The notes under the pieces were generated by a model that was given only the letters and a program-made list of their open reading frames with translations, was not told where the DNA came from and ran no database searches. DNA of 64,000 bases from Helianthus annuus. Lineage: Eukaryota > Streptophyta > Magnoliopsida > Asterales > Asteraceae. The DNA lies in assembly GCF_002127325.2 (NCBI RefSeq), contig NC_035436.2, positions 108,213,591-108,277,590 of the forward strand. The letters run 5' to 3'. Both the position numbers and the translations under genes were made by a program. Shown in pieces: positions 1 to 64,000 of this stretch (its first letter is position 1; every line of letters starts with the position of its first letter).

Positions 1-148
1 CCACTACTGAGGCTGAAGCTACTACTGCGGAATTTCGGGGGGGAGGATGTGACACCCCAGGAAAACCAGTGAACGATACAACTTACCTAGCTTCCTCAGT
101 GAGTGCGTACCAAATTTCAGGACGAAATTTCTTTTTAGTTGGGGATAA
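1..148 (+). pseudogene. TE1 gag-pol 3' tail and 3' untranslated end
   Basis: The first 40 bases translate to the TTEAEATT..EFR tail that also ends the TE6 and TE7 polyproteins, so this is the very end of a chromovirus pol. Compared with TE6, about 20 bases are missing after GGAATTTCGG, which removes one arm of the inverted repeat normally found here. A purine run (41-47) precedes TGTGACACCCC at 48. A degenerate copy of the 19-bp inverted repeat lies at 112-130, followed by the purine run TTGGGGATAA before the LTR at 149. The rest of TE1 lies left of the window. Confidence 0.75.
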
Positions 149-1028
149 TGTGACAACTCGAACTTTAGACCTACTTTGTGTAAATGTTACGTGCTTGTGT
201 GAACCTTGTTGATTTAATGAATGATTGTTAGGATTATTGTATGTTGTGATTATGTCATATGTGTATTGAACGAATGTATGATATGTTATGTGTTTCTATG
301 TATTCAAGCCCAAACGCACAACACCGCTCGACCGCACAAGCCCACTTGGGCTTTACATTTGGACGCGACCCCTTATGGGCAGCCTAAGTGGATTTCGGCC
401 CACCTACTTTACACGAATAACACAAGGGGTGTTGGTAATTTTCACACACTTTGGCAAATCATCCTCACACACAAACCCTAGCTTTCCTCTCTTTCTCTCT
501 CGCTCAAACCCGACGGCACAAGATCATCCTCTTGCTCGGATCAACTCCTGTTCCTTCTCTACTCGGTTAGTATGATTAATTAATCGTGCTTGATGTTTTG
601 ATGTGTGTTTATAATAGCCTTGCATGATGATCTAGGGTTCTTGATTAACATGATTGTTTATGTTAAATGATAGTGTTCTTGATAATCGGATCCCATGTAC
701 ACTTGATTTACATGTTCAATAATGTTTATACGTTTTGGAATGCATGATCTAGTAATCGGCTGTTATGAGTTGTTAATCACATGATGCTTGAATTAACCGG
801 CTGTAATATAGTAGAACTCGGATAGATGATCAGGTTTAATTCGGGTAAATGTTCATAAGATGTGTTCATGCATGATTCGGTTAGGGTTCTTGAGAAAAAC
901 ATGTGAATTATGCTTGTTTAATCGATATAGGATTGGGATAGAATCTTTGATTTTGTTAATTGATTGTTAATATGGAAACTGTTAAAAGCTTGTAACCGAT
1001 TGCATGACATCCGGAAGTTTGTTACGGA

Positions 1029-1564
1029 TCGCACAAGACCGGAATCGCACAAGATCAGATCATGCAAGATCTGATCCGAACGCACAAGCTGATCCGGTCG
1101 CACAAGAGGCCCTGATCGTACAAGGGGTCTCCAGTCGCACAAGGCATGCCCAGTCGCACAAGGGGTAATGTTGTTTAGCTGTTGGGCCTTAGAAGCCCAA
1201 GACACAAACGTACAAGCCCACACTGATCGCACAAGTTGAGCGTTATGCTGTTGGGCCGAGCAGCCCAAGTTCCCTAAATCGCACAACCCAACCTGACCGA
1301 CCAGGCCCATCTGATTCGCACAAGGTGTACCTTATTGGGCCGATATACTAATTGGATTATTTATGTTATTGGATCGCACAAGTCACTCACGAATATTAAT
1401 TGGGCCGAGATTGTATTATTAGTTTGTTATGATATTTGGGCCGTATATGTTAAACTGTTTGCTTGTATGTTGGGCCGGAGATTTGTTGGGCTTGGACATT
1501 GAATCACACAAGATGGTTGGGCTCGCACAAGCTTGATGGCCCAACCATCCGGGTCGCACAAGTT
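1029..1564 (+). repeat. Dispersed CGCACAAG array in TE1 LTR
   Basis: At least a dozen copies of CGCACAAG, plus variants such as CGTACAAG and CATGCAAG, occur at irregular spacing, interleaved with TTGGGCC/GGCCCAA words. The block sits where TE2, TE6 and TE7 carry GACTCGCAACC arrays, that is in the LTR upstream of the conserved GTGAGT splice-donor-like site. Function is unknown. Confidence 0.8.
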
Positions 1565-1583
1565 GAGAATGTTATGTTTGACT

Positions 1584-1588
1584 GTTAC
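1584..1588. repeat. Target-site duplication GTTAC of TE2 (left)
   Basis: GTTAC here is repeated at 10995-10999 directly after TE2. Removing TE2 and one copy rejoins the TE1 LTR. Five bases is the usual duplication for Ty3/Gypsy integrases. Confidence 0.93.
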
Positions 1589-1874
1589 TGTCACACCCCC
1601 AAATTCCACCTGCGGATAACACCCGCTTCGGGGGCGTGACTGACCAGGATCCAGCCACCAATTATACTGAGCATTTAATTAATAGTAGAAATATTTAATA
1701 TCCGGAGTAATTAGCAACATTAGAGTTTAGATTCGGAAATTAGTTTAACAAAACAGCGGAAGCATAAACCAAAATTGTTTTAAAGACAGTTCATTGTTCA
1801 AAACAGTTATCCCGACACGCGGGTTTGACGAACACTACACATCCCCAAGCAGCAGCTCCTGAATCATTGGTTAC

Positions 1875-2446
1875 CTGCAAAGCATGCAGTAAGGGGTCAA
1901 CAATAATGCTGAGTGAGTTCACTAGTTGTCCAGTTTTAATTACCAAAAACTTGTTTCACCGGTTAATTTACCCGTTTATACATGCCCTGGGGAGCTACCC
2001 CAAAAGTTAGCGACTAAACTGTTTTTCCAATACCGAACACTAGGTAACCGTTGCGTTTCCGCAGGATGCCCCGATGTCAATGTTCTATCATCATTGACGG
2101 ATTTCTGAGTACATTAGTTCACGACCGTCCCAAACCAGGGCACGGTGTGAGGCTGGTAAACACCTAAATAGCGCTATCAACTAATAACCCGCTCGCCTAA
2201 CCCGGCGACTAATCGGTATTTGTAGTAGGGACTTGAGTGATAGAGTTTCGTTTAGTGCCGTTAGTTGCAATCCGTATAAACAGTAATTAACCAAAATGTT
2301 TCCCAATACCCGGGAAGGAAAAGTAAGTTTTGTTCCCCATAACTAGGGAAGGTATGTAAATGGTATCCCCTTTTACCAGGGGATAGGGTTGTTTCAGTCT
2401 CGTGTCCCAAACCACCGGGACGCATGCTTTTAAGTTGTGAACTCAC
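1875..2446 (-). other. Putative leader intron, TE2 3' LTR copy
   Basis: On the minus strand CCCAAG/GTGAGT begins the segment and CTGCATGCTTTGCAG/G ends it, 572 bp. The same pair stands at 8901-9472 in the 5' LTR and at matching places in TE1, TE3, TE6 and TE7. Only the 5' LTR copy would lie in the transcribed leader. Splicing is inferred from sequence. Confidence 0.5.
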
Positions 2447-2717
2447 CTTGGGTTGCTCGGTAGATTTATGTTACTTGTCAAACACGCTGGTCACCACGTC
2501 CTAACATGGTTACCAGTATAGGTCAGGTTTGGTGCACAAGCAATCGCGTAAAAACTATACACATAACTGGCACGTAATATGCAAAACAATACAAACAGTC
2601 ATGGGGTTATTGGGCCGGCCCTAACATTCACACATTCAAACAGAACACAGTGACACATAGTCCATTTAACAGATAGCCCATGATACACACAATGGCCCAA
2701 TAACCAAAGTGAGCAGC

Positions 2718-2965
2718 CCACTCGCAACCAGATGGTCTCGAGTCGTAACCAGGAGATCTCGGCTTGTCACGTTATGGTTGCGAGTCGCAACCGTGTGGTC
2801 TCGAGTCATCATGCTGTGGTTGCGAGTCGCAACCGTCGTAGTCTCGAGTCGCAATCATGAGGTTTCGAGTTGTCATGCTATGATTGCGAGTCGCAACTAC
2901 GTGGTCTCGAGTTGTCTTGCCTTGGTTGCGAGTCGAAACGGTGCGGTTGCGAGTCGGAATGCTGT
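2718..2965. repeat. GGTTGCGA/TCGCAACC array in TE2 LTR
   Basis: Imperfect tandem blocks combine GGTTGCGAGTCGCAACC (8-base arms around one central base) with GGTCTCGAGTC. An identical block is at 9744-9991. Related arrays occur in TE6 (39078-39325, 56661-56905) and TE7 (41028-41280, 48611-48863). The repeats can fold into short hairpins on either strand. Confidence 0.85.
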
Positions 2966-3968
2966 CTTTTTCATGTACACGTGATGATGCAGATCTATCA
3001 GTCCAATAAGTACTATGCAATCAGACCCAGATTAGGAAACAGCCAATAAGGTTCCACTAACACTTTTCCTAAACTGACCAACCATGAAAATAGATCAAAC
3101 TTTGCCATTTTTAAAAACCTTCAAACCATATTCAACAAGTTCATCCTATATTCAAAGTTTTCTAGGGTTTTCATGCCAACATAATCACACATTTTTGAAC
3201 CAAAACTCACATATTTCTAGCAAGATCATCATGTAAGAACAAGAAACACACATGTTTGTAGCCGAAATCTCATATTTAACAACATCATTTTGCAAGGACA
3301 ATGAAGCATAGATTGGTTAGCCATGAATACTCTTAGACTACCATTTTCTAACCATTTTTAAACATGTTACCACATATTGTCAAGCTTTACAAACCAACCT
3401 AAGAATCATGCATCTTGTTTCTAACCAAACATTTTCTAGTTCATATATCACACATAATTTCTACACACAAAATAGAACACTAACCGGTTTGAGAAGAAGA
3501 AGCCGTAAACAAGGAAAAGAACCGAGAAGATGGAGTGTCCGAGTTAGTGGTCTTGACCGAGTCCTTGTCCGAGATCCTTGCTTGGTCCGAAAATAGGAAG
3601 AGATGGAATGTTGTTTTGGGGTTTTCTAGTTTGAGAGAAAATAGGAGAAGTGTGTTTGTGTGTTGTGTATGAAATGAGGGAAAGTGGGGAAAGGTGGGGT
3701 ATATATACCAAGGGATGTTTCGGGTTGGGCTTGGGGTTTCGGCCCAAACCGGTTACGGCCCAAAGGCCCACTCGCAACCGCCCGGTTGCGAGTCATGGTC
3801 TCGACTCGCATATAACACATACATATATACATACCAATGCACACATAACAAAGCACATATCACATAAAGATTCACGTTATCATTAAGTTTAGTCAGTCAC
3901 TAGTCACATAATGTACAAACAAGTTACATCACGACACAACGAAAGGTTCTAGATTTCGGGTTGTCACA

Positions 3969-3982
3969 TCATCCCCAAGTTG
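3969..3982 (-). other. TE2 polypurine tract (inner)
   Basis: On the minus strand AACTTGGGGATGA ends directly at the LTR start, the expected position for plus-strand DNA priming. A second purine run, GGGGGGTGGA, followed by TGTGACACCCC lies about 100 bp further inside (near 4067-4080). The LTR pair and target duplication show that this copy used the inner tract. Confidence 0.75.
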
Positions 3983-3986
3983 AAAG

Positions 3987-4005
3987 AAATTTCGTCCCGA
4001 AATTT
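3987..4005. repeat. AAATTTCGGGACGAAATTT inverted repeat (TE2)
   Basis: Perfect 8-base arms surround a 3-base centre. The same 19-mer precedes the purine tract in TE3, TE4, TE5, TE6 and TE7, with one mismatch in TE1. A second version, GGAATTTCGGGACGAAATTCC in minus-strand sense, is at 4088-4108 inside the pol tail. Role unknown; it may be a structural element near the plus-strand primer. Confidence 0.85.
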
Positions 4006-4029
4006 GATGGCACTCACTGAGGAAGCTAG

Positions 4030-5925
4030 TCAAGTTGTAAGTTTTTCCCGGTTATCCTGGGGTGTCACATCCACCCCCCGTTGATCTGGAATTTCGTCCC
4101 GAAATTCCGTAGCTTCAGCCTCAGTAGCGTTTGTACTGTTCTCAAACAGTTGGGGATATTTTTGTTTCATCCGATCTTCGCGCTCCCAGGTGAACTCTGG
4201 GCCGCGACGTGAGTTCCAACGAACTCGAACAAGGGGTATTCTAGTGCTCTTGAGGACCTTAACATCCCGGTCCGTGATTTCGACAGGTTCTTCGACGAAT
4301 TTCAACTGTTCGTCGATCGTGAGTTCCTTCAGAGGAACTACGTGCGTCTCATCTGACAGACACTTCTTCAGATTTGACACATGGAAAACGTTGTGAACTG
4401 CACCGAGTTCTGCTGGTAAGTTCAGTCTGTAGGCCACCTTGCCTATTTTCTCAAGGATTTCGAAAGGTCCAACGTACCGTGGGTTGAGTTTGCCTCGTTT
4501 ACCAAAACGAACCACACCCTTCCAGGGTGAAACTTTGAGTGATACCCGCTCCCCAACCTGGAGCTCAAGTGGTTTCCTGCCCTTATCGGCGTAGGCCTTC
4601 TGACGGTCACGAGCGGCCGCCATGCGTTGTCGTATTTGAGCAATCCGCTCAGTAGTGTCTACCACATGTTCTGGACCAGTGATTTGACTATCCCCCCCAC
4701 CTCTGCCCAACGAAGAGGTGACCGGCATTTACGTCCGTACAATGCCTCAAACGGAGCAGCTTTAATGCTGGTGTGGTAGCTGTTATTGTACGAGAATTCC
4801 ACGAGTGGCAGATGCCTTTCCCAGCTGTTGCCAAAGTCGATTACATAAGCGCGAAGCATGTCTTCTAAGGTTTGAATAGTTCGCTCGGACTGCCCGTCCG
4901 TCTGTGGGTGATACGCTGTGCTCATATCTAGACGTGAGCCAAAAGACTTGTGCATTGCTTGCCACAGTTCCGAAGTAAAACGTGCATCTCGATCAGAGAT
5001 GATAGAGGTGGGCACCCCGTGCCTCGAACAACTTCCTTGAGGTATATCTCCGCCAGAGTGGAGAATTTATCTGTTGTCTTTGATTGCCAAGAAGTGTGCG
5101 GATTTCGTGAGTCGATCCACGATCACCCAGATAGTATCGTTTCCGCGCTGTGATCTAGGTAGGCCAGTAACGAAATCCATGGAAATTTGCTCCCATTTCC
5201 ATTATGGTATCTCTGGTTGTTGGAGTAGGCCTGAGGGTTTCTGATATTCCGTCTTGACTCGCGCACAAGTCAAACACTTGCTGACGTAAGTTGCTATGTG
5301 GGCCATCATGCTAGGCCACCAATACGTAGTCTTAATATCGTGGTACAACTTGTCCGAACCAGGGTGTACTGTGTAGCGAGATTTGTGCGCTTCATCCACC
5401 ACAAGTTCTCGTAAGTCGCCATAGAGTGGGACCCAAATGCGTCCTGTTACATAATAAGTACCGTCTTCCTTCTGTTCTAAGCGTTGCCTTGACCCGCGTA
5501 GGGCTTCAGCTCTAACGTTCTCTGGTTTCAGTGCTTCTATCTGAACAGCTCGTATTTGCGAAGGTAGACTAGAATGGATCGTGAGTTGTAAAGCTCTTAC
5601 GCGCTTAGGCGTAGTGTCCTTCCGATTGAGGGCGTCTGCCACTACATTGGCCTTGCCCGGGTGATACCTGATAGAGCACTCGTAATCATTCAGCAGTCCG
5701 ACCCATCGTTGCTGTCGCATATTCAGTTCCTTCTGCTTGAATATGTGTTCTAAACTTCTGTGGTCGGTGTAGATGGCGCACCTGGTTCCGTATAGGTAAT
5801 GCCGTCATAACTTACGTGCGAAGATCACTGCTCCCAGTTCCAAATCATGCGTTGTGTAGTTCCTTTCGTGCGTCCTAAGTTGTCGAGAGGCGTAAGCAAT
5901 AACCCTCTCGCGTTGCATCCGTGTG
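4030..5925 (-). pseudogene. TE2 pol 3' part: RNase H end, integrase, chromodomain-like tail (broken)
   Basis: Frames match the TE7 polyprotein closely: the end of RNase H ([11 protein letters not shown] region), the integrase HHCC finger ([14 protein letters not shown]), the integrase core ([18 protein letters not shown]), then the [14 protein letters not shown] and EFTWERED tail. The line of defects includes a CAA-to-TAA stop just after PEIP (about 5200), a one-base deletion near 5028, two extra G in a G-run near 4690, and changes around the CRSPLCW motif. Similarity to TE7 is high up to about 5.75 kb and then falls into the decayed core. It cannot make a working integrase. Confidence 0.9.
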
Positions 5926-8160
5926 TACTGGGACCCTGATTCGAAGCATCATGGTATACCGCTAGATCACCCGTACCCTAGGGTGAAGATGATGCTCAGT
6001 GCATTACAAATTTGGGATTCGAAAGCTGAAAAGACGTCCTCCTGTTTTGGTCTTTCACGAACACAACACCCTGCTGTGCCAACGAGACTTAAGCTGTGCG
6101 ACCTTCGAAAATCTTGTGATTAAGCTGCGATAGCATCTAGTGGGACCAAGAAACTCCTGTATCCTCGAGGGATCTTTGATGTTGATCAGTTCCTAACAAA
6201 ATGGATCTTAGCGAGACCCATGTGTATTCCCACTTCGTTGTTTGATAAAAAGAAAATGTGTACTTCCCGAATCCTGAAGTCATACTTAGGTAGACTTCGC
6301 ACGTAGACGCTCCTCCCCTAGAAGCTCTACAATGGAATACAAGTGTTGTTCATGGTGCCCCTTTCTCCTAGAAGTGATTCAAAACGTACTAGATAAACAC
6401 AGTTGCAGTGTGATCCATAAAGCAGCTGGTGGGTTGTTCACCCCAAAAGGTCATGGAATAATTCATCCGGTGTCTCCTGGGAATGGCCTTATTGCGTTCA
6501 CTATGCCGTTTTAGGAACATCCTCCCTTTGGACTTCCATCTGATGTTAGTTCGTTCGCTACTCAATCTTCACATAGGAGCATGACCCATGTAACTGGTCA
6601 ACAGGTTGTCAATACAGGATCGAGACGAACGGTTATGGGCTGTCACCTTGATGAGTTCTTAATAGTCAGTATACACACGAAAAGGTCCATCTTCCCTAGG
6701 ATAAGTGGGGCTCCCCCAAAGCGAAGAAATAGACCCTACAAAACTCCTGTCCAACGGTTCCTATAGTTGCTTTGATAGATCTTGCGACCTTCCTGGCGCA
6801 AAATGGTAAAAGTACAAGTAATCAGGGCTGCCTCAGACGTGAGATCAAACTGAGATTCCGCCTAACAAATTTTCGGAAGAAAAACTGAATGTTCCTCGGA
6901 TAGCACGCCGAGAGAAACAACGAACAACTGGTGGATCCTCGATCCACTTTTCCTTAGCCTTAACATCCGTAGCGGTTGCTGACCCAGCGGAGTGATCCCT
7001 CTGTAGACACTTCTGGCCTTCACAGCTGAAATGGCGCTAACTATTGAACTACTCTGATGCTTTAGAACAAATGCCGATTCTCCACACAAAGTTTTCTCCT
7101 CACTGGGTATATTCGCGTGATTCCTGGGTAACCAATTCACACTAACTACTGCGTTGTAACCATCGAGGGTGGTAGAAGGAAGGTCGACATCGGACACTCG
7201 TCCCACAAGGTCGTGTTTACATCCTAACGAACTTTTGAGATTCTATTTGACTTGCCATCAGTCGATTCCACATCTGGTTCGGTTTCAAGAAGTATCAGGG
7301 TCAAGCAGAATAGAGATGAAGCAAACAACTACCCATACAAGCTACCATGTTGCTACTACGCCTGGCGTCGCCTGCGCCAATCCTAAATGCCCTTCCACGA
7401 GCATCATTTCCAATGTTGTTGTTACGGTTGCGAGGATTCCCATTACTATTATCATTCCCCTGGTTGTTGACCTTGAGGTTGTCGCGACTGTTGTTTCTGA
7501 TGTCGTTGCTTGAAATGGTGCGCTACGATCCTTCACTGACAAGTCCATCTTGTCACGTTTCCGTGCCGCGTCCCAAGATGTACTTATTGAGCTGGCCGTT
7601 ACGCATTTCCGTACCATTGTCAATTGTCATCGCTTATGGCCCGACTGATTCGTAAGAGCTGGCTCCTATGAGCCGCTGACTAGGGTTAAGGGTTCGATTG
7701 AAGTCAATTCGCTGATGCTCGTTGTCGGTGACTAGGGTCGTTCAAATGCTGAAGCCAGTAAGGTACCACGTCTACCCTCTTGACTGAGTAATACACGGTA
7801 TGTTGAGATAGTGTTGCAGAAGTGATCGCACTTCGGGATTTAAGACGTCAACACGTTAAGTTCCAGCAAGCGAAGAAAGGTGAGAAGGATATAGTCCAAT
7901 CATTGTCGTTTCAACATCCATCCCAGGGATGTTCATACAAGCACCTAATGTTCTACACAGTTCGCTAGGCGTTCATATGGGTGTTCAGGTAATACTCGAT
8001 AGCATCGAGGTTCGAAAGGGGTGCAGTGAGAAGTGAAAAGATCGTGTTCGAGTAGGAGACAATCACTGCTACGGCTCCTATGGACTGTTGTGTTTCTCAT
8101 CATACAAATAACGAAACGGAATCCCTTTTTCACTTGTTAAGCCTCACTGGGACTCACATC
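5926..8160 (-). pseudogene. TE2 decayed gag-pol core shared with TE3
   Basis: No long frame survives. On the minus strand this segment aligns along its length with TE3 around 14.9-17.3 kb. Shared stretches include a gag end with the AATTGAC..GTGTAACTGCCAGC region, the asparagine-rich linker, GGGCATTTAGGATT.., and a fossil RNase H start (GATTCGAA..GTCCCAGT). The original function was gag, protease and RT. Both copies are riddled with stops and indels, so the decay predates the last transpositions. Confidence 0.75.
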
Positions 8161-8598
8161 CACCCCACTATATTATTATGTGTGCACCCACAATAATATT
8201 GTGATTTGCATGTTCATCTCAGCTCCTCTTAACTCATGTCAAATGGTTCCCCACACTCGAGTAGATTTCAAAGAGTATCAAGTAGTGTAAGTCATGGAGG
8301 TTTAGGGAATTACCACCCTATTAATCACATGATACGAGAAAGTGTACATGAATTCATATTGGTGTGCTAACGTGCAATCACATGCAATATCGTATGTGGG
8401 CGTTCACTAGTTAGGCATACTAGTACGTATAGCGAAACAGGAAACATAAAGCAAACAAGTAAACACTGGTCCGAGCTATGAGGTCGAAAGTGTGGAGCCT
8501 TGTACTTGGAGTGTAGTGTCGTCACGAGTCACGGGTTATAGTCTGGTTTTCTCCAAAAAGATTTTCCCCTTTTTAAAACCAAGTTCACTATAACCAAT
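8161..8598 (-). other. TE2 untranslated leader
   Basis: This stretch lies between the primer site and the gag fossil. It holds GTGGGTGCACAC and a TATTATTG..CAATAATA inverted repeat near 8170-8200, also found in TE3 near 14900-14940. No gene is seen. Confidence 0.6.
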
Positions 8599-8611
8599 GG
8601 CTCTGATACCA
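8599..8611 (-). other. TE2 primer binding site (iMet tRNA)
   Basis: The minus strand reads TGGTATCAGAGCC three bases after the 5' LTR end. This is complementary to the 3' end of plant initiator methionine tRNA, the usual minus-strand primer for these elements. Confidence 0.95.
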
Positions 8612-8900
8612 ATCTGTCACACCCCCAAATTCCACCTGCGGATAACACCCGCTTCGGGGGCGTGACTGACCAGGATCCAGCCACCAATTATACTGAGCAT
8701 TTAATTAATAGTAGAAATATTTAATATCCGGAGTAATTAGCAACATTAGAGTTTAGATTCGGAAATTAGTTTAACAAAACAGCGGAAGCATAAACCAAAA
8801 TTGTTTTAAAGACAGTTCATTGTTCAAAACAGTTATCCCGACACGCGGGTTTGACGAACACTACACATCCCCAAGCAGCAGCTCCTGAATCATTGGTTAC

Positions 8901-9472
8901 CTGCAAAGCATGCAGTAAGGGGTCAACAATAATGCTGAGTGAGTTCACTAGTTGTCCAGTTTTAATTACCAAAAACTTGTTTCACCGGTTAATTTACCCG
9001 TTTATACATGCCCTGGGGAGCTACCCCAAAAGTTAGCGACTAAACTGTTTTTCCAATACCGAACACTAGGTAACCGTTGCGTTTCCGCAGGATGCCCCGA
9101 TGTCAATGTTCTATCATCATTGACGGATTTCTGAGTACATTAGTTCACGACCGTCCCAAACCAGGGCACGGTGTGAGGCTGGTAAACACCTAAATAGCGC
9201 TATCAACTAATAACCCGCTCGCCTAACCCGGCGACTAATCGGTATTTGTAGTAGGGACTTGAGTGATAGAGTTTCGTTTAGTGCCGTTAGTTGCAATCCG
9301 TATAAACAGTAATTAACCAAAATGTTTCCCAATACCCGGGAAGGAAAAGTAAGTTTTGTTCCCCATAACTAGGGAAGGTATGTAAATGGTATCCCCTTTT
9401 ACCAGGGGATAGGGTTGTTTCAGTCTCGTGTCCCAAACCACCGGGACGCATGCTTTTAAGTTGTGAACTCAC
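8901..9472 (-). other. Putative leader intron in TE2 5' LTR
   Basis: AAG/GTGAGT starts it and TTTGCAG/G ends it. It lies downstream of the TATA-like box, so it would be part of the primary transcript leader. Supported only by splice-site consensus and by matching sites in the other LTRs. Confidence 0.5.
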
Positions 9473-10725
9473 CTTGGGTTGCTCGGTAGATTTATGTTAC
9501 TTGTCAAACACGCTGGTCACCACGTCCTAACATGGTTACCAGTATAGGTCAGGTTTGGTGCACAAGCAATCGCGTAAAAACTATACACATAACTGGCACG
9601 TAATATGCAAAACAATACAAACAGTCATGGGGTTATTGGGCCGGCCCTAACATTCACACATTCAAACAGAACACAGTGACACATAGTCCATTTAACAGAT
9701 AGCCCATGATACACACAATGGCCCAATAACCAAAGTGAGCAGCCCACTCGCAACCAGATGGTCTCGAGTCGTAACCAGGAGATCTCGGCTTGTCACGTTA
9801 TGGTTGCGAGTCGCAACCGTGTGGTCTCGAGTCATCATGCTGTGGTTGCGAGTCGCAACCGTCGTAGTCTCGAGTCGCAATCATGAGGTTTCGAGTTGTC
9901 ATGCTATGATTGCGAGTCGCAACTACGTGGTCTCGAGTTGTCTTGCCTTGGTTGCGAGTCGAAACGGTGCGGTTGCGAGTCGGAATGCTGTCTTTTTCAT
10001 GTACACGTGATGATGCAGATCTATCAGTCCAATAAGTACTATGCAATCAGACCCAGATTAGGAAACAGCCAATAAGGTTCCACTAACACTTTTCCTAAAC
10101 TGACCAACCATGAAAATAGATCAAACTTTGCCATTTTTAAAAACCTTCAAACCATATTCAACAAGTTCATCCTATATTCAAAGTTTTCTAGGGTTTTCAT
10201 GCCAACATAATCACACATTTTTGAACCAAAACTCACATATTTCTAGCAAGATCATCATGTAAGAACAAGAAACACACATGTTTGTAGCCGAAATCTCATA
10301 TTTAACAACATCATTTTGCAAGGACAATGAAGCATAGATTGGTTAGCCATGAATACTCTTAGACTACCATTTTCTAACCATTTTTAAACATGTTACCACA
10401 TATTGTCAAGCTTTACAAACCAACCTAAGAATCATGCATCTTGTTTCTAACCAAACATTTTCTAGTTCATATATCACACATAATTTCTACACACAAAATA
10501 GAACACTAACCGGTTTGAGAAGAAGAAGCCGAAAACAAGGAAAAGAACCGAGAAGATGGAGTGTCCGAGTTAGTGGTCTTGACCGAGTCCTTGTCCGAGA
10601 TCCTTGCTTGGTCCGAAAATAGGAAGAGATGGAATGTTGTTTTGGGGTTTTCTAGTTTGAGAGAAAATAGGAGAAGTGTGTTTGTGTGTTGTGTATGAAA
10701 TGAGGGAAAGTGGGGAAAGGTGGGG

Positions 10726-10735
10726 TATATATACC
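10726..10735 (-). promoter_or_regulatory. TATA-like box of TE2 5' LTR
   Basis: Minus strand GGTATATATA lies downstream of GGCCCA/TGGGCC words at 10775-10800. The copy in the 3' LTR is at 3700-3709. Together these resemble a plant Pol II promoter with site II (TGGGCY) elements. Confidence 0.6.
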
Positions 10736-10994
10736 AAGGGATGTTTCGGGTTGGGCTTGGGGTTTCGGCCCAAACCGGTTACGGCCCAAAGGCCCACTCG
10801 CAACCGCCCGGTTGCGAGTCATGGTCTCGACTCGCATATAACACATACATATATACATACCAATGCACACATAACAAAGCACATATCACATAAAGATTCA
10901 CGTTATCATTAAGTTTAGTCAGTCACTAGTCACATAATGTACAAACAAGTTACATCACGACACAACGAAAGGTTCTAGATTTCGGGTTGTCACA

Positions 10995-11913
10995 GTTACG
11001 TGTTTACCATTATCCTTGCATGCTTGCAACGTGTTAGCTTATGTGATACATACGTGCATTACTTGAACCAAACCTGACTTGTATGGTAACCCTGTTAGGA
11101 CGTGGTTGACCACTTTAGTTCAAGAAACCTCCTTGTGTATCTGCCGAGCAACCCAAGGTGAGTTCACACAGCCAAGGCATGGGGTTCCCAGGGTGGGAAT
11201 GGGATTGGATGATTATTTCGTGCGTACATAGTTAATGGAACCTAATGATATGGTCCTCAGGGTGAGGATGGTAAATGATAAGATACAGCTAGACTAGTAT
11301 ACCTACTTGAACTGATCTTCGCACACACGCCAAGGGTTGGCTGCGATATTATGACTGATCTTCGCACACATGCCTTAGGGAGGCTGCGAACTATACATAC
11401 TAAACTTCGCACACATGCCAGGGTGGCCAGCGATACAAATATACATAGTCTAGAATACTTGAGAACTTTCCTTAATCTTCGCATACATGCCTAGAGGGCT
11501 GCGATGGAAACCAATACTATACATGAACAATGAACGAACATAATACGACACATACAATTACTATTACCGAACTTACTTTCTGTGAACTCGCTCAACTAGT
11601 TGTTGACTCTCTGCTGCATGCCTTGCAGGACCTTAGGTATCATATGGAGCTTGCACAAGGAGGAGCGGGTCGTTGTGGACAAGGATTCGTGAATGCTTAC
11701 TAAACACTTATGATATTTCATACGTTAACACTTATGTTTGGGTTTTCCTTTAATGCTTCCGCTACACTTAATTATGTTGGTTTGATAAACACCTTTCGTA
11801 TTGATGGATAATTATTACTATTTATTTCATGTTCAATATGATTGGTGGCTTGATCCTGGTCAGTCACGCTCCCAAGCGGTGATACTCCGCAGGTGGATTT
11901 TGGGGGTGTGACA
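10995..11913 (+). mobile_element. TE1 3' LTR, second part
   Basis: It begins with the right-hand GTTAC duplication, continues the LTR and ends GGGGGTGTGACA. It is followed at 11914 by TE3 LTR sequence, where TCTTT (11914-11918) is the probable TE1 target duplication; its partner lies left of the window. It includes a donor-like CCAAG/GTGAGT at 11158 and an acceptor-like CCTTGCAG at 11628. Confidence 0.9.
11158..11628 (+). other. Putative leader intron in TE1 LTR with TTCGCACACATGCC repeats
   Basis: Splice-like boundaries enclose four imperfect units of CTTCGCACACATGCC..GGCTGCGA near 11315-11505. The ends of each unit (TTCGCA / TGCGA) can pair. As this is the 3' LTR, only the 5' copy would act in a leader. 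Confidence 0.45.
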
Positions 11914-14546
11914 TCTTTCGTCGAGCCCAGGATCACTCGAAGCCCAGTAAGGGCCCAATTCAGTTACTCGCATATATATTACGTCACATAACCGATTTAT
12001 CTAAAAACCCTAGACCCCATCTTTTCTCTTGGATTAACGGCAGTCACCCTTAGGAGCGTTCTTTTCCTCTCCGTACGCAACTCACACGCCCGCATCAATT
12101 GTCGAGTAAGTGTATTAACATGTTGATTCGTGTGTGTATGATTATGTGTCAAGAATTGATTGATTATGTGATGAATCATTGTGTTGTTATTAAACAATTA
12201 GTATGAGTAAATGGTAGGTTGTCTGTTCGATGTATATTAGAGGTGCACAAAGTCAACATAAAGCAAAGAAACACCATAGTACTAATTAATGAAGTGTATG
12301 CTAAATCCATGATCATGATGTACATAGGGATTTGGGTTATATGATTAGTGGAGTGTGATGTGAGTGATGGCAGGGATAAGCAATGTTAACAATCTTCTGC
12401 ATTGTGAAACATAGGGATTCGGTCCATGTGTTGTAGTCTTGAACTAAGCAATCAAAGTGGAGATGATAATAAAAACGGCGGCCCATGTGATCCTATAATG
12501 TTGTCAATGATGGTTACTAGTAATATGTGAATTAACTAATTGAGATTATAATGGACATGTGATAACTATACGAATACAAACTGAAAATAAATATTCATGC
12601 ATTAATCAGAATGTGCGATGATGATGTTGAATAATTAATGAAACTGTTTTGTTCCTTCGTTAGTGTGTTGATTGATTGAGGTTATGATAGGGTTATATAA
12701 GTAAATCATAGAGGTATTAAATTGAAACAAGTTATTGAAACAAGTTGTATGGTCGAGTAAATTGATATATGTTGTGTTGGTATATAGGAATCATGTTAGG
12801 GAGTCATCGAAACTGGTTGATTATTTTCCTGATTTCCCGATTAAGCTATGCTGAATATTTGGAGGTATTTTGTTATTAGATGTGGGGTGTCAATTGCATA
12901 ACAATAAGTTACCGTTAAAAAAAAATTAAAAGGGTAGATGTGTTTCATAATATTCAGACCTGCATGTTAATTATTTGGGGTGTACAAAAGGGTATTGAGT
13001 CTAATGGGTATGCATGTAAGCTGGGCTGAGTAAGCAGGAGCCCAATATAGGGCGGTGGGCCTAATATGCAAAACCTTGGGCCTGCGACATAATTGGGCAT
13101 TATGCGGGTGGATTGGGCCGGACCGGTTGTCACTGCGCTGATTGGGCCGGACCTGGTAAAGGGATTGCATCTTCTCGGCTGGTTATATTTTCTTTAATGT
13201 GGACTTGTGTTAGACTAATCATGTGTTACATGATTGGTGTGTATGGATGTCAACTTATAATTAGAATAAAGTCATGTGAAGTAACTGTATTGGGGGGAAT
13301 TAAGATACTTGTTATAAGATATCATGTATACAAAAACCGATTATTATAATGAATGTCATGTTTTGTTTATAGCACAACTCCTGATTACGATTGGTATGTC
13401 GTTCTGTGTAATACTTGTATGATATGTGTGTAATGTAAATCAGACGTGTAATTGACTTAGAACCATTGCATGCTAGGTGATTGCCTGAAATTACTAAGCT
13501 GATGCATTGCTTGATCACGACTTGAACTATATGTATGCTACTTGTGCAATAACGGTGTAACAAGTGAATGAGAAGTGCATAAGTTACTTTTGTGTAAAAA
13601 TATGTGGTTTATGTGCAAGCGAGATTGATTGTGGTTGGTACTCATCTTAGGGCATGTTTGATCAACTGTTAATCAAGTAACTAACCTTACCGAGCAAACC
13701 AAAGGTGAGTTCACTGCACTTTTCTAAGCATGCGTCCCGGTGGTTTGGGACATCTGGTAAACGTTTCGGAATGGAATACTGGGTAAACTGTTTATTTGGG
13801 ATGTTGGTTATTGGACACAGTATAAATCATGTAAGACCCCGTACATCTACCGTGTTGCTGAAGAAGCAACGAGGTATTTAGTTGATAGCGCTATTAGGTT
13901 TGGCACCCTCACACCGGGCCGAAAGGACGGGCGTGAACTAATTACCTGGACATCATGACCAATGCCTAGTTAAAGGCATTGGGGTTGGGCATTCACATCG
14001 TATATATATAAGACCCCTTACATCTATCCAAGGTTGTTTGATACCTTGACATCATGACCAATGCCTAAATGGAGGCATTGGGGTTGGGCATTCACATCTA
14101 GTCGCCACATACGGTAATTGAGTTAATAACAACATCAAAACAAAACGTTGAACTGTTTTATACACACATCTGGTAACTAAACGCGTTAACAAAACTTTGA
14201 ACTCACCAGCGTCGTCTGACACACTTGTCTGCATGCTTGCAGGTCTATAGGGTTATATCTTGTGGAACTTGCTGTCTGGAAGGCTGGAGTGGTCATGGGT
14301 CGAGATACATAGAATCTCCATACGAGCTTAATGGTTTATGTACACATGGTTTACGAAATAATCAACAAATGAGTTATGCTTCTGCTGTATACGATGTATG
14401 ATATGTAACGTTTGTAACACTCTAAGTTAATGAATGAAAGTTCTTTTTAAACATATTTATGAGTTCAATGTGATTGGTGGCTTGGATCTTGGTACGTCAC
14501 ACGCCTCGCGGGGGGTTTCCGCATGGGGTATTCTGGGGGTGTGACA
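11914..14546 (+). mobile_element. TE3 5' LTR (left part lost to TE1 insertion)
   Basis: It matches the 3' LTR from 19234 onward at offset 7,320-7,321, the extra base being in an A-run. I count about two dozen mismatches by eye, about 1%. It ends GGGGGTGTGACA next to an iMet primer site. A TATA-like ATATATATT is near 11973-11980, followed by AAAACCCTAG. Donor-like AAAG/GTGAGT is at 13705 and acceptor-like CTTGCAG at 14242. Confidence 0.93.
13705..14242 (+). other. Putative leader intron in TE3 5' LTR
   Basis: AAG/GTGAGT to TGCATGCTTGCAG/G, 538 bp, with the matching copy at 21026-21563. Inside, near 13950-14100, two copies of a GACCAATGCCT..AGGCATTGGGGTTGGGC unit each form a hairpin (AATGCC pairs with GGCATT). 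Splicing is inferred. Confidence 0.5.
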
Positions 14547-14549
14547 GTT

Positions 14550-14562
14550 TGGTATCAGAGCC
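14550..14562 (+). other. TE3 primer binding site (iMet tRNA)
   Basis: TGGTATCAGAGCC three bases after the 5' LTR end, as in the other elements. Confidence 0.95.
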
Positions 14563-15424
14563 ACTGGTTATAGTGAACTTGGTTTTAAAACGTTTTTATA
14601 AAACCAGACTATAACTGAACAAGTTCTGAATACGACCATGACACTCAGCTCCAGACTGCAAGGTTCGTCTCTCGTATACTCATTGTATTGCGTAACTAGT
14701 GAACGCTTACTTATGATATTGCATGTGATTGCACGTTTAACACAACAGTATGAACTTACATATTACTTACACATGTTATATGACTGATAGGGTGGTATTT
14801 CCCTAAACATTCGTGACTCATGTTTTGTGATGCTCTTTGTTTGCTACTCGAGTTTGAGGAACCATTCGACATGAGTTAGGAGGAGCTGAGATTAGCATGC
14901 AAATCACAATATTATTGTGGGTGCACACATAATAATAATCTGGGGTGCATGTGAGTCCCAGTGAGGCTTAACAAGTGAAGAAGGGGTTCCGCCCTGTTAT
15001 TTGATCAGTGTGAAACGTAACAAATTTATAGGAGCCATAACAGTGATCGTCTCCTACACGAATGTGACCCTTTCACCTCTCTATGAATCCTTTTGAATCT
15101 CGATGCTATCGAATATTACCTGAACACCCCTCTGAACGCCTAGCGAACCATGTAGAATGTTAGGTGCTGGTATAAACGTCCCTGAGTTGGATGTTGCAAC
15201 GTCAATGATTAACCTTTCTCACTTCTCATCGTATGGTTGAACTCAAGGATTTGGCGCATTAGATCCAGAAGTGCGATCACTTCTGCAACACTCACACAAC
15301 AAACCGTGTAGTATTTAATCAACTTGGAAGAACGATGGACAAGAGGGTAAATGTAGTATTTTACCGACGTCAGCATTTTAATGACTCTAGTTACTGGCAA
15401 CAAACATCAGCGATTTGACTCCAA
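14563..15424 (+). other. TE3 untranslated leader
   Basis: About 860 bp without a credible gene. It shares with TE2's leader a GTGGGTGCACAC.. block and CCCAGTGAGGCTTAACAAGTG near 14950-14975. Confidence 0.6.
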
Positions 15425-18400
15425 ACGAATCCTTAACCCTAGTCAGCAACTTATGGGAGCCGACTTTTACATAAATGATGACAATTGACCATGCTGTGGA
15501 ATGTGTAACTGCCAGCACAATGAGTAGCGCCTTGGAACGTGGCACGGAATGTGAAGAGATGGACATTGTTGGTGAAAGATCTCAGGACTCCACTTCGAGC
15601 AACAGCACTAGAAGCAACAGCCACGATGACAGCAAGGTACTCGCAACTCATGACTTTCGGTATGGAAATGATGGTGGCTTCAACAGGGAATGGCCGATGT
15701 TAAGGCAAGACGCCAACAACCCAGGGAGCAATGGCAGTTTCGGGAATTCTAGTAGCAGTAGCAACAACACTGGATATGGTACTCGCGAAGGACATTTAGG
15801 ATTAATGTGGGCGACGCCAGGATTATAACAACATGGTGGCCTACACGTTCTTAGTAACTAATCGCTTCGTCACTGTTTTGCTTAACCCTGATGCTTCTTG
15901 AAACCGAACCTGTTGTGGAATCGGTGGATGGCAAGTCAGATGGAACCGCATATGTTAGTTGGGATGCAAACTCGGCCTTGTGGGGCAGGTATTCGACACC
16001 GATCTTCTTTCTACCATTCTTGATGGCTACAATGTAGTAGTTAGTGTGGACTGGTTATCCAGAACTCGCACGGATGTATCTAGTGGGGAGAAAATTTTGT
16101 GTGGTGAATTGTTATTTGTTCTAAAGCGTTAGACTGGTGCAAGGGTTGGCATCATTTTGGCTATGAGGGCCCAGAAGTGTCTACGGAGGGATGGCCCAAT
16201 CGTTTTTGATGATAAGGCTAACGAAAATAGGATCGAGGATCCACCAATTGTTGTGACTCATCTCAGTGTGCTATTCGAGGAACCTTCAGGTTCACTACCA
16301 CAACTGTTAGTCGGAATCTCAGTTGATCTCATGCCAGAGGCAGCCCTGATTATTCGTACTATTTACCGTTTTGCACCGGGAGGGTTGCAAGAACTGTCAA
16401 GTTAGATATTGGGACTATTGGACAGGAGTTTTGTTGAACCTGGTTTTCGTTTTGGGGAGCCCCAGTTATATCTACGAAGGTAAGCCTTTTCGCACGTGCA
16501 CGGACTATCGAGAACTTAACAAGATGACAGTTAAGAACTGCTTGCCTCGACCATGTATTGACAACCCGTGGACCCGTTGCGAGGGTCAAGCTCTCATTCG
16601 AGGATTGACTAACGAGCGAACTATCATCAGATGGAAATCCAAGGGGAGAATGTTCCTGCAACGGCATATCCAACGCAGTGTGGCCATTTCGACGTTGTAT
16701 TCCAAGACCTTTGGGCTAATCATCACACCAACATCTTTATGGACCACATGAATTGGCCGTGTTCATTGATGGCGTTTTGGATAATTTCCAGGAGAAAGGA
16801 ACAACATGAACGACATTTGTAGCTTATTATAGAGCCCCTGAGGGAGGAGCAACTTCACGCGAAGTTTACCTAAGTGTGACTTAAGGATTTGGGAGGTACG
16901 CTTTCTGGGTCGCGTAGACAACGAAGTGGAATACATGCAGATCTCGCTAAAGACCCTTTCCATGAGATATAGATCGGCACCAAATAGCCCATCGGGGTTA
17001 CAGTAATTTCTTGGTCCAGCTAGTTACAATCATAGATTCACCATAGGACTTTCGAGGATTTCACAGCTTTAAACCCTTTAACACAACAGGGTGTTGTGTC
17101 CGCGGAAGACAAAATAGGCGGATGTCCATTCAGCTTTCGAATCCCAACCCTGCAATGCACTGAACATCGCTTCTAACCGAGGGTACTGATGATCTACTGG
17201 GATACCAGGACGGTTCGAATCAGAGTCCCAGTTACGTGCCAATACAACACGAGAAAGTGATGGCTTATGCAGTGGTTTTACAAGAAGAATTGCACGAATC
17301 ACAACCTACGATGGAAACCATGGACTTTGGATTTAAGTTGGAGGCATTACTTGGACGGTACCAGATGCACTACCTAGACCGATCACAAGGGCCTCCCATG
17401 TACCCTTGTTTCGAAGGAGCTAAAACACGTGATGGCATCGCTGGATGGAACTTTTGAGTGATTACAACTATGGAACTTAAACGCGCATGAACGTGCAGCT
17501 CATCACCGACTCTAGCCTACTCAATTAGATTCACCCTGTTCCAACTGAAGCGCTGAAAGAAGGGGATTTACGAGTTGGGTCCACGCGCGGCATGGAGGAG
17601 CAACTTCTGGCAAGGCAGACGGTACTCGCAACCTCATGGAACAAATATGGATTCTACAATATAGTAATCTGAGGGAACTTGTGTTGAGCGAAGCACACCA
17701 GCCTCGATATGCTGGTCATCTGGACTTGAGGGAATATGTTGGGATCGAGAATCTTGTACTGGCACTAGGCTTGAAGGCCTGTTTGACTTGTGCGAAAGTC
17801 AAGGTGGAACATCAGAAACCTTCTGGTTCGTTTCAGTAATCAGAAACACCTATTAGGAGGTTGGAACAGATGGCCATGGAGTTTGTCACTGGTTCACCAA
17901 AAATTAAGAACGAAAACAATATCACCTGGGTGATCGTTGATTGTCTCACGTTACCAGCACACTTTCTTACAATTAAGGAAACTGACGGGTCCTCACAGCT
18001 GTGAATGTTCCTCTGAGAGAGGCGGCTTTTAGGCACGAGGTGCCAACTCCTGATTTTGAGCTATACCTGATTTATGACCGGCAATACACAACACCCTTGG
18101 CTCACGTCTAGACATGAGCGCTGCTTATCACTGAAGGACAACCGGACAGAGTAACGAACCATCCTGGCACACGAGGACATGCTGCGAGCATGTGCGTGAT
18201 TGACTTTAGTAAACATTTGGAGGGACACTTACCTTTGGGTGAGTCCTATTGCAGTCGTTACTGTATTGGTATGCATGCCGCACTGTTGGGGCATTGCATG
18301 AATGATAATACCAATCTTCTTGTTGGACTAAGGTGGGCGACAACCTAAACACAGATTCAAGACTCGTACTCGAAACTCTCGGGAAGATTGTTCAAATCGG

Positions 18401-18830
18401 GAATTGATTGGCAGCAACGCGTGACCGTTAGGGAAACTTGCAAGCTTAGGAAACACTGGGAGTTTTCTGTAGGCGATCATATCATGTTGAAAATCTCACC
18501 CTGGGAGGGTGTGGTACGCTCGGGAAGCGTGGCAAGTTTAATTTTCGTTACGTTGAGTTATTCAGAATTCCGGAAAGAATCGGCATCATGGCTTACAACC
18601 TCAAATTACCCGACGAATTAGATACGTTCACAATGTCATTTATGGCTCGAACCTAAAGGAGCATTTGTTCGATGAAACGCTTGCGGTACCCTGGTTAACA
18701 CAGTCGGCTTTCAATCGCGAGAGTTCATTGGAACTCAAGATGTGGACCGGAGTTCACGTGGGAACACACTTATTGGAGTAAGTCCTAGCACCCTCAGCAA
18801 TTCAAACGGTTGTATCAACTTCTGACATCA
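15425..18830 (+). pseudogene. TE3 decayed gag-pol
   Basis: A fossil polyprotein in the normal order but without a usable frame. Recognisable pieces are the gag end and asparagine-rich linker (about 15475-15828), RT with TDYRELNKMTVKN (about 16500-16540), an RNase H trace (17200-17280), the integrase zinc finger ([18 protein letters not shown], 17770-17825), the integrase core (17880-18000), the post-core SPWEGVV region (18480-18530) and a tail up to about 18780. The LTRs differ by only about 1%, so most of the damage is older than this insertion. TE3 was therefore copied while already dead. Confidence 0.8.
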
Positions 18831-18835
18831 TTGGC

Positions 18836-18974
18836 AAATTTCGGGACGAAATTCTCTTTCAAGTTGGGGATGATGTGGTACCCGCGGAAAATCCACAGTT
18901 ATCCTGATCTAGCACCTTACTGTTTGGGTTACTTGTCAAATTTCGGGACGAAATTTCTTACAAGTTGGGGATGA
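18836..18974 (+). other. TE3 duplicated 3' module: two inverted repeats and two purine tracts
   Basis: The 18836-18853 copy of AAATTTCGGGACGAAATT is followed by AAGTTGGGGATGATGTGG. About 100 bp later 18938-18956 carries a full copy followed by CAAGTTGGGGATGATGTGACA. The second purine tract (18961-18974) directly precedes the LTR. The outer tract is now followed by TGTGGTACCC rather than TGTGACACCC. Confidence 0.75.
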
Positions 18975-21867
18975 TGTGACAACTCGAGTCTTCGAGGCCT
19001 TTCCTGTACACGTTACCAGTTTGCAATACGCCCTTGTATTTTGTTTGGTGTGTAGCATGTGCATGGATTAGTGAAATATCTTGTATATAACCCTTATGTA
19101 TGGATTTTTATTAAATAACTTACTACTAATATGTGTTTATCATAATAAAGAAAAGTCAGCACTCAACCTCGACGAAACATAGAGTTTCGTCCATTAACTC
19201 CACTCGACGAAACATAGAGTTTCGCCATAAGGATCTTTCGTCGAGCCCAGGATCACTCGAAGCCCAGTAAGGGCCCAATTCAGTTACTCGCATATATATT
19301 ACGTCACATAACCGATTTATCTAAAAACCCTAGACCCCATCTTTTCTCTTGGATTGACGGCAGTCACCCTTAGGAGCGTTCTTTTCCTCTCCGTACGCAA
19401 CTCACACGCCTGCATCAATTGTCGAGTAAGTGTATTAACATGTTGATTCGTGTGTGTATGTTTATGTGTCAAGAATTGATTGATTATGTGATGAATCATT
19501 GTGTTGTTATTAAACAATTAGTATGAGTAAATGGTAGGTTGTCTGTTCGATGTATATTAGAGGTGCACAAAGTCAACATAAAGCAAAGAAACACCATAGT
19601 ACTAATTAATGAAGTGTATGCTAAATCCATGATCATGATGTACATAGGGATTTGGGTTATATGATTAGTGGAGTGTGATGTGAGTGATGGCAGGGATAAG
19701 CAATGTTAACAATCTTCTGCATTGTGAAACATAGGGATTCGGCCCATGTGTTGTAGTCTTGAACTAAGCAATCAAAGTGGAGATGATAATAAAAACGGCG
19801 GCCCATGTGATCCTATAATGTTGTCAATGATGGTTACTAGTAATATGTGAATTAACTAATTGAGATTATAATGGACATGTGATAACTATACGAATACAAA
19901 CTGAAAATAAATATTCATGCATTAATCAGAATGTGCGATGATGATGTTGAATAATTAATGAAACTGTTTTGTTCCTTCGTTAGTGTGTTGATTGATTGAG
20001 GTTATGATAGGGTTATATAAGTAAATCATAGAGGTATTAAATTGAAACAAGTTTTTGAAACAAGTTGTATGGTCGAGTAAATTGATATATGTTGTGTTGG
20101 TATATAGGAATCATGTTAGGGAGTCATCGAAACTGGTTGACTATTTTCCTGATTTCCCGATTAAGCTATGCTGAATATTTGGAGGTATTTTGTTATTAGA
20201 TGTGGGGTGTCAATTGCATAACAATAAGTTACCGTTAAAAAAAAAAATAAAAGGGTAGATGTGTTTCATAATATTCGGATCTGCATGTTAATTATTTGGG
20301 GTGTACAAAAGGGTATTGAGTCTAATGGATATGCATGTAAGCTGGGCTGAGTAAGCAGGAGCCCAATATAGGGCGGTGGGCCTAATATGCAAAACCTTGG
20401 GCCTGCGACATAATTGGGCATTATGCGGGTGGATTGGGCCGAACCGGTTGTCACCGCGCTAATTGGGCCGGACCGGGTAAAGGGATTGCATCTTCTCGGC
20501 TGGTTATATTTTCTTTAATGTGGACTTGTGTTAGACTAATCATGTGTTACATGATTGGTGTGTATGGATGTCAACTTATAATTAGAATAAAGTCATGTGA
20601 AGTAACTGTATTGGGGGGAATCAAGATACTTGTTATAAGATATCATGTATACAAAAACCGATTATTATAATGAATGTCATGTTTTGTTTATAGCACAACT
20701 CCTGATTACGATTGGTATGTCGTTCTGTGTAATACTTGTATGATATGTGTGTAATGTAAATCAGACGTGTAATTGACTTAGAACCATTGCATGCTAGGTG
20801 ATTGCCTGAAAATACTAAGCCGATGCATTGCTTGATCATGACTTGAACTATATGTATGCTACTTGTGCAATAACGGTGTAACAAGTGAATGAGAAGTGCA
20901 TAAGTTACTTTTGTGTAAAAATATGTGGTTTATGTGCAAGCGAGATTGATTGTGGTTGGTACTCATCTTAGGGCATGTTTGATCAACTGTTAATCAAGTA
21001 AATAACCTTACCGAGCAAACCAAAGGTGAGTTCACTGCACTTTTCTAAGCATGCGTCCCGGTGGTTTGGGACATCTGGTAAACATTTCGGAATGGAATAC
21101 TGGGTAAACTGTTTATTTGGGATGTTGGTTATTGGACACAGTATAAATCATGTAAGACCCCGTACATCTACCGTGTTGCTGAAGAAGCAACGAGGTATTT
21201 AGTTGATAGCGCTATTAGGTTTGGCACCCTCACACCGGGCCGAAAGGACGGGCGTGAACTAATTACCTGGACATCATGACCAATGCCTAGTTAAAGGCAT
21301 TGGGGTTGGGCATTCACATCGTATATATATAAGACCCCTTACATCTATCCAAGGTTGTTTGATACCTTGACATCATGACCAATGCCTAAATGGAGGCATT
21401 GGGGTTGGGCATTCACATCTAGTCGCCACATACGGTAATTGAGTTAATAACAACATCAAAACAAAACGTTGAACTGTTTTATACACACATCTGGTAACTA
21501 AACGCGTTAACAAAACATTGAACTCACCAGCGTTGTCTGACACACTTGTCTGCATGCTTGCAGGTCTATAGGGTTATATCTTGTGGAACTTGCTGTCTGG
21601 AAGGCTGGAGTGGTCATGGGTCGAGATACATAGAATCTCCATACGAGCTTAATGGTTTATGTACACATGGTTTACGAAATAATCAACAAATGAGTTATGC
21701 TTCCGCTGTATACGATGTATGATATGTAACGTTTGTAACACTCTAAGTTAATGAATGAAAGTTCTTTTTAAACATATTTATGAGTTCAATGTGATTGGTG
21801 GCTTGGATCCTGGTACGTCACACGCCTCGCGGGGGGTTTCCGCATGGGGTATTCTGAGGGTGTGACA
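18975..21867 (+). repeat. TE3 3' LTR (complete)
   Basis: 2,893 bp, TGTGACAACTCGAG..GGGTGTGACA. It preserves the part lost from the 5' LTR, including two GACGAAACATAGAGTTTCG inverted units (19171-19225) and, at 19234, the uninterrupted site matching TE1's insertion point. The TATA-like box is at about 19293-19300. The target duplication after TE3 is probably GTTAT (21868-21872). Confidence 0.93.
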
Positions 21868-22505
21868 GTTATAGTCCGTAGTGACTGTACCTACTGATCA
21901 CCACGTTATCTAGGCTCAGTGACGAGTCGTAGTTTCGGCCAAAATGTGCATTCTTGCATATTTTGTAACCAAACTACTCGTGGGCATCAAAGCCGTTTGT
22001 TTTGATGTCAAACCTGTTTTCAAACTTAGTTAAGCATGTTCTAACATGCTTAGCTCGTCACTTTTAGTTTAGTGCTTATATAGGGTCGTAAGGTAAGCGA
22101 CCTAAACCATCGCTTATACTTTCGAACCCGACCCATTTGGTCGATCATTAGGATCCGACCAAACACATTAGGTGACCATAGCTATAACCTTCCGGGGTTA
22201 TGCCTTGTGGTCACGATGTTAGGCGTTCCAGACGCGTTCTACGCGAACGACGCGTGAGGTAGCATAAGCTACCTAAACGGGTCGTGATGGGTCGCAAGCA
22301 CTTAGGTTAAGTTTCATTCTAGTATGTAGGCTTTGTTAAACCATATTACACGAGTCTCCATACTCGTTTGGTTTACGAACCCGCATACTATTCGATCCTT
22401 CCGATTTAGGTCCGGTATATTAACATAGCTACCTATTAGGTGCCGTTTGATATTCCGTGATCTAGCATTGTTTGATTATTATACAAGAACTCAAAGCAAT
22501 CTCAG

Positions 22506-24045
22506 GTGAGTACATTGAACCCCTCTTTTACTGTTTCTAAACTGTTTTGGGGTGAAACACATGTGCCTATCTGTTACATTCATGCTTTCCATGTTTTCAC
22601 ATCATATGCCTGCTATGTTGTTAGTACATTATAGTACACGATTTCATTACATTTCATGCTATGTATGCCCATTGTGTGCGTACTTAGCACATTGATTTAC
22701 ATTACATTCTTGTTGCATATGTTTACTCAGCATATGGACACATTGATTTCCATGAACATTTCTGTTGCATATGTTTACTCAGCATATGGACACATTGATT
22801 TACATGAACATTTCTGTTGCATATGTTTACTCAGCATATGGACACATTGATTTACATGAACATTTATGTTGCATATGTTTACTCAGCATATGGACACATT
22901 GATTTACATGAACATTTCTGTTGCATATATTTACTCAGCATATGGACACATTGATTTACATGAACATTTCTGTTGCATATGTTTACTCAGCATATGGACA
23001 CATTGATTTAGATGAACATTTCTGCTTCGTATGTTTACTTAGCATACTTAGTACAATTGTTTACATCACATGCCTTCATTTTGTTATGACATTTGGTTTG
23101 TTTAACATGGGACAATACATTCATTAACATTAGCTACGCCGTTCATTAGTAGGTAGTGGTACCATAGGAATTGACAACTCCCGTTTCTGAAATCCTGTGT
23201 TTGATAGGATTGGAAGGAATGACCGAATTTGATATACATAACTTAGATAAGGCTTTAATTTGTTTGAGGGTTTATCGCCGCAGTCTCAAGGCTTGGATGT
23301 ATGCATAGTTTACAATACCGCATAAATGTTAATATCAATAGAGCATGCATTTTTCCACAGAACATAACGTTGATTTAAACCACGTTTTACTTCAACGACT
23401 TGTTTTGTGCATTTTACATATGGTATAAGTTGATACATTTCGCTTACCATACATGATACATTTTGGGATACACATTACATGATTTACATTGAACATAAAC
23501 ACGTTGACATTGACATACACATTTGGTGGTTTACATTGAACATAAACATTTGACATGGTTTACACAATAACACTTGACATTTGGTTTATACATGAACAAT
23601 TTACATGGTGGATTGGTTTGGGTAAATGATTTGAGTAACGTGGCGTATGTAATATGATACAAACATGGTGGATACGCCGCTGGTACTTCCTATATATAAA
23701 TGCTTGTATAGTATTACATATCATAGCGTTATCTAAGTCATTTCAGTTTAGACACATTACATTTTACACAAATAACATATTCTTCGCAAGACATTATTTT
23801 CACAAACAACTTATCTTATTCAACTCATTTTACTTGGTTACTCGTTTAACCTTACACTTATCTATACATATCATCTGATGTTATCGTTTTTCAAATGGTT
23901 TACAAAGCAAGACAAATTACAAGGTTCATGACTGACTGTTATTAAAACATTCTTTAAACTCAAGTCATGAATCCCATTTTCACAAAACCTATGTATCTCA
24001 CAGGCATTTTTATGCTGACGTACCTACTTTCACATGTGTTTTCAG
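22506..24045 (+). other. Putative leader intron in TE4 5' LTR
   Basis: TCTCAG/GTGAGT to GTGTTTTCAG/GAGC, 1,540 bp; the 3' LTR has the same pair at 31420-32959 with the same length. Both sites match plant splice consensus. The 52-bp tandem repeat lies inside. Splicing is inferred. Confidence 0.5.
22710..23045 (+). repeat. 52-bp minisatellite in TE4 5' LTR
   Basis: About six tandem 52-bp units (TTGCATATGTTTACTCAGCA..) plus a diverged seventh (CTTCGTATG..). Each unit contains GCATATG..CAGCATATGG. Copy number is the same in the 3' LTR (31623-31960). Confidence 0.9.
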
Positions 24046-24297
24046 GAGCTGTTCCGTAGGATGTTGATCACGATACTAGGGCGGACCTGTGCCTTAGAGC
24101 CTAAAAATGAAGATAGTACTAGTATAACTATGTTTTGAATTCTGTACTTCCTTTTAAGACAATGTAACACCCGTGTTTGATAATTAAAATGTAACTTTAA
24201 TTTCCATGGTTGTATAACAATTAATTCTGTCCACGACACTCCCCGGCGTTTCCGCCGCGGTTGCATGTTATACGCGACCGGGGTGTGACAGAAGAGT

Positions 24298-24310
24298 TGG
24301 TATCAGAGCC
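24298..24310 (+). other. TE4 primer binding site (iMet tRNA)
   Basis: TGGTATCAGAGCC seven bases after the LTR end; the spacer is longer than in the other elements (three bases). Confidence 0.93.
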
Positions 24311-24918
24311 ATTGGTTATAGAGAATTAGGTTATTAGTAATGCTTTGACCTAGACTATAACTTTCTAGGACCCTAACACAAGTTATCTTGTGTTTAGAGT
24401 TTAAAACATGCACATCACCTATCCTTAGGTGATAACCACAACGAGAACTTCGGTTCCGAATCCGCTTTGAAAATTAATCATCTGTTCTAGGATGATTGAT
24501 TACTAGGTTTTGAACCCTCTGTTATAAGGTTTTGAACCCTCTGTTATATGGTTTTGAACCTCTTTGGATTTCAAAAATCCCGTCAAAGTTTTGGGTTAAT
24601 AGTGTGAACACGTGCGAACTGGAAGGGTGAATGCCTGTACCCTGGGTTTTCTGTCTAAGGCTAGAGTGTTCGTACATATCCACATAATCGGACCAGTCAC
24701 TCTTACCTGGGAACTCTTGGGGTGAGTGTTCACTTATAGGCGAGCATGTCTTCGCGATACACTAATTCTGACCCATTCACTTGGACTAAACATTTCATGT
24801 CGCTTGTTTGCTTTGCGATGCATAACCGCCATCTTTGCTTTTGTTAATTTTGCTTCATCTCGTTCTCTTCATCCAATCATCTCACTCGTTTCATTTCATG
24901 TTTTTTTTCTCTTCTAGA
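24311..24918 (+). other. TE4 untranslated leader with 22-bp repeat
   Basis: No gene is seen. From 24505 a 22-bp unit (GGTTTTGAACCCTCTGTTATA type) is repeated two and a half times to about 24565. A T-rich run leads into CTTCTAGA just before the gag ATG. Confidence 0.7.
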
Positions 24919-26058
24919 ATGCCTCCTCGACGCGACAACCAGATAGCTACTGCCGAGCTGGCGGAGATTATTGCGCAGCAGATGGCTGCTCAATTCCCAA
25001 ATCTATTCGCTCAATGGAACCAAGCCAACAACAACAACAATGGTATATGCAAATACAAGGATTTTAACTCGGCCAAGCCACTCAAGTTCAGTGGTTCTGA
25101 AGGAGCAACTGGGCTTCTTCAGTGGTTCGAGAGCATCGAGAACACTTTTCGCCACGTGCAGTGTCCGGATAATCGCAAGGTCGACTTTTCTTCAAGCGTG
25201 TTTCAGAAGAGGGCTCTTACATGGTGGAATGGGGTTATGAGAGATCAAGGTGCAGAAGTTGCTCTAGCTCAGACATGGGCTGAACTGAGAGCTCTTATGA
25301 TGAGGGAGTTTTGTCCTCGTCATGAACAACGGGCGTTGGAGAAAGAATTTGATGTTTTGAAGCAAGATAGTGGCGAGCACAGGGCTTATACTGATAGATT
25401 TGAGGAGTTGAGTCTGCTTTGCCCAACTATGGTTACCCCACTCGATAAGGCCATCGAAAGGTATATCGACGGCCTACCTGACTCAGTACAAGACATCCTC
25501 ATTGGTAACAACCCTACCACACTCCGTCAGGCAATCGAGTTATCAGCGACACTGACTGAGTCGCAGATTCGAAAGAATAAGCTATACAGGAAGGGCGACA
25601 AGGGCAAGAAACAGTCTGCTGACAAGGAAAATAGCAAGAAAGGTCAAAACAAGAAGGGAAAGGATTCTGGTTCCTCAAGGGGGTCAAGGAAGCGTAAGGC
25701 TTCCCAAAACTATGCTGTCACTGCCCAAGCTAACCAGGCAGCTCCCAACCAGCCTCCAGCAAAGAAGCCCTATTCAGGAAGTGCACCTTTGTGCAATCAA
25801 TGCAACAGTCACCATCAGCCGCAGTATCAGTGCCGTTTCTGTACTAACTGTGGAAAGTCGGGTCATCTTGCCGATGTTTGTCGGTTTGCTCAGAATCGCG
25901 CAGTTCAGAACCCTGCGCAACAAGTTGCTCAGCAACAGGGTCAGGCTGCACGACCAAACTACCCACCAGGTGCTTGTTATAACTGTGGGGATCTGACCCA
26001 CTACAGAAATCGGTGTCCAAGACTAGCCAACCAGAACCAGAATCAGGCTCAGGCTTGA
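24919..26058 (+). CDS. TE4 Gag (capsid and nucleocapsid)
   Basis: 379 residues from ATG (MPPRRDNQ). The retrotransposon Gag capsid fold is indicated by LKFSGSEGATGLLQWFES, LTWWNG and REFCPRHEQRALEKEF. A basic lysine-rich linker follows, then two CCHC zinc knuckles (CTNCGKSGHLADVC and CYNCGDLTHYRNRC) that would bind genomic RNA. The N-terminal stretch runs straight into the conserved region without the intron seen in TE5-TE7. It ends with TGA at 26056-26058, in frame with pol, where TE7 has arginine in ARGRVF. The ATG is preferred over earlier in-frame codons because it gives a typical MPPRR start right after the leader. Confidence 0.9.
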   Translation: MPPRRDNQIATAELAEIIAQQMAAQFPNLFAQWNQANNNNNGICKYKDFNSAKPLKFSGSEGATGLLQWFESIENTFRHVQCPDNRKVDFSSSVFQKRALTWWNGVMRDQGAEVALAQTWAELRALMMREFCPRHEQRALEKEFDVLKQDSGEHRAYTDRFEELSLLCPTMVTPLDKAIERYIDGLPDSVQDILIGNNPTTLRQAIELSATLTESQIRKNKLYRKGDKGKKQSADKENSKKGQNKKGKDSGSSRGSRKRKASQNYAVTAQANQAAPNQPPAKKPYSGSAPLCNQCNSHHQPQYQCRFCTNCGKSGHLADVCRFAQNRAVQNPAQQVAQQQGQAARPNYPPGACYNCGDLTHYRNRCPRLANQNQNQAQA

Positions 26059-29000
26059 GGTCGAGTCTTCAACATGAATGCACAAAAAGCACAAGCAGAC
26101 AACGAGGTGGTGAACGGTACGTTCTTTATTAATAATCAGCCAGCATCTGTTCTTTTTGATTCGGGTGCCGACAAGAGCTTTGTGTCATTGTCTTTTGAGA
26201 CAATGCTTCGCGTGTCTAGAACGAAACTAGGTAAACCTTTGACAGTAGAGGTTGCCAGTGGTGAACCCATTGTTCTTGATTCTGTTCTACGCAACTGCCA
26301 GTTGAACTTTAACGACCATATTTTTCCTATTGACCTCACGCCAATGCAACTTGGAAGCTTCGACGTTATTGTGGGAATGGATTGGTTATCTAAGCATCGC
26401 GCAGAGATAGTTTGTTCTGAGAAGATTGTTCGTGTGCCACTGTCGACAGGCGAGATCCTTCAGGTTCGTGGTGAGAAGCCTGCCGGTGGTCTCAAACTCA
26501 TGTCTTGTTTTAAAGCTCGGAAATATCTGCGAAAGCACTATGTGGCTTTCTTAGCACATGTTACAGCAGATAAAGGCAAGGGTAAGACTATTTTAGATAT
26601 TCCTGTCGTTCAGGATTATTCTGAAGTTTTCCCTGAAGAGTTACCTGGTCTACCTCCAGCACGCCAAGTCGAGTTCCGTATTGATCTCGTACCTGGTGCA
26701 AATCCCATTGCCAGAGCTCCATACCGTCTTGCACCGTCTGAGATGCAAGAATTATCTAAACAGCTTCAGGAGCTCTTCGACAAAGGTTTTATCCGTCCTA
26801 GCTTTTCACCTTGGGGTGCTCCCGTTCTCTTTGTAAAGAAGAAGGATGGATCTTTCAGGATGTGTATCGATTATCGTGAGCTTAACAAGCTCACCATCAA
26901 GAATCGATATCCCCTACCTCGCATTGATGATCTCTTTGATCAATTGCAAGGCGCTTCTTATTTTTCAAAGATTGATCTACGATCTGGATATCATCAGCTT
27001 CGTGTACATGAAGAAGACATTCCCAAGACAGCGTTCCGTACTCGTTATGGACATTATGAGTTCACAGTCATGCCATTCGGTTTGACTAATGCTCCTGCTG
27101 TTTTCATGGACTTGATGAATAGGGTCTGCAAGCCTTATTTAGATAAGTTCATCATCGTTTTCATTGATGATATATTAATATATTCTAAGACGCAAGCTGA
27201 CCATGAACAACATCTCCGTCTTACCTTGGAACTCCTAAAGAAAGAGCAACTTTTCGCCAAATTCTCCAAGTGTGAATTTTGGCTTAAAGAAGTTCAATTC
27301 TTAGGACATATTGTCAACGAACAAGGTATTCATGTAGATCCCTCCAAGATCAGTGCGATTAAGGATTGGGATACACCTACTACTCCTACTGAAGTTCGTT
27401 CTTTTCTTGGTCTAGCGGGTTATTACCGCCGCTTCATTGAGAACTTCTCAAAGATTGCAGTTCCTCTAACTGCTCTAACTCAGAAGAACAAGCCCTTTGA
27501 TTGGGGAGTCAAACAAGAGGAAGCATTTCTGACTTTGAAACAAAAGCTTTGCGACGCGCCTGTCCTAACATTGCCTGAGGGCAATGATGATTTCGTCGTT
27601 TATTGCGACGCATCTAAATTAGGTCTTGGCTGCGTCCTGATGCAAAGAAACAAAGTCATAGCATATGCATCAAGGCAGTTGAAGATACATGAGAAAAACT
27701 ACACCACTCATGATCTTGAGTTGGGTGCAGTTGTCTTCGCTCTTAAGATCTGGAGACACTATTTGTACGGTACAAAATGTGTGGTTTTCACTGACCATAA
27801 AAGTCTTCAACATATCTTCAATCAAAAGGAACTCAACATGAGGCAAAGACGTTGGGTTGAACTTCTAAACGACTACGACTGCGAGATTCGCTACCATCCT
27901 GGTAAGGCGAATGTTGTAGCCGATGCATTGAGTCGCAAGGAACGTACTAAGCTTCATTGTGTACGTGTCCAATCTGTTATTCAAACCGATATCCAAGCTC
28001 GTATTTCTCAGGCTCAACAAGCTTGTGTTTCACAAGGTTTGATGGATAAGGAATTTCCTTATCACATAACACCTGCTCTTGAACTGAAGGACAATGGATC
28101 GTATTACTTCATGGACCGTTTGTGGGTCCCGAGCCAAGATAATCTTCGTACCTTGCTTATGGATAAAGCCCATAAGTCTCGTTATTCTATTCATCCTGGC
28201 TCAGATAAGATGTATAAGGATCTTCGTATTCAGTATTGGTGGCCTGGTATGAAGAAAGACATTGCCTTATACGTATCCAAATGCCTTACTTGTCTTAAGG
28301 TTAAGGCTGAACATCAGCGTCCTTCCGGGTTATTGGAATAACCAGAGATCCCAGTTTGTAAATGGGAAAACATTACTATGGATCTGATTACTAAACTCCC
28401 GCGCACAAAGAAAGGTCACGATGCCATCTGGGTAGTCGTTGATCATCTTACAAAGTCAGCACATTTCTTGCCAATCCGTGAGGATTTTTCGGCTGACAAA
28501 CTTGCTCAAATCTACGTGGATGAAATTGTAGCACGACATGGTATTCCTTTGAACATCATTTCTGACAGAGATGCTCGTTTCACTTCTCATTTTTGGAGAA
28601 CCATGCAATCTGCTATGGGGTCTCAACTCAATTTGAGCACAGCTTATCATCCGCAAACGGATGGTCAATCTGAAAGAACAATCCAGACACTGGAGGATAT
28701 GCTTAGAGCTTGTGTGATCGATTTTGGTGGTAGTTGGGATTCACATCTTCCATTGATTGAATTCTCCTACAACAACAGTTATCACTCCAGCATCAACATG
28801 GCTCCTTTCGAGGCTCTCTATGGTCGAAAATGTCATTCACCAGTCTGCTGGAATGAGATTGGCGAGGCTCAACTTACTGGACCTGCCCTCATTTTAGAGA
28901 CAACATAAAAGGTTAAGAAAGTTCGTGACAACCTTCAGACAGCTAGAAGCCGTCAAAAGAGTTACGCGGACTTAAAACGCAAGCCCTTGGATTTTCAAGT

Positions 29001-29433
29001 CGGTGATCGTGTATTACTTAAGGTCTCACCTTGGAAAGGTGTGATCAGATTCGGAAAGAAAGGAAAACTTGCACCTAGATACGTTGGACCATTCAAGATC
29101 GTCGAAAGAATAGGTAAGGTAGCCTACAGACTTGAGTTACCTCCTGAACTTGGAAATGTTCATCCAACCTTTCACGTGTCCAATCTCAAGAGGTGTTTAG
29201 CTGATGAAAACCTCCACATACCGCTTGACGAAATTCGTGTTGATAAAACACTGAAATTTGTTGAGAAACCGGTGGAAATCATGGAACGTGAAGTCAAGTG
29301 GCTTAAACGCAAGCGCATTCCTTTGGTCAAGGTTCGCTGGGAATCGAAACGTGGACCCGAGTTTACTTGGGAACGTGAAGATCAAATGAAGGCGAAATAT
29401 CCGCATCTGTTTCCACGAGTTTCCTCTAAATAA
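26059..29433 (+). pseudogene. TE4 Pol: protease, RT, RNase H, integrase, chromodomain-like tail (two stops)
   Basis: Same frame as gag throughout. In order: aspartic protease ([10 protein letters not shown]), RT (MCIDYRELN and the FIDD catalytic motif), RNase H ([16 protein letters not shown]), the integrase finger ([19 protein letters not shown]), the integrase core ([18 protein letters not shown]), then [14 protein letters not shown] and a tail with FTWERED and YPHLF. Two nonsense changes break it: CAA to TAA at 28339-28341 (LLE*PEIP) and TAA at 28906-28908 (LETT*KV). There is no frameshift. Protease, RT and RNase H could still be made if the gag-pol TGA is read through; integrase could not. 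Confidence 0.9.
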
Positions 29434-29467
29434 ATTTCGGGACGAAATTTCCACAAGTAGGGGAGAC
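29432..29467 (+). other. TE4 inverted repeat and polypurine tract
   Basis: AAATTTCGGGACGAAATTT (29432-29450) overlaps the end of pol and is followed by CAAGTAGGGGAGAC directly before the LTR. TE4 has only one such module, unlike TE2, TE3, TE6 and TE7. Confidence 0.85.
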
Positions 29468-30532
29468 TGTAACATTTGTGCTTGTAATCATTGTGAACAG
29501 TTCAATTATCAATAAAACAATGTTATTTTATCCCAATGTTTGTTTGGTTGTGTTTTACGTTTTTCATGTTTTGACTTTTGATCAATTTCAAACTCTACAT
29601 TGCTTTCTGGAGAGTTATACGCTAACTAGTGCTTAAACGTACTTAGTTTAATGCGACAAATACTCCGGAACATCAACATATACTCAACATACCTTAAATA
29701 ACCCTTACATAACTTAGAAATAAGTTTTGAAGGCTTTGGTATGGCAAAAACGAGTTAATTCGCTTACAGGGACTAAACTTGACAAACTGCGAAAGTATGC
29801 CAATTTGAACTGTAACAAACATTCCGGAACATGTCCATAAGTTAAACATACCATAAATATCCTTTACATAGCTTAGAAATAGGCTTTGAGGGGTTTGGTA
29901 TGCTAAAACAAACTTTTGGATCATTCAGGGGCTAAAAGTGTCAAAAAGTGCACAAGTTTCCACTTTTGCGAATAACTTACGTTCTGAATACATCCGGACA
30001 TTCAAAAATTTATGTAAGCATCCTTATATTATGACTTAGTGTATGGCATGAGAAAAATCCATTCGTCGCACAATTTGGATCGTCTTTCGCGCATATGCGC
30101 ATTCCGTCGTAATTAACCGAACATCGCGACCGTACGGCCAAATGAACCGACATCCGACATATTTTTGAGCACATTTTAAGTTCCCTATACTTTAACATCA
30201 TTTTAGAGCTTTGAAATAAGGTTAACGGGGCTTAAACGTGCCAAAAACGCATCAAATACCAAGTTTTGGTGCTGCAGGGACCAAAACTGCAATTCTGCCA
30301 AACTAGGGGCTTACGGACCGTAAGCCATAAGCCATACGGTCCGTAAGGGGTCCCAGTACAGCAGAACCCACATTTAATGCTGATTGGCTCTTCAAATGGC
30401 GAAAGGTCCAATTGCCTTTTCACCCAATCAAAGGCCAAGGGCCATATTCAGTGAACCATAACATTTTGACACATGTACGCACAAGATCGTGGCACGTTAT
30501 TCGATGAACGATCCTAACAGTTCCACTTTTCC

Positions 30533-30540
30533 TATAAATA
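30533..30540 (+). promoter_or_regulatory. TATA box of TE4 LTR
   Basis: TATAAATA after TTTTCC and before a C-run. It marks the likely U3/R border; transcription would start about 30 bases downstream in the 5' LTR copy. Confidence 0.65.
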
Positions 30541-31622
30541 CCCCCCCCCATTTTGCTCAAAACCCACACAATCTGATCTTAAGGCTCTAAGTTGGAACCA
30601 TTGTTTCATACCTGAGCCATTTTGGTCTAGATTAGCATTCGGGGACCCTCCGTAAGTATTCTTTCGTTCTTTTATTCGCTTTTCGAGTCCGAAAGTCGAC
30701 GTTTTGTTGACTTTCTGCATTGACCAGCTTATGGTCGATGCGAAGTTCATGGAACTTCATAACGTGAGCGTGATCACGATGGTTATAGTCCGTAGTGACT
30801 GTACCTACTGATCACCACGTTATCTAGGCTCAGTGACGAGTCGTAGTTTCGGCCAAAATGTGCATTCTTGCATATTTTGTAACCAAACTACTCGTGAGCA
30901 TAAAAGCCGTTTGTTTTGATGTCAAACCTGTTTTCAAACTTAGTTAAGCATGTTCTAACATGCTTAGCTCGTCACTTTTAGTTTAGTGCTTATATAGGGT
31001 CGTAAGGTAAGCGACCTAAACCATCGCTTATACTTTCGAACCCGACCCATTTGGTTGATCATTAGGATCCGACCAAACACATTAGGTGACCATAGGTATA
31101 ACCTTCCGGGGTTATGCCTTGTGGTCACGATGTTAGGCGTTCCAGACGCGTTCTACGCGAACGACGCGTGAGGTAGCATAAGCTACTTAAACGGGTCGTG
31201 ATGGGTCGCAAGCACTTAGGTTAAGTTTCATTTTAGTATGTAGGCTTTGTTAAACCATATTACACGAGTCTCCATACTCGTTTGGTTTACGAACCCGCAT
31301 ACTATTCGATCCTTCCGATTTAGGTCCGGTATATTAACATAGCTACCTATTAGGTGCTGTTTGATATTCCGTGATCTAGCATTGTTTGATTATTATACAA
31401 GAACTCAAAGCAATCTCAGGTGAGTACATTGAACCCCTCTTTTACTGTTTCTAAACTGTTTTGGGGTGAAACACATGTGCCTATCTGTTACATTCATGCT
31501 TTCCATGTTTTCACATCATATGCCTGCTATGTTGTTAGTGCATTATAGTACACGATTTCATTGCATTTCATGCTATGTATGCCCATTGTGTGCGTACTTA
31601 GCACATTGATTTACATTACATT

Positions 31623-31960
31623 CCTGTTGCATATGTTTACTCAGCATATGGACACATTGATTTACATGAACATTTCTGTTGCATATGTTTACTCAGCATA
31701 TGGACACATTGATTTACATGAACATTTCTGTTGCATATGTTTACTCAGCATATGGACACATTGATTTACATGAACATTTCTGTTGCATATGTTTACTCAG
31801 CATATGGACACATTGATTTACATGAACATTTCTGTTGCATATGTTTACTCAGCATATGGACACATTGATTTACATGAACATTTCTGTTGCATATGTTTAC
31901 TCAGCATATGGACACATTGATTTACATGAACATTTCTGCTTCGTATGTTTACTTAGCATA
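31623..31960 (+). repeat. 52-bp minisatellite in TE4 3' LTR
   Basis: Six tandem units plus a diverged end unit. It is the same array as at 22710-23045, and its units are more uniform than those of the 5' copy. Confidence 0.9.
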
Positions 31961-33203
31961 CTTAGTACAATTGTTTACATCACATGCCTTCATTTTGTTA
32001 TGACATTTGGTTTGTTTAACATGGGACAATACATTCATTAACATTAGCTACGCCGTTCGTTAGTAGGTAGTGGTACCATAGGAATGGACAACTCCCGTTT
32101 CTGAAATCCTGGGTTTGATAGGATTGGAAGGAATGACCGAAGTCGATATACATAACTTAGATAAGCCTTTAATTTGTTTGAGGGTTTATCGCCGCAGTCT
32201 CAAGGCTTGGATGTATGCATAGTTTACAATACCGCATAAATGTTAATATCAATAGAGCATGCATTTTTCCACAGAACATAACGTTGATTTAAACCACGTC
32301 TTACTTCAACGACTTGTTTTGTGCATTTTACATATGGTTTAAGTTAATACATTTCGCTTACCATACATGATACATTTTGGGATACACATTACATGATTTA
32401 CATTGAACATAAACACGTTGACATTGACATACACATTTGGTGGTTTACATTGAACATAAACATTTGACATGGTTTACACAATAACACTTGACATTTGGTT
32501 TATACATGAACAATTTACATGGTGGATTGGTTTGGGTAAATGATTTGAGTAACGTGGCGTATGTAATATGATACAAACATGGTGGATACGCCGCTGGTAC
32601 TTCCTATATATAAATGCTTGTATAGTATTACATATCGTAGCGTTATCTAAGTCATTTCAGTTTAGACACATTACATTTTACACAAATAACATATTCTTCG
32701 CAAGACATTATTTTCACAAACAACTTATCTTATTCAACTCATTTTACTTGGTTACTCGTTTAACCTTACACTTATGTATACATATCATCTGATGTTATCG
32801 TTTTTCAAATGGTTTACAAAGCAAGACAAATTACAAGGTTCATGACTGACTGTTATTAAAACATTCTTTAAACTCAAGTCATGAATCCCATTTTCACAAA
32901 ACCTATGTATCTCACAGGCATTTTTATGCTGACGTACCTACTTTCACATGTGTTTTCAGGAGCTGTTCCATAGGATGTTGATCACGATACTAGGGCGGAC
33001 CTGTGCCTTAGAGCCTAAAAATGAAGATAGTACTTGTATAACTATGTTTTGAATTCTGTACTTCCTTTTAAGACAATGTAACACCCGTGTTTAATAATTA
33101 AAATGTAACTTTAATTTCCATGGTTGTATAACAATTAATTCTGTCCACGACACTCCCGCCGTTTCCGCCACGGTTGCATGTTATACGCGGCCGGGGTGTG
33201 ACA

Positions 33204-34324
33204 GCGCTGACACCCGTAACGGGTGGATAGATGATGACGATGATTACCCACCATTCGTGTTCCCTGTTACACCCCTGTAGCCCCCGTTTCAGCACCCATT
33301 TCAGCACCCATTGATGTTTCGTTGTTTCCCCCACACATCACAGATGCTCATCGCGCAGATCTTCCTGTTACATTTCTTCAGCACATCCCTCCACCACGTC
33401 CTGAAGAGGGTTCATCTCGAAAGCCGTTTGGTCATACACCTTTCGTGTCAGGAGGAGGTCAGTTTGTACCCCAAATTTCTCATCCTACTTTTGTTCCCAT
33501 TGTTGCACCATCTACTGCACCATTCTTCACTCCATCTAGCGAGCCATTCCTATGGACTACGGCCCCTATCATGCCACTGTCTGATCCGTATCACCCATAC
33601 CATGTTGGGTACTCCACGGAGGACATCCTTACTTCGTTGATGATACAGCAGGAGGCGTTGACCCGTCGCATACAGGAGCTGGAGAGAGCTCAGCGACCAC
33701 CTTGCAGTTGTCAGACCCCATTTTCAGCATCACACCCTCCGCGTCCACTTTCACCCAACTCAGATGTTCACTTCATGACTCCCGAGCAGCAGATAGCATA
33801 TTCATTGCGCGTCAGTCGTGCTTTAGAGCAGGACTGGTTGCATATGCGTCGCTTATTCTTCTCCCATTTTCCTCCTCCTCCGCCGCGATCAGCATAGACC
33901 TTTTGATTCGACGCAGGTAGACTTTTGGTGAGACGACCGCGATTGTGCAGACTATACAGCTTTTTGGAGACCGCATTTTGATGTTGTGACTTTTGATGTT
34001 TTGTATTTTGGTTGTTGTTATCACTGATTAGATAGTTTGGACTAGGGCGATGTGGCCCTTAGTCACTGATGATGTACGATATAGTTATGAACTTGTAAGC
34101 ATTACATTGTGGTCTTGATTTATGATAGCGCAGTCGTAGTATTCTCATTATATATGATGTTGGATTGATTGTTTATATTCTATAACATGTGATGTTATGT
34201 GCTTGATTTATTTGTAACATGAGATGTTATGTGTCTGATATTGTTGTTACATACGTATAATTTACTTACTATGACCTGACCAACGTGAAACATCTTTTAG
34301 AAGACGCCACCGAGACGTGATCCG
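33204..34324 (+). other. Unassigned fragment right of TE4 (possible older element)
   Basis: This is the sequence into which TE4 was inserted. It carries one proline-rich ORF (33322-33897) and AT-rich DNA with two ATAACATGTGATGTTATGTG-like units near 34186-34235. I see no LTR ends, primer site or pol motif. It is probably part of an older repeat; its nature is unknown. Confidence 0.4.
33322..33897 (+). CDS. Proline-rich ORF of unknown function (5' truncated)
   Basis: About 191 codons, open upstream of the first ATG-like codon. Upstream, a second frame reads NGWIDDDDDDYPPF and stops, so the true N-terminus is probably lost or frameshifted. The protein is rich in Pro, Ser and His. It has a predicted helical stretch SLMIQQEALTRRIQELERAQ that could form a short coiled coil, then a C-terminal stretch VSRALEQDWLHMRRLFF. 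I recognise no catalytic motif or zinc finger. It could be an extra ORF or gag piece of a retroelement or a host gene fragment; the surroundings favour a repeat. Confidence 0.4.
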   Translation: MFPPHITDAHRADLPVTFLQHIPPPRPEEGSSRKPFGHTPFVSGGGQFVPQISHPTFVPIVAPSTAPFFTPSSEPFLWTTAPIMPLSDPYHPYHVGYSTEDILTSLMIQQEALTRRIQELERAQRPPCSCQTPFSASHPPRPLSPNSDVHFMTPEQQIAYSLRVSRALEQDWLHMRRLFFSHFPPPPPRSA

Positions 34325-34905
34325 CGCCTGGGCACTAGGCCCAATGTGAGTCGGATCGCTTAGTCATGCTTCATAATTGGAAAAACGAGCACCGTGGAAA
34401 TACATGCCACTCAGCCAAAGGAAGATGATGGAGAGTTGACCGAAATGCGCACTAAATACTTTTCGAGAGATCTCCTCCAAATCACTGGTATGGCTATCGA
34501 AATCGTGAGCATCAGCATGTAGGTTCCAGATCCAAGTGGTAGTTTCAGGGCCTTTAGCTATTGTTCTTGAGAAATGACCCGGTCTAGCCCATTCCTCGAA
34601 TGAAGTTTTTATGTGATCCCTATCTACCAAAATTTTTACTTCTGGTTCCGGCGAACGAATAATCATTGAGTCCTCCTCTTTCCGGACAACACATACAAAG
34701 AGACCCGCCAACAGTCAAATAATTAGTGAATCTCGGAGAGATATTTCTATTATATAATAAGTTTCTTTCTCTTCTAGTTTTCTATCTCCCATCTATCTAT
34801 TTTCTTTAGTTATTCACTAGAGCAATTATGATCTGGAAGTCGATCCGGGGCAAGTGTTCGGATCTATTATGACATAGCCATGAGGCGCTCAACGGACCTT
34901 TTTGA
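34325..34905 (-). other. Plastid DNA insertion (psaA 5' end and leader)
   Basis: About 580 bp of plastid-type sequence: the first about 113 codons of psaA on the minus strand, then its untranslated leader including CTAGAGCAATTATGATCTGG and GGCAAGTGTTCGGATC. The left edge is near GCCTGGGCACTAGGCCC; the right edge is near ATCTTATAAAAACC, where the TE5 gag sequence starts. Edges are approximate. It is a nuclear plastid insertion because it sits inside retrotransposon DNA. Confidence 0.88.
34327..34666 (-). pseudogene. psaA: psaA fragment (photosystem I P700 apoprotein A1)
   Basis: From ATG at 34664-34666 it reads [11 protein letters not shown], then the well-known N-terminus with [38 protein letters not shown] and [15 protein letters not shown]. 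After YEA the expected TGG (Trp) is TGA, a stop. The match continues about ten codons beyond it and then breaks off. The full protein has about 750 residues, so this is a small fragment. It has no function here. Confidence 0.93.
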
Positions 34906-36200
34906 TCTTATAAAAACCTTTCTGACTTTAGATTTGCCTACCAACGAGGCAGAACTCCAAGGAATCATTGCTTCCGCCATAGCGCAGTATGCAGCCTCAC
35001 AAGGAGGAACCAGCGGGAGCAATTCGAACAACAACGGCAATAACAATCCACCCCATGGTAATGTTAAGTCGTTTGAGACATACTACGATACATTTGGATA
35101 TTTATAGCACGTCCGCTAATACCATTTGTATATTCTAACGTATGTGCAGGGTGCACTTACAAACAATTTCTCGATTGCAAGCCCGTGAATTTCGACGGCA
35201 CAGGAGGTGCTGTTGCGTTTGTCAGATGGGTAGAGAAGACTGAGTCTGTTCTTAGAATGAGCAAGTGTGCTCCCGAGCAACAAGTGACCTACATCTCAGG
35301 GCTATTTCTAGACAGAGCCCTATCTTGGTGGAATTTATAAGTGCAAACTCTTGGTGAAGCCGCTGCTTATGCGATGTCATGGAATGAGCAAAGGAGCTCA
35401 TGCGAAGGAAGTACTGGTCACGCGCTGAAATTCAAAAGCTGGAGACTGAGTTTTGGCATCTAAAAATGGAAGGCCCCAAGATTGCGGAGTATGTTCAGAG
35501 ATTCCACGATTTGTCCCACGTAGTGCCATACATGGTTACACCGGAGTTCAAACGCATCGAGCGCTTTATCTGGGGATTAGCACCTCAGATCATGAGTATG
35601 GGTACTACCTCCAAGCCTGCGACAATCACAGAAGCCTTTGATCTCAGTGTGGCTCTTACTGAGGAGGCCATTCGCTTGAACAAGTTTTCGAATATTGAGT
35701 AGAAGAAGAAGGAGACTCACGTAGAGTCGTCTGGTGAGAATAAAAGGAAATTCTCAAACTTCAAGCAGGGTACAAGCAATGTTGGCAAGGGAGGTGAATC
35801 AAGCACGCTGGCAAAGGCTGCAACGGGTGTTGAAAACAAAGGAAAAGGTTATATGGGCACACTACCCAAGTGTAACACATGCCAGCGCCATCATTCTGGC
35901 TGGTGTGGACCAAAAACATGTGAAGCTTGTGGGAAAGTTGGCCACTAGAAGGATAATTGCTGGGTTAGTGGTGGTCGGGGTGGTCAAGGAGGTCTTGGTA
36001 ATAGGAACAACAACTGTGGTGGTAATGGCAATCGTCCGCAAGGGAAAAATGGCGGAAATGGAAACCGTGGGAACGTTGCGAACCAAGCTGGGAATGGAAA
36101 TCGCAACCAAAACAACACTCAATGTGGGAAGGGAAATGGCCAAGGGCCAGGATGCTTTAATTGTGGAGGTATTGGGCACTTTAAGAGGGAATTCCCAAAA
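34906..36200 (+). pseudogene. TE5 Gag (truncated, broken)
   Basis: The N-terminal part LPTNEAELQGIIASAIAQYAA is followed by an asparagine-rich stretch, a putative intron (35058-35149), and the capsid region CTYKQFLDCKP, RALSWWN, and an EAYTKR-like EYVQRFHDLS. Zinc-knuckle remnants (CHKC-like and GCFNCGGIGHFKR..) lie near 35925 and 36150. There is a TAA after LSWWN (about 35338), a one-base frame shift near 35390, a TAG at about 35701, and further breaks in the linker. Confidence 0.8.
35058..35149 (+). other. Putative phase-1 gag intron in TE5
   Basis: CATG/GTAATG to TATGTGCAG/GG, 92 bp, with TATTCTAAC as a likely branch point 13-20 bases upstream of the acceptor. Removal joins the N-terminal exon to CTYKQFLDC in frame (phase 1). 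Left in, it brings in a stop. TE6 and TE7 have introns at the same place and phase. Confidence 0.75.
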
Positions 36201-37973
<1,773 letters not shown>

Positions 37974-38158
37974 TAATAATAAAAGCAATTAATGTAACTC
38001 ATCATGATATGACTGATGTTTCAAAACCAAACATTGTTTAAGTAGCGGAAGCATAGTAATGTAAACTCAAAATAGTTATAAGTTCTCGTATCGATCATGA
38101 TCCACATCCCACAACGACCTGCTCCTCCCTGTGCAAGCTCCATAATGTACCTATGGTC

Positions 38159-38776
38159 CTGCAAGGCATGCAGCAAATAATCAACAAACTAGTTGAGCGA
38201 GTTCACAGTAAGTTCATAGTATAGTGTGCATGTTTAACTAGTGGGGGTTTCCCAGACTAGTGTGTACTAAAGGTGGGGGCTTCCCAAACCTTGTGTTCAT
38301 ATTACTGGTGGGGGCTTCCCATACCTTGTGTTCATATTACTGGTGGGGGCTTCCCATGTTTATCCTGGCTAATGAGGGCTTCTCATTAACGGTACTTACT
38401 AGACTAACTTCCGACCATGTGTTCTTCTTTACCGAGAACAGGAAAACGTACAGGGTCACGTAGGCTTTACGTGACGTGCCCTTCCCCGAGGACATGGTAC
38501 GCGTGGGGGCTACGTAGGCTTTACGCAGCGTGGCCTTCCGACCTGGAAGCCAGTAGATGGTATTGGGTTACGTAGGCTTTACGTAACGTGTCCTCCCGAC
38601 CCGGGAGACAAATGGTAATTACTGGGTTACGTAGGCTTTACGTAACGTGTCCTGACTATCCTGAGGACGATGGTCTATAGTCTAGAGAATGCGTAAGTAC
38701 AAGTAATCATTCCATATTCAACATATCCACCCAATTCCCAACCCGGGAATCCCATGCCTTGGCTGTGTGAACTCAC
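38159..38776 (-). other. Putative leader intron, TE6 3' LTR copy, with hairpin arrays
   Basis: Minus strand CCAAG/GTGAGT to TGCCTTGCAG/G, the copy of 55742-56359. It contains three or four GGTGGGGGCTTCCCA units (38240-38360) and four TTACGTAGGCTTTACGTAA-type units (38455-38655), which are self-complementary. Confidence 0.5.
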
Positions 38777-39077
38777 CTTGGTTTGCTCGGCAGATACACA
38801 AAAGAGTACAGGTAGCAAGTAAATGGTCAACCACGTCCTATCATGGTTATTATGCAAGTCAGGTTCGTATATAGCACGTTTGTATCACGTATGGTATCGA
38901 GTATGATCATGGCAATTCACATAACGTATCAGCAGTTCATATCAAGTAACGAGTCCAAGTAGTCGGCCCAATTAACGTAAGCAGTCCAACAAGCAACTAT
39001 GTAAACAAGTCCAACAACATAACAGTCATAGGATTGGGCCCGTGACAGTGTAGGCCCAAAACAGTGTACGTGCAAAG

Positions 39078-39325
39078 AAGGTCTCGAGTCGCAACCAGCG
39101 ATCTCGAGTCGCAACCGGTGGTCTCGGTTCATCATGGCCCGGTTACGAGTCACAGCCGGAGATTACGAGTCGCAACAGGAGGTTGCGAGTCGCAACTGGT
39201 GATCTCGACTCATCATGGTCTGGTTACGAGTCGCAACGGGACTCGCAACCGTGGTCTCGGCTTGTGCTGTTTGTGGTCTCGAGTGGGGTTCCGACTCGCA
39301 GTCTGAGTCGCAACCGTGTGTGTAA
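39078..39325. repeat. TCGAGTCGCAACC array in TE6 3' LTR
   Basis: Imperfect repeats of GGTCTCGAGTCGCAACC and GGTTGCGAGTCGCAAC; identical array at 56661-56905. Confidence 0.85.
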
Positions 39326-39832
39326 CTGGTTTCCATAATTCCTGTAACAATCATCCCGTGATTCTAGCAAACAACTTAGGCAGTTTCACAATTCAGATCA
39401 AACCTAGTGATTAGCAGATTTCTATATCATATTCAACGTGTTCATCTTTAAACAATTGCATAACAGTATCAAGTATAAACAATCGGATCATAATCAAACA
39501 TATAGCAATCGGTTGGTTTTTAAATCTTGCAGCCCTATCATGCATCCTAACCGATTAACACATACTCGGACCGATTAGTAATTAAGAACTAAACATCATC
39601 ATACAATCCGGTTATAATCCAGCATATCAACACATATTACCGAAAGCAATACATAGATCTTATTTGATTTACTAGCATAATCAACATACTAACCGGTTAC
39701 AAGAATATTATTATCAACATACAAACAATAACACACAACCAATAACATAATCACTAACCGGATTAAAGAAGGAAAAAGGGTGATTCCGAGTAGGGGTGAT
39801 CTTGCCGTCGAGTTCCAAGCGACCGAGAGAGA

Positions 39833-39837
39833 GAAAG
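39833..39837. repeat. Target-site duplication GAAAG of TE7 (left)
   Basis: GAAAG is repeated at 50050-50054. The uninterrupted site is visible in the other TE6 LTR at 57416-57420. Confidence 0.95.
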
Positions 39838-40115
39838 TGTGACACCCCAGGAAAACCGGGAAAACCATGCAACTTAACTAGCTTCCTCAGTGAGTGCCAT
39901 CAAATTTCGGGACGAAATTTCTTTCAACTTGGGGATGATGTGACAACTCGAAATTTAGAACCTTTCGTTGTAACTTGCTTGTACGTTATGTGACTAGTTT
40001 AAATGATAACGTGAACCTTTTTATGTGATAAGTGCTTTGTTACGTGTGTATTGTATTTATATGTGTACGTGTTATATGTGAACCGAGAACCCGACACGAA
40101 ACAACAAGGAACCCG

Positions 40116-40139
40116 ACTCGAGACCATGAGGTCTCGAGT
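40116..40139. repeat. 24-bp palindrome in TE7 U3
   Basis: Arms ACTCGAGACC and GGTCTCGAGT around ATGA. It lies just upstream of the TGGGCC cluster; the copy in the 3' LTR is at 47699-47722. Confidence 0.8.
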
Positions 40140-40155
40140 GACTAGTAATCGGTTT

Positions 40156-40256
40156 TGGGCCTTGGGCCGAGAACCTTTGGCCGGTTGGGCCTTTGGGCCG
40201 TAAACCCCACTCGAAACCCACTAAGGGTGCACACTTGGAACTAGCCTATATATAAA
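40156..40256 (+). promoter_or_regulatory. TE7 promoter: four TGGGCC words and TATA box
   Basis: TGGGCC at 40156, 40163, 40186 and 40194, then TATATATAAA at 40247-40256. TGGGCY words (site II) are known plant promoter elements bound by TCP factors. Spacing of 50-90 bp upstream of TATA is typical. Transcription would begin near 40280. Confidence 0.65.
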
Positions 40257-41027
40257 CTACCCTTAGTTAGTTCTTGCCATTTGTTGAACAATACAACACA
40301 CACACTCTCCTACTTCTCTCTCTAAGCCTTAAGAACACAAACACACCTCCAAGACTCTCGGATCTAATCGGTTAGCACAAGGACTCTCGGGTTTGGAACT
40401 TTGGATCGGCACACACACACCTCACCAACCGGTTAGTATTTCTTGTTGGATATTGTTGAATGCATAAGTGTCAAATATGTTCATGATGTGTTTGTGCTTG
40501 AATAAATGTATGATGAGATTATGTGACAATATGTTAAGTTGTTAAGTTTTACATAATGTTTTGAAAAAGAAATCGGTTCATGAATGTTTCTTATTATGAG
40601 TGGAACTATACATATTTGATGTTAAAAATGGGTTCATGGTATGACAAAAAGGTGAATGATGATATTGGTTGCATTTGGGTTTGATCCGAAAAGTTTGGGT
40701 GTTTATACTAAGAAAAATCGGCTAATAAATATGGTTGTCAAGTAGGATGCATGCTAGAAAATTGTATCTTGATGGTTGTTCATGATTTTGGGTGAATAAG
40801 TGTTGTTTATGTTATGAAGAACTTGAATATATGCTTTGAATATGTGAAGAACACTTTGAATGATAGTTAAGAATGTGAAAACCCTTGTGATTTTGATCCA
40901 TCTTTGACTAGTAACCTGATTAGGAAAACTGTTAGTGGAATGCTATTGGTAGTTTCCGGATTTGGGCCTGATTATACTGTACCATTAATCTGACCATCTG
41001 CATCAACACGTGAACTTGAAAACGACT

Positions 41028-41280
41028 GCTACCGACTCGCAATCACGCAGTTGCGACTCGCAACCACAGCGTGATGACTCGAGACCACGCGGTTGCGACT
41101 CGCAACCATAGCAGGACAAGCCGAAACCACAGGTTACGAGTCCCGTTGCGACTCGAGACCTCAGCATGATGAACCGAGACTACGGTTGCGACACCGGTTG
41201 CGACTCGCAACCATCCATAATCAACACACAGCATGACTCGAGACCATGCTTGCGAGTCCGGTTGCGACTCGAGACCACAC
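41028..41280. repeat. GACTCGCAACC array in TE7 5' LTR
   Basis: About 15 units such as CGGTTGCGACTCGCAACC and GACTCGAGACC. It lies between the promoter and the GTGAGT site, so in the transcribed leader; the copy is at 48611-48863. Confidence 0.85.
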
Positions 41281-41547
41281 TTTTTGGGCCTTAGTTAATG
41301 GGCCAGACTGATGGGCTTCTGTGTTAACTGCTTTTACGTGTTTGGGCCTAAGTAGTTGGGCTGAACTTGTGAACCGTATGTGCTACTGTTGACTGTTAAC
41401 TGTTACTGCTAAACGTGCTTGCCAAACATGTTGAACATTTGTGCACTACTTGGTTCGAATCTGATTATACGTGATATCCGTGTTAGGACGTTATTGACTA
41501 CTTGCGACTTGATTGACTTTCTGTGTTTGACTGCCGAGCAAACCAAG

Positions 41548-42188
41548 GTGAGTTCACACCCTTTACAAAGCATGGGATTCCCTGGGTTGGGAACGGGGTT
41601 AAGGAACGTGGTTCCTCGTCTACCTTGGGTAGGACGTCAGTGGTTCAGGAATGTGATTCCTCGTCCGGATGGACGGATAAACGTACTAGACTAAAACTCT
41701 ATCACGAAGTCCCTCCTTTTTGTATCGACTAATCGCCGGGCCAATGGCGAGCGGGTCATTAGTTAGATAGCGCTATTTAGGTCTGACAAGCCTCACACCG
41801 TGCCGCAGAGGACGGGCGTGAACTAATGGATCTGGGGCACGTCAATGATGATAGACATTGATGTTTTCAGGGCACATAAACATGACTACAGTCAGCAATC
41901 GATACGGTAACGAGTCTAGTATACACATGGGGTAGCCCCCACGGCTGGAGAGCCAGATGATGTACATGGGGTAGCCCCCACGGCCGAAATGCCTGATAAC
42001 TACATGGGGTAGCCCCCACGGCCGGAGTGCCGGAGTAACTGGGAACGAACTGGTCACGTTTTTAAACTATGGGGTAACCCCCACGGCAGGATGCCAGATA
42101 AAGTAAACTGTTTTCGAAACAACTAAAACGAACGCCCACCCGTGAACTCACTCAACTAGTTGTTGACTCGTTACTACATGCTTTGCAG
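41548..42188 (+). other. Putative leader intron in TE7 5' LTR
   Basis: ACCAAG/GTGAGT to ACATGCTTTGCAG/GACC, 641 bp, lying about 1.3 kb after the TATA box. GTTGACTCGTTACTAC before the acceptor could hold a branch point. The CTCAACTAGTTGTTGACT block just upstream of the acceptor is conserved in TE1 and, with changes, in TE5, TE6 and TE9. Splicing is inferred. Confidence 0.55.
41926..42100 (+). repeat. GGGGTAGCCCCCACGG hairpin array in TE7 leader
   Basis: Four units of ATGGGGTAGCCCCCACGG..GCC spaced 40-60 bp apart. GGGG and CCCC within each unit can pair. Copy at about 49509-49683. Confidence 0.85.
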
Positions 42189-42469
42189 GACCATAGGTAC
42201 TCAGTGGGAGCTTGCATGGAGGAGGATCGTTGTGGGACAGGGATTGCTACAAGACTATGTTAAACTTGAAACTTTTGGAACTTATGTTATAACTTTAAAC
42301 TTATGCTTCCGCTTGCAACTTAACTTGTTTGTTTTGAAACACCAATTGTGATGGTTAAACTTTTATAACTACTTATATGCTTGTTCAGTATGATTGGTGG
42401 CTGGATCCTGGTCAGTCACGCCCTCGGAGCGGGCGTTATCCGCAGGTGGATTTTGGGGGTGTGACAGAT

Positions 42470-42482
42470 TGGTATCAGAGCC
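42470..42482 (+). other. TE7 primer binding site (iMet tRNA)
   Basis: TGGTATCAGAGCC, three bases after the LTR end. Confidence 0.96.
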
Positions 42483-42774
42483 ATTGGTTATAGTGAACTT
42501 GGTTTTAATAAAGGAGAAACGTTTTTGTTAAAACCAGACTATAACCGGTTTAGTGCTCAACGGTCCACAACGACACTTCGCTCCTCATGCAAGGCTCGAC
42601 GTTCTAGGTAATATGATGTATGTATATTGCCTACTTGTTAGTTACGTAGTACATTGCTCATGGCATGCTTGATTAGTATAGCTACTGTTGTTTGAACGCG
42701 TGTGTACTTACTCTGTCCTACTATCGTGCTTTCGCGAACCTCTCTCACACGTATTGCTTTTATTATGAAGAACC
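42483..42774 (+). other. TE7 untranslated leader after the primer site
   Basis: About 290 bp with no ORF of note. It includes a self-complementary TATAGTGAACTTGGTTTTA..TTAAAACCAGACTATA pair near 42490-42545, which recurs next to the primer sites of TE2, TE3 and TE6 and could fold the primer-site region. Confidence 0.6.
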
Positions 42775-45700
42775 ATGTCTGGACGCGTTAACATGACACA
42801 AGCCCAGTTGACGGCTTTGATCAACGAGCGAGTTGCCGCAGCGCTCGCAGCTGCACACGCAGGAGGTATATCCTGCAGTCCGAAATTGTCCTAGGATCAT
42901 TTGGATCCTACTCTCGTGAACCAACCTTTGTGTTAAACTCTGTCTTTTCTTTCACCTACCTTAGGTCAGGCACCGGTGTGCACTTTTAAGACTTTTATGG
43001 ACTGTCGACCCACGACTTTTAGCGGCACTGAAGGAGCAGTAGGTCTCCTACACTGGTTTGAGAAACTGGAGTCTGTGTTCGAAATGTGCGAATGCCCTGA
43101 AGCGCGCAGGGTGAAGTATGCTACTGGTACTCTCGAGGGTTTGGCCCTCACGTGGTGGAATGCTCAAGTGCAGATGTTAGGGTTGGTTGCTGCCAACGCC
43201 ACCCCATGGGAAACTTTCAAGGAAATGATCAGGGAGGAATACTGCAGTCGTGACGACATTCACAAACTGGAAGATGAGTTCTACAATCTTAAGATGTCGG
43301 GGTCAGAAATTGAGGCATACACTAAGAGATCGCATGAGCTTGCTTTGTTGTGTCCTACTATGGTGGATCCTCCCTACAAGCGAATTGAACTCTATCTCAA
43401 GGGCTTGGTGCCAGAGATCCAAAGTCATGTGACTTCAGCAAGGTTGACTACTATCCAGCAGGTTGTACAGTTGGCTCACCGTCTTACTGACCAAGCGGTG
43501 GAGCAGAACAAGTTACCGAAGCGTATAGGTGCTGCAACTACTTCTGGTGCTTCTAGTGGGGATAAACGGAAATGGGATGGAACTTCAAGCAGGGGTTCAA
43601 CTTCAGTGCAAACTCAGTCTCAGCAGAGAAAGACGGACGATCACAAGAGCCCCAGTCAGCAGTCGTCTGGTGGTCAAAGTCATGGTGGATACAAGGGGAA
43701 TCACCCCAAGTGCAATCGCTGCAGCCTACACCACAGTGGGCCATGCACCAGGGGCAACTGTCATCGATGCAACAAGCCTGGTCATGTTGCAAAGGATTGC
43801 AGAAGCGCATACCCCGTCAACCAGAATCGTCAGCAACCTCAGCAGAATCAGCGACAGCAGCAGGGTAACAACAAAGGGTGCTTTCAGTGTGGAGCTGAAG
43901 GTCATTTCAAGAAAGATTGTCCCCAACTGAACCAGAACAACAACAACAACCAGGGGAATGGTAACAATGGAAACAACAACAATGGTGCTAGGGGACGAGT
44001 GTTCGTGATTGGTCAAGGTGAAGCAAGGAATGATCCCAACGTGGTGACGGGTAAGTTCCTTCTCGACGACTTTTATGTTACAGTCTTATTTGATTCGGGT
44101 GCCGATACTAGCTATGTGTCACTAGAAGTTAGTAAGATGCTTAAGCGTATTCCTACACCCCTGAGCGACAAGCACACCGTAGAGCTAGCTAATGGTAAGA
44201 GTTTGGAAGCCTCACACGTAGTCAAGGGTTGCCAGCTTATTCTCGCTAACCAGACCTTCTCTATCGATCTTATTCCTATTGTCTTGGGTAGTTTCGACGT
44301 TGTCATTGGGATGGATTGGTTATCCCAACACCGAGCAGAGATTCTTTGCAACGAGAAGATCGTTCGTATTCCTGGTCTAGGTAGTGAACCTCTCATGATT
44401 CGTGGCGACAAGAGAAGTGCTGTTGAGAACATTATCTCTCTTCTTAAGGCTCAGAAGTGCTTACGAAAGGGCCACACTGCGATTTTGGCTCTAGTTACTG
44501 ATACCACAGAGAAGGAGAAGAAGTTAGAAGATTTTCCCGTTGTACGCGACTATCCTGAGGTATTCCCTGAGGAATTACCTGGTCTTCCGCCCCATCGCCA
44601 AGTCGAGTTTCAGATTGATCTAGCTCCTGGAGCCGCGCCTGTAGCCCGTGCACCTTATCGTTTAGCGCCATCAGAGTTGGAAGAACTCTCCACGCAACTA
44701 CAAGAACTCTTGGATAAGGGTTTTATTCGTCCTAGCTCATCGCCTTGGGGAGCTCCAGTGTTATTTGTGAAGAAGAAGGACGGTACCTTCAGAATGTGTA
44801 TCGACTATCGCGAACTCAACAAGGTGACTGTGAAGAATCGTTATCCTCTACCGCGTATTGACGACTTGTTCGACCAGTTGCAGGGGTCGAGCTACTATTC
44901 AAAGATCGATCTGAGATCGGGATATCATCAGCTGAGAGTTCGGGAAGAGGATGTCTCTAAGACGGCCTTTAGAACTCGTTATGGGCACTATGAGTTTCTG
45001 GTCATGCCGTTTGGGCTGACGAACGCACCGGCAGTTTTTATGGATTTGATGAATCGAGTGTGCAAGCCGTACCTGGATAAGTTTGTTATAGTCTTTATCG
45101 ACGACATCCTGATCTATTCTAAGAGCAAGGAAGAGCACGAACAACATCTACGACTTATTTTGGAACTCCTTCGGAAGGAACAGCTTTACGCGAAATTCTC
45201 GAAATGCGACTTCTGGCTTCGAGAGGTCCATTTCCTAGGGCATGTGGTGAACAAGGATGGGATTCACGTTGATCCATCCAAAGTGGAATCTATTAAGGAC
45301 TGGCCTGCGCCTCGCACACCAAAGGAAATTCGCCAATTTTTGGGATTGGCAGGTTACTACAGGAGATTCATTAAGGATTTTTCTAAGATCGCGCAGCCTC
45401 TCACGTTGTTAACACAGAAAGGCGTTGTTTATCATTGGGGAAACGCACAAGAGTTAGCTTTTCAGCATCTAAAGGATAGACTTTGTAGTGCACCTATCCT
45501 TTCATTGCCAGAGGGCACAGAAGATTTTGTGGTTTACTGTGATGCATCAATTCAAGGTCTTGGTTGTGTATTGATGCAACGAGATAAAGTCATAGCCTAC
45601 GCCTCACGACAACTCAAAGTTCACGAGAAGAACTACACGACACATGATTTGGAACTGGGAGCTGTTGTTTTCGCACTTAAACTATGGCGGCATTACCTGT

Positions 45701-47460
45701 ACGGAACCAAGTGCGCCATCTACACCGACCACAGAAGTTTAGAACACATATTCAAGCAGAAGGAACTGAATATGCGGCAACGACGATGGGTCGAACTGCT
45801 GAATGATTACGAGTGCTCTATCAGGTATCACCCGGGCAAGGCCAATGTTGTGGCAGACGCCCTCAGTCGAAAGGACACTACGCCTAAGCGTGTAAGAGCT
45901 TTACAACTCACGATCCATTCTAGTCTACCTTCGCAAATACGAGCTGCTCAGATAGAAGCACTGAAGCCAGAAAACGTTAGAGCTGAAGCTCTACGCGGGT
46001 CAAGGCAACGCTTAGAACAGAAGGAAGACGGTGCTTATTATGTAACAGGACGCATTTGGGTCCCACTCTATGGCGATTTACGAGAACTTGTGATGGATGA
46101 AGCGCACAAATCTCGCTACTCGGTACACCCTGGTTCGGACAAGATGTACCACGATATTAAAACTACGTATTGGTGGCCTAGCATGAAGGCCCACATAGCA
46201 ACTTATGTCAGCAAGTGTTTGACTTGTGCGAGAGTTAAGACGGAATATCAGAAACCTTCAGGCCTACTTCAGCAACCAGAGATACCACAATGGAAATGGG
46301 AGCAAATTTCCATGGATTTCGTTACTGGCCTACCTAGATCACAGCGCGGAAACGATACTATCTGGGTGATCGTGGATCGACTCACGAAATCCGCACACTT
46401 TTTGGCAATCAAGGAAACGGATAAGTTCTCCACTCTAGCGGAGATATACCTCAAGGAAGTTGTTTCGAGGCACGGGGTGCCCACTTCTATCATCTCTGAT
46501 CGAGATGCACGTTTTACTTCGGAACTGTGGCAGGCAATGCACAAGTCTTTTGGCTCACGTTTAGATATGAGCACAGCGTATCACCCACAGACGGACGGGC
46601 AGTCCGAGCGAACTATTCAGACCTTAGAAGACATGCTTCGCGCTTGTGTAATCGACTTTGGCAACAGCTGGGAAAGACATCTGCCACTTGTAGAATTTTC
46701 GTATAATAACAGCTACCACACCAGCATTAAAGCTGCTCCGTTTGAGGCATTGTACGGACGTAAATGCCGGTCACCCCTCTGTTGGGCAGAGGTGGGGGAT
46801 AGTCAAATCACTGGTCCAGAACATGTGGTAGACACTACTGAGCGGATTGCTCAAATACGACAACGCATGGCGGCCGCTCGTGACCGTCAGAAGGCCTACG
46901 CCGATAAGGGCAGGAAACCACTTGAGCTCCAGGTTGGGGAGCGGGTATTACTCAAAGTTTCACCCTGGAAGGGTGTGGTTCGTTTTGGTAAACGCGGCAA
47001 ACTCAACCCACGATACGTTGGACCTTTCGAAATCCTTGAGAAAATAGGCAAGGTGGCTTACAGACTGAAATTACCAGCAGAACTCGGTGCAGTTCACAAC
47101 GTTTTCCATGTGTCGAATCTGAAGAAGTGTCTGTCAGATGAGACGCACGTAGTTCCTCTGAAGGAACTCACGATCGACGAACAGTTGAAAATCGTCGAAG
47201 AACCTGTCGAGATCACGGACCGGGATGTTAAGGTCCTCAAGAGCACTAGAATACCTCTTGTTCGAGTTCGTTGGAACTCACGTCGCGGCCCAGAGTTTAC
47301 CTGGGAGCGCGAAGATCGGATGAAACAAAAGTATCCCCAACTGTTTGAGAACAGTACAAACGCTACTGAGGCTGAAGCTACGGAATTTCGGGACGAAATT
47401 CCAGATCAACGGGGGGTGGATGTGACACCCCAGGAAAACCGGGAAAACCATGCAACTTAA
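42775..47460 (+). CDS. TE7 Gag-Pol polyprotein (one intron, 1,528 residues)
   Basis: Exons 42775-42865 and 42965-47460 join in frame (phase 1). Exon 1 starts [12 protein letters not shown], the same start as in TE6. Approximate residues: capsid 35-250; CCHC knuckles near 295-309 and 336-349; protease DSGAD near 407; RT 570-800 with FIDD near 742; RNase H from about 884 (VVYCDAS); integrase finger 1085-1116; integrase triad D1148, D1209, E1245 (35 residues between the last two); [14 protein letters not shown], then a chromodomain-like tail ([18 protein letters not shown]) near 1450-1491. No stop or frameshift is seen. The stop lies 40 bases inside the 3' LTR. One frame for gag and pol means that a protease must cut the product and that any gag excess must be set another way. 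Confidence 0.93.
42866..42964 (+). other. Putative phase-1 gag intron in TE7
   Basis: GGAG/GTATAT to CTACCTTAG/GT, 99 bp, with a pyrimidine-rich end (GTCTTTTCTTTCACC). It contains an in-frame TAG at about 42892. Removal joins exon 1 to QAPVCTF. The capsid part would otherwise lack an ATG near its start. TE6 has the same arrangement (91 bp) and TE5 a third (92 bp). Confidence 0.78.
47382..47420 (+). other. TE7 inverted repeat and outer polypurine tract
   Basis: GGAATTTCGGGACGAAATTCC (47382-47402) is coding (EFRDEIP) and also palindromic. GGGGGGTGGA (47411-47420) ends at the LTR start and must have primed plus-strand DNA in this copy. The inner tract TTGGGGATGA lies in the LTR just before 47522. 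Confidence 0.8.
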
Positions 47461-50049
47461 CTAGCTTCCTCAGTGAGTGCCATCAAATTTCGGGACGAAA
47501 TTTCTTTCAACTTGGGGATGATGTGACAACTCGAAATTTAGAACCTTTCGTTGTAACTTGCTTGTACGTTATGTGACTAGTTTAAATGATAACGTGAACC
47601 TTTTTATGTGATAAGTGCTTTGTTACGTGTGTATTGTATTTATATGTGTACGTGTTATATGTGAACCGAGAACCCGACACGAAACAACAAGGAACCCGAC
47701 TCGAGACCATGAGGTCTCGAGTGACTAGTAATCGGTTTTGGGCCTTGGGCCGAGAACCTTTGGCCGGTTGGGCCTTTGGGCCGTAAACCCCACTCGAAAC
47801 CCACTAAGGGTGCACACTTGGAACTAGCCTATATATAAACTACCCTTAGTTAGTTCTTGCCATTTGTTGAACAATACAACACACACACTCTCCTACTTCT
47901 CTCTCTAAGCCTTAAGAACACAAACACACCTCCAAGACTCTCGGATCTAATCGGTTAGCACAAGGACTCTCGGGTTTGGAACTTTGGATCGGCACACACA
48001 CACCTCACCAACCGGTTAGTATTTCTTGTTGGATATTGTTGAATGCATAAGTGTCAAATATGTTCATGATGTGTTTGTGCTTGAATAAATGTATGATGAG
48101 ATTATGTGACAATATGTTAAGTTGTTAAGTTTTACATAATGTTTTGAAAAAGAAATCGGTTCATGAATGTTTCTTATTATGAGTGGAACTATACATATTT
48201 GATGTTAAAAATGGGTTCATGGTATGACAAAAAGGTGAATGATGATATTGGTTGCATTTGGGTTTGATCCGAAAAGTTTGGGTGTTTATACTAAGAAAAA
48301 TCGGCTAATAAATATGGTTGTCAAGTAGGATGCATGCTAGAAAATTGTATCTTGATGGTTGTTCATGATTTTGGGTGAATAAGTGTTGTTTATGTTATGA
48401 AGAACTTGAATATATGCTTTGAATATGTGAAGAACACTTTGAATGATAGTTAAGAATGTGAAAACCCTTGTGATTTTGATCCATCTTTGACTAGTAACCT
48501 GATTAGGAAAACTGTTAGTGGAATGCTATTGGTAGTTTCCGGATTTGGGCCTGATTATACTGTACCATTAATCTGACCATCTGCATCAACACGTGAACTT
48601 GAAAACGACTGCTACCGACTCGCAATCACGCAGTTGCGACTCGCAACCACAGCGTGATGACTCGAGACCACGCGGTTGCGACTCGCAACCATAGCAGGAC
48701 AAGCCGAAACCACAGGTTACGAGTCCCGTTGCGACTCGAGACCTCAGCATGATGAACCGAGACTACGGTTGCGACACCGGTTGCGACTCGCAACCATCCA
48801 TAATCAACACACAGCATGACTCGAGACCATGCTTGCGAGTCCGGTTGCGACTCGAGACCACACTTTTTGGGCCTTAGTTAATGGGCCAGACTGATGGGCT
48901 TCTGTGTTAACTGCTTTTACGTGTTTGGGCCTAAGTAGTTGGGCTGAACTTGTGAACCGTATGTGCTACTGTTGACTGTTAACTGTTACTGCTAAACGTG
49001 CTTGCCAAACATGTTGAACATTTGTGCACTACTTGGTTCGAATCTGATTATACGTGATATCCGTGTTAGGACGTTATTGACTACTTGCGACTTGATTGAC
49101 TTTCTGTGTTTGACTGCCGAGCAAACCAAGGTGAGTTCACACCCTTTACAAAGCATGGGATTCCCTGGGTTGGGAACGGGGTTAAGGAACGTGGTTCCTC
49201 GTCTACCTTGGGTAGGACGTCAGTGGTTCAGGAATGTGATTCCTCGTCCGGATGGACGGATAAACGTACTAGACTAAAACTCTATCACGAAGTCCCTCCT
49301 TTTTGTATCGACTAATCGCCGGGCCAATGGCGAGCGGGTCATTAGTTAGATAGCGCTATTTAGGTCTGACAAGCCTCACACCGTGCCGCAGAGGACGGGC
49401 GTGAACTAATGGATCTGGGGCACGTCAATGATGATAGACATTGATGTTTTCAGGGCACATAAACATGACTACAGTCAGCAATCGATACGGTAACGAGTCT
49501 AGTATACACATGGGGTAGCCCCCACGGCTGGAGAGCCAGATGATGTACATGGGGTAGCCCCCACGGCCGAAATGCCTGATAACTACATGGGGTAGCCCCC
49601 ACGGCCGGAGTGCCGGAGTAACTGGGAACGAACTGGTCACGTTTTTAAACTATGGGGTAACCCCCACGGCAGGATGCCAGATAAAGTAAACTGTTTTCGA
49701 AACAACTAAAACGAACGCCCACCCGTGAACTCACTCAACTAGTTGTTGACTCGTTACTACATGCTTTGCAGGACCATAGGTACTCAGTGGGAGCTTGCAT
49801 GGAGGAGGATCGTTGTGGGACAGGGATTGCTACAAGACTATGTTAAACTTGAAACTTTTGGAACTTATGTTATAACTTTAAACTTATGCTTCCGCTTGCA
49901 ACTTAACTTGTTTGTTTTGAAACACCAATTGTGATGGTTAAACTTTTATAACTACTTATATGCTTGTTCAGTATGATTGGTGGCTGGATCCTGGTCAGTC
50001 ACGCCCTCGGAGCGGGCGTTATCCGCAGGTGGATTTTGGGGGTGTGACA
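47421..50049 (+). repeat. TE7 3' LTR
   Basis: Offset 7,583 from the 5' LTR, same length, no mismatch noticed. It supplies the last 13 codons of gag-pol. Confidence 0.96.
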
Positions 50050-50054
50050 GAAAG

Positions 50055-50343
50055 AGTCTAGGGTTGTGTGTGTGTGGGGGTGTTTGTAACAAATGAGAAA
50101 AGGATCAAGTCCCTAAATGTTTACACGGTACAAGGGGGTGGGCCGAGCCCAACTCGGCTGCCTAATGGATCCGATTTCAAAGTGTGGCCCAAACGGGCTT
50201 GTGTGACCGGTTTGAATAGTTTGGGCTCGTGCAACACATAACATACATACGCACATAACAAATGTTCATTTAAAATCATATAATTCAGTTCTCATAAGCA
50301 CGTAACGTTACATCAAAGCAAGTCTAAAGTTCGAGTTGTCACA
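50055..50343 (-). repeat. TE6 3' LTR, inner part
   Basis: It continues the LTR after TE7 and its GAAAG copy, matches 57421-57709 and ends TTGTCACA at 50343. Confidence 0.95.
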
Positions 50344-50380
50344 TTATCCCCAACTAATTGGAAATTTCGTCCCGAAATTT
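50344..50380 (-). other. TE6 inner polypurine tract and inverted repeat
   Basis: Minus strand TAGTTGGGGATAA ends at the LTR start (50344-50356); the 19-bp AAATTTCGGGACGAAATTT is at 50362-50380. The outer module (GGGGGGAGGA/TGTGACACCCC with the repeat at 50463-50483) lies about 100 bp inside. The CTAGG duplication shows that the inner one set the LTR border. Confidence 0.8.
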
Positions 50381-50419
50381 GGTATGCACTCACTGAGGAA
50401 GCTAGGTAAGTTATAACGT

Positions 50420-53400
50420 TCACTGGTTTTCCTGGGGTGTCACATCCTCCCCCCGTTGATCTGGAATTTCGTCCCGAAATTCCGAAGTAGTAGCTTCAGT
50501 CTCAGTAGTGGTTGCATTGTTCCCGAATAACTGGGGGTACTTTTCTGTCATCCTGTCTTCGCGTTCCCAGGTGTACTCTGGACCACGTTTGGAGTTCCAA
50601 TGAACTCGTACAAGAGGGATTCTCTTGTGTTTGAGGACCTTCACATCCCGGTCCGTGATTTCTACTGGTTCCTCGACGAACTGCAACCGCTCGTCGATAG
50701 TGAGTTCCTTGAAAGGAATGATGAGGTTTTCATCAGATAGGCACTTCTTTAAGTTCGATACATGAAAGACATTGTGAACTGCCCCGAGTTCAGCTGGTAG
50801 GTTCAACTTGTAGGCTACCTTGCCAATCTTTTCGATAATTTCGAATGGTCCGGCATACCGCGGATTCAGTTTGCCCCGTTTGCCAAAACGAACCACACCC
50901 TTCCAGGGTGAAACTTTCAATAAAACCCGGTCCCCGACCTCAAATTCCAATGGCTTTCTACGCTTGTCCGCGTAAGCTTTCTGACGGTCGCGTGCTGCCG
51001 CCATGCGTTGTCTTATTTGTGCAATCTTTTCTGTGGCGTCCACTACAATCTCTGGACCCGTAATTTGACTATCCCCCACCTCTGCCCAACAGAGAGGTGA
51101 CCGGCATTTACGCCCGTACAATGCCTCGAATGGAGCGGCTTGAATGCTGGTGTGATAACTGTTATTATACGAGAACTCCACCAAAGGGAGATGCTTTTCC
51201 CAGCCGTTGCCGAAATCTATAACGCATGCCCTAAGCATGTCTTCAAGAGTTTGAATCGTTCGCTCAGACTGCCCATCCGTCTGAGGATGATATGCTGTGC
51301 TCATGTCTAATCGTGAGCCGAAAGATTTGTGCATTGCTTGCCAAAGTTCTGACGTGAATCGTGCGTCGCGATCCGAAATGATGGACGTGGGCACCCCGTG
51401 CCTCGAGACAACTTCTTTGAGGTATACGTCTGCGAGAGTGGAGAACTTATCCGTTTCCTTTATAGGTAGGAAGTGTGCAGACTTGGTGAGTCGATCCACG
51501 ATCACCCATATCGTATCGTTCCCACGCTGGGATCTAGGTAGGCCTGTAACGAAATCCATGGAAATTTCTTCCCATTTCCATTGTGGTATCTTAGGCTGCT
51601 GAAGTAGACCAGCTGGTTTCTGATATTCAACCTTGACTCTCGCACAGGTCAAACATTTTCCAACGTATGTAGCGATGTGGGCCTTCATGCTAGGCCACCA
51701 ATAAGTAGTGCTGATGTCGTGGTACATTTTATCTGACCCTGGATGTACCGAGTAGCGAGACTTGTGAGCTTCATCCATTACAAGTTCGCGTAAACCGCCA
51801 TAGAGAGGGACCCAAATCCGGCCCGTTACATAGTAGGCGCCGTCTTCCCTTTGTTCCATTAGTTGTCGTGAGCCGCGTAAGGCTTCAGCCTTGACGTTTT
51901 CGGGCTTCAATGCTTCTACCTGAGCATTTCGTATCTGTGCAGGAAGGCTAGACTGAATCGTAAGCTGTAGCGCTCGCACGCGCTTCGGTAAGGTGTCCTT
52001 TCGACTAAGGGCATCAGCCACAACATTGGCTTTGCCTGGATGATACTTGATAGCGCATTCGTAATCGTTAAGTAACTCGACCCACCTTCGTTGACGCATA
52101 TTCAAATCCTTCTGCTTAAGGATATGCTCGAGACTCCTGTGATCGGTGTAAATCGTGCACCTGGTACCGTACAGGTAATGTCGCCATATCTTAAGCGCGA
52201 AAACAACAGCTCCCAGCTCTAGATCGTGCGTCGTGTAGTTACGTTCATGAACCTTGAGTTGACGAGAGGCGTAAGCAATAACCTTGTCACGCTGCATCAA
52301 CACACATCCAAGTCCCCGAATGGATGCATCACAATATACCACGAAGTCATCTGTGCCCTCTGGCAAAGAGAGAATAGGTGCACTGCAAAGCCTATCCTTT
52401 AGGTGCTGAAAAGCAGTCTCCTGGGGCTCTCCCCAGCGATAGGTAACACCCTTCTGTGTCAGTAGCGTCAGCGGCTGAGCAATCTTCGAAAAGTCTCTAA
52501 TAAACCGTCTGTAGTAACCCGCCAAACCCAAGAATTGACGTATTTCCGTTGGCGTACGCGGTGCAGGCCAGTTTCTGATCGAATCTACCTTGGATGGATC
52601 GACATGGATCCCATCCCTGTTTACCACATGGCCTAAGAAGTGGACTTCACGAAGCCAGAAGTCGCATTTAGAAAGCTTGGCGTACAACTGTTCCTTCCGA
52701 AGAAGTTCCAATATCAGGCGAAGATGTTGCTCGTGTTCCTCCCGACTCTTGGAGTAAATCAGAATGTCGTCGATGAAAACAATGACGAACTTGTCGAGAT
52801 AGGGTTTGCACACCCTGTTCATAAGATCCATAAATACAGCAGGCGCGTTCGTTAACCCAAACGGCATGACGAGAAACTCGTAGTGGCCATAACGAGTTCT
52901 GAATGCAGTCTTGGAGACGTCCTCATCCCGGACTCTCAGCTGATGGTACCCCGACCTCAAGTCTATCTTCGAATAGTAGCACGACCCTTGCAACTGGTCG
53001 AATAAGTCGTCGATGCGCGGAAGAGGATAACGGTTCTTCACCGTTACCTTGTTGAGTTCACGGTAGTCGATACACATCCTGAACGTACCGTCTTTCTTTT
53101 TCACGAAAAGCACTGGAGCTCCCCAAGGCGAAGAGCTTGGACGTATGAAACCCTTTTCCAAGAGTTCTTGCAGTTGCTTTGACAGTTCCTCCAATTCTGA
53201 TGGTGCTAGACGATATGGTGCACGAGCTATGGGCGCTGCTCCTGGAGCGAGCTCGATTTGAAATTCGACCTGACGATGAGGCGGTAAGCCAGGTAAGTCT
53301 TCAGGAAACACCTGAGGGTAATCACGTACAATTGGAATATCCTCCAATTTCTTTTCCCTTGCTGATGCGTCTGTAACGAGTGCCAGAATGGCAGTGTGCC

Positions 53401-53923
53401 CTTTTCGTAAGCATTTCTGAGCCTTCAAGAAAGAGATGATGCCAACCACAGCACCACTCTTGTCGCCTTGAACTTCAAGAGGTTCCTGACCCGAACGAGG
53501 AATGCGAATTATCTTCTCGCTGCATAAAATTTCTGCCTGGTGTTGGGATAACCAATCCATCCCAATCACGACGTTGAAACTACCCAAAACTATGGGAATG
53601 AGATCAATAGAGAAGGCTTGGCCAGCAAGGATAAGATTACAACCCTGAACTACATGCGTGGCTTCTAGACTTTTACCGTTAGCTAACTCTACTACATGTT
53701 TGGTGGGTAAAAGTGTTGGTGCACGTTTTAGCAGTTGACACATTTTCACAGACATATAGCTTGTATCCGCACCCGAATCAAACAAAACAGTAACGTAAAT
53801 ATTGTCGAGGAGAAACTTACCCATAACTACGTTGGGATCGTTCACTGCGTCACCTCGACCTAGTACGAATGCACGACCACGAGCTTCATTGCCGTTGTTG
53901 TTGTTGTTCCCACCGTTGTTGTT
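50420..53923 (-). CDS. TE6 Pol: protease, RT, RNase H, integrase, chromodomain-like tail
   Basis: About 1,167 codons open in the same frame as gag. Order and motifs match TE7: protease [14 protein letters not shown] with MCIDYRELN and FIDD, RNase [14 protein letters not shown], integrase finger [29 protein letters not shown] and [25 protein letters not shown], and EYTWERED with YPQLF. No stop or frameshift inside. It begins after TGA (53924-53926) in the asparagine-rich linker, so making Pol needs readthrough, or the TGA is a recent nonsense change. All catalytic motifs that I can check are present. Confidence 0.92.
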
Positions 53924-55151
53924 TCAGTTGCCATGATTATTGTTGTTGTTGCGGTTCTGGTTCAACTGAGGGCAATCGCGTTTGAAGTGACCTTCAGCCC
54001 CACACTGGAAACATCCCCGGTTTCCACGCTGTGGCTGCTGTTGCTGCTGCTGGTTCTGTGGAGCTGGTTGCTGAGGCTGCTGATTCTGATTCGCAGGACG
54101 AGGGCTCCTACAGTCTTTGGCCTCGTGGCCCATCTTAAGACACCTTTGACAACGACCCTTGTTACACGGGCCGTGGTGATGCCTGTTGCAGTTGTGGCAC
54201 CTAGGTTGACTACCCTGATATCTCCTCTGTCTGTGACTACCAGAGGATTGCTGACTAGGACTCTGATAGTGGTCAATCTTCTGCTGCTGAGCTTGTGGCT
54301 GAACAGATGCTGAACCTTTACTAGAATCTCCATCCCATTTTCTTTTACTGTCACCAGATGTAGCAGGAGTAACTGAGGTGGTGACGTTAGCAGTAGCATT
54401 AACACGCTTGGGCAGTTTATTCTGATCCACTGCCTGATCGGTGATACGGTGAGCGAGACGCTGGATTTCCTGGATGTTGTCAAGATTAGCCGAAGTAACA
54501 TGGCTCTGGATCTCTGGCGCCAATCCCTTGAGATACATCTCAATGCGCTTGTATGGAGGGTCCACCATAGTTGGGCACAACACGGCCAGCTCATTCGACC
54601 GTTTAGTATACGCTTCGATTTCTGATCCAACCATTTTCAGGTTATACAGCTCGTCTTCCAGCTTGTGAATATCTTCACGTGTACAATACTCACGCTTGAT
54701 GAGTTCCTTGAAATCGTTCCATGGGGTGGCGTTAGCAGCTGCCAACCCTAAGATCTGGACTTGTGCGTTCCACCAAGTCAGTGCTATCCCCTCCAAAGTG
54801 CCGGTGGCAAACTTGACCTTGCGAGCCTCAGGGCACTCGCACATTTCGAATACTGATTCTAGCTTCTCGAACCAGTGGAGGAGTCCAACCGCTCCTTCTG
54901 TGCCGCTGAAAGAGTTTGGACGACAGTCCATGAAGTTCTTGAATGTGCAGACAGGCTGCTGCGCGTGTTGACCTATTGTGTACGAATAGGACGAGAGTTA
55001 AATACGAGAGTTATTGTAGGATCTAAAGATCCTAGTGTGTGCCTATACTGCAGGATATACTACCTGCTTGAGCTGCTGCAACTGCCGTAGCAACTTGAGC
55101 TTGAACGAGAGCCTCTAGCTGGGCTTGTGTCATGTTGATTCGTCCAGACAT
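53924..55151 (-). CDS. TE6 Gag (two exons)
   Basis: Exon 1 is 55064-55151 (MSGRINMTQAQLEALVQAQ, alanine-rich) and exon 2 is 53924-54972. The capsid region has [36 protein letters not shown] and [16 protein letters not shown]; a Gln- and Ser-rich linker follows, then CCHC knuckles CQRCLKMGHEAKDC and [14 protein letters not shown]. About 379 residues after splicing. The TGA comes in the Asn-rich linker after the last knuckle, a sensible place for a gag end. TE7, otherwise very similar, has no stop there. Confidence 0.9.
54973..55063 (-). other. Putative phase-1 gag intron in TE6
   Basis: Minus strand AAGCAG/GTAGTATATCC to CACAATAG/GTC, 91 bp. It interrupts the same codon position as in TE7 and, unspliced, leads to a stop. 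Sequence similarity with the TE7 intron is limited to the first bases (ATATCCTGCAGT) and the ATCCTA block, while the flanking exons are strongly alike. Confidence 0.78.
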
Positions 55152-55449
55152 GATCTTCATTGTAACAAGTAGCATAGGTAAGAATGTTTCACGAATAGGG
55201 CGATGACAGAAAAGTGTAAGCACGTAGGGTTTCTCATGCTATAGTATCATGTGTATCTAAACGTAATGCGAGCAAAGTTCTAAACAGTTCTAGCAAACAG
55301 GCAATAAACATAAACCTTATTACCTAAAATGTCGAGTCTTGCACGTGGAGCGAAGCGTCGTTGTGGATCGTTGAGAGTACTGTTCTGGTTATAGTCCAGT
55401 TTTAATAAAAACGTTTTCCCATATTAAAACCAAGTTCTCTATAACCAAT
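55152..55449 (-). other. TE6 untranslated leader
   Basis: No gene is seen. It carries the TTAAAACCAGACTATA-type complement of the sequence beside the primer site, as in TE7. Confidence 0.6.
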
Positions 55450-55462
55450 GGCTCTGATACCA
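55450..55462 (-). other. TE6 primer binding site (iMet tRNA)
   Basis: Minus strand TGGTATCAGAGCC, three bases after the 5' LTR end. Confidence 0.96.
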
Positions 55463-55465
55463 ATC

Positions 55466-57709
55466 TGTCACACCCCCAAAATCCACCCGCGGAGTACCAC
55501 CGCTTGGGAGCGTGACTGACCAGGATCAAGCCATCAATCATATCAAACATAGCATTTAATAATAAAAGCAATTAATGTAACTCATCATGATATGACTGAT
55601 GTTTCAAAACCAAACATTGTTTAAGTAGCGGAAGCATAGTAATGTAAACTCAAAATAGTTATAAGTTCTCGTATCGATCATGATCCACATCCCACAACGA
55701 CCTGCTCCTCCCTGTGCAAGCTCCATAATGTACCTATGGTCCTGCAAGGCATGCAGCAAATAATCAACAAACTAGTTGAGCGAGTTCACAGTAAGTTCAT
55801 AGTATAGTGTGCATGTTTAACTAGTGGGGGTTTCCCAGACTAGTGTGTACTAAAGGTGGGGGCTTCCCAAACCTTGTGTTCATATTACTGGTGGGGGCTT
55901 CCCATACCTTGTGTTCATATTACTGGTGGGGGCTTCCCATGTTTATCCTGGCTAATGAGGGCTTCTCATTAACGGTACTTACTAGACTAACTTCCGACCA
56001 TGTGTTCTTCTTTACCGAGAACAGGAAAACGTACAGGGTCACGTAGGCTTTACGTGACGTGCCCTTCCCCGAGGACATGGTACGCGTGGGGGCTACGTAG
56101 GCTTTATGCAGCGTGGCCTTCCGACCTGGAAGCCAGTAGATGGTATTGGGTTACGTAGGCTTTACGTAACGTGTCCTCCCGACCCGGGAGACAAATGGTA
56201 ATTACTGGGTTACGTAGGCTTTACGTAACGTGTCCTGACTATCCTGAGGACGATGGTCTATAGTCTAGAGAATGCGTAAGTACAAGTAATCATTCCATAT
56301 TCAACATATCCACCCAATTCCCAACCCGGGAATCCCATGCCTTGGCTGTGTGAACTCACCTTGGTTTGCTCGGCAGATATACAAAAGAGTACAGGTAGCA
56401 AGTAAATGGTCAACCACGTCCTATCATGGTTATTATGCAAGTCAGGTTCGTATATAGCACGTTTGTATCACGTATGGTATCGAGTATGATCATGGCAATT
56501 CACATAACGTATCAGCAGTTCATATCAAGTAACGAGTCCAAGTAGTCGGCCCAATTAACGTAAGCAGTCCAACAAGCAACTATGTAAACAAGTCCAACAA
56601 CATAACAGTCATAGGATTGGGCCCGTGACAGTGTAGGCCCAAAACAGTGTACGTGCAAAGAAGGTCTCGAGTCGCAACCAGCGATCTCGAGTCGCAACCG
56701 GTGGTCTCGGTTCATCATGGCCCGGTTACGAGTCACAGCCGGAGATTACGAGTCGCAACAGGAGGTTGCGAGTCGCAACTGGTGATCTCGACTCATCATG
56801 GTCTGGTTACGAGTCGCAACGGGACTCGCAACCGTGGTCTCGGCTTGTGCTGTTTGTGGTCTCGAGTGGGGTTCCGACTCGCAGTCTGAGTCGCAACCGT
56901 GTGTGTAACTGGTTTCCATAATTCCTGTAACAATCATCCCGTGATTCTAGCAAACAACTTAGGCAGTTTCACAATTCAGATCAAACCTAGTGATTAGCAG
57001 ATTTCTATATCATATTCAACGTGTTCATCTTTAAACAATTGCATAACAGTATCAAGTATAAACAATCGGATCATAATCAAACATATAGCAATCGGTTGGT
57101 TTTTAAATCTTGCAGCCCTATCATGCATCCTAACCGATTAACACATACTCGGACCGATTAGTAATTAAGAACTAAACATCATCATACAATCCGGTTATAA
57201 TCCAGCATATCAACACATATTACCGAAAGCAATACATAGATCTTATTTGATTTACTAGCATAATCAACATACTAACCGGTTACAAGAATATTATTATCAA
57301 CATACAAACAATAACACACAACCAATAACATAATCACTAACCGGATTAAAGAAGGAAAAAGGGTGATTCCGAGTAGGGGTGATCTTGCCGTCGAGTTCCA
57401 AGCGACCGAGAGAGAGAAAGAGTCTAGGGTTGTGTGTGTGTGGGGGTGTTTGTAACAAATGAGAAAAGGATCAAGTCCCTAAATGTTTACACGGTACAAG
57501 GGGGTGGGCCGAGCCCAACTCGGCTGCCTAATGGATCCGATTTCAAAGTGTGGCCCAAACGGGCTTGTGTGACCGGTTTGAATAGTTTGGGCTCGTGCAA
57601 CACATAACATACATACGCACATAACAAATGTTCATTTAAAATCATATAATTCAGTTCTCATAAGCACGTAACGTTACATCAAAGCAAGTCTAAAGTTCGA
57701 GTTGTCACA
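55466..57709 (-). repeat. TE6 5' LTR
   Basis: 2,244 bp, TGTGACAACTCGAAC..GGGGGTGTGACA on the minus strand. It holds the uninterrupted TE7 target at 57416-57420, the TCGCAACC array (56661-56905), a donor-like site at 56359 and an acceptor-like site at 55742. I see no clear TATA box; GGCCCA words occur near 57507 and 57550. Confidence 0.95.
55742..56359 (-). other. Putative leader intron in TE6 5' LTR
   Basis: CCAAG/GTGAGT to CATGCCTTGCAG/G, 618 bp. It encloses the GTGGGGGCTTCCC and TACGTAGGCTTTACGTA hairpin arrays. Splicing is inferred. Confidence 0.5.
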
Positions 57710-57714
57710 CTAGG

Positions 57715-59437
57715 CGCAGTGGTATTTGCGTTGAAAATTTGGAGACATTATTTATACGGTACAAAGTGTACAATCTTCACGGATCATAAGAGTCTGCAAC
57801 ACATATTCGACCAGAAGGAGCTAAACATGAAACAAAGACGCTGGGTCGAATTATTGAACGATTACGACTGTGAGATCAAGTATCACCCAGGGAAGGCGAA
57901 TGTGGTCGCCGATGCCCTAAGTCGAAAAGAAAGGATCAAGCCCATAAGGGTTAGGGCTTTAGAGATGATTATCCAGACAGATCTTTCCCTGCACATTCGT
58001 GCCGCGCAGAAAGAAGCTCTTAAAGAAAGAAACATTGAAGAGGAATATCTCCGTGGAATGGAGAAACAGTTGGTACCAAATGAGGAAGGAACATTATGTT
58101 TCATGAGACGAATTTGGGTTCCTCTGTTTGGTGGTTTGAGAAAAGTTATTTTTGATGAAGCTCACAAATCACGGTACTCTATCCACCCCGGAGCGGATAA
58201 GATGTACCAAGATCTTAAGGATTATTATTGGTGGCCTAGGATGAGAGGCGATGTTGCTGCTTATGTTAGCAAGTGTTTAACGTGCGCCAAGGTAAAAGCT
58301 GAATACTAGAAGCCTTCAGGACTTCTGCAACAACCTGAGATTCCCAAGTGGAAATGGGAACAAATTTCAATGGATTTCATAACAAAGTTGCCAAGAATGC
58401 CAGAAGGTCACGACACTATCTGGGTAATAGTGGACCGGTTAACGAAATCTGCGCATTTCTTACCCATCAGAGAGAAAGACAACACGAGCAAGTTGGCTGA
58501 GATATACATGATAGAGATCGCTGCACATCATGGAGTGCCTCTCTCGATCATCTCTGATAGAGACGGAAGGTTTGTGTTAAGGATTTGGCAGTCCTTCCAG
58601 GAAGCATTCGGATCTCAGTTAAACCTGAGTACAGCTTTTCACCCACAAACCGATGGACAGAGCGAACGAACGATTCAGACATTAGAAGATATGCTGCGAG
58701 CTTGCGTTCTGGATTTAGGTGGAAGTTGGGATACTCACCTACCATTGGTCGAATTTTCATACAACAATAGTTATCACGCAAGTATTCAAGCCGCACCGTT
58801 CGAAGCTCTATATGGACGCAAGTGTCGATCACCGATATGTTGGTTAGATGCAGGTAATAGACAGTTAGTTGGTCCAGAAGTGGTTCAGGAAACCACAGAC
58901 AAGATTGCACAGATCCGAGAGCGCATCAAGGCGGCTCGCGATCGTCAAAAGTGTTATGCGGATAGAAGAAGGAAACCTCTGGAGTTTGAGGTAGGAGACA
59001 TGGTATTGTTGAAGGTATCACCCTGGAAGGGTGTGGCACACTTCGGAAAGCGTGGAAAGTTGAATCCGTGCTATATTGGCCCATTCAAGATTCTGAAGAG
59101 AATCGGTTTAGTAGCATACACGTTGGACTTACTTACCGAACTGAATGGTGTTCACGATACATTTCATGTATCAAACCTGAAGAAGAGTCCAACGCAAGAA
59201 ACTGTTGTCATTCCTACAGACGAGATTCATATTGACGACACGCTCCATTTTGTCGAAGAACCAGTTGAGGTTACAGATTGGAAGATAAACAAAACCCGCA
59301 GGAGCAGTGTTAAACTCGTCAAAGTTCGTTGGAATGCAAGACATGGTCCAGAATACACCTGGGAACGTGAGGATCGAATGAAAGAAAAGTACCCCCATTT
59401 ATTTCCTAAGACCCCTGCGACAAGAAGCAGAACTTAA
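57715..59437 (+). pseudogene. TE5 RNase H end, integrase and chromodomain-like tail
   Basis: [18 protein letters not shown], the integrase finger ([19 protein letters not shown]), then a TAG after AEY where TE7 has Gln (58306-58309 region). The frame reopens at once with [12 protein letters not shown] and runs through integrase ([26 protein letters not shown]), [14 protein letters not shown], and the tail EYTWERED and YPHLFPKT to the stop at 59437. The catalytic residues are kept; the element is disabled by stops elsewhere and by loss of its 5' end. Confidence 0.9.
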
Positions 59438-59473
59438 AAATTTCGGGACGAAATTTTCTTAACGAGGGGAGAA
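59438..59473 (+). other. TE5 inverted repeat and polypurine tract
   Basis: AAATTTCGGGACGAAATTT (59438-59456), then AACGAGGGGAGAA directly before the LTR. A single module, as in TE4. Confidence 0.85.
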
Positions 59474-62400
59474 TGTGACAACCCTCACCAAACCAGGTAT
59501 CCGTACAAATTAATTAATATTTAATTAGTGCTTAATTATTGTGCTTAATTACAATTACGAATAAACTGCTTTCTGTTTCCTGATACATACATGTTCAGGC
59601 ATCATACTGTATTACTGTCACTCCATTTGTAGCACATAAACTATAGTGACAAACTTGATGCACAGTTAGCACAGTGAGCGGATAACCCAGTAAACATGCT
59701 GACATTGCCAGCACTAGACATACATTGTCTCTGAGGCCAGTATGAGCCGGGAATAGATTACTACACTAGTAGGTAGTGTAGAGAGGTGAGGATTATAAAA
59801 CTGCGTCACTAGGTGATAGTTATAGTGACCGGATGTGCCTAAAACATGCTTTAATTACAAAATTCTGCACTTTATACAAAAATTCAGCATTTAACATAAC
59901 TAGTAAAGTGCAAAAACTTGGTAAAATAATACCAGACACTTTCTAAAGTGTTGGGAATTTATTGTGTCAATAAAAACACTATAAAAGACACTTTAAAGCT
60001 TTATTTGACACTTTAACGGATTAATATCCAACCGAACAACCGGACTTTATCCGGAACACAAAAATATTGCCAAATACATTGTTTATACTTTCCTGAACTA
60101 GTTAGGGTCCCCGAACACCCTAACACCCTTTACATTATAACACACACTATAATACTCTAACTAAACATTCTAATCCTAACTAAGTCCTAACTATACCATC
60201 ACAAACCAACCCTTACCCCCCCCCCTAAATTGACGGTCACAAGGGGTGACCCACCCCTTGCCATTTCTTGATTATTTTAATCACTTATGTTGGAAATCTA
60301 GAAGACACATTACATATTGGTTAATGAGGAATTGGATTATAAGTAAACATGAGAGTTTAAGACTTTCATTTTCATCAAATCACACAACAAACCACTACTC
60401 TCTTTCTCTCCTTTGTGTCTTCGGCCGAAACCACCAACCACCATACATCCACCATTCAAGTCTTGTTCAACCATTTCTTACATACACAAAGGTGCAAGGA
60501 GCTTCATAAACAAGCCGGGTGATCTCGAAAGTGCAAGAACCGCTCTCATTTTCTTTTATCCACCTCGTTTACGTCTTGTTTCTTCCCTAGCCTTGAGCTA
60601 GTAGTAAGTGCCTCTAAACATCATCTTGATCTTGTTTATGGTGGTTAATATAAGATTTAATGGTAAAAATCAAGAACACACAAGATCATAACATAAAGTC
60701 TTGAACATAAGTGATTAATGATGGATAAAGAGAAGCTAGTTGTGTAAATCATGCAAATCTTGTTTAGTTGTGCTTATTTCATGTTGGTTGTTGTTAAAAG
60801 TGGGATGGATCATCATCTAGACCTACTAGATCATGTTCAAGAACATGAACTAGTAGTATGTTAGTGCTAGGAATGTAAAAGATGATGAAACCTTCCATCC
60901 ATGAAACATGAACTTGAGTAAATGTATTTTTTCTTGTAAAATAAGGTTCTAAACTAGTAGATCTAAAGATCTACAAGTGGTTTTTCGAAAGAACCAAGTG
61001 AAAGATGCAAGTCTTGTTAAAAACCCGGATGTTTTATAAACTAGAAGCATTTTAGTAACTAAACTAGTGTGTAAACACTTGTGTAACAATGAAATTTCAT
61101 AAAGAAATATTTTTGTAAATTATGACAAGAAGTTGTTAAACTTCAAGTTCTTTAAAAGTAAAGTTTTTAAGAAACTAATTTTACTTTTAAAGATAACAAA
61201 ACCTACTAAATACGCTAACAACTTACTACATGTTTTTACAAAACCTTCAAGTTCATGAGGTTGTGATTTAGGCTTATTTTGACAAGTTTGATGCTTAAAT
61301 ATTGTTGATTGATGATTGTTAAATTGTTTGATTGAATTTTTTGAAAAGAAAATGATATGCTTGTAAGCGTGGCCACCTCCAGTTACAGAGGAAACTCTGG
61401 CAAAATTTTTCTAGAAATATAACACTTAGGAATATTTTTTTTTTTGTAACAAATGTTTATAAATGTGTTTTTCACTTGGTTTTCACAATAAACTTCGTCA
61501 TGATTTTTATTAAAAAAATAACCAAGTACCGGAGGTGGATTTTCGTAAATAAAACTTGTTAAATATATTTTTAGAATATATATTTAAAATATATATTTCA
61601 TAATAAAACGCTTGTGTGATTATGTGATTATTTTGTGAACTAGATATATTATTTTTAGGGTAAAAATAATATAACTTGAAAATATCATGAAATTACGACT
61701 CCAAAATAATACCAACGCCCTCACAAATAAATATTTAAGTTACACCGGTATTGTTATTACAACGCGAACTTTAAAATGTAACTTATGTATTTTCGGAAAA
61801 TACTCTTAAATGTGTATTTTGATAAAGTATTATTTTGGAAATTGTATGGAATAAAATATAATATTTTTAGGAAAAATATATATATTTTGGAAATTAAAAC
61901 ATTTTAGACCAAGTAATTAAAATATATTTTCAAGTGAGACTTAAAAATATATTTTCGGAATTATAGAACACACATGTATTAAAACCCCCATCCTTGTGAA
62001 GGAATATATTTATAAAAATAATTAAGAAGTGTAAATACGAAATAGTTGTCTAACTGTTTCCCAAAAACGTTAAACCTTAAGCCAAGGCACGGCCGTCCGT
62101 CTAATAGAAGTTAGTACGTGTAGGTCGTCACGCAGCAGGTTGATTGGGATTGACTATTTCGAGACGCACTTCAGTGAGTTCATGTCCCCCTTTTCTCTTA
62201 ACTGTTTTTAGTTTTTATTCTTCAGGGGTGGAATACGTGTTACAGTAATTACGGATACTTTTATACATGGTATGGTTAGCATAAGGAGGGTTACTACTTA
62301 GATCATGTGAGGGTCATTAGCGGTAGATCTATCTGGGTGTAGCGAGCCCAACTCCAGGCCCACTGTACGGACCTTGGGGTGACTTTGAGCTCGACGCAAA

Positions 62401-62944
62401 AATCTGCTAGGTTTGAGTCTTCCTACAGCACTTCACACATATCATTGGCTTTTCAACCCAATGGTGATCTCTTTTTCCTTAGTTGCTACATACCAGGGAT
62501 TTTCATACATACGAACATGTTAAAAAGGTTTTTACATACTCACTTTTACATGAACTCGCTCAACTTTTGTTGATTTTTCAAATTACATGTATTTCAGGGA
62601 ATTAGGGATCTGGCAAGGTATGCTATGTCTTCATGCTGCGTAGGAGAAGTGATGTCATCCAAGTTTAGGGATTGTGACTTTTGCCTGGACGAGTCACAAG
62701 TCTTAAACTGTGTTTATTTCGTGTTTTATGGTTGTGTCTTATGAACAATGTTTTTATTATGTTGTGTTGTAATCCCACTGCATGTGTCAACTCTTAAAAC
62801 AATGTTGTCGTATTTTATTTTTAAAACTTGAAGTAATGGATGATCATCATGGTTTTACTTACATATAGCTTTGTTGTGATTAAGCTATGGTATTAAGAAG
62901 TCACACCAAATAAACCCACGCTTCCGCAAAGCCATGGTGTGACA
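59474..62944 (+). repeat. TE5 3' LTR
   Basis: 3,471 bp, TGTGACAACCCTCACC..CATGGTGTGACA. It is AT-rich with little repetition. A weaker splice-like pair stands at TTCA/GTGAGT (62174) and GTATTTCAG/GG (62597), preceded by the CTCGCTCAACTTTTGTTGATT block shared with other LTRs. No partner LTR is in the window, so its age cannot be read. Confidence 0.9.
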
Positions 62945-63630
62945 GCTATATGATAAAAACATGAGATGTTCATCCATTAATTACGTTCAGAAAATACCAC
63001 AACATACTTGTCTTGAAAACATTGACACCAAATTAAGTTACAAACCATAACATGTTCAACTGAGTTCATAAAGGCTCAATAAAGTACGTTAATTAAAAAC
63101 CAAGTTTAGAAACATGTATCCCGTCCAGGAATAGCTTACATCTTCTAAACTCTATGACCATGGATGACATCCTTTATTTAGTATGCAGAATGAAACACAT
63201 GCAACACTTGCCAGATCCACTAGTTCCCTGAAATACATGTAATTTAAAAACATCAACAAAAGTTGAGCGAGTTCATGTGTGTGTATATGAATAAACCTTT
63301 AAAGTATGTCTGTAAGAATGTATGTCCGTGGTACGTAGCAATAAGGAAATAGAGATCACCAGTGGGTTGCAAAGCCAATGGTATGTGTGAAATGGTGCAG
63401 GAAGACTCAAACCTAGCAAACTTGTCTCTAGGAAGAAGACATAGTCACCATATGGGCCACCCTGGTCCGCATGGGTGTGGGCTCGCTACACCCAAATAGA
63501 TCTATCACTCATGTCCCTTGGTCCTACAATGAGGATTAATGGCCTTAAGTGTTATACCCACCTTTCACATGATCTAGCAGTAAACCCTCCTTAAGCTAAC
63601 CATACCATGTATAAAACGTTTGTAATAATC
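62945..63630 (-). mobile_element. TE8: inverted LTR fragment related to TE5 LTR
   Basis: Reverse-complemented, it aligns with about 62250-62880 of the TE5 LTR, sharing GCTAGGTTTGAGTCTTCCT, GATCATGTGA and GGGTGTAGCGAGCCCA, with many substitutions and indels. It is the older sequence into which TE5 inserted, and it is cut at 63630 by TE9. Confidence 0.8.
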
Positions 63631-64000
63631 TGTCACACCCCCAAAATCCACCATGCGGAGTATTGCCGCTTGGAGGCGTGACATGACCAGGATCGAGCCA
63701 CCAATCATATTGAACAACGTAATTAAGTAAATAAAACCAAACACAATACAATTGGTGACCAAAGGAAAATAACCGACTTTAAGTTAACAGCGGAAGCATA
63801 AAACAAAAGTCCTAAACAATAGTACCATAGTTCATAGTTTAAAGTCCAAAACGTAGGTTTAATAAGTTCATAAAGTTTATTTATTAAGCACGGGACATAA
63901 TAGTCCATATCCCACAATGACCTCCTCCTTGTGCAAGCTCCATAAGCGTCTAACAACCTGTAAGGCATGTAACAACGAGTCAACAACAAAGTTGAGTGAG
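63631..64000 (-). mobile_element. TE9: minus-strand LTR, truncated by window end
   Basis: It starts TGTCACACCCCCAAAATCCACC, the reversed LTR end seen in TE6 and TE7, with AGCGGAAGCATAAAAC, GTGCAAGCTCCATAA and the acceptor-like TTACATGCCTTACAG/G in reverse. The left target duplication is probably TAATC (63626-63630). The element continues to the right. Confidence 0.88.

What the first reader, a model, noticed from the sequence alone, without database searches (positions are those of the whole stretch)
42775..42980. Conserved phase-1 intron in the gag gene of three different Gypsy elements
TE7 (42866-42964, 99 bp), TE6 (54973-55063, 91 bp, minus) and TE5 (35058-35149, 92 bp) each carry GT..AG segments after the first 29-60 codons of gag, in the same phase and at the same place before the conserved CTF/CTYK-F-DC capsid start. 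Introns differ in sequence and length while the exons are conserved. In TE7 splicing turns a 5'-less ORF into a complete 1,528-residue Gag-Pol with an ATG. TE4 lacks the intron. A retrotransposon that keeps an intron must reverse-transcribe unspliced RNA and translate spliced RNA, so splicing could split RNA between packaging and translation. Introns are known in Ogre elements (between gag-pro and pol), but I do not know of a report for this gag position in Tekay-like elements.
Basis: partly seen in the sequence, partly recalled or inferred. Interest (0 to 1): 0.86.

Follow-up and report, generated by a model that had tools for sequence, protein, structure and literature searches.

The report
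Spliced gag intron in sunflower retrotransposons
Several large families of sunflower jumping genes carry a small intron at one fixed place near the start of their capsid gene, and genome copies that lack exactly this piece show that their RNA is spliced there and that both spliced and unspliced RNA can be copied back into DNA.

Summary
TE7, TE6 and TE5 carry GT..AG segments of 99, 91 and 92 bp at the same gag codon, in phase 1; TE4 has none. The genome is Helianthus annuus. A fourth family has an 81-bp version there (6 of 95 hits read).

The strongest evidence is copies lacking exactly the predicted intron: TE7 junction at 6 loci, TE6 at 1,068, TE5-type at 572. A TE6 donor 3 nt away gives 0; a better microhomology across the same intron gives 0. 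Intron presence changes at least 11 times on a TE6/TE7 tree (5 forced by well-supported branches). One intronless copy checked at both ends is a complete LTR insertion. So splicing occurs as predicted, and spliced RNA is sometimes reverse-transcribed.

Exon 1 evolves as coding sequence. The TE6 intron is more conserved than leader or third positions; in TE7 mostly not significantly.

That unspliced RNA must be the template is too strong. That splicing divides RNA between translation and packaging is plausible but unshown. Closest known: BARE1, EVD, Ogre. My searches found no report of this site.

The parts
39838..42466 (+). TE7 5' LTR (TG..CA); 5-bp target duplication GAAAG at 39833-39837 and 50050-50054
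   Evidence: 2,631-bp direct repeat at 100% identity, which runs 2 bp past the TG..CA end; ends and target duplication
42469..42482 (+). TE7 primer binding site TTGGTATCAGAGCC (initiator-Met type, recalled)
   Evidence: sequence directly behind the 5' LTR
42775..42865 (+). TE7 gag exon 1: ATG, 30 codons plus 1 base
   Evidence: codon-position pattern and pN/pS 0.16; length 91 in 20 of 20 sampled TE7-type copies
42866..42964 (+). TE7 gag intron, 99 bp, GTATAT..CTTAG, phase 1
   Evidence: absent, exactly, at 6 loci; acceptor AG kept in 20 of 20 sampled copies; 37% T against 18% and 27% in the flanking exon stretches
42965..47460 (+). TE7 gag-pol exon 2: capsid, zinc knuckle, protease, RT, RNase H, integrase, SH3; weak chromodomain
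   Evidence: open frame; Pfam in three pieces; Chromo 13.5 bits, below the 25.1 cut-off
47421..50049 (+). TE7 3' LTR
55064..55151 (-). TE6 gag exon 1, 88 bp
   Evidence: pN/pS 0.13 in the TE6 set
54973..55063 (-). TE6 gag intron, 91 bp, donor CAG|GTAGTATAT, acceptor AATAG
   Evidence: 1,068 intronless junctions with this donor, 0 with the donor 3 nt downstream; 6,838 exon 1|intron junctions
53924..54972 (-). TE6 gag exon 2 up to an in-frame stop
35058..35149 (+). TE5 gag intron, 92 bp
   Evidence: 20 of 20 fetched intron-bearing relatives carry it at 90-92 bp; 572 intronless TE5-type junctions
25042..25044 (+). TE4 Gly codon at the homologous site, no intron
   Evidence: continuous reading frame; capsid matches

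Best explanation
A phase-1 spliceosomal intron of about 80-100 bp sits at one conserved codon near the 5' end of gag in at least four Ty3/Gypsy families of Helianthus annuus. The host spliceosome removes it from some of the element's RNA (shown by copies that lack exactly this piece). Splicing joins a short, selected N-terminal exon with the start codon to the capsid frame, so spliced RNA is the one that encodes complete Gag-Pol in TE7. Unspliced TE7 RNA read from the same ATG gives 39 codons and a stop, so it serves mainly as the genome that is packaged and reverse-transcribed (inferred). Spliced RNA is sometimes packaged too, which makes intronless elements; in TE6 and TE5 relatives some of these have multiplied.
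For: Exact exon-exon junctions for TE7, TE6 and TE5 types. The 6 TE7-type loci keep LTR end, primer site and leader and lack only the 99 bp. L072 is otherwise identical to TE7 over the compared stretch and has LTR ends with target duplication TGAAG. At least 11 state changes on the tree, 5 forced by starred branches. Controls: 0 for the alternative donor, 0 for an 8-bp microhomology deletion across the same intron. Exon 1 pN/pS 0.16 and 0.13. Acceptor intact in 20 of 20. Same site in a fourth family. Unspliced TE7 frame stops at 42892.
Against: No RNA was examined. The TE7 and TE6 junctions have a 4-bp AGGT microhomology, so an exact DNA deletion would look the same at any one locus. Intronless TE6 lines multiply, so the intron is not needed for spread (possibly helped in trans). 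In the fourth family the intron has no stop, so unspliced RNA there can also encode Gag. An internal in-frame ATG at 42997 could start a shorter Gag-Pol without splicing. Published surveys, seen as passages, found Tekay elements absent or few among expressed sunflower elements (PMC7730604, PMC9784723).
Confidence: 0.9

Rival explanations
1. The intron is real and spliced but passive: splicing is simply inefficient, and the intron persists because most templates are unspliced. It has no role in dividing RNA. (This and the next rival concern the function of the intron, not its reality.)
For: Intronless TE6 and TE5-type lines multiplied. TE4 has none. A stop-free version exists, so in that family unspliced RNA can be translated.
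Against: The intron is kept at one site across four families despite repeated loss, and in TE6 it varies less than leader (1 of 83 against 24 of 115 informative columns) and third positions (27 of 90). In the TE7-type sample the same comparison is not significant for informative columns (p 0.27 and 0.078).
Confidence: 0.45
2. The intron promotes expression (intron-mediated enhancement or splicing-coupled export), with the spliced RNA as the efficient mRNA.
For: Its position close to the start codon fits intron-mediated enhancement in plants (recalled, not tested). Conserved intron body in TE6.
Against: No expression data; intronless lines spread.
Confidence: 0.3
3. Intronless copies are DNA deletions by microhomology, not products of spliced RNA.
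For: AGGT is shared by both intron ends in TE7 and TE6.
Against: In 42470-43900 of TE7 there are 306 four-bp, 80 five-bp, 34 six-bp and 4 seven-bp repeats at 60-160 bp spacing, so this pair is not special. A better 8-bp pair across the same TE6 intron gave 0 products. TE5-type junctions have at most 2 bp in common (by inspection). Only one such control deletion was searched.
Confidence: 0.04
4. No functional exon 1: gag starts at the internal ATG (42997 in TE7) and the GT..AG is part of the leader.
For: Several gene models start there (for example P0001). In-frame ATG present.
Against: Exon 1 pN/pS 0.13-0.16 and second-position diversity 0.004. Exon 1 length constant in 20 of 20 while intron length varies by single bases. 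Exact junctions.
Confidence: 0.05

Closest known systems
BARE1 (Ty1/copia, barley; PMC3735527, passages seen)
   Same: Short alternatively spliced intron (104 nt) in the gag region, CAG|GTAT donor, U-rich; spliced and unspliced RNA pools.
   Different: Copia, intron at the 3' end of gag; splicing truncates to Gag only. [quoted passage not shown]
Ogre (Ty3/Gypsy Tat lineage; described in passages of PMC6317226)
   Same: Plant Gypsy element whose intron is removed from a subset of transcripts so that the polyprotein can be translated.
   Different: Intron lies between gag-pro and RT-RH-INT, in a non-chromovirus lineage (average 274 bp between the ORFs in that survey).
EVADE (Ty1/copia, Arabidopsis; passages of PMC12786077)
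   Same: Splicing makes a distinct, preferentially translated RNA.
   Different: Makes short Gag by removing protease; here splicing makes full-length Gag-Pol.
CRR (Gypsy; named in a passage of PMC3735527)
   Same: Plant Gypsy element with spliced RNA.
   Different: Described there as splicing that removes RT and makes two ORFs.
Cer1 (Ty3/Gypsy-related, C. elegans; PMC10309623, abstract and outline seen)
   Same: Gypsy-type element with spliced and unspliced RNAs of different fates.
   Different: Unspliced RNA encodes Gag and Pol and a spliced RNA encodes CERV, needed for export; here spliced RNA would be the Gag-Pol mRNA.

Membership tests
Ty3/Gypsy LTR retrotransposon | LTRs with target duplication, primer site, gag, domain order PR-RT-RH-INT | tested here: met
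Chromovirus, Tekay clade | C-terminal chromodomain | tested here: inconclusive
   Chromo 13.5 bits (TE7) and 12.3 bits (TE6), cut-off 25.1
Chromovirus, Tekay clade | Place in an RT/INT tree with reference elements | not tested
   no reference set was fetched
Spliceosomal intron | GT..AG, T-rich, exact removal in RNA-derived copies, flanking exons coding | tested here: met
Spliceosomal intron | Spliced reads in RNA | not testable with these tools
   no RNA data held
Ogre-type intron | Intron between gag-pro and RT-RH-INT | tested here: not met
   intron lies at codon 31 of gag
BARE1/EVD-type short-Gag splicing | Splicing removes or frame-shifts pol so that only Gag is made | tested here: not met
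   the spliced frame continues into pol: 1,529 codons with stop

The most novel reading that the evidence does not exclude
The gag intron is a cis-acting fate switch. It holds or protects a packaging signal, so unspliced RNA becomes genome, while splicing both supplies the start-codon exon and removes the signal, dedicating that RNA to translation. Intronless lines would then be escapees that rely on other signals or on help in trans, and intron loss is a heritable record of how often the switch leaks.
Probability: 0.25. Interest if true: 0.85.

Novelty: new variant of a known kind. Interest (0 to 1): 0.62.

Why it matters
How one retrotransposon RNA serves both as mRNA and as genome is an old question. 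Here thousands of natural copies with and without the same intron, in the same genome, record which RNA was reverse-transcribed. That makes leakage of spliced RNA into the replication cycle countable, and it offers matched families that keep or lose the intron. It also warns annotators: some gene models of these gag genes start at the internal Met or appear to read into the intron.

Tried and rejected
Intron hairpin as packaging or dimer signal: TE6 and TE7 introns share a 7-bp stem TAGGATC/GATCCTA, but the folds are no better than shuffles (z 0.29, -0.94, -0.48 for the three whole introns; -0.44 and -1.71 for the two sub-stretches). It is kept as an observation only.

A rate of packaging leak from 6 against 3,614 in TE7 was rejected. 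The junction pattern fits only the TE7 form of exon 2, and 17 of 20 sampled intron-bearing hits have a 9-bp longer form that it would miss, so the intronless share is underestimated. The TE6 counts (1,068 and 6,838) also come from two different 30-mers and are only a rough ratio.

Evidence for the site in other Asteraceae (Smallanthus, Mikania, Tagetes proteins) was set aside: N-termini of P0084, P0103 and P0110 look like exon 1 joined to capsid, but no DNA was seen, so spliced models and intronless copies cannot be told apart.

The L001-L008 loci look like other gag types and were not used further.

Full report
Setting. The window lies in a 3.01-Gb genome. Its contig C4 is 208,320,189 bp, the same as the longest contig listed for Helianthus annuus protein P0023, so this is sunflower. 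TE7 is a complete Gypsy element: LTRs 39838-42466 and 47421-50049, 100% identical over the 2,631-bp repeat, target duplication GAAAG, and a single open exon 2 frame to 47460. Of 40 listed genome matches to 42700-43300, 15 are identical to TE7, counting the window copy itself, so it moved recently with the intron in place.

The intron. TE7: ATG exon 42775-42865, GT..AG 42866-42964, capsid frame from 42965, phase 1. TE6 and TE5 have segments of 91 and 92 bp at the matching codon in the same phase. TE4 reads straight through the matching Gly codon. Read unspliced, the TE7 ATG frame ends after 39 codons at 42892. The introns are richer in T than the flanking exon stretches compared (37, 32 and 36% against 14-27%).

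Copies without the intron. A 30-mer of the TE7 exon-exon junction occurs at 6 places (4 exact, 2 with one mismatch). All 6 were fetched; each has LTR end, primer site, leader and gag in one piece and lacks only the 99 bp. L072 is otherwise identical to TE7 over the compared stretch. Its two ends were then read: target duplication TGAAG beside LTR ends TGTGACA, inside what reads like the gag of another element (by eye, because my exact-match search for the TE7 LTR ends failed: the start of its LTR differs from that of TE7). The ends of the other 5 were not checked. For TE6, the junction with donor CAG|GTAGT occurs 1,068 times, and the junction for a donor 3 nt further in, 0 times. TE5-type junctions occur 572 times. 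Intron-bearing junctions: 3,614 of TE7 type and 6,838 of TE6 type. These counts come from separate 30-mers with up to 3 mismatches and are not clean rates. In particular, 17 of 20 sampled TE7-type intron-bearing copies have a 9-bp longer exon 2 start that the TE7 junction pattern cannot match.

Independent losses. A tree of 79 rows (106 loci and the two window copies, identical ones collapsed; intron columns left out) needs 11 changes of intron state, 6 in TE6 and 5 in TE7. Starred branches force at least 5, and 0% of 200 bootstrap trees have a single change. Nearly half of the inner branches are weak (35 of 75 open), so 11 is a best estimate. Of the 20 intronless TE6 copies fetched (of 1,068), 11 form one branch and 5 another, so intronless lines have multiplied; 4 stand alone. 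Of 20 intronless TE5-type copies fetched (of 572), 17 form a separate intronless family, and 3 fall with the intron-bearing family, one at its base and one on a long branch; 3 changes, 2 forced. The direction (loss, not gain) rests on the exact same site in four families and on L072; the tree alone cannot show it.

Against DNA deletion. TE7 and TE6 intron ends share AGGT. But 306 four-bp and 118 longer repeats at 60-160 bp spacing exist in 1.4 kb of TE7, and the product of an 8-bp repeat pair across the same TE6 intron, 117 bp apart, was found 0 times against 1,068. Only this one control product was searched.

Selection. In exon 1, pN/pS is 0.16 (TE7 set, 56 rows; 9 synonymous and 4 other variants) and 0.13 (TE6 set, 50 rows; 11 and 4). 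The sets include intronless copies and the variant numbers are small. Exon 1 length is 91 in 20 of 20 TE7-type copies while the intron is 98-100; in the TE6 set exon 1 is 88 in 31 of 31 rows and the intron 90 or 91. The TE6 intron has 1 informative column of 83, against 24 of 115 in the leader and 27 of 90 third positions (Fisher 1.4e-5 and 4.2e-8). In the TE7-type sample it is 7 of 83 against 16 of 115 and 16 of 90 (p 0.27 and 0.078; all polymorphic columns against third positions p 0.0008, against leader p 0.41). Rows are related and the TE6 rows are best BLAST hits, so these p-values are guides only.

A fourth family. Protein P0074 (Helianthus debilis) has 27 extra residues exactly at the site. 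Its relatives in this genome (95 listed matches) were read at 6 places. All 6 have an 81-bp GTAC..TTTTAG segment in phase 1 without a stop, 5 with donor G|GTACG or G|GTACA and one with A|GTACG (boundaries by eye). There the unspliced RNA stays readable. This speaks against a general rule that unspliced RNA cannot make Gag.

How it may work. Shown: exact removal, reverse transcription of spliced RNA, selected exon 1. Inferred: spliced RNA is the main Gag-Pol mRNA of TE7 and TE6; unspliced RNA is the main genome. Not shown: any difference in packaging, and any RNA at all.

Literature. Ten library searches were made, and passages of 11 papers plus the abstract and outline of a twelfth were seen. 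A 2019 survey mentions an intron for Ogre; its passages that name Tekay mention none (PMC6317226). A 2025 review says plant LTR elements generally lack introns, with Ogre and EVADE as notable exceptions (PMC12786077). A 2005 paper says that no introns upstream of gag had been reported in any LTR retroelement (PMC1142308). Sunflower studies report splicing in Copia elements and Tekay as absent or few among expressed elements (PMC7730604; PMC9784723), and DNA circles from Tekay elements (PMC11728184; 'splic' does not begin any word there). I found no report of this gag site; most subscription papers and all bioRxiv preprints are missing from the library, and the primary Ogre paper was not available.

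Noticed in passing
L155-L160; P0074: A further gag family has a stop-free 81-bp intron at the same site, so that both spliced and unspliced RNA keep the frame.
   Followed up: partly
42892-42910 and the TE6 intron: TE6 and TE7 introns share a 7-bp inverted repeat TAGGATC/GATCCTA with different loops; folding is not better than shuffles.
   Followed up: partly
34850-34935: The TE5 copy has unrelated sequence in place of its family's gag start; only the self-hit covers it among 40 hits.
   Followed up: no
L072 (C16), L163: An intronless copy identical to TE7 around gag has a different LTR start, which suggests an exchange of U3 between subfamilies.
   Followed up: no
P0001, P0074, P0081, P0114: Some public gene models of these gags start at the internal Met, and others appear to read into the intron.
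   Followed up: no
L140, L144, L149 against the other 17 of L135-L154: A 9-bp in-frame difference lies just behind the splice acceptor in TE7-type copies.
   Followed up: no
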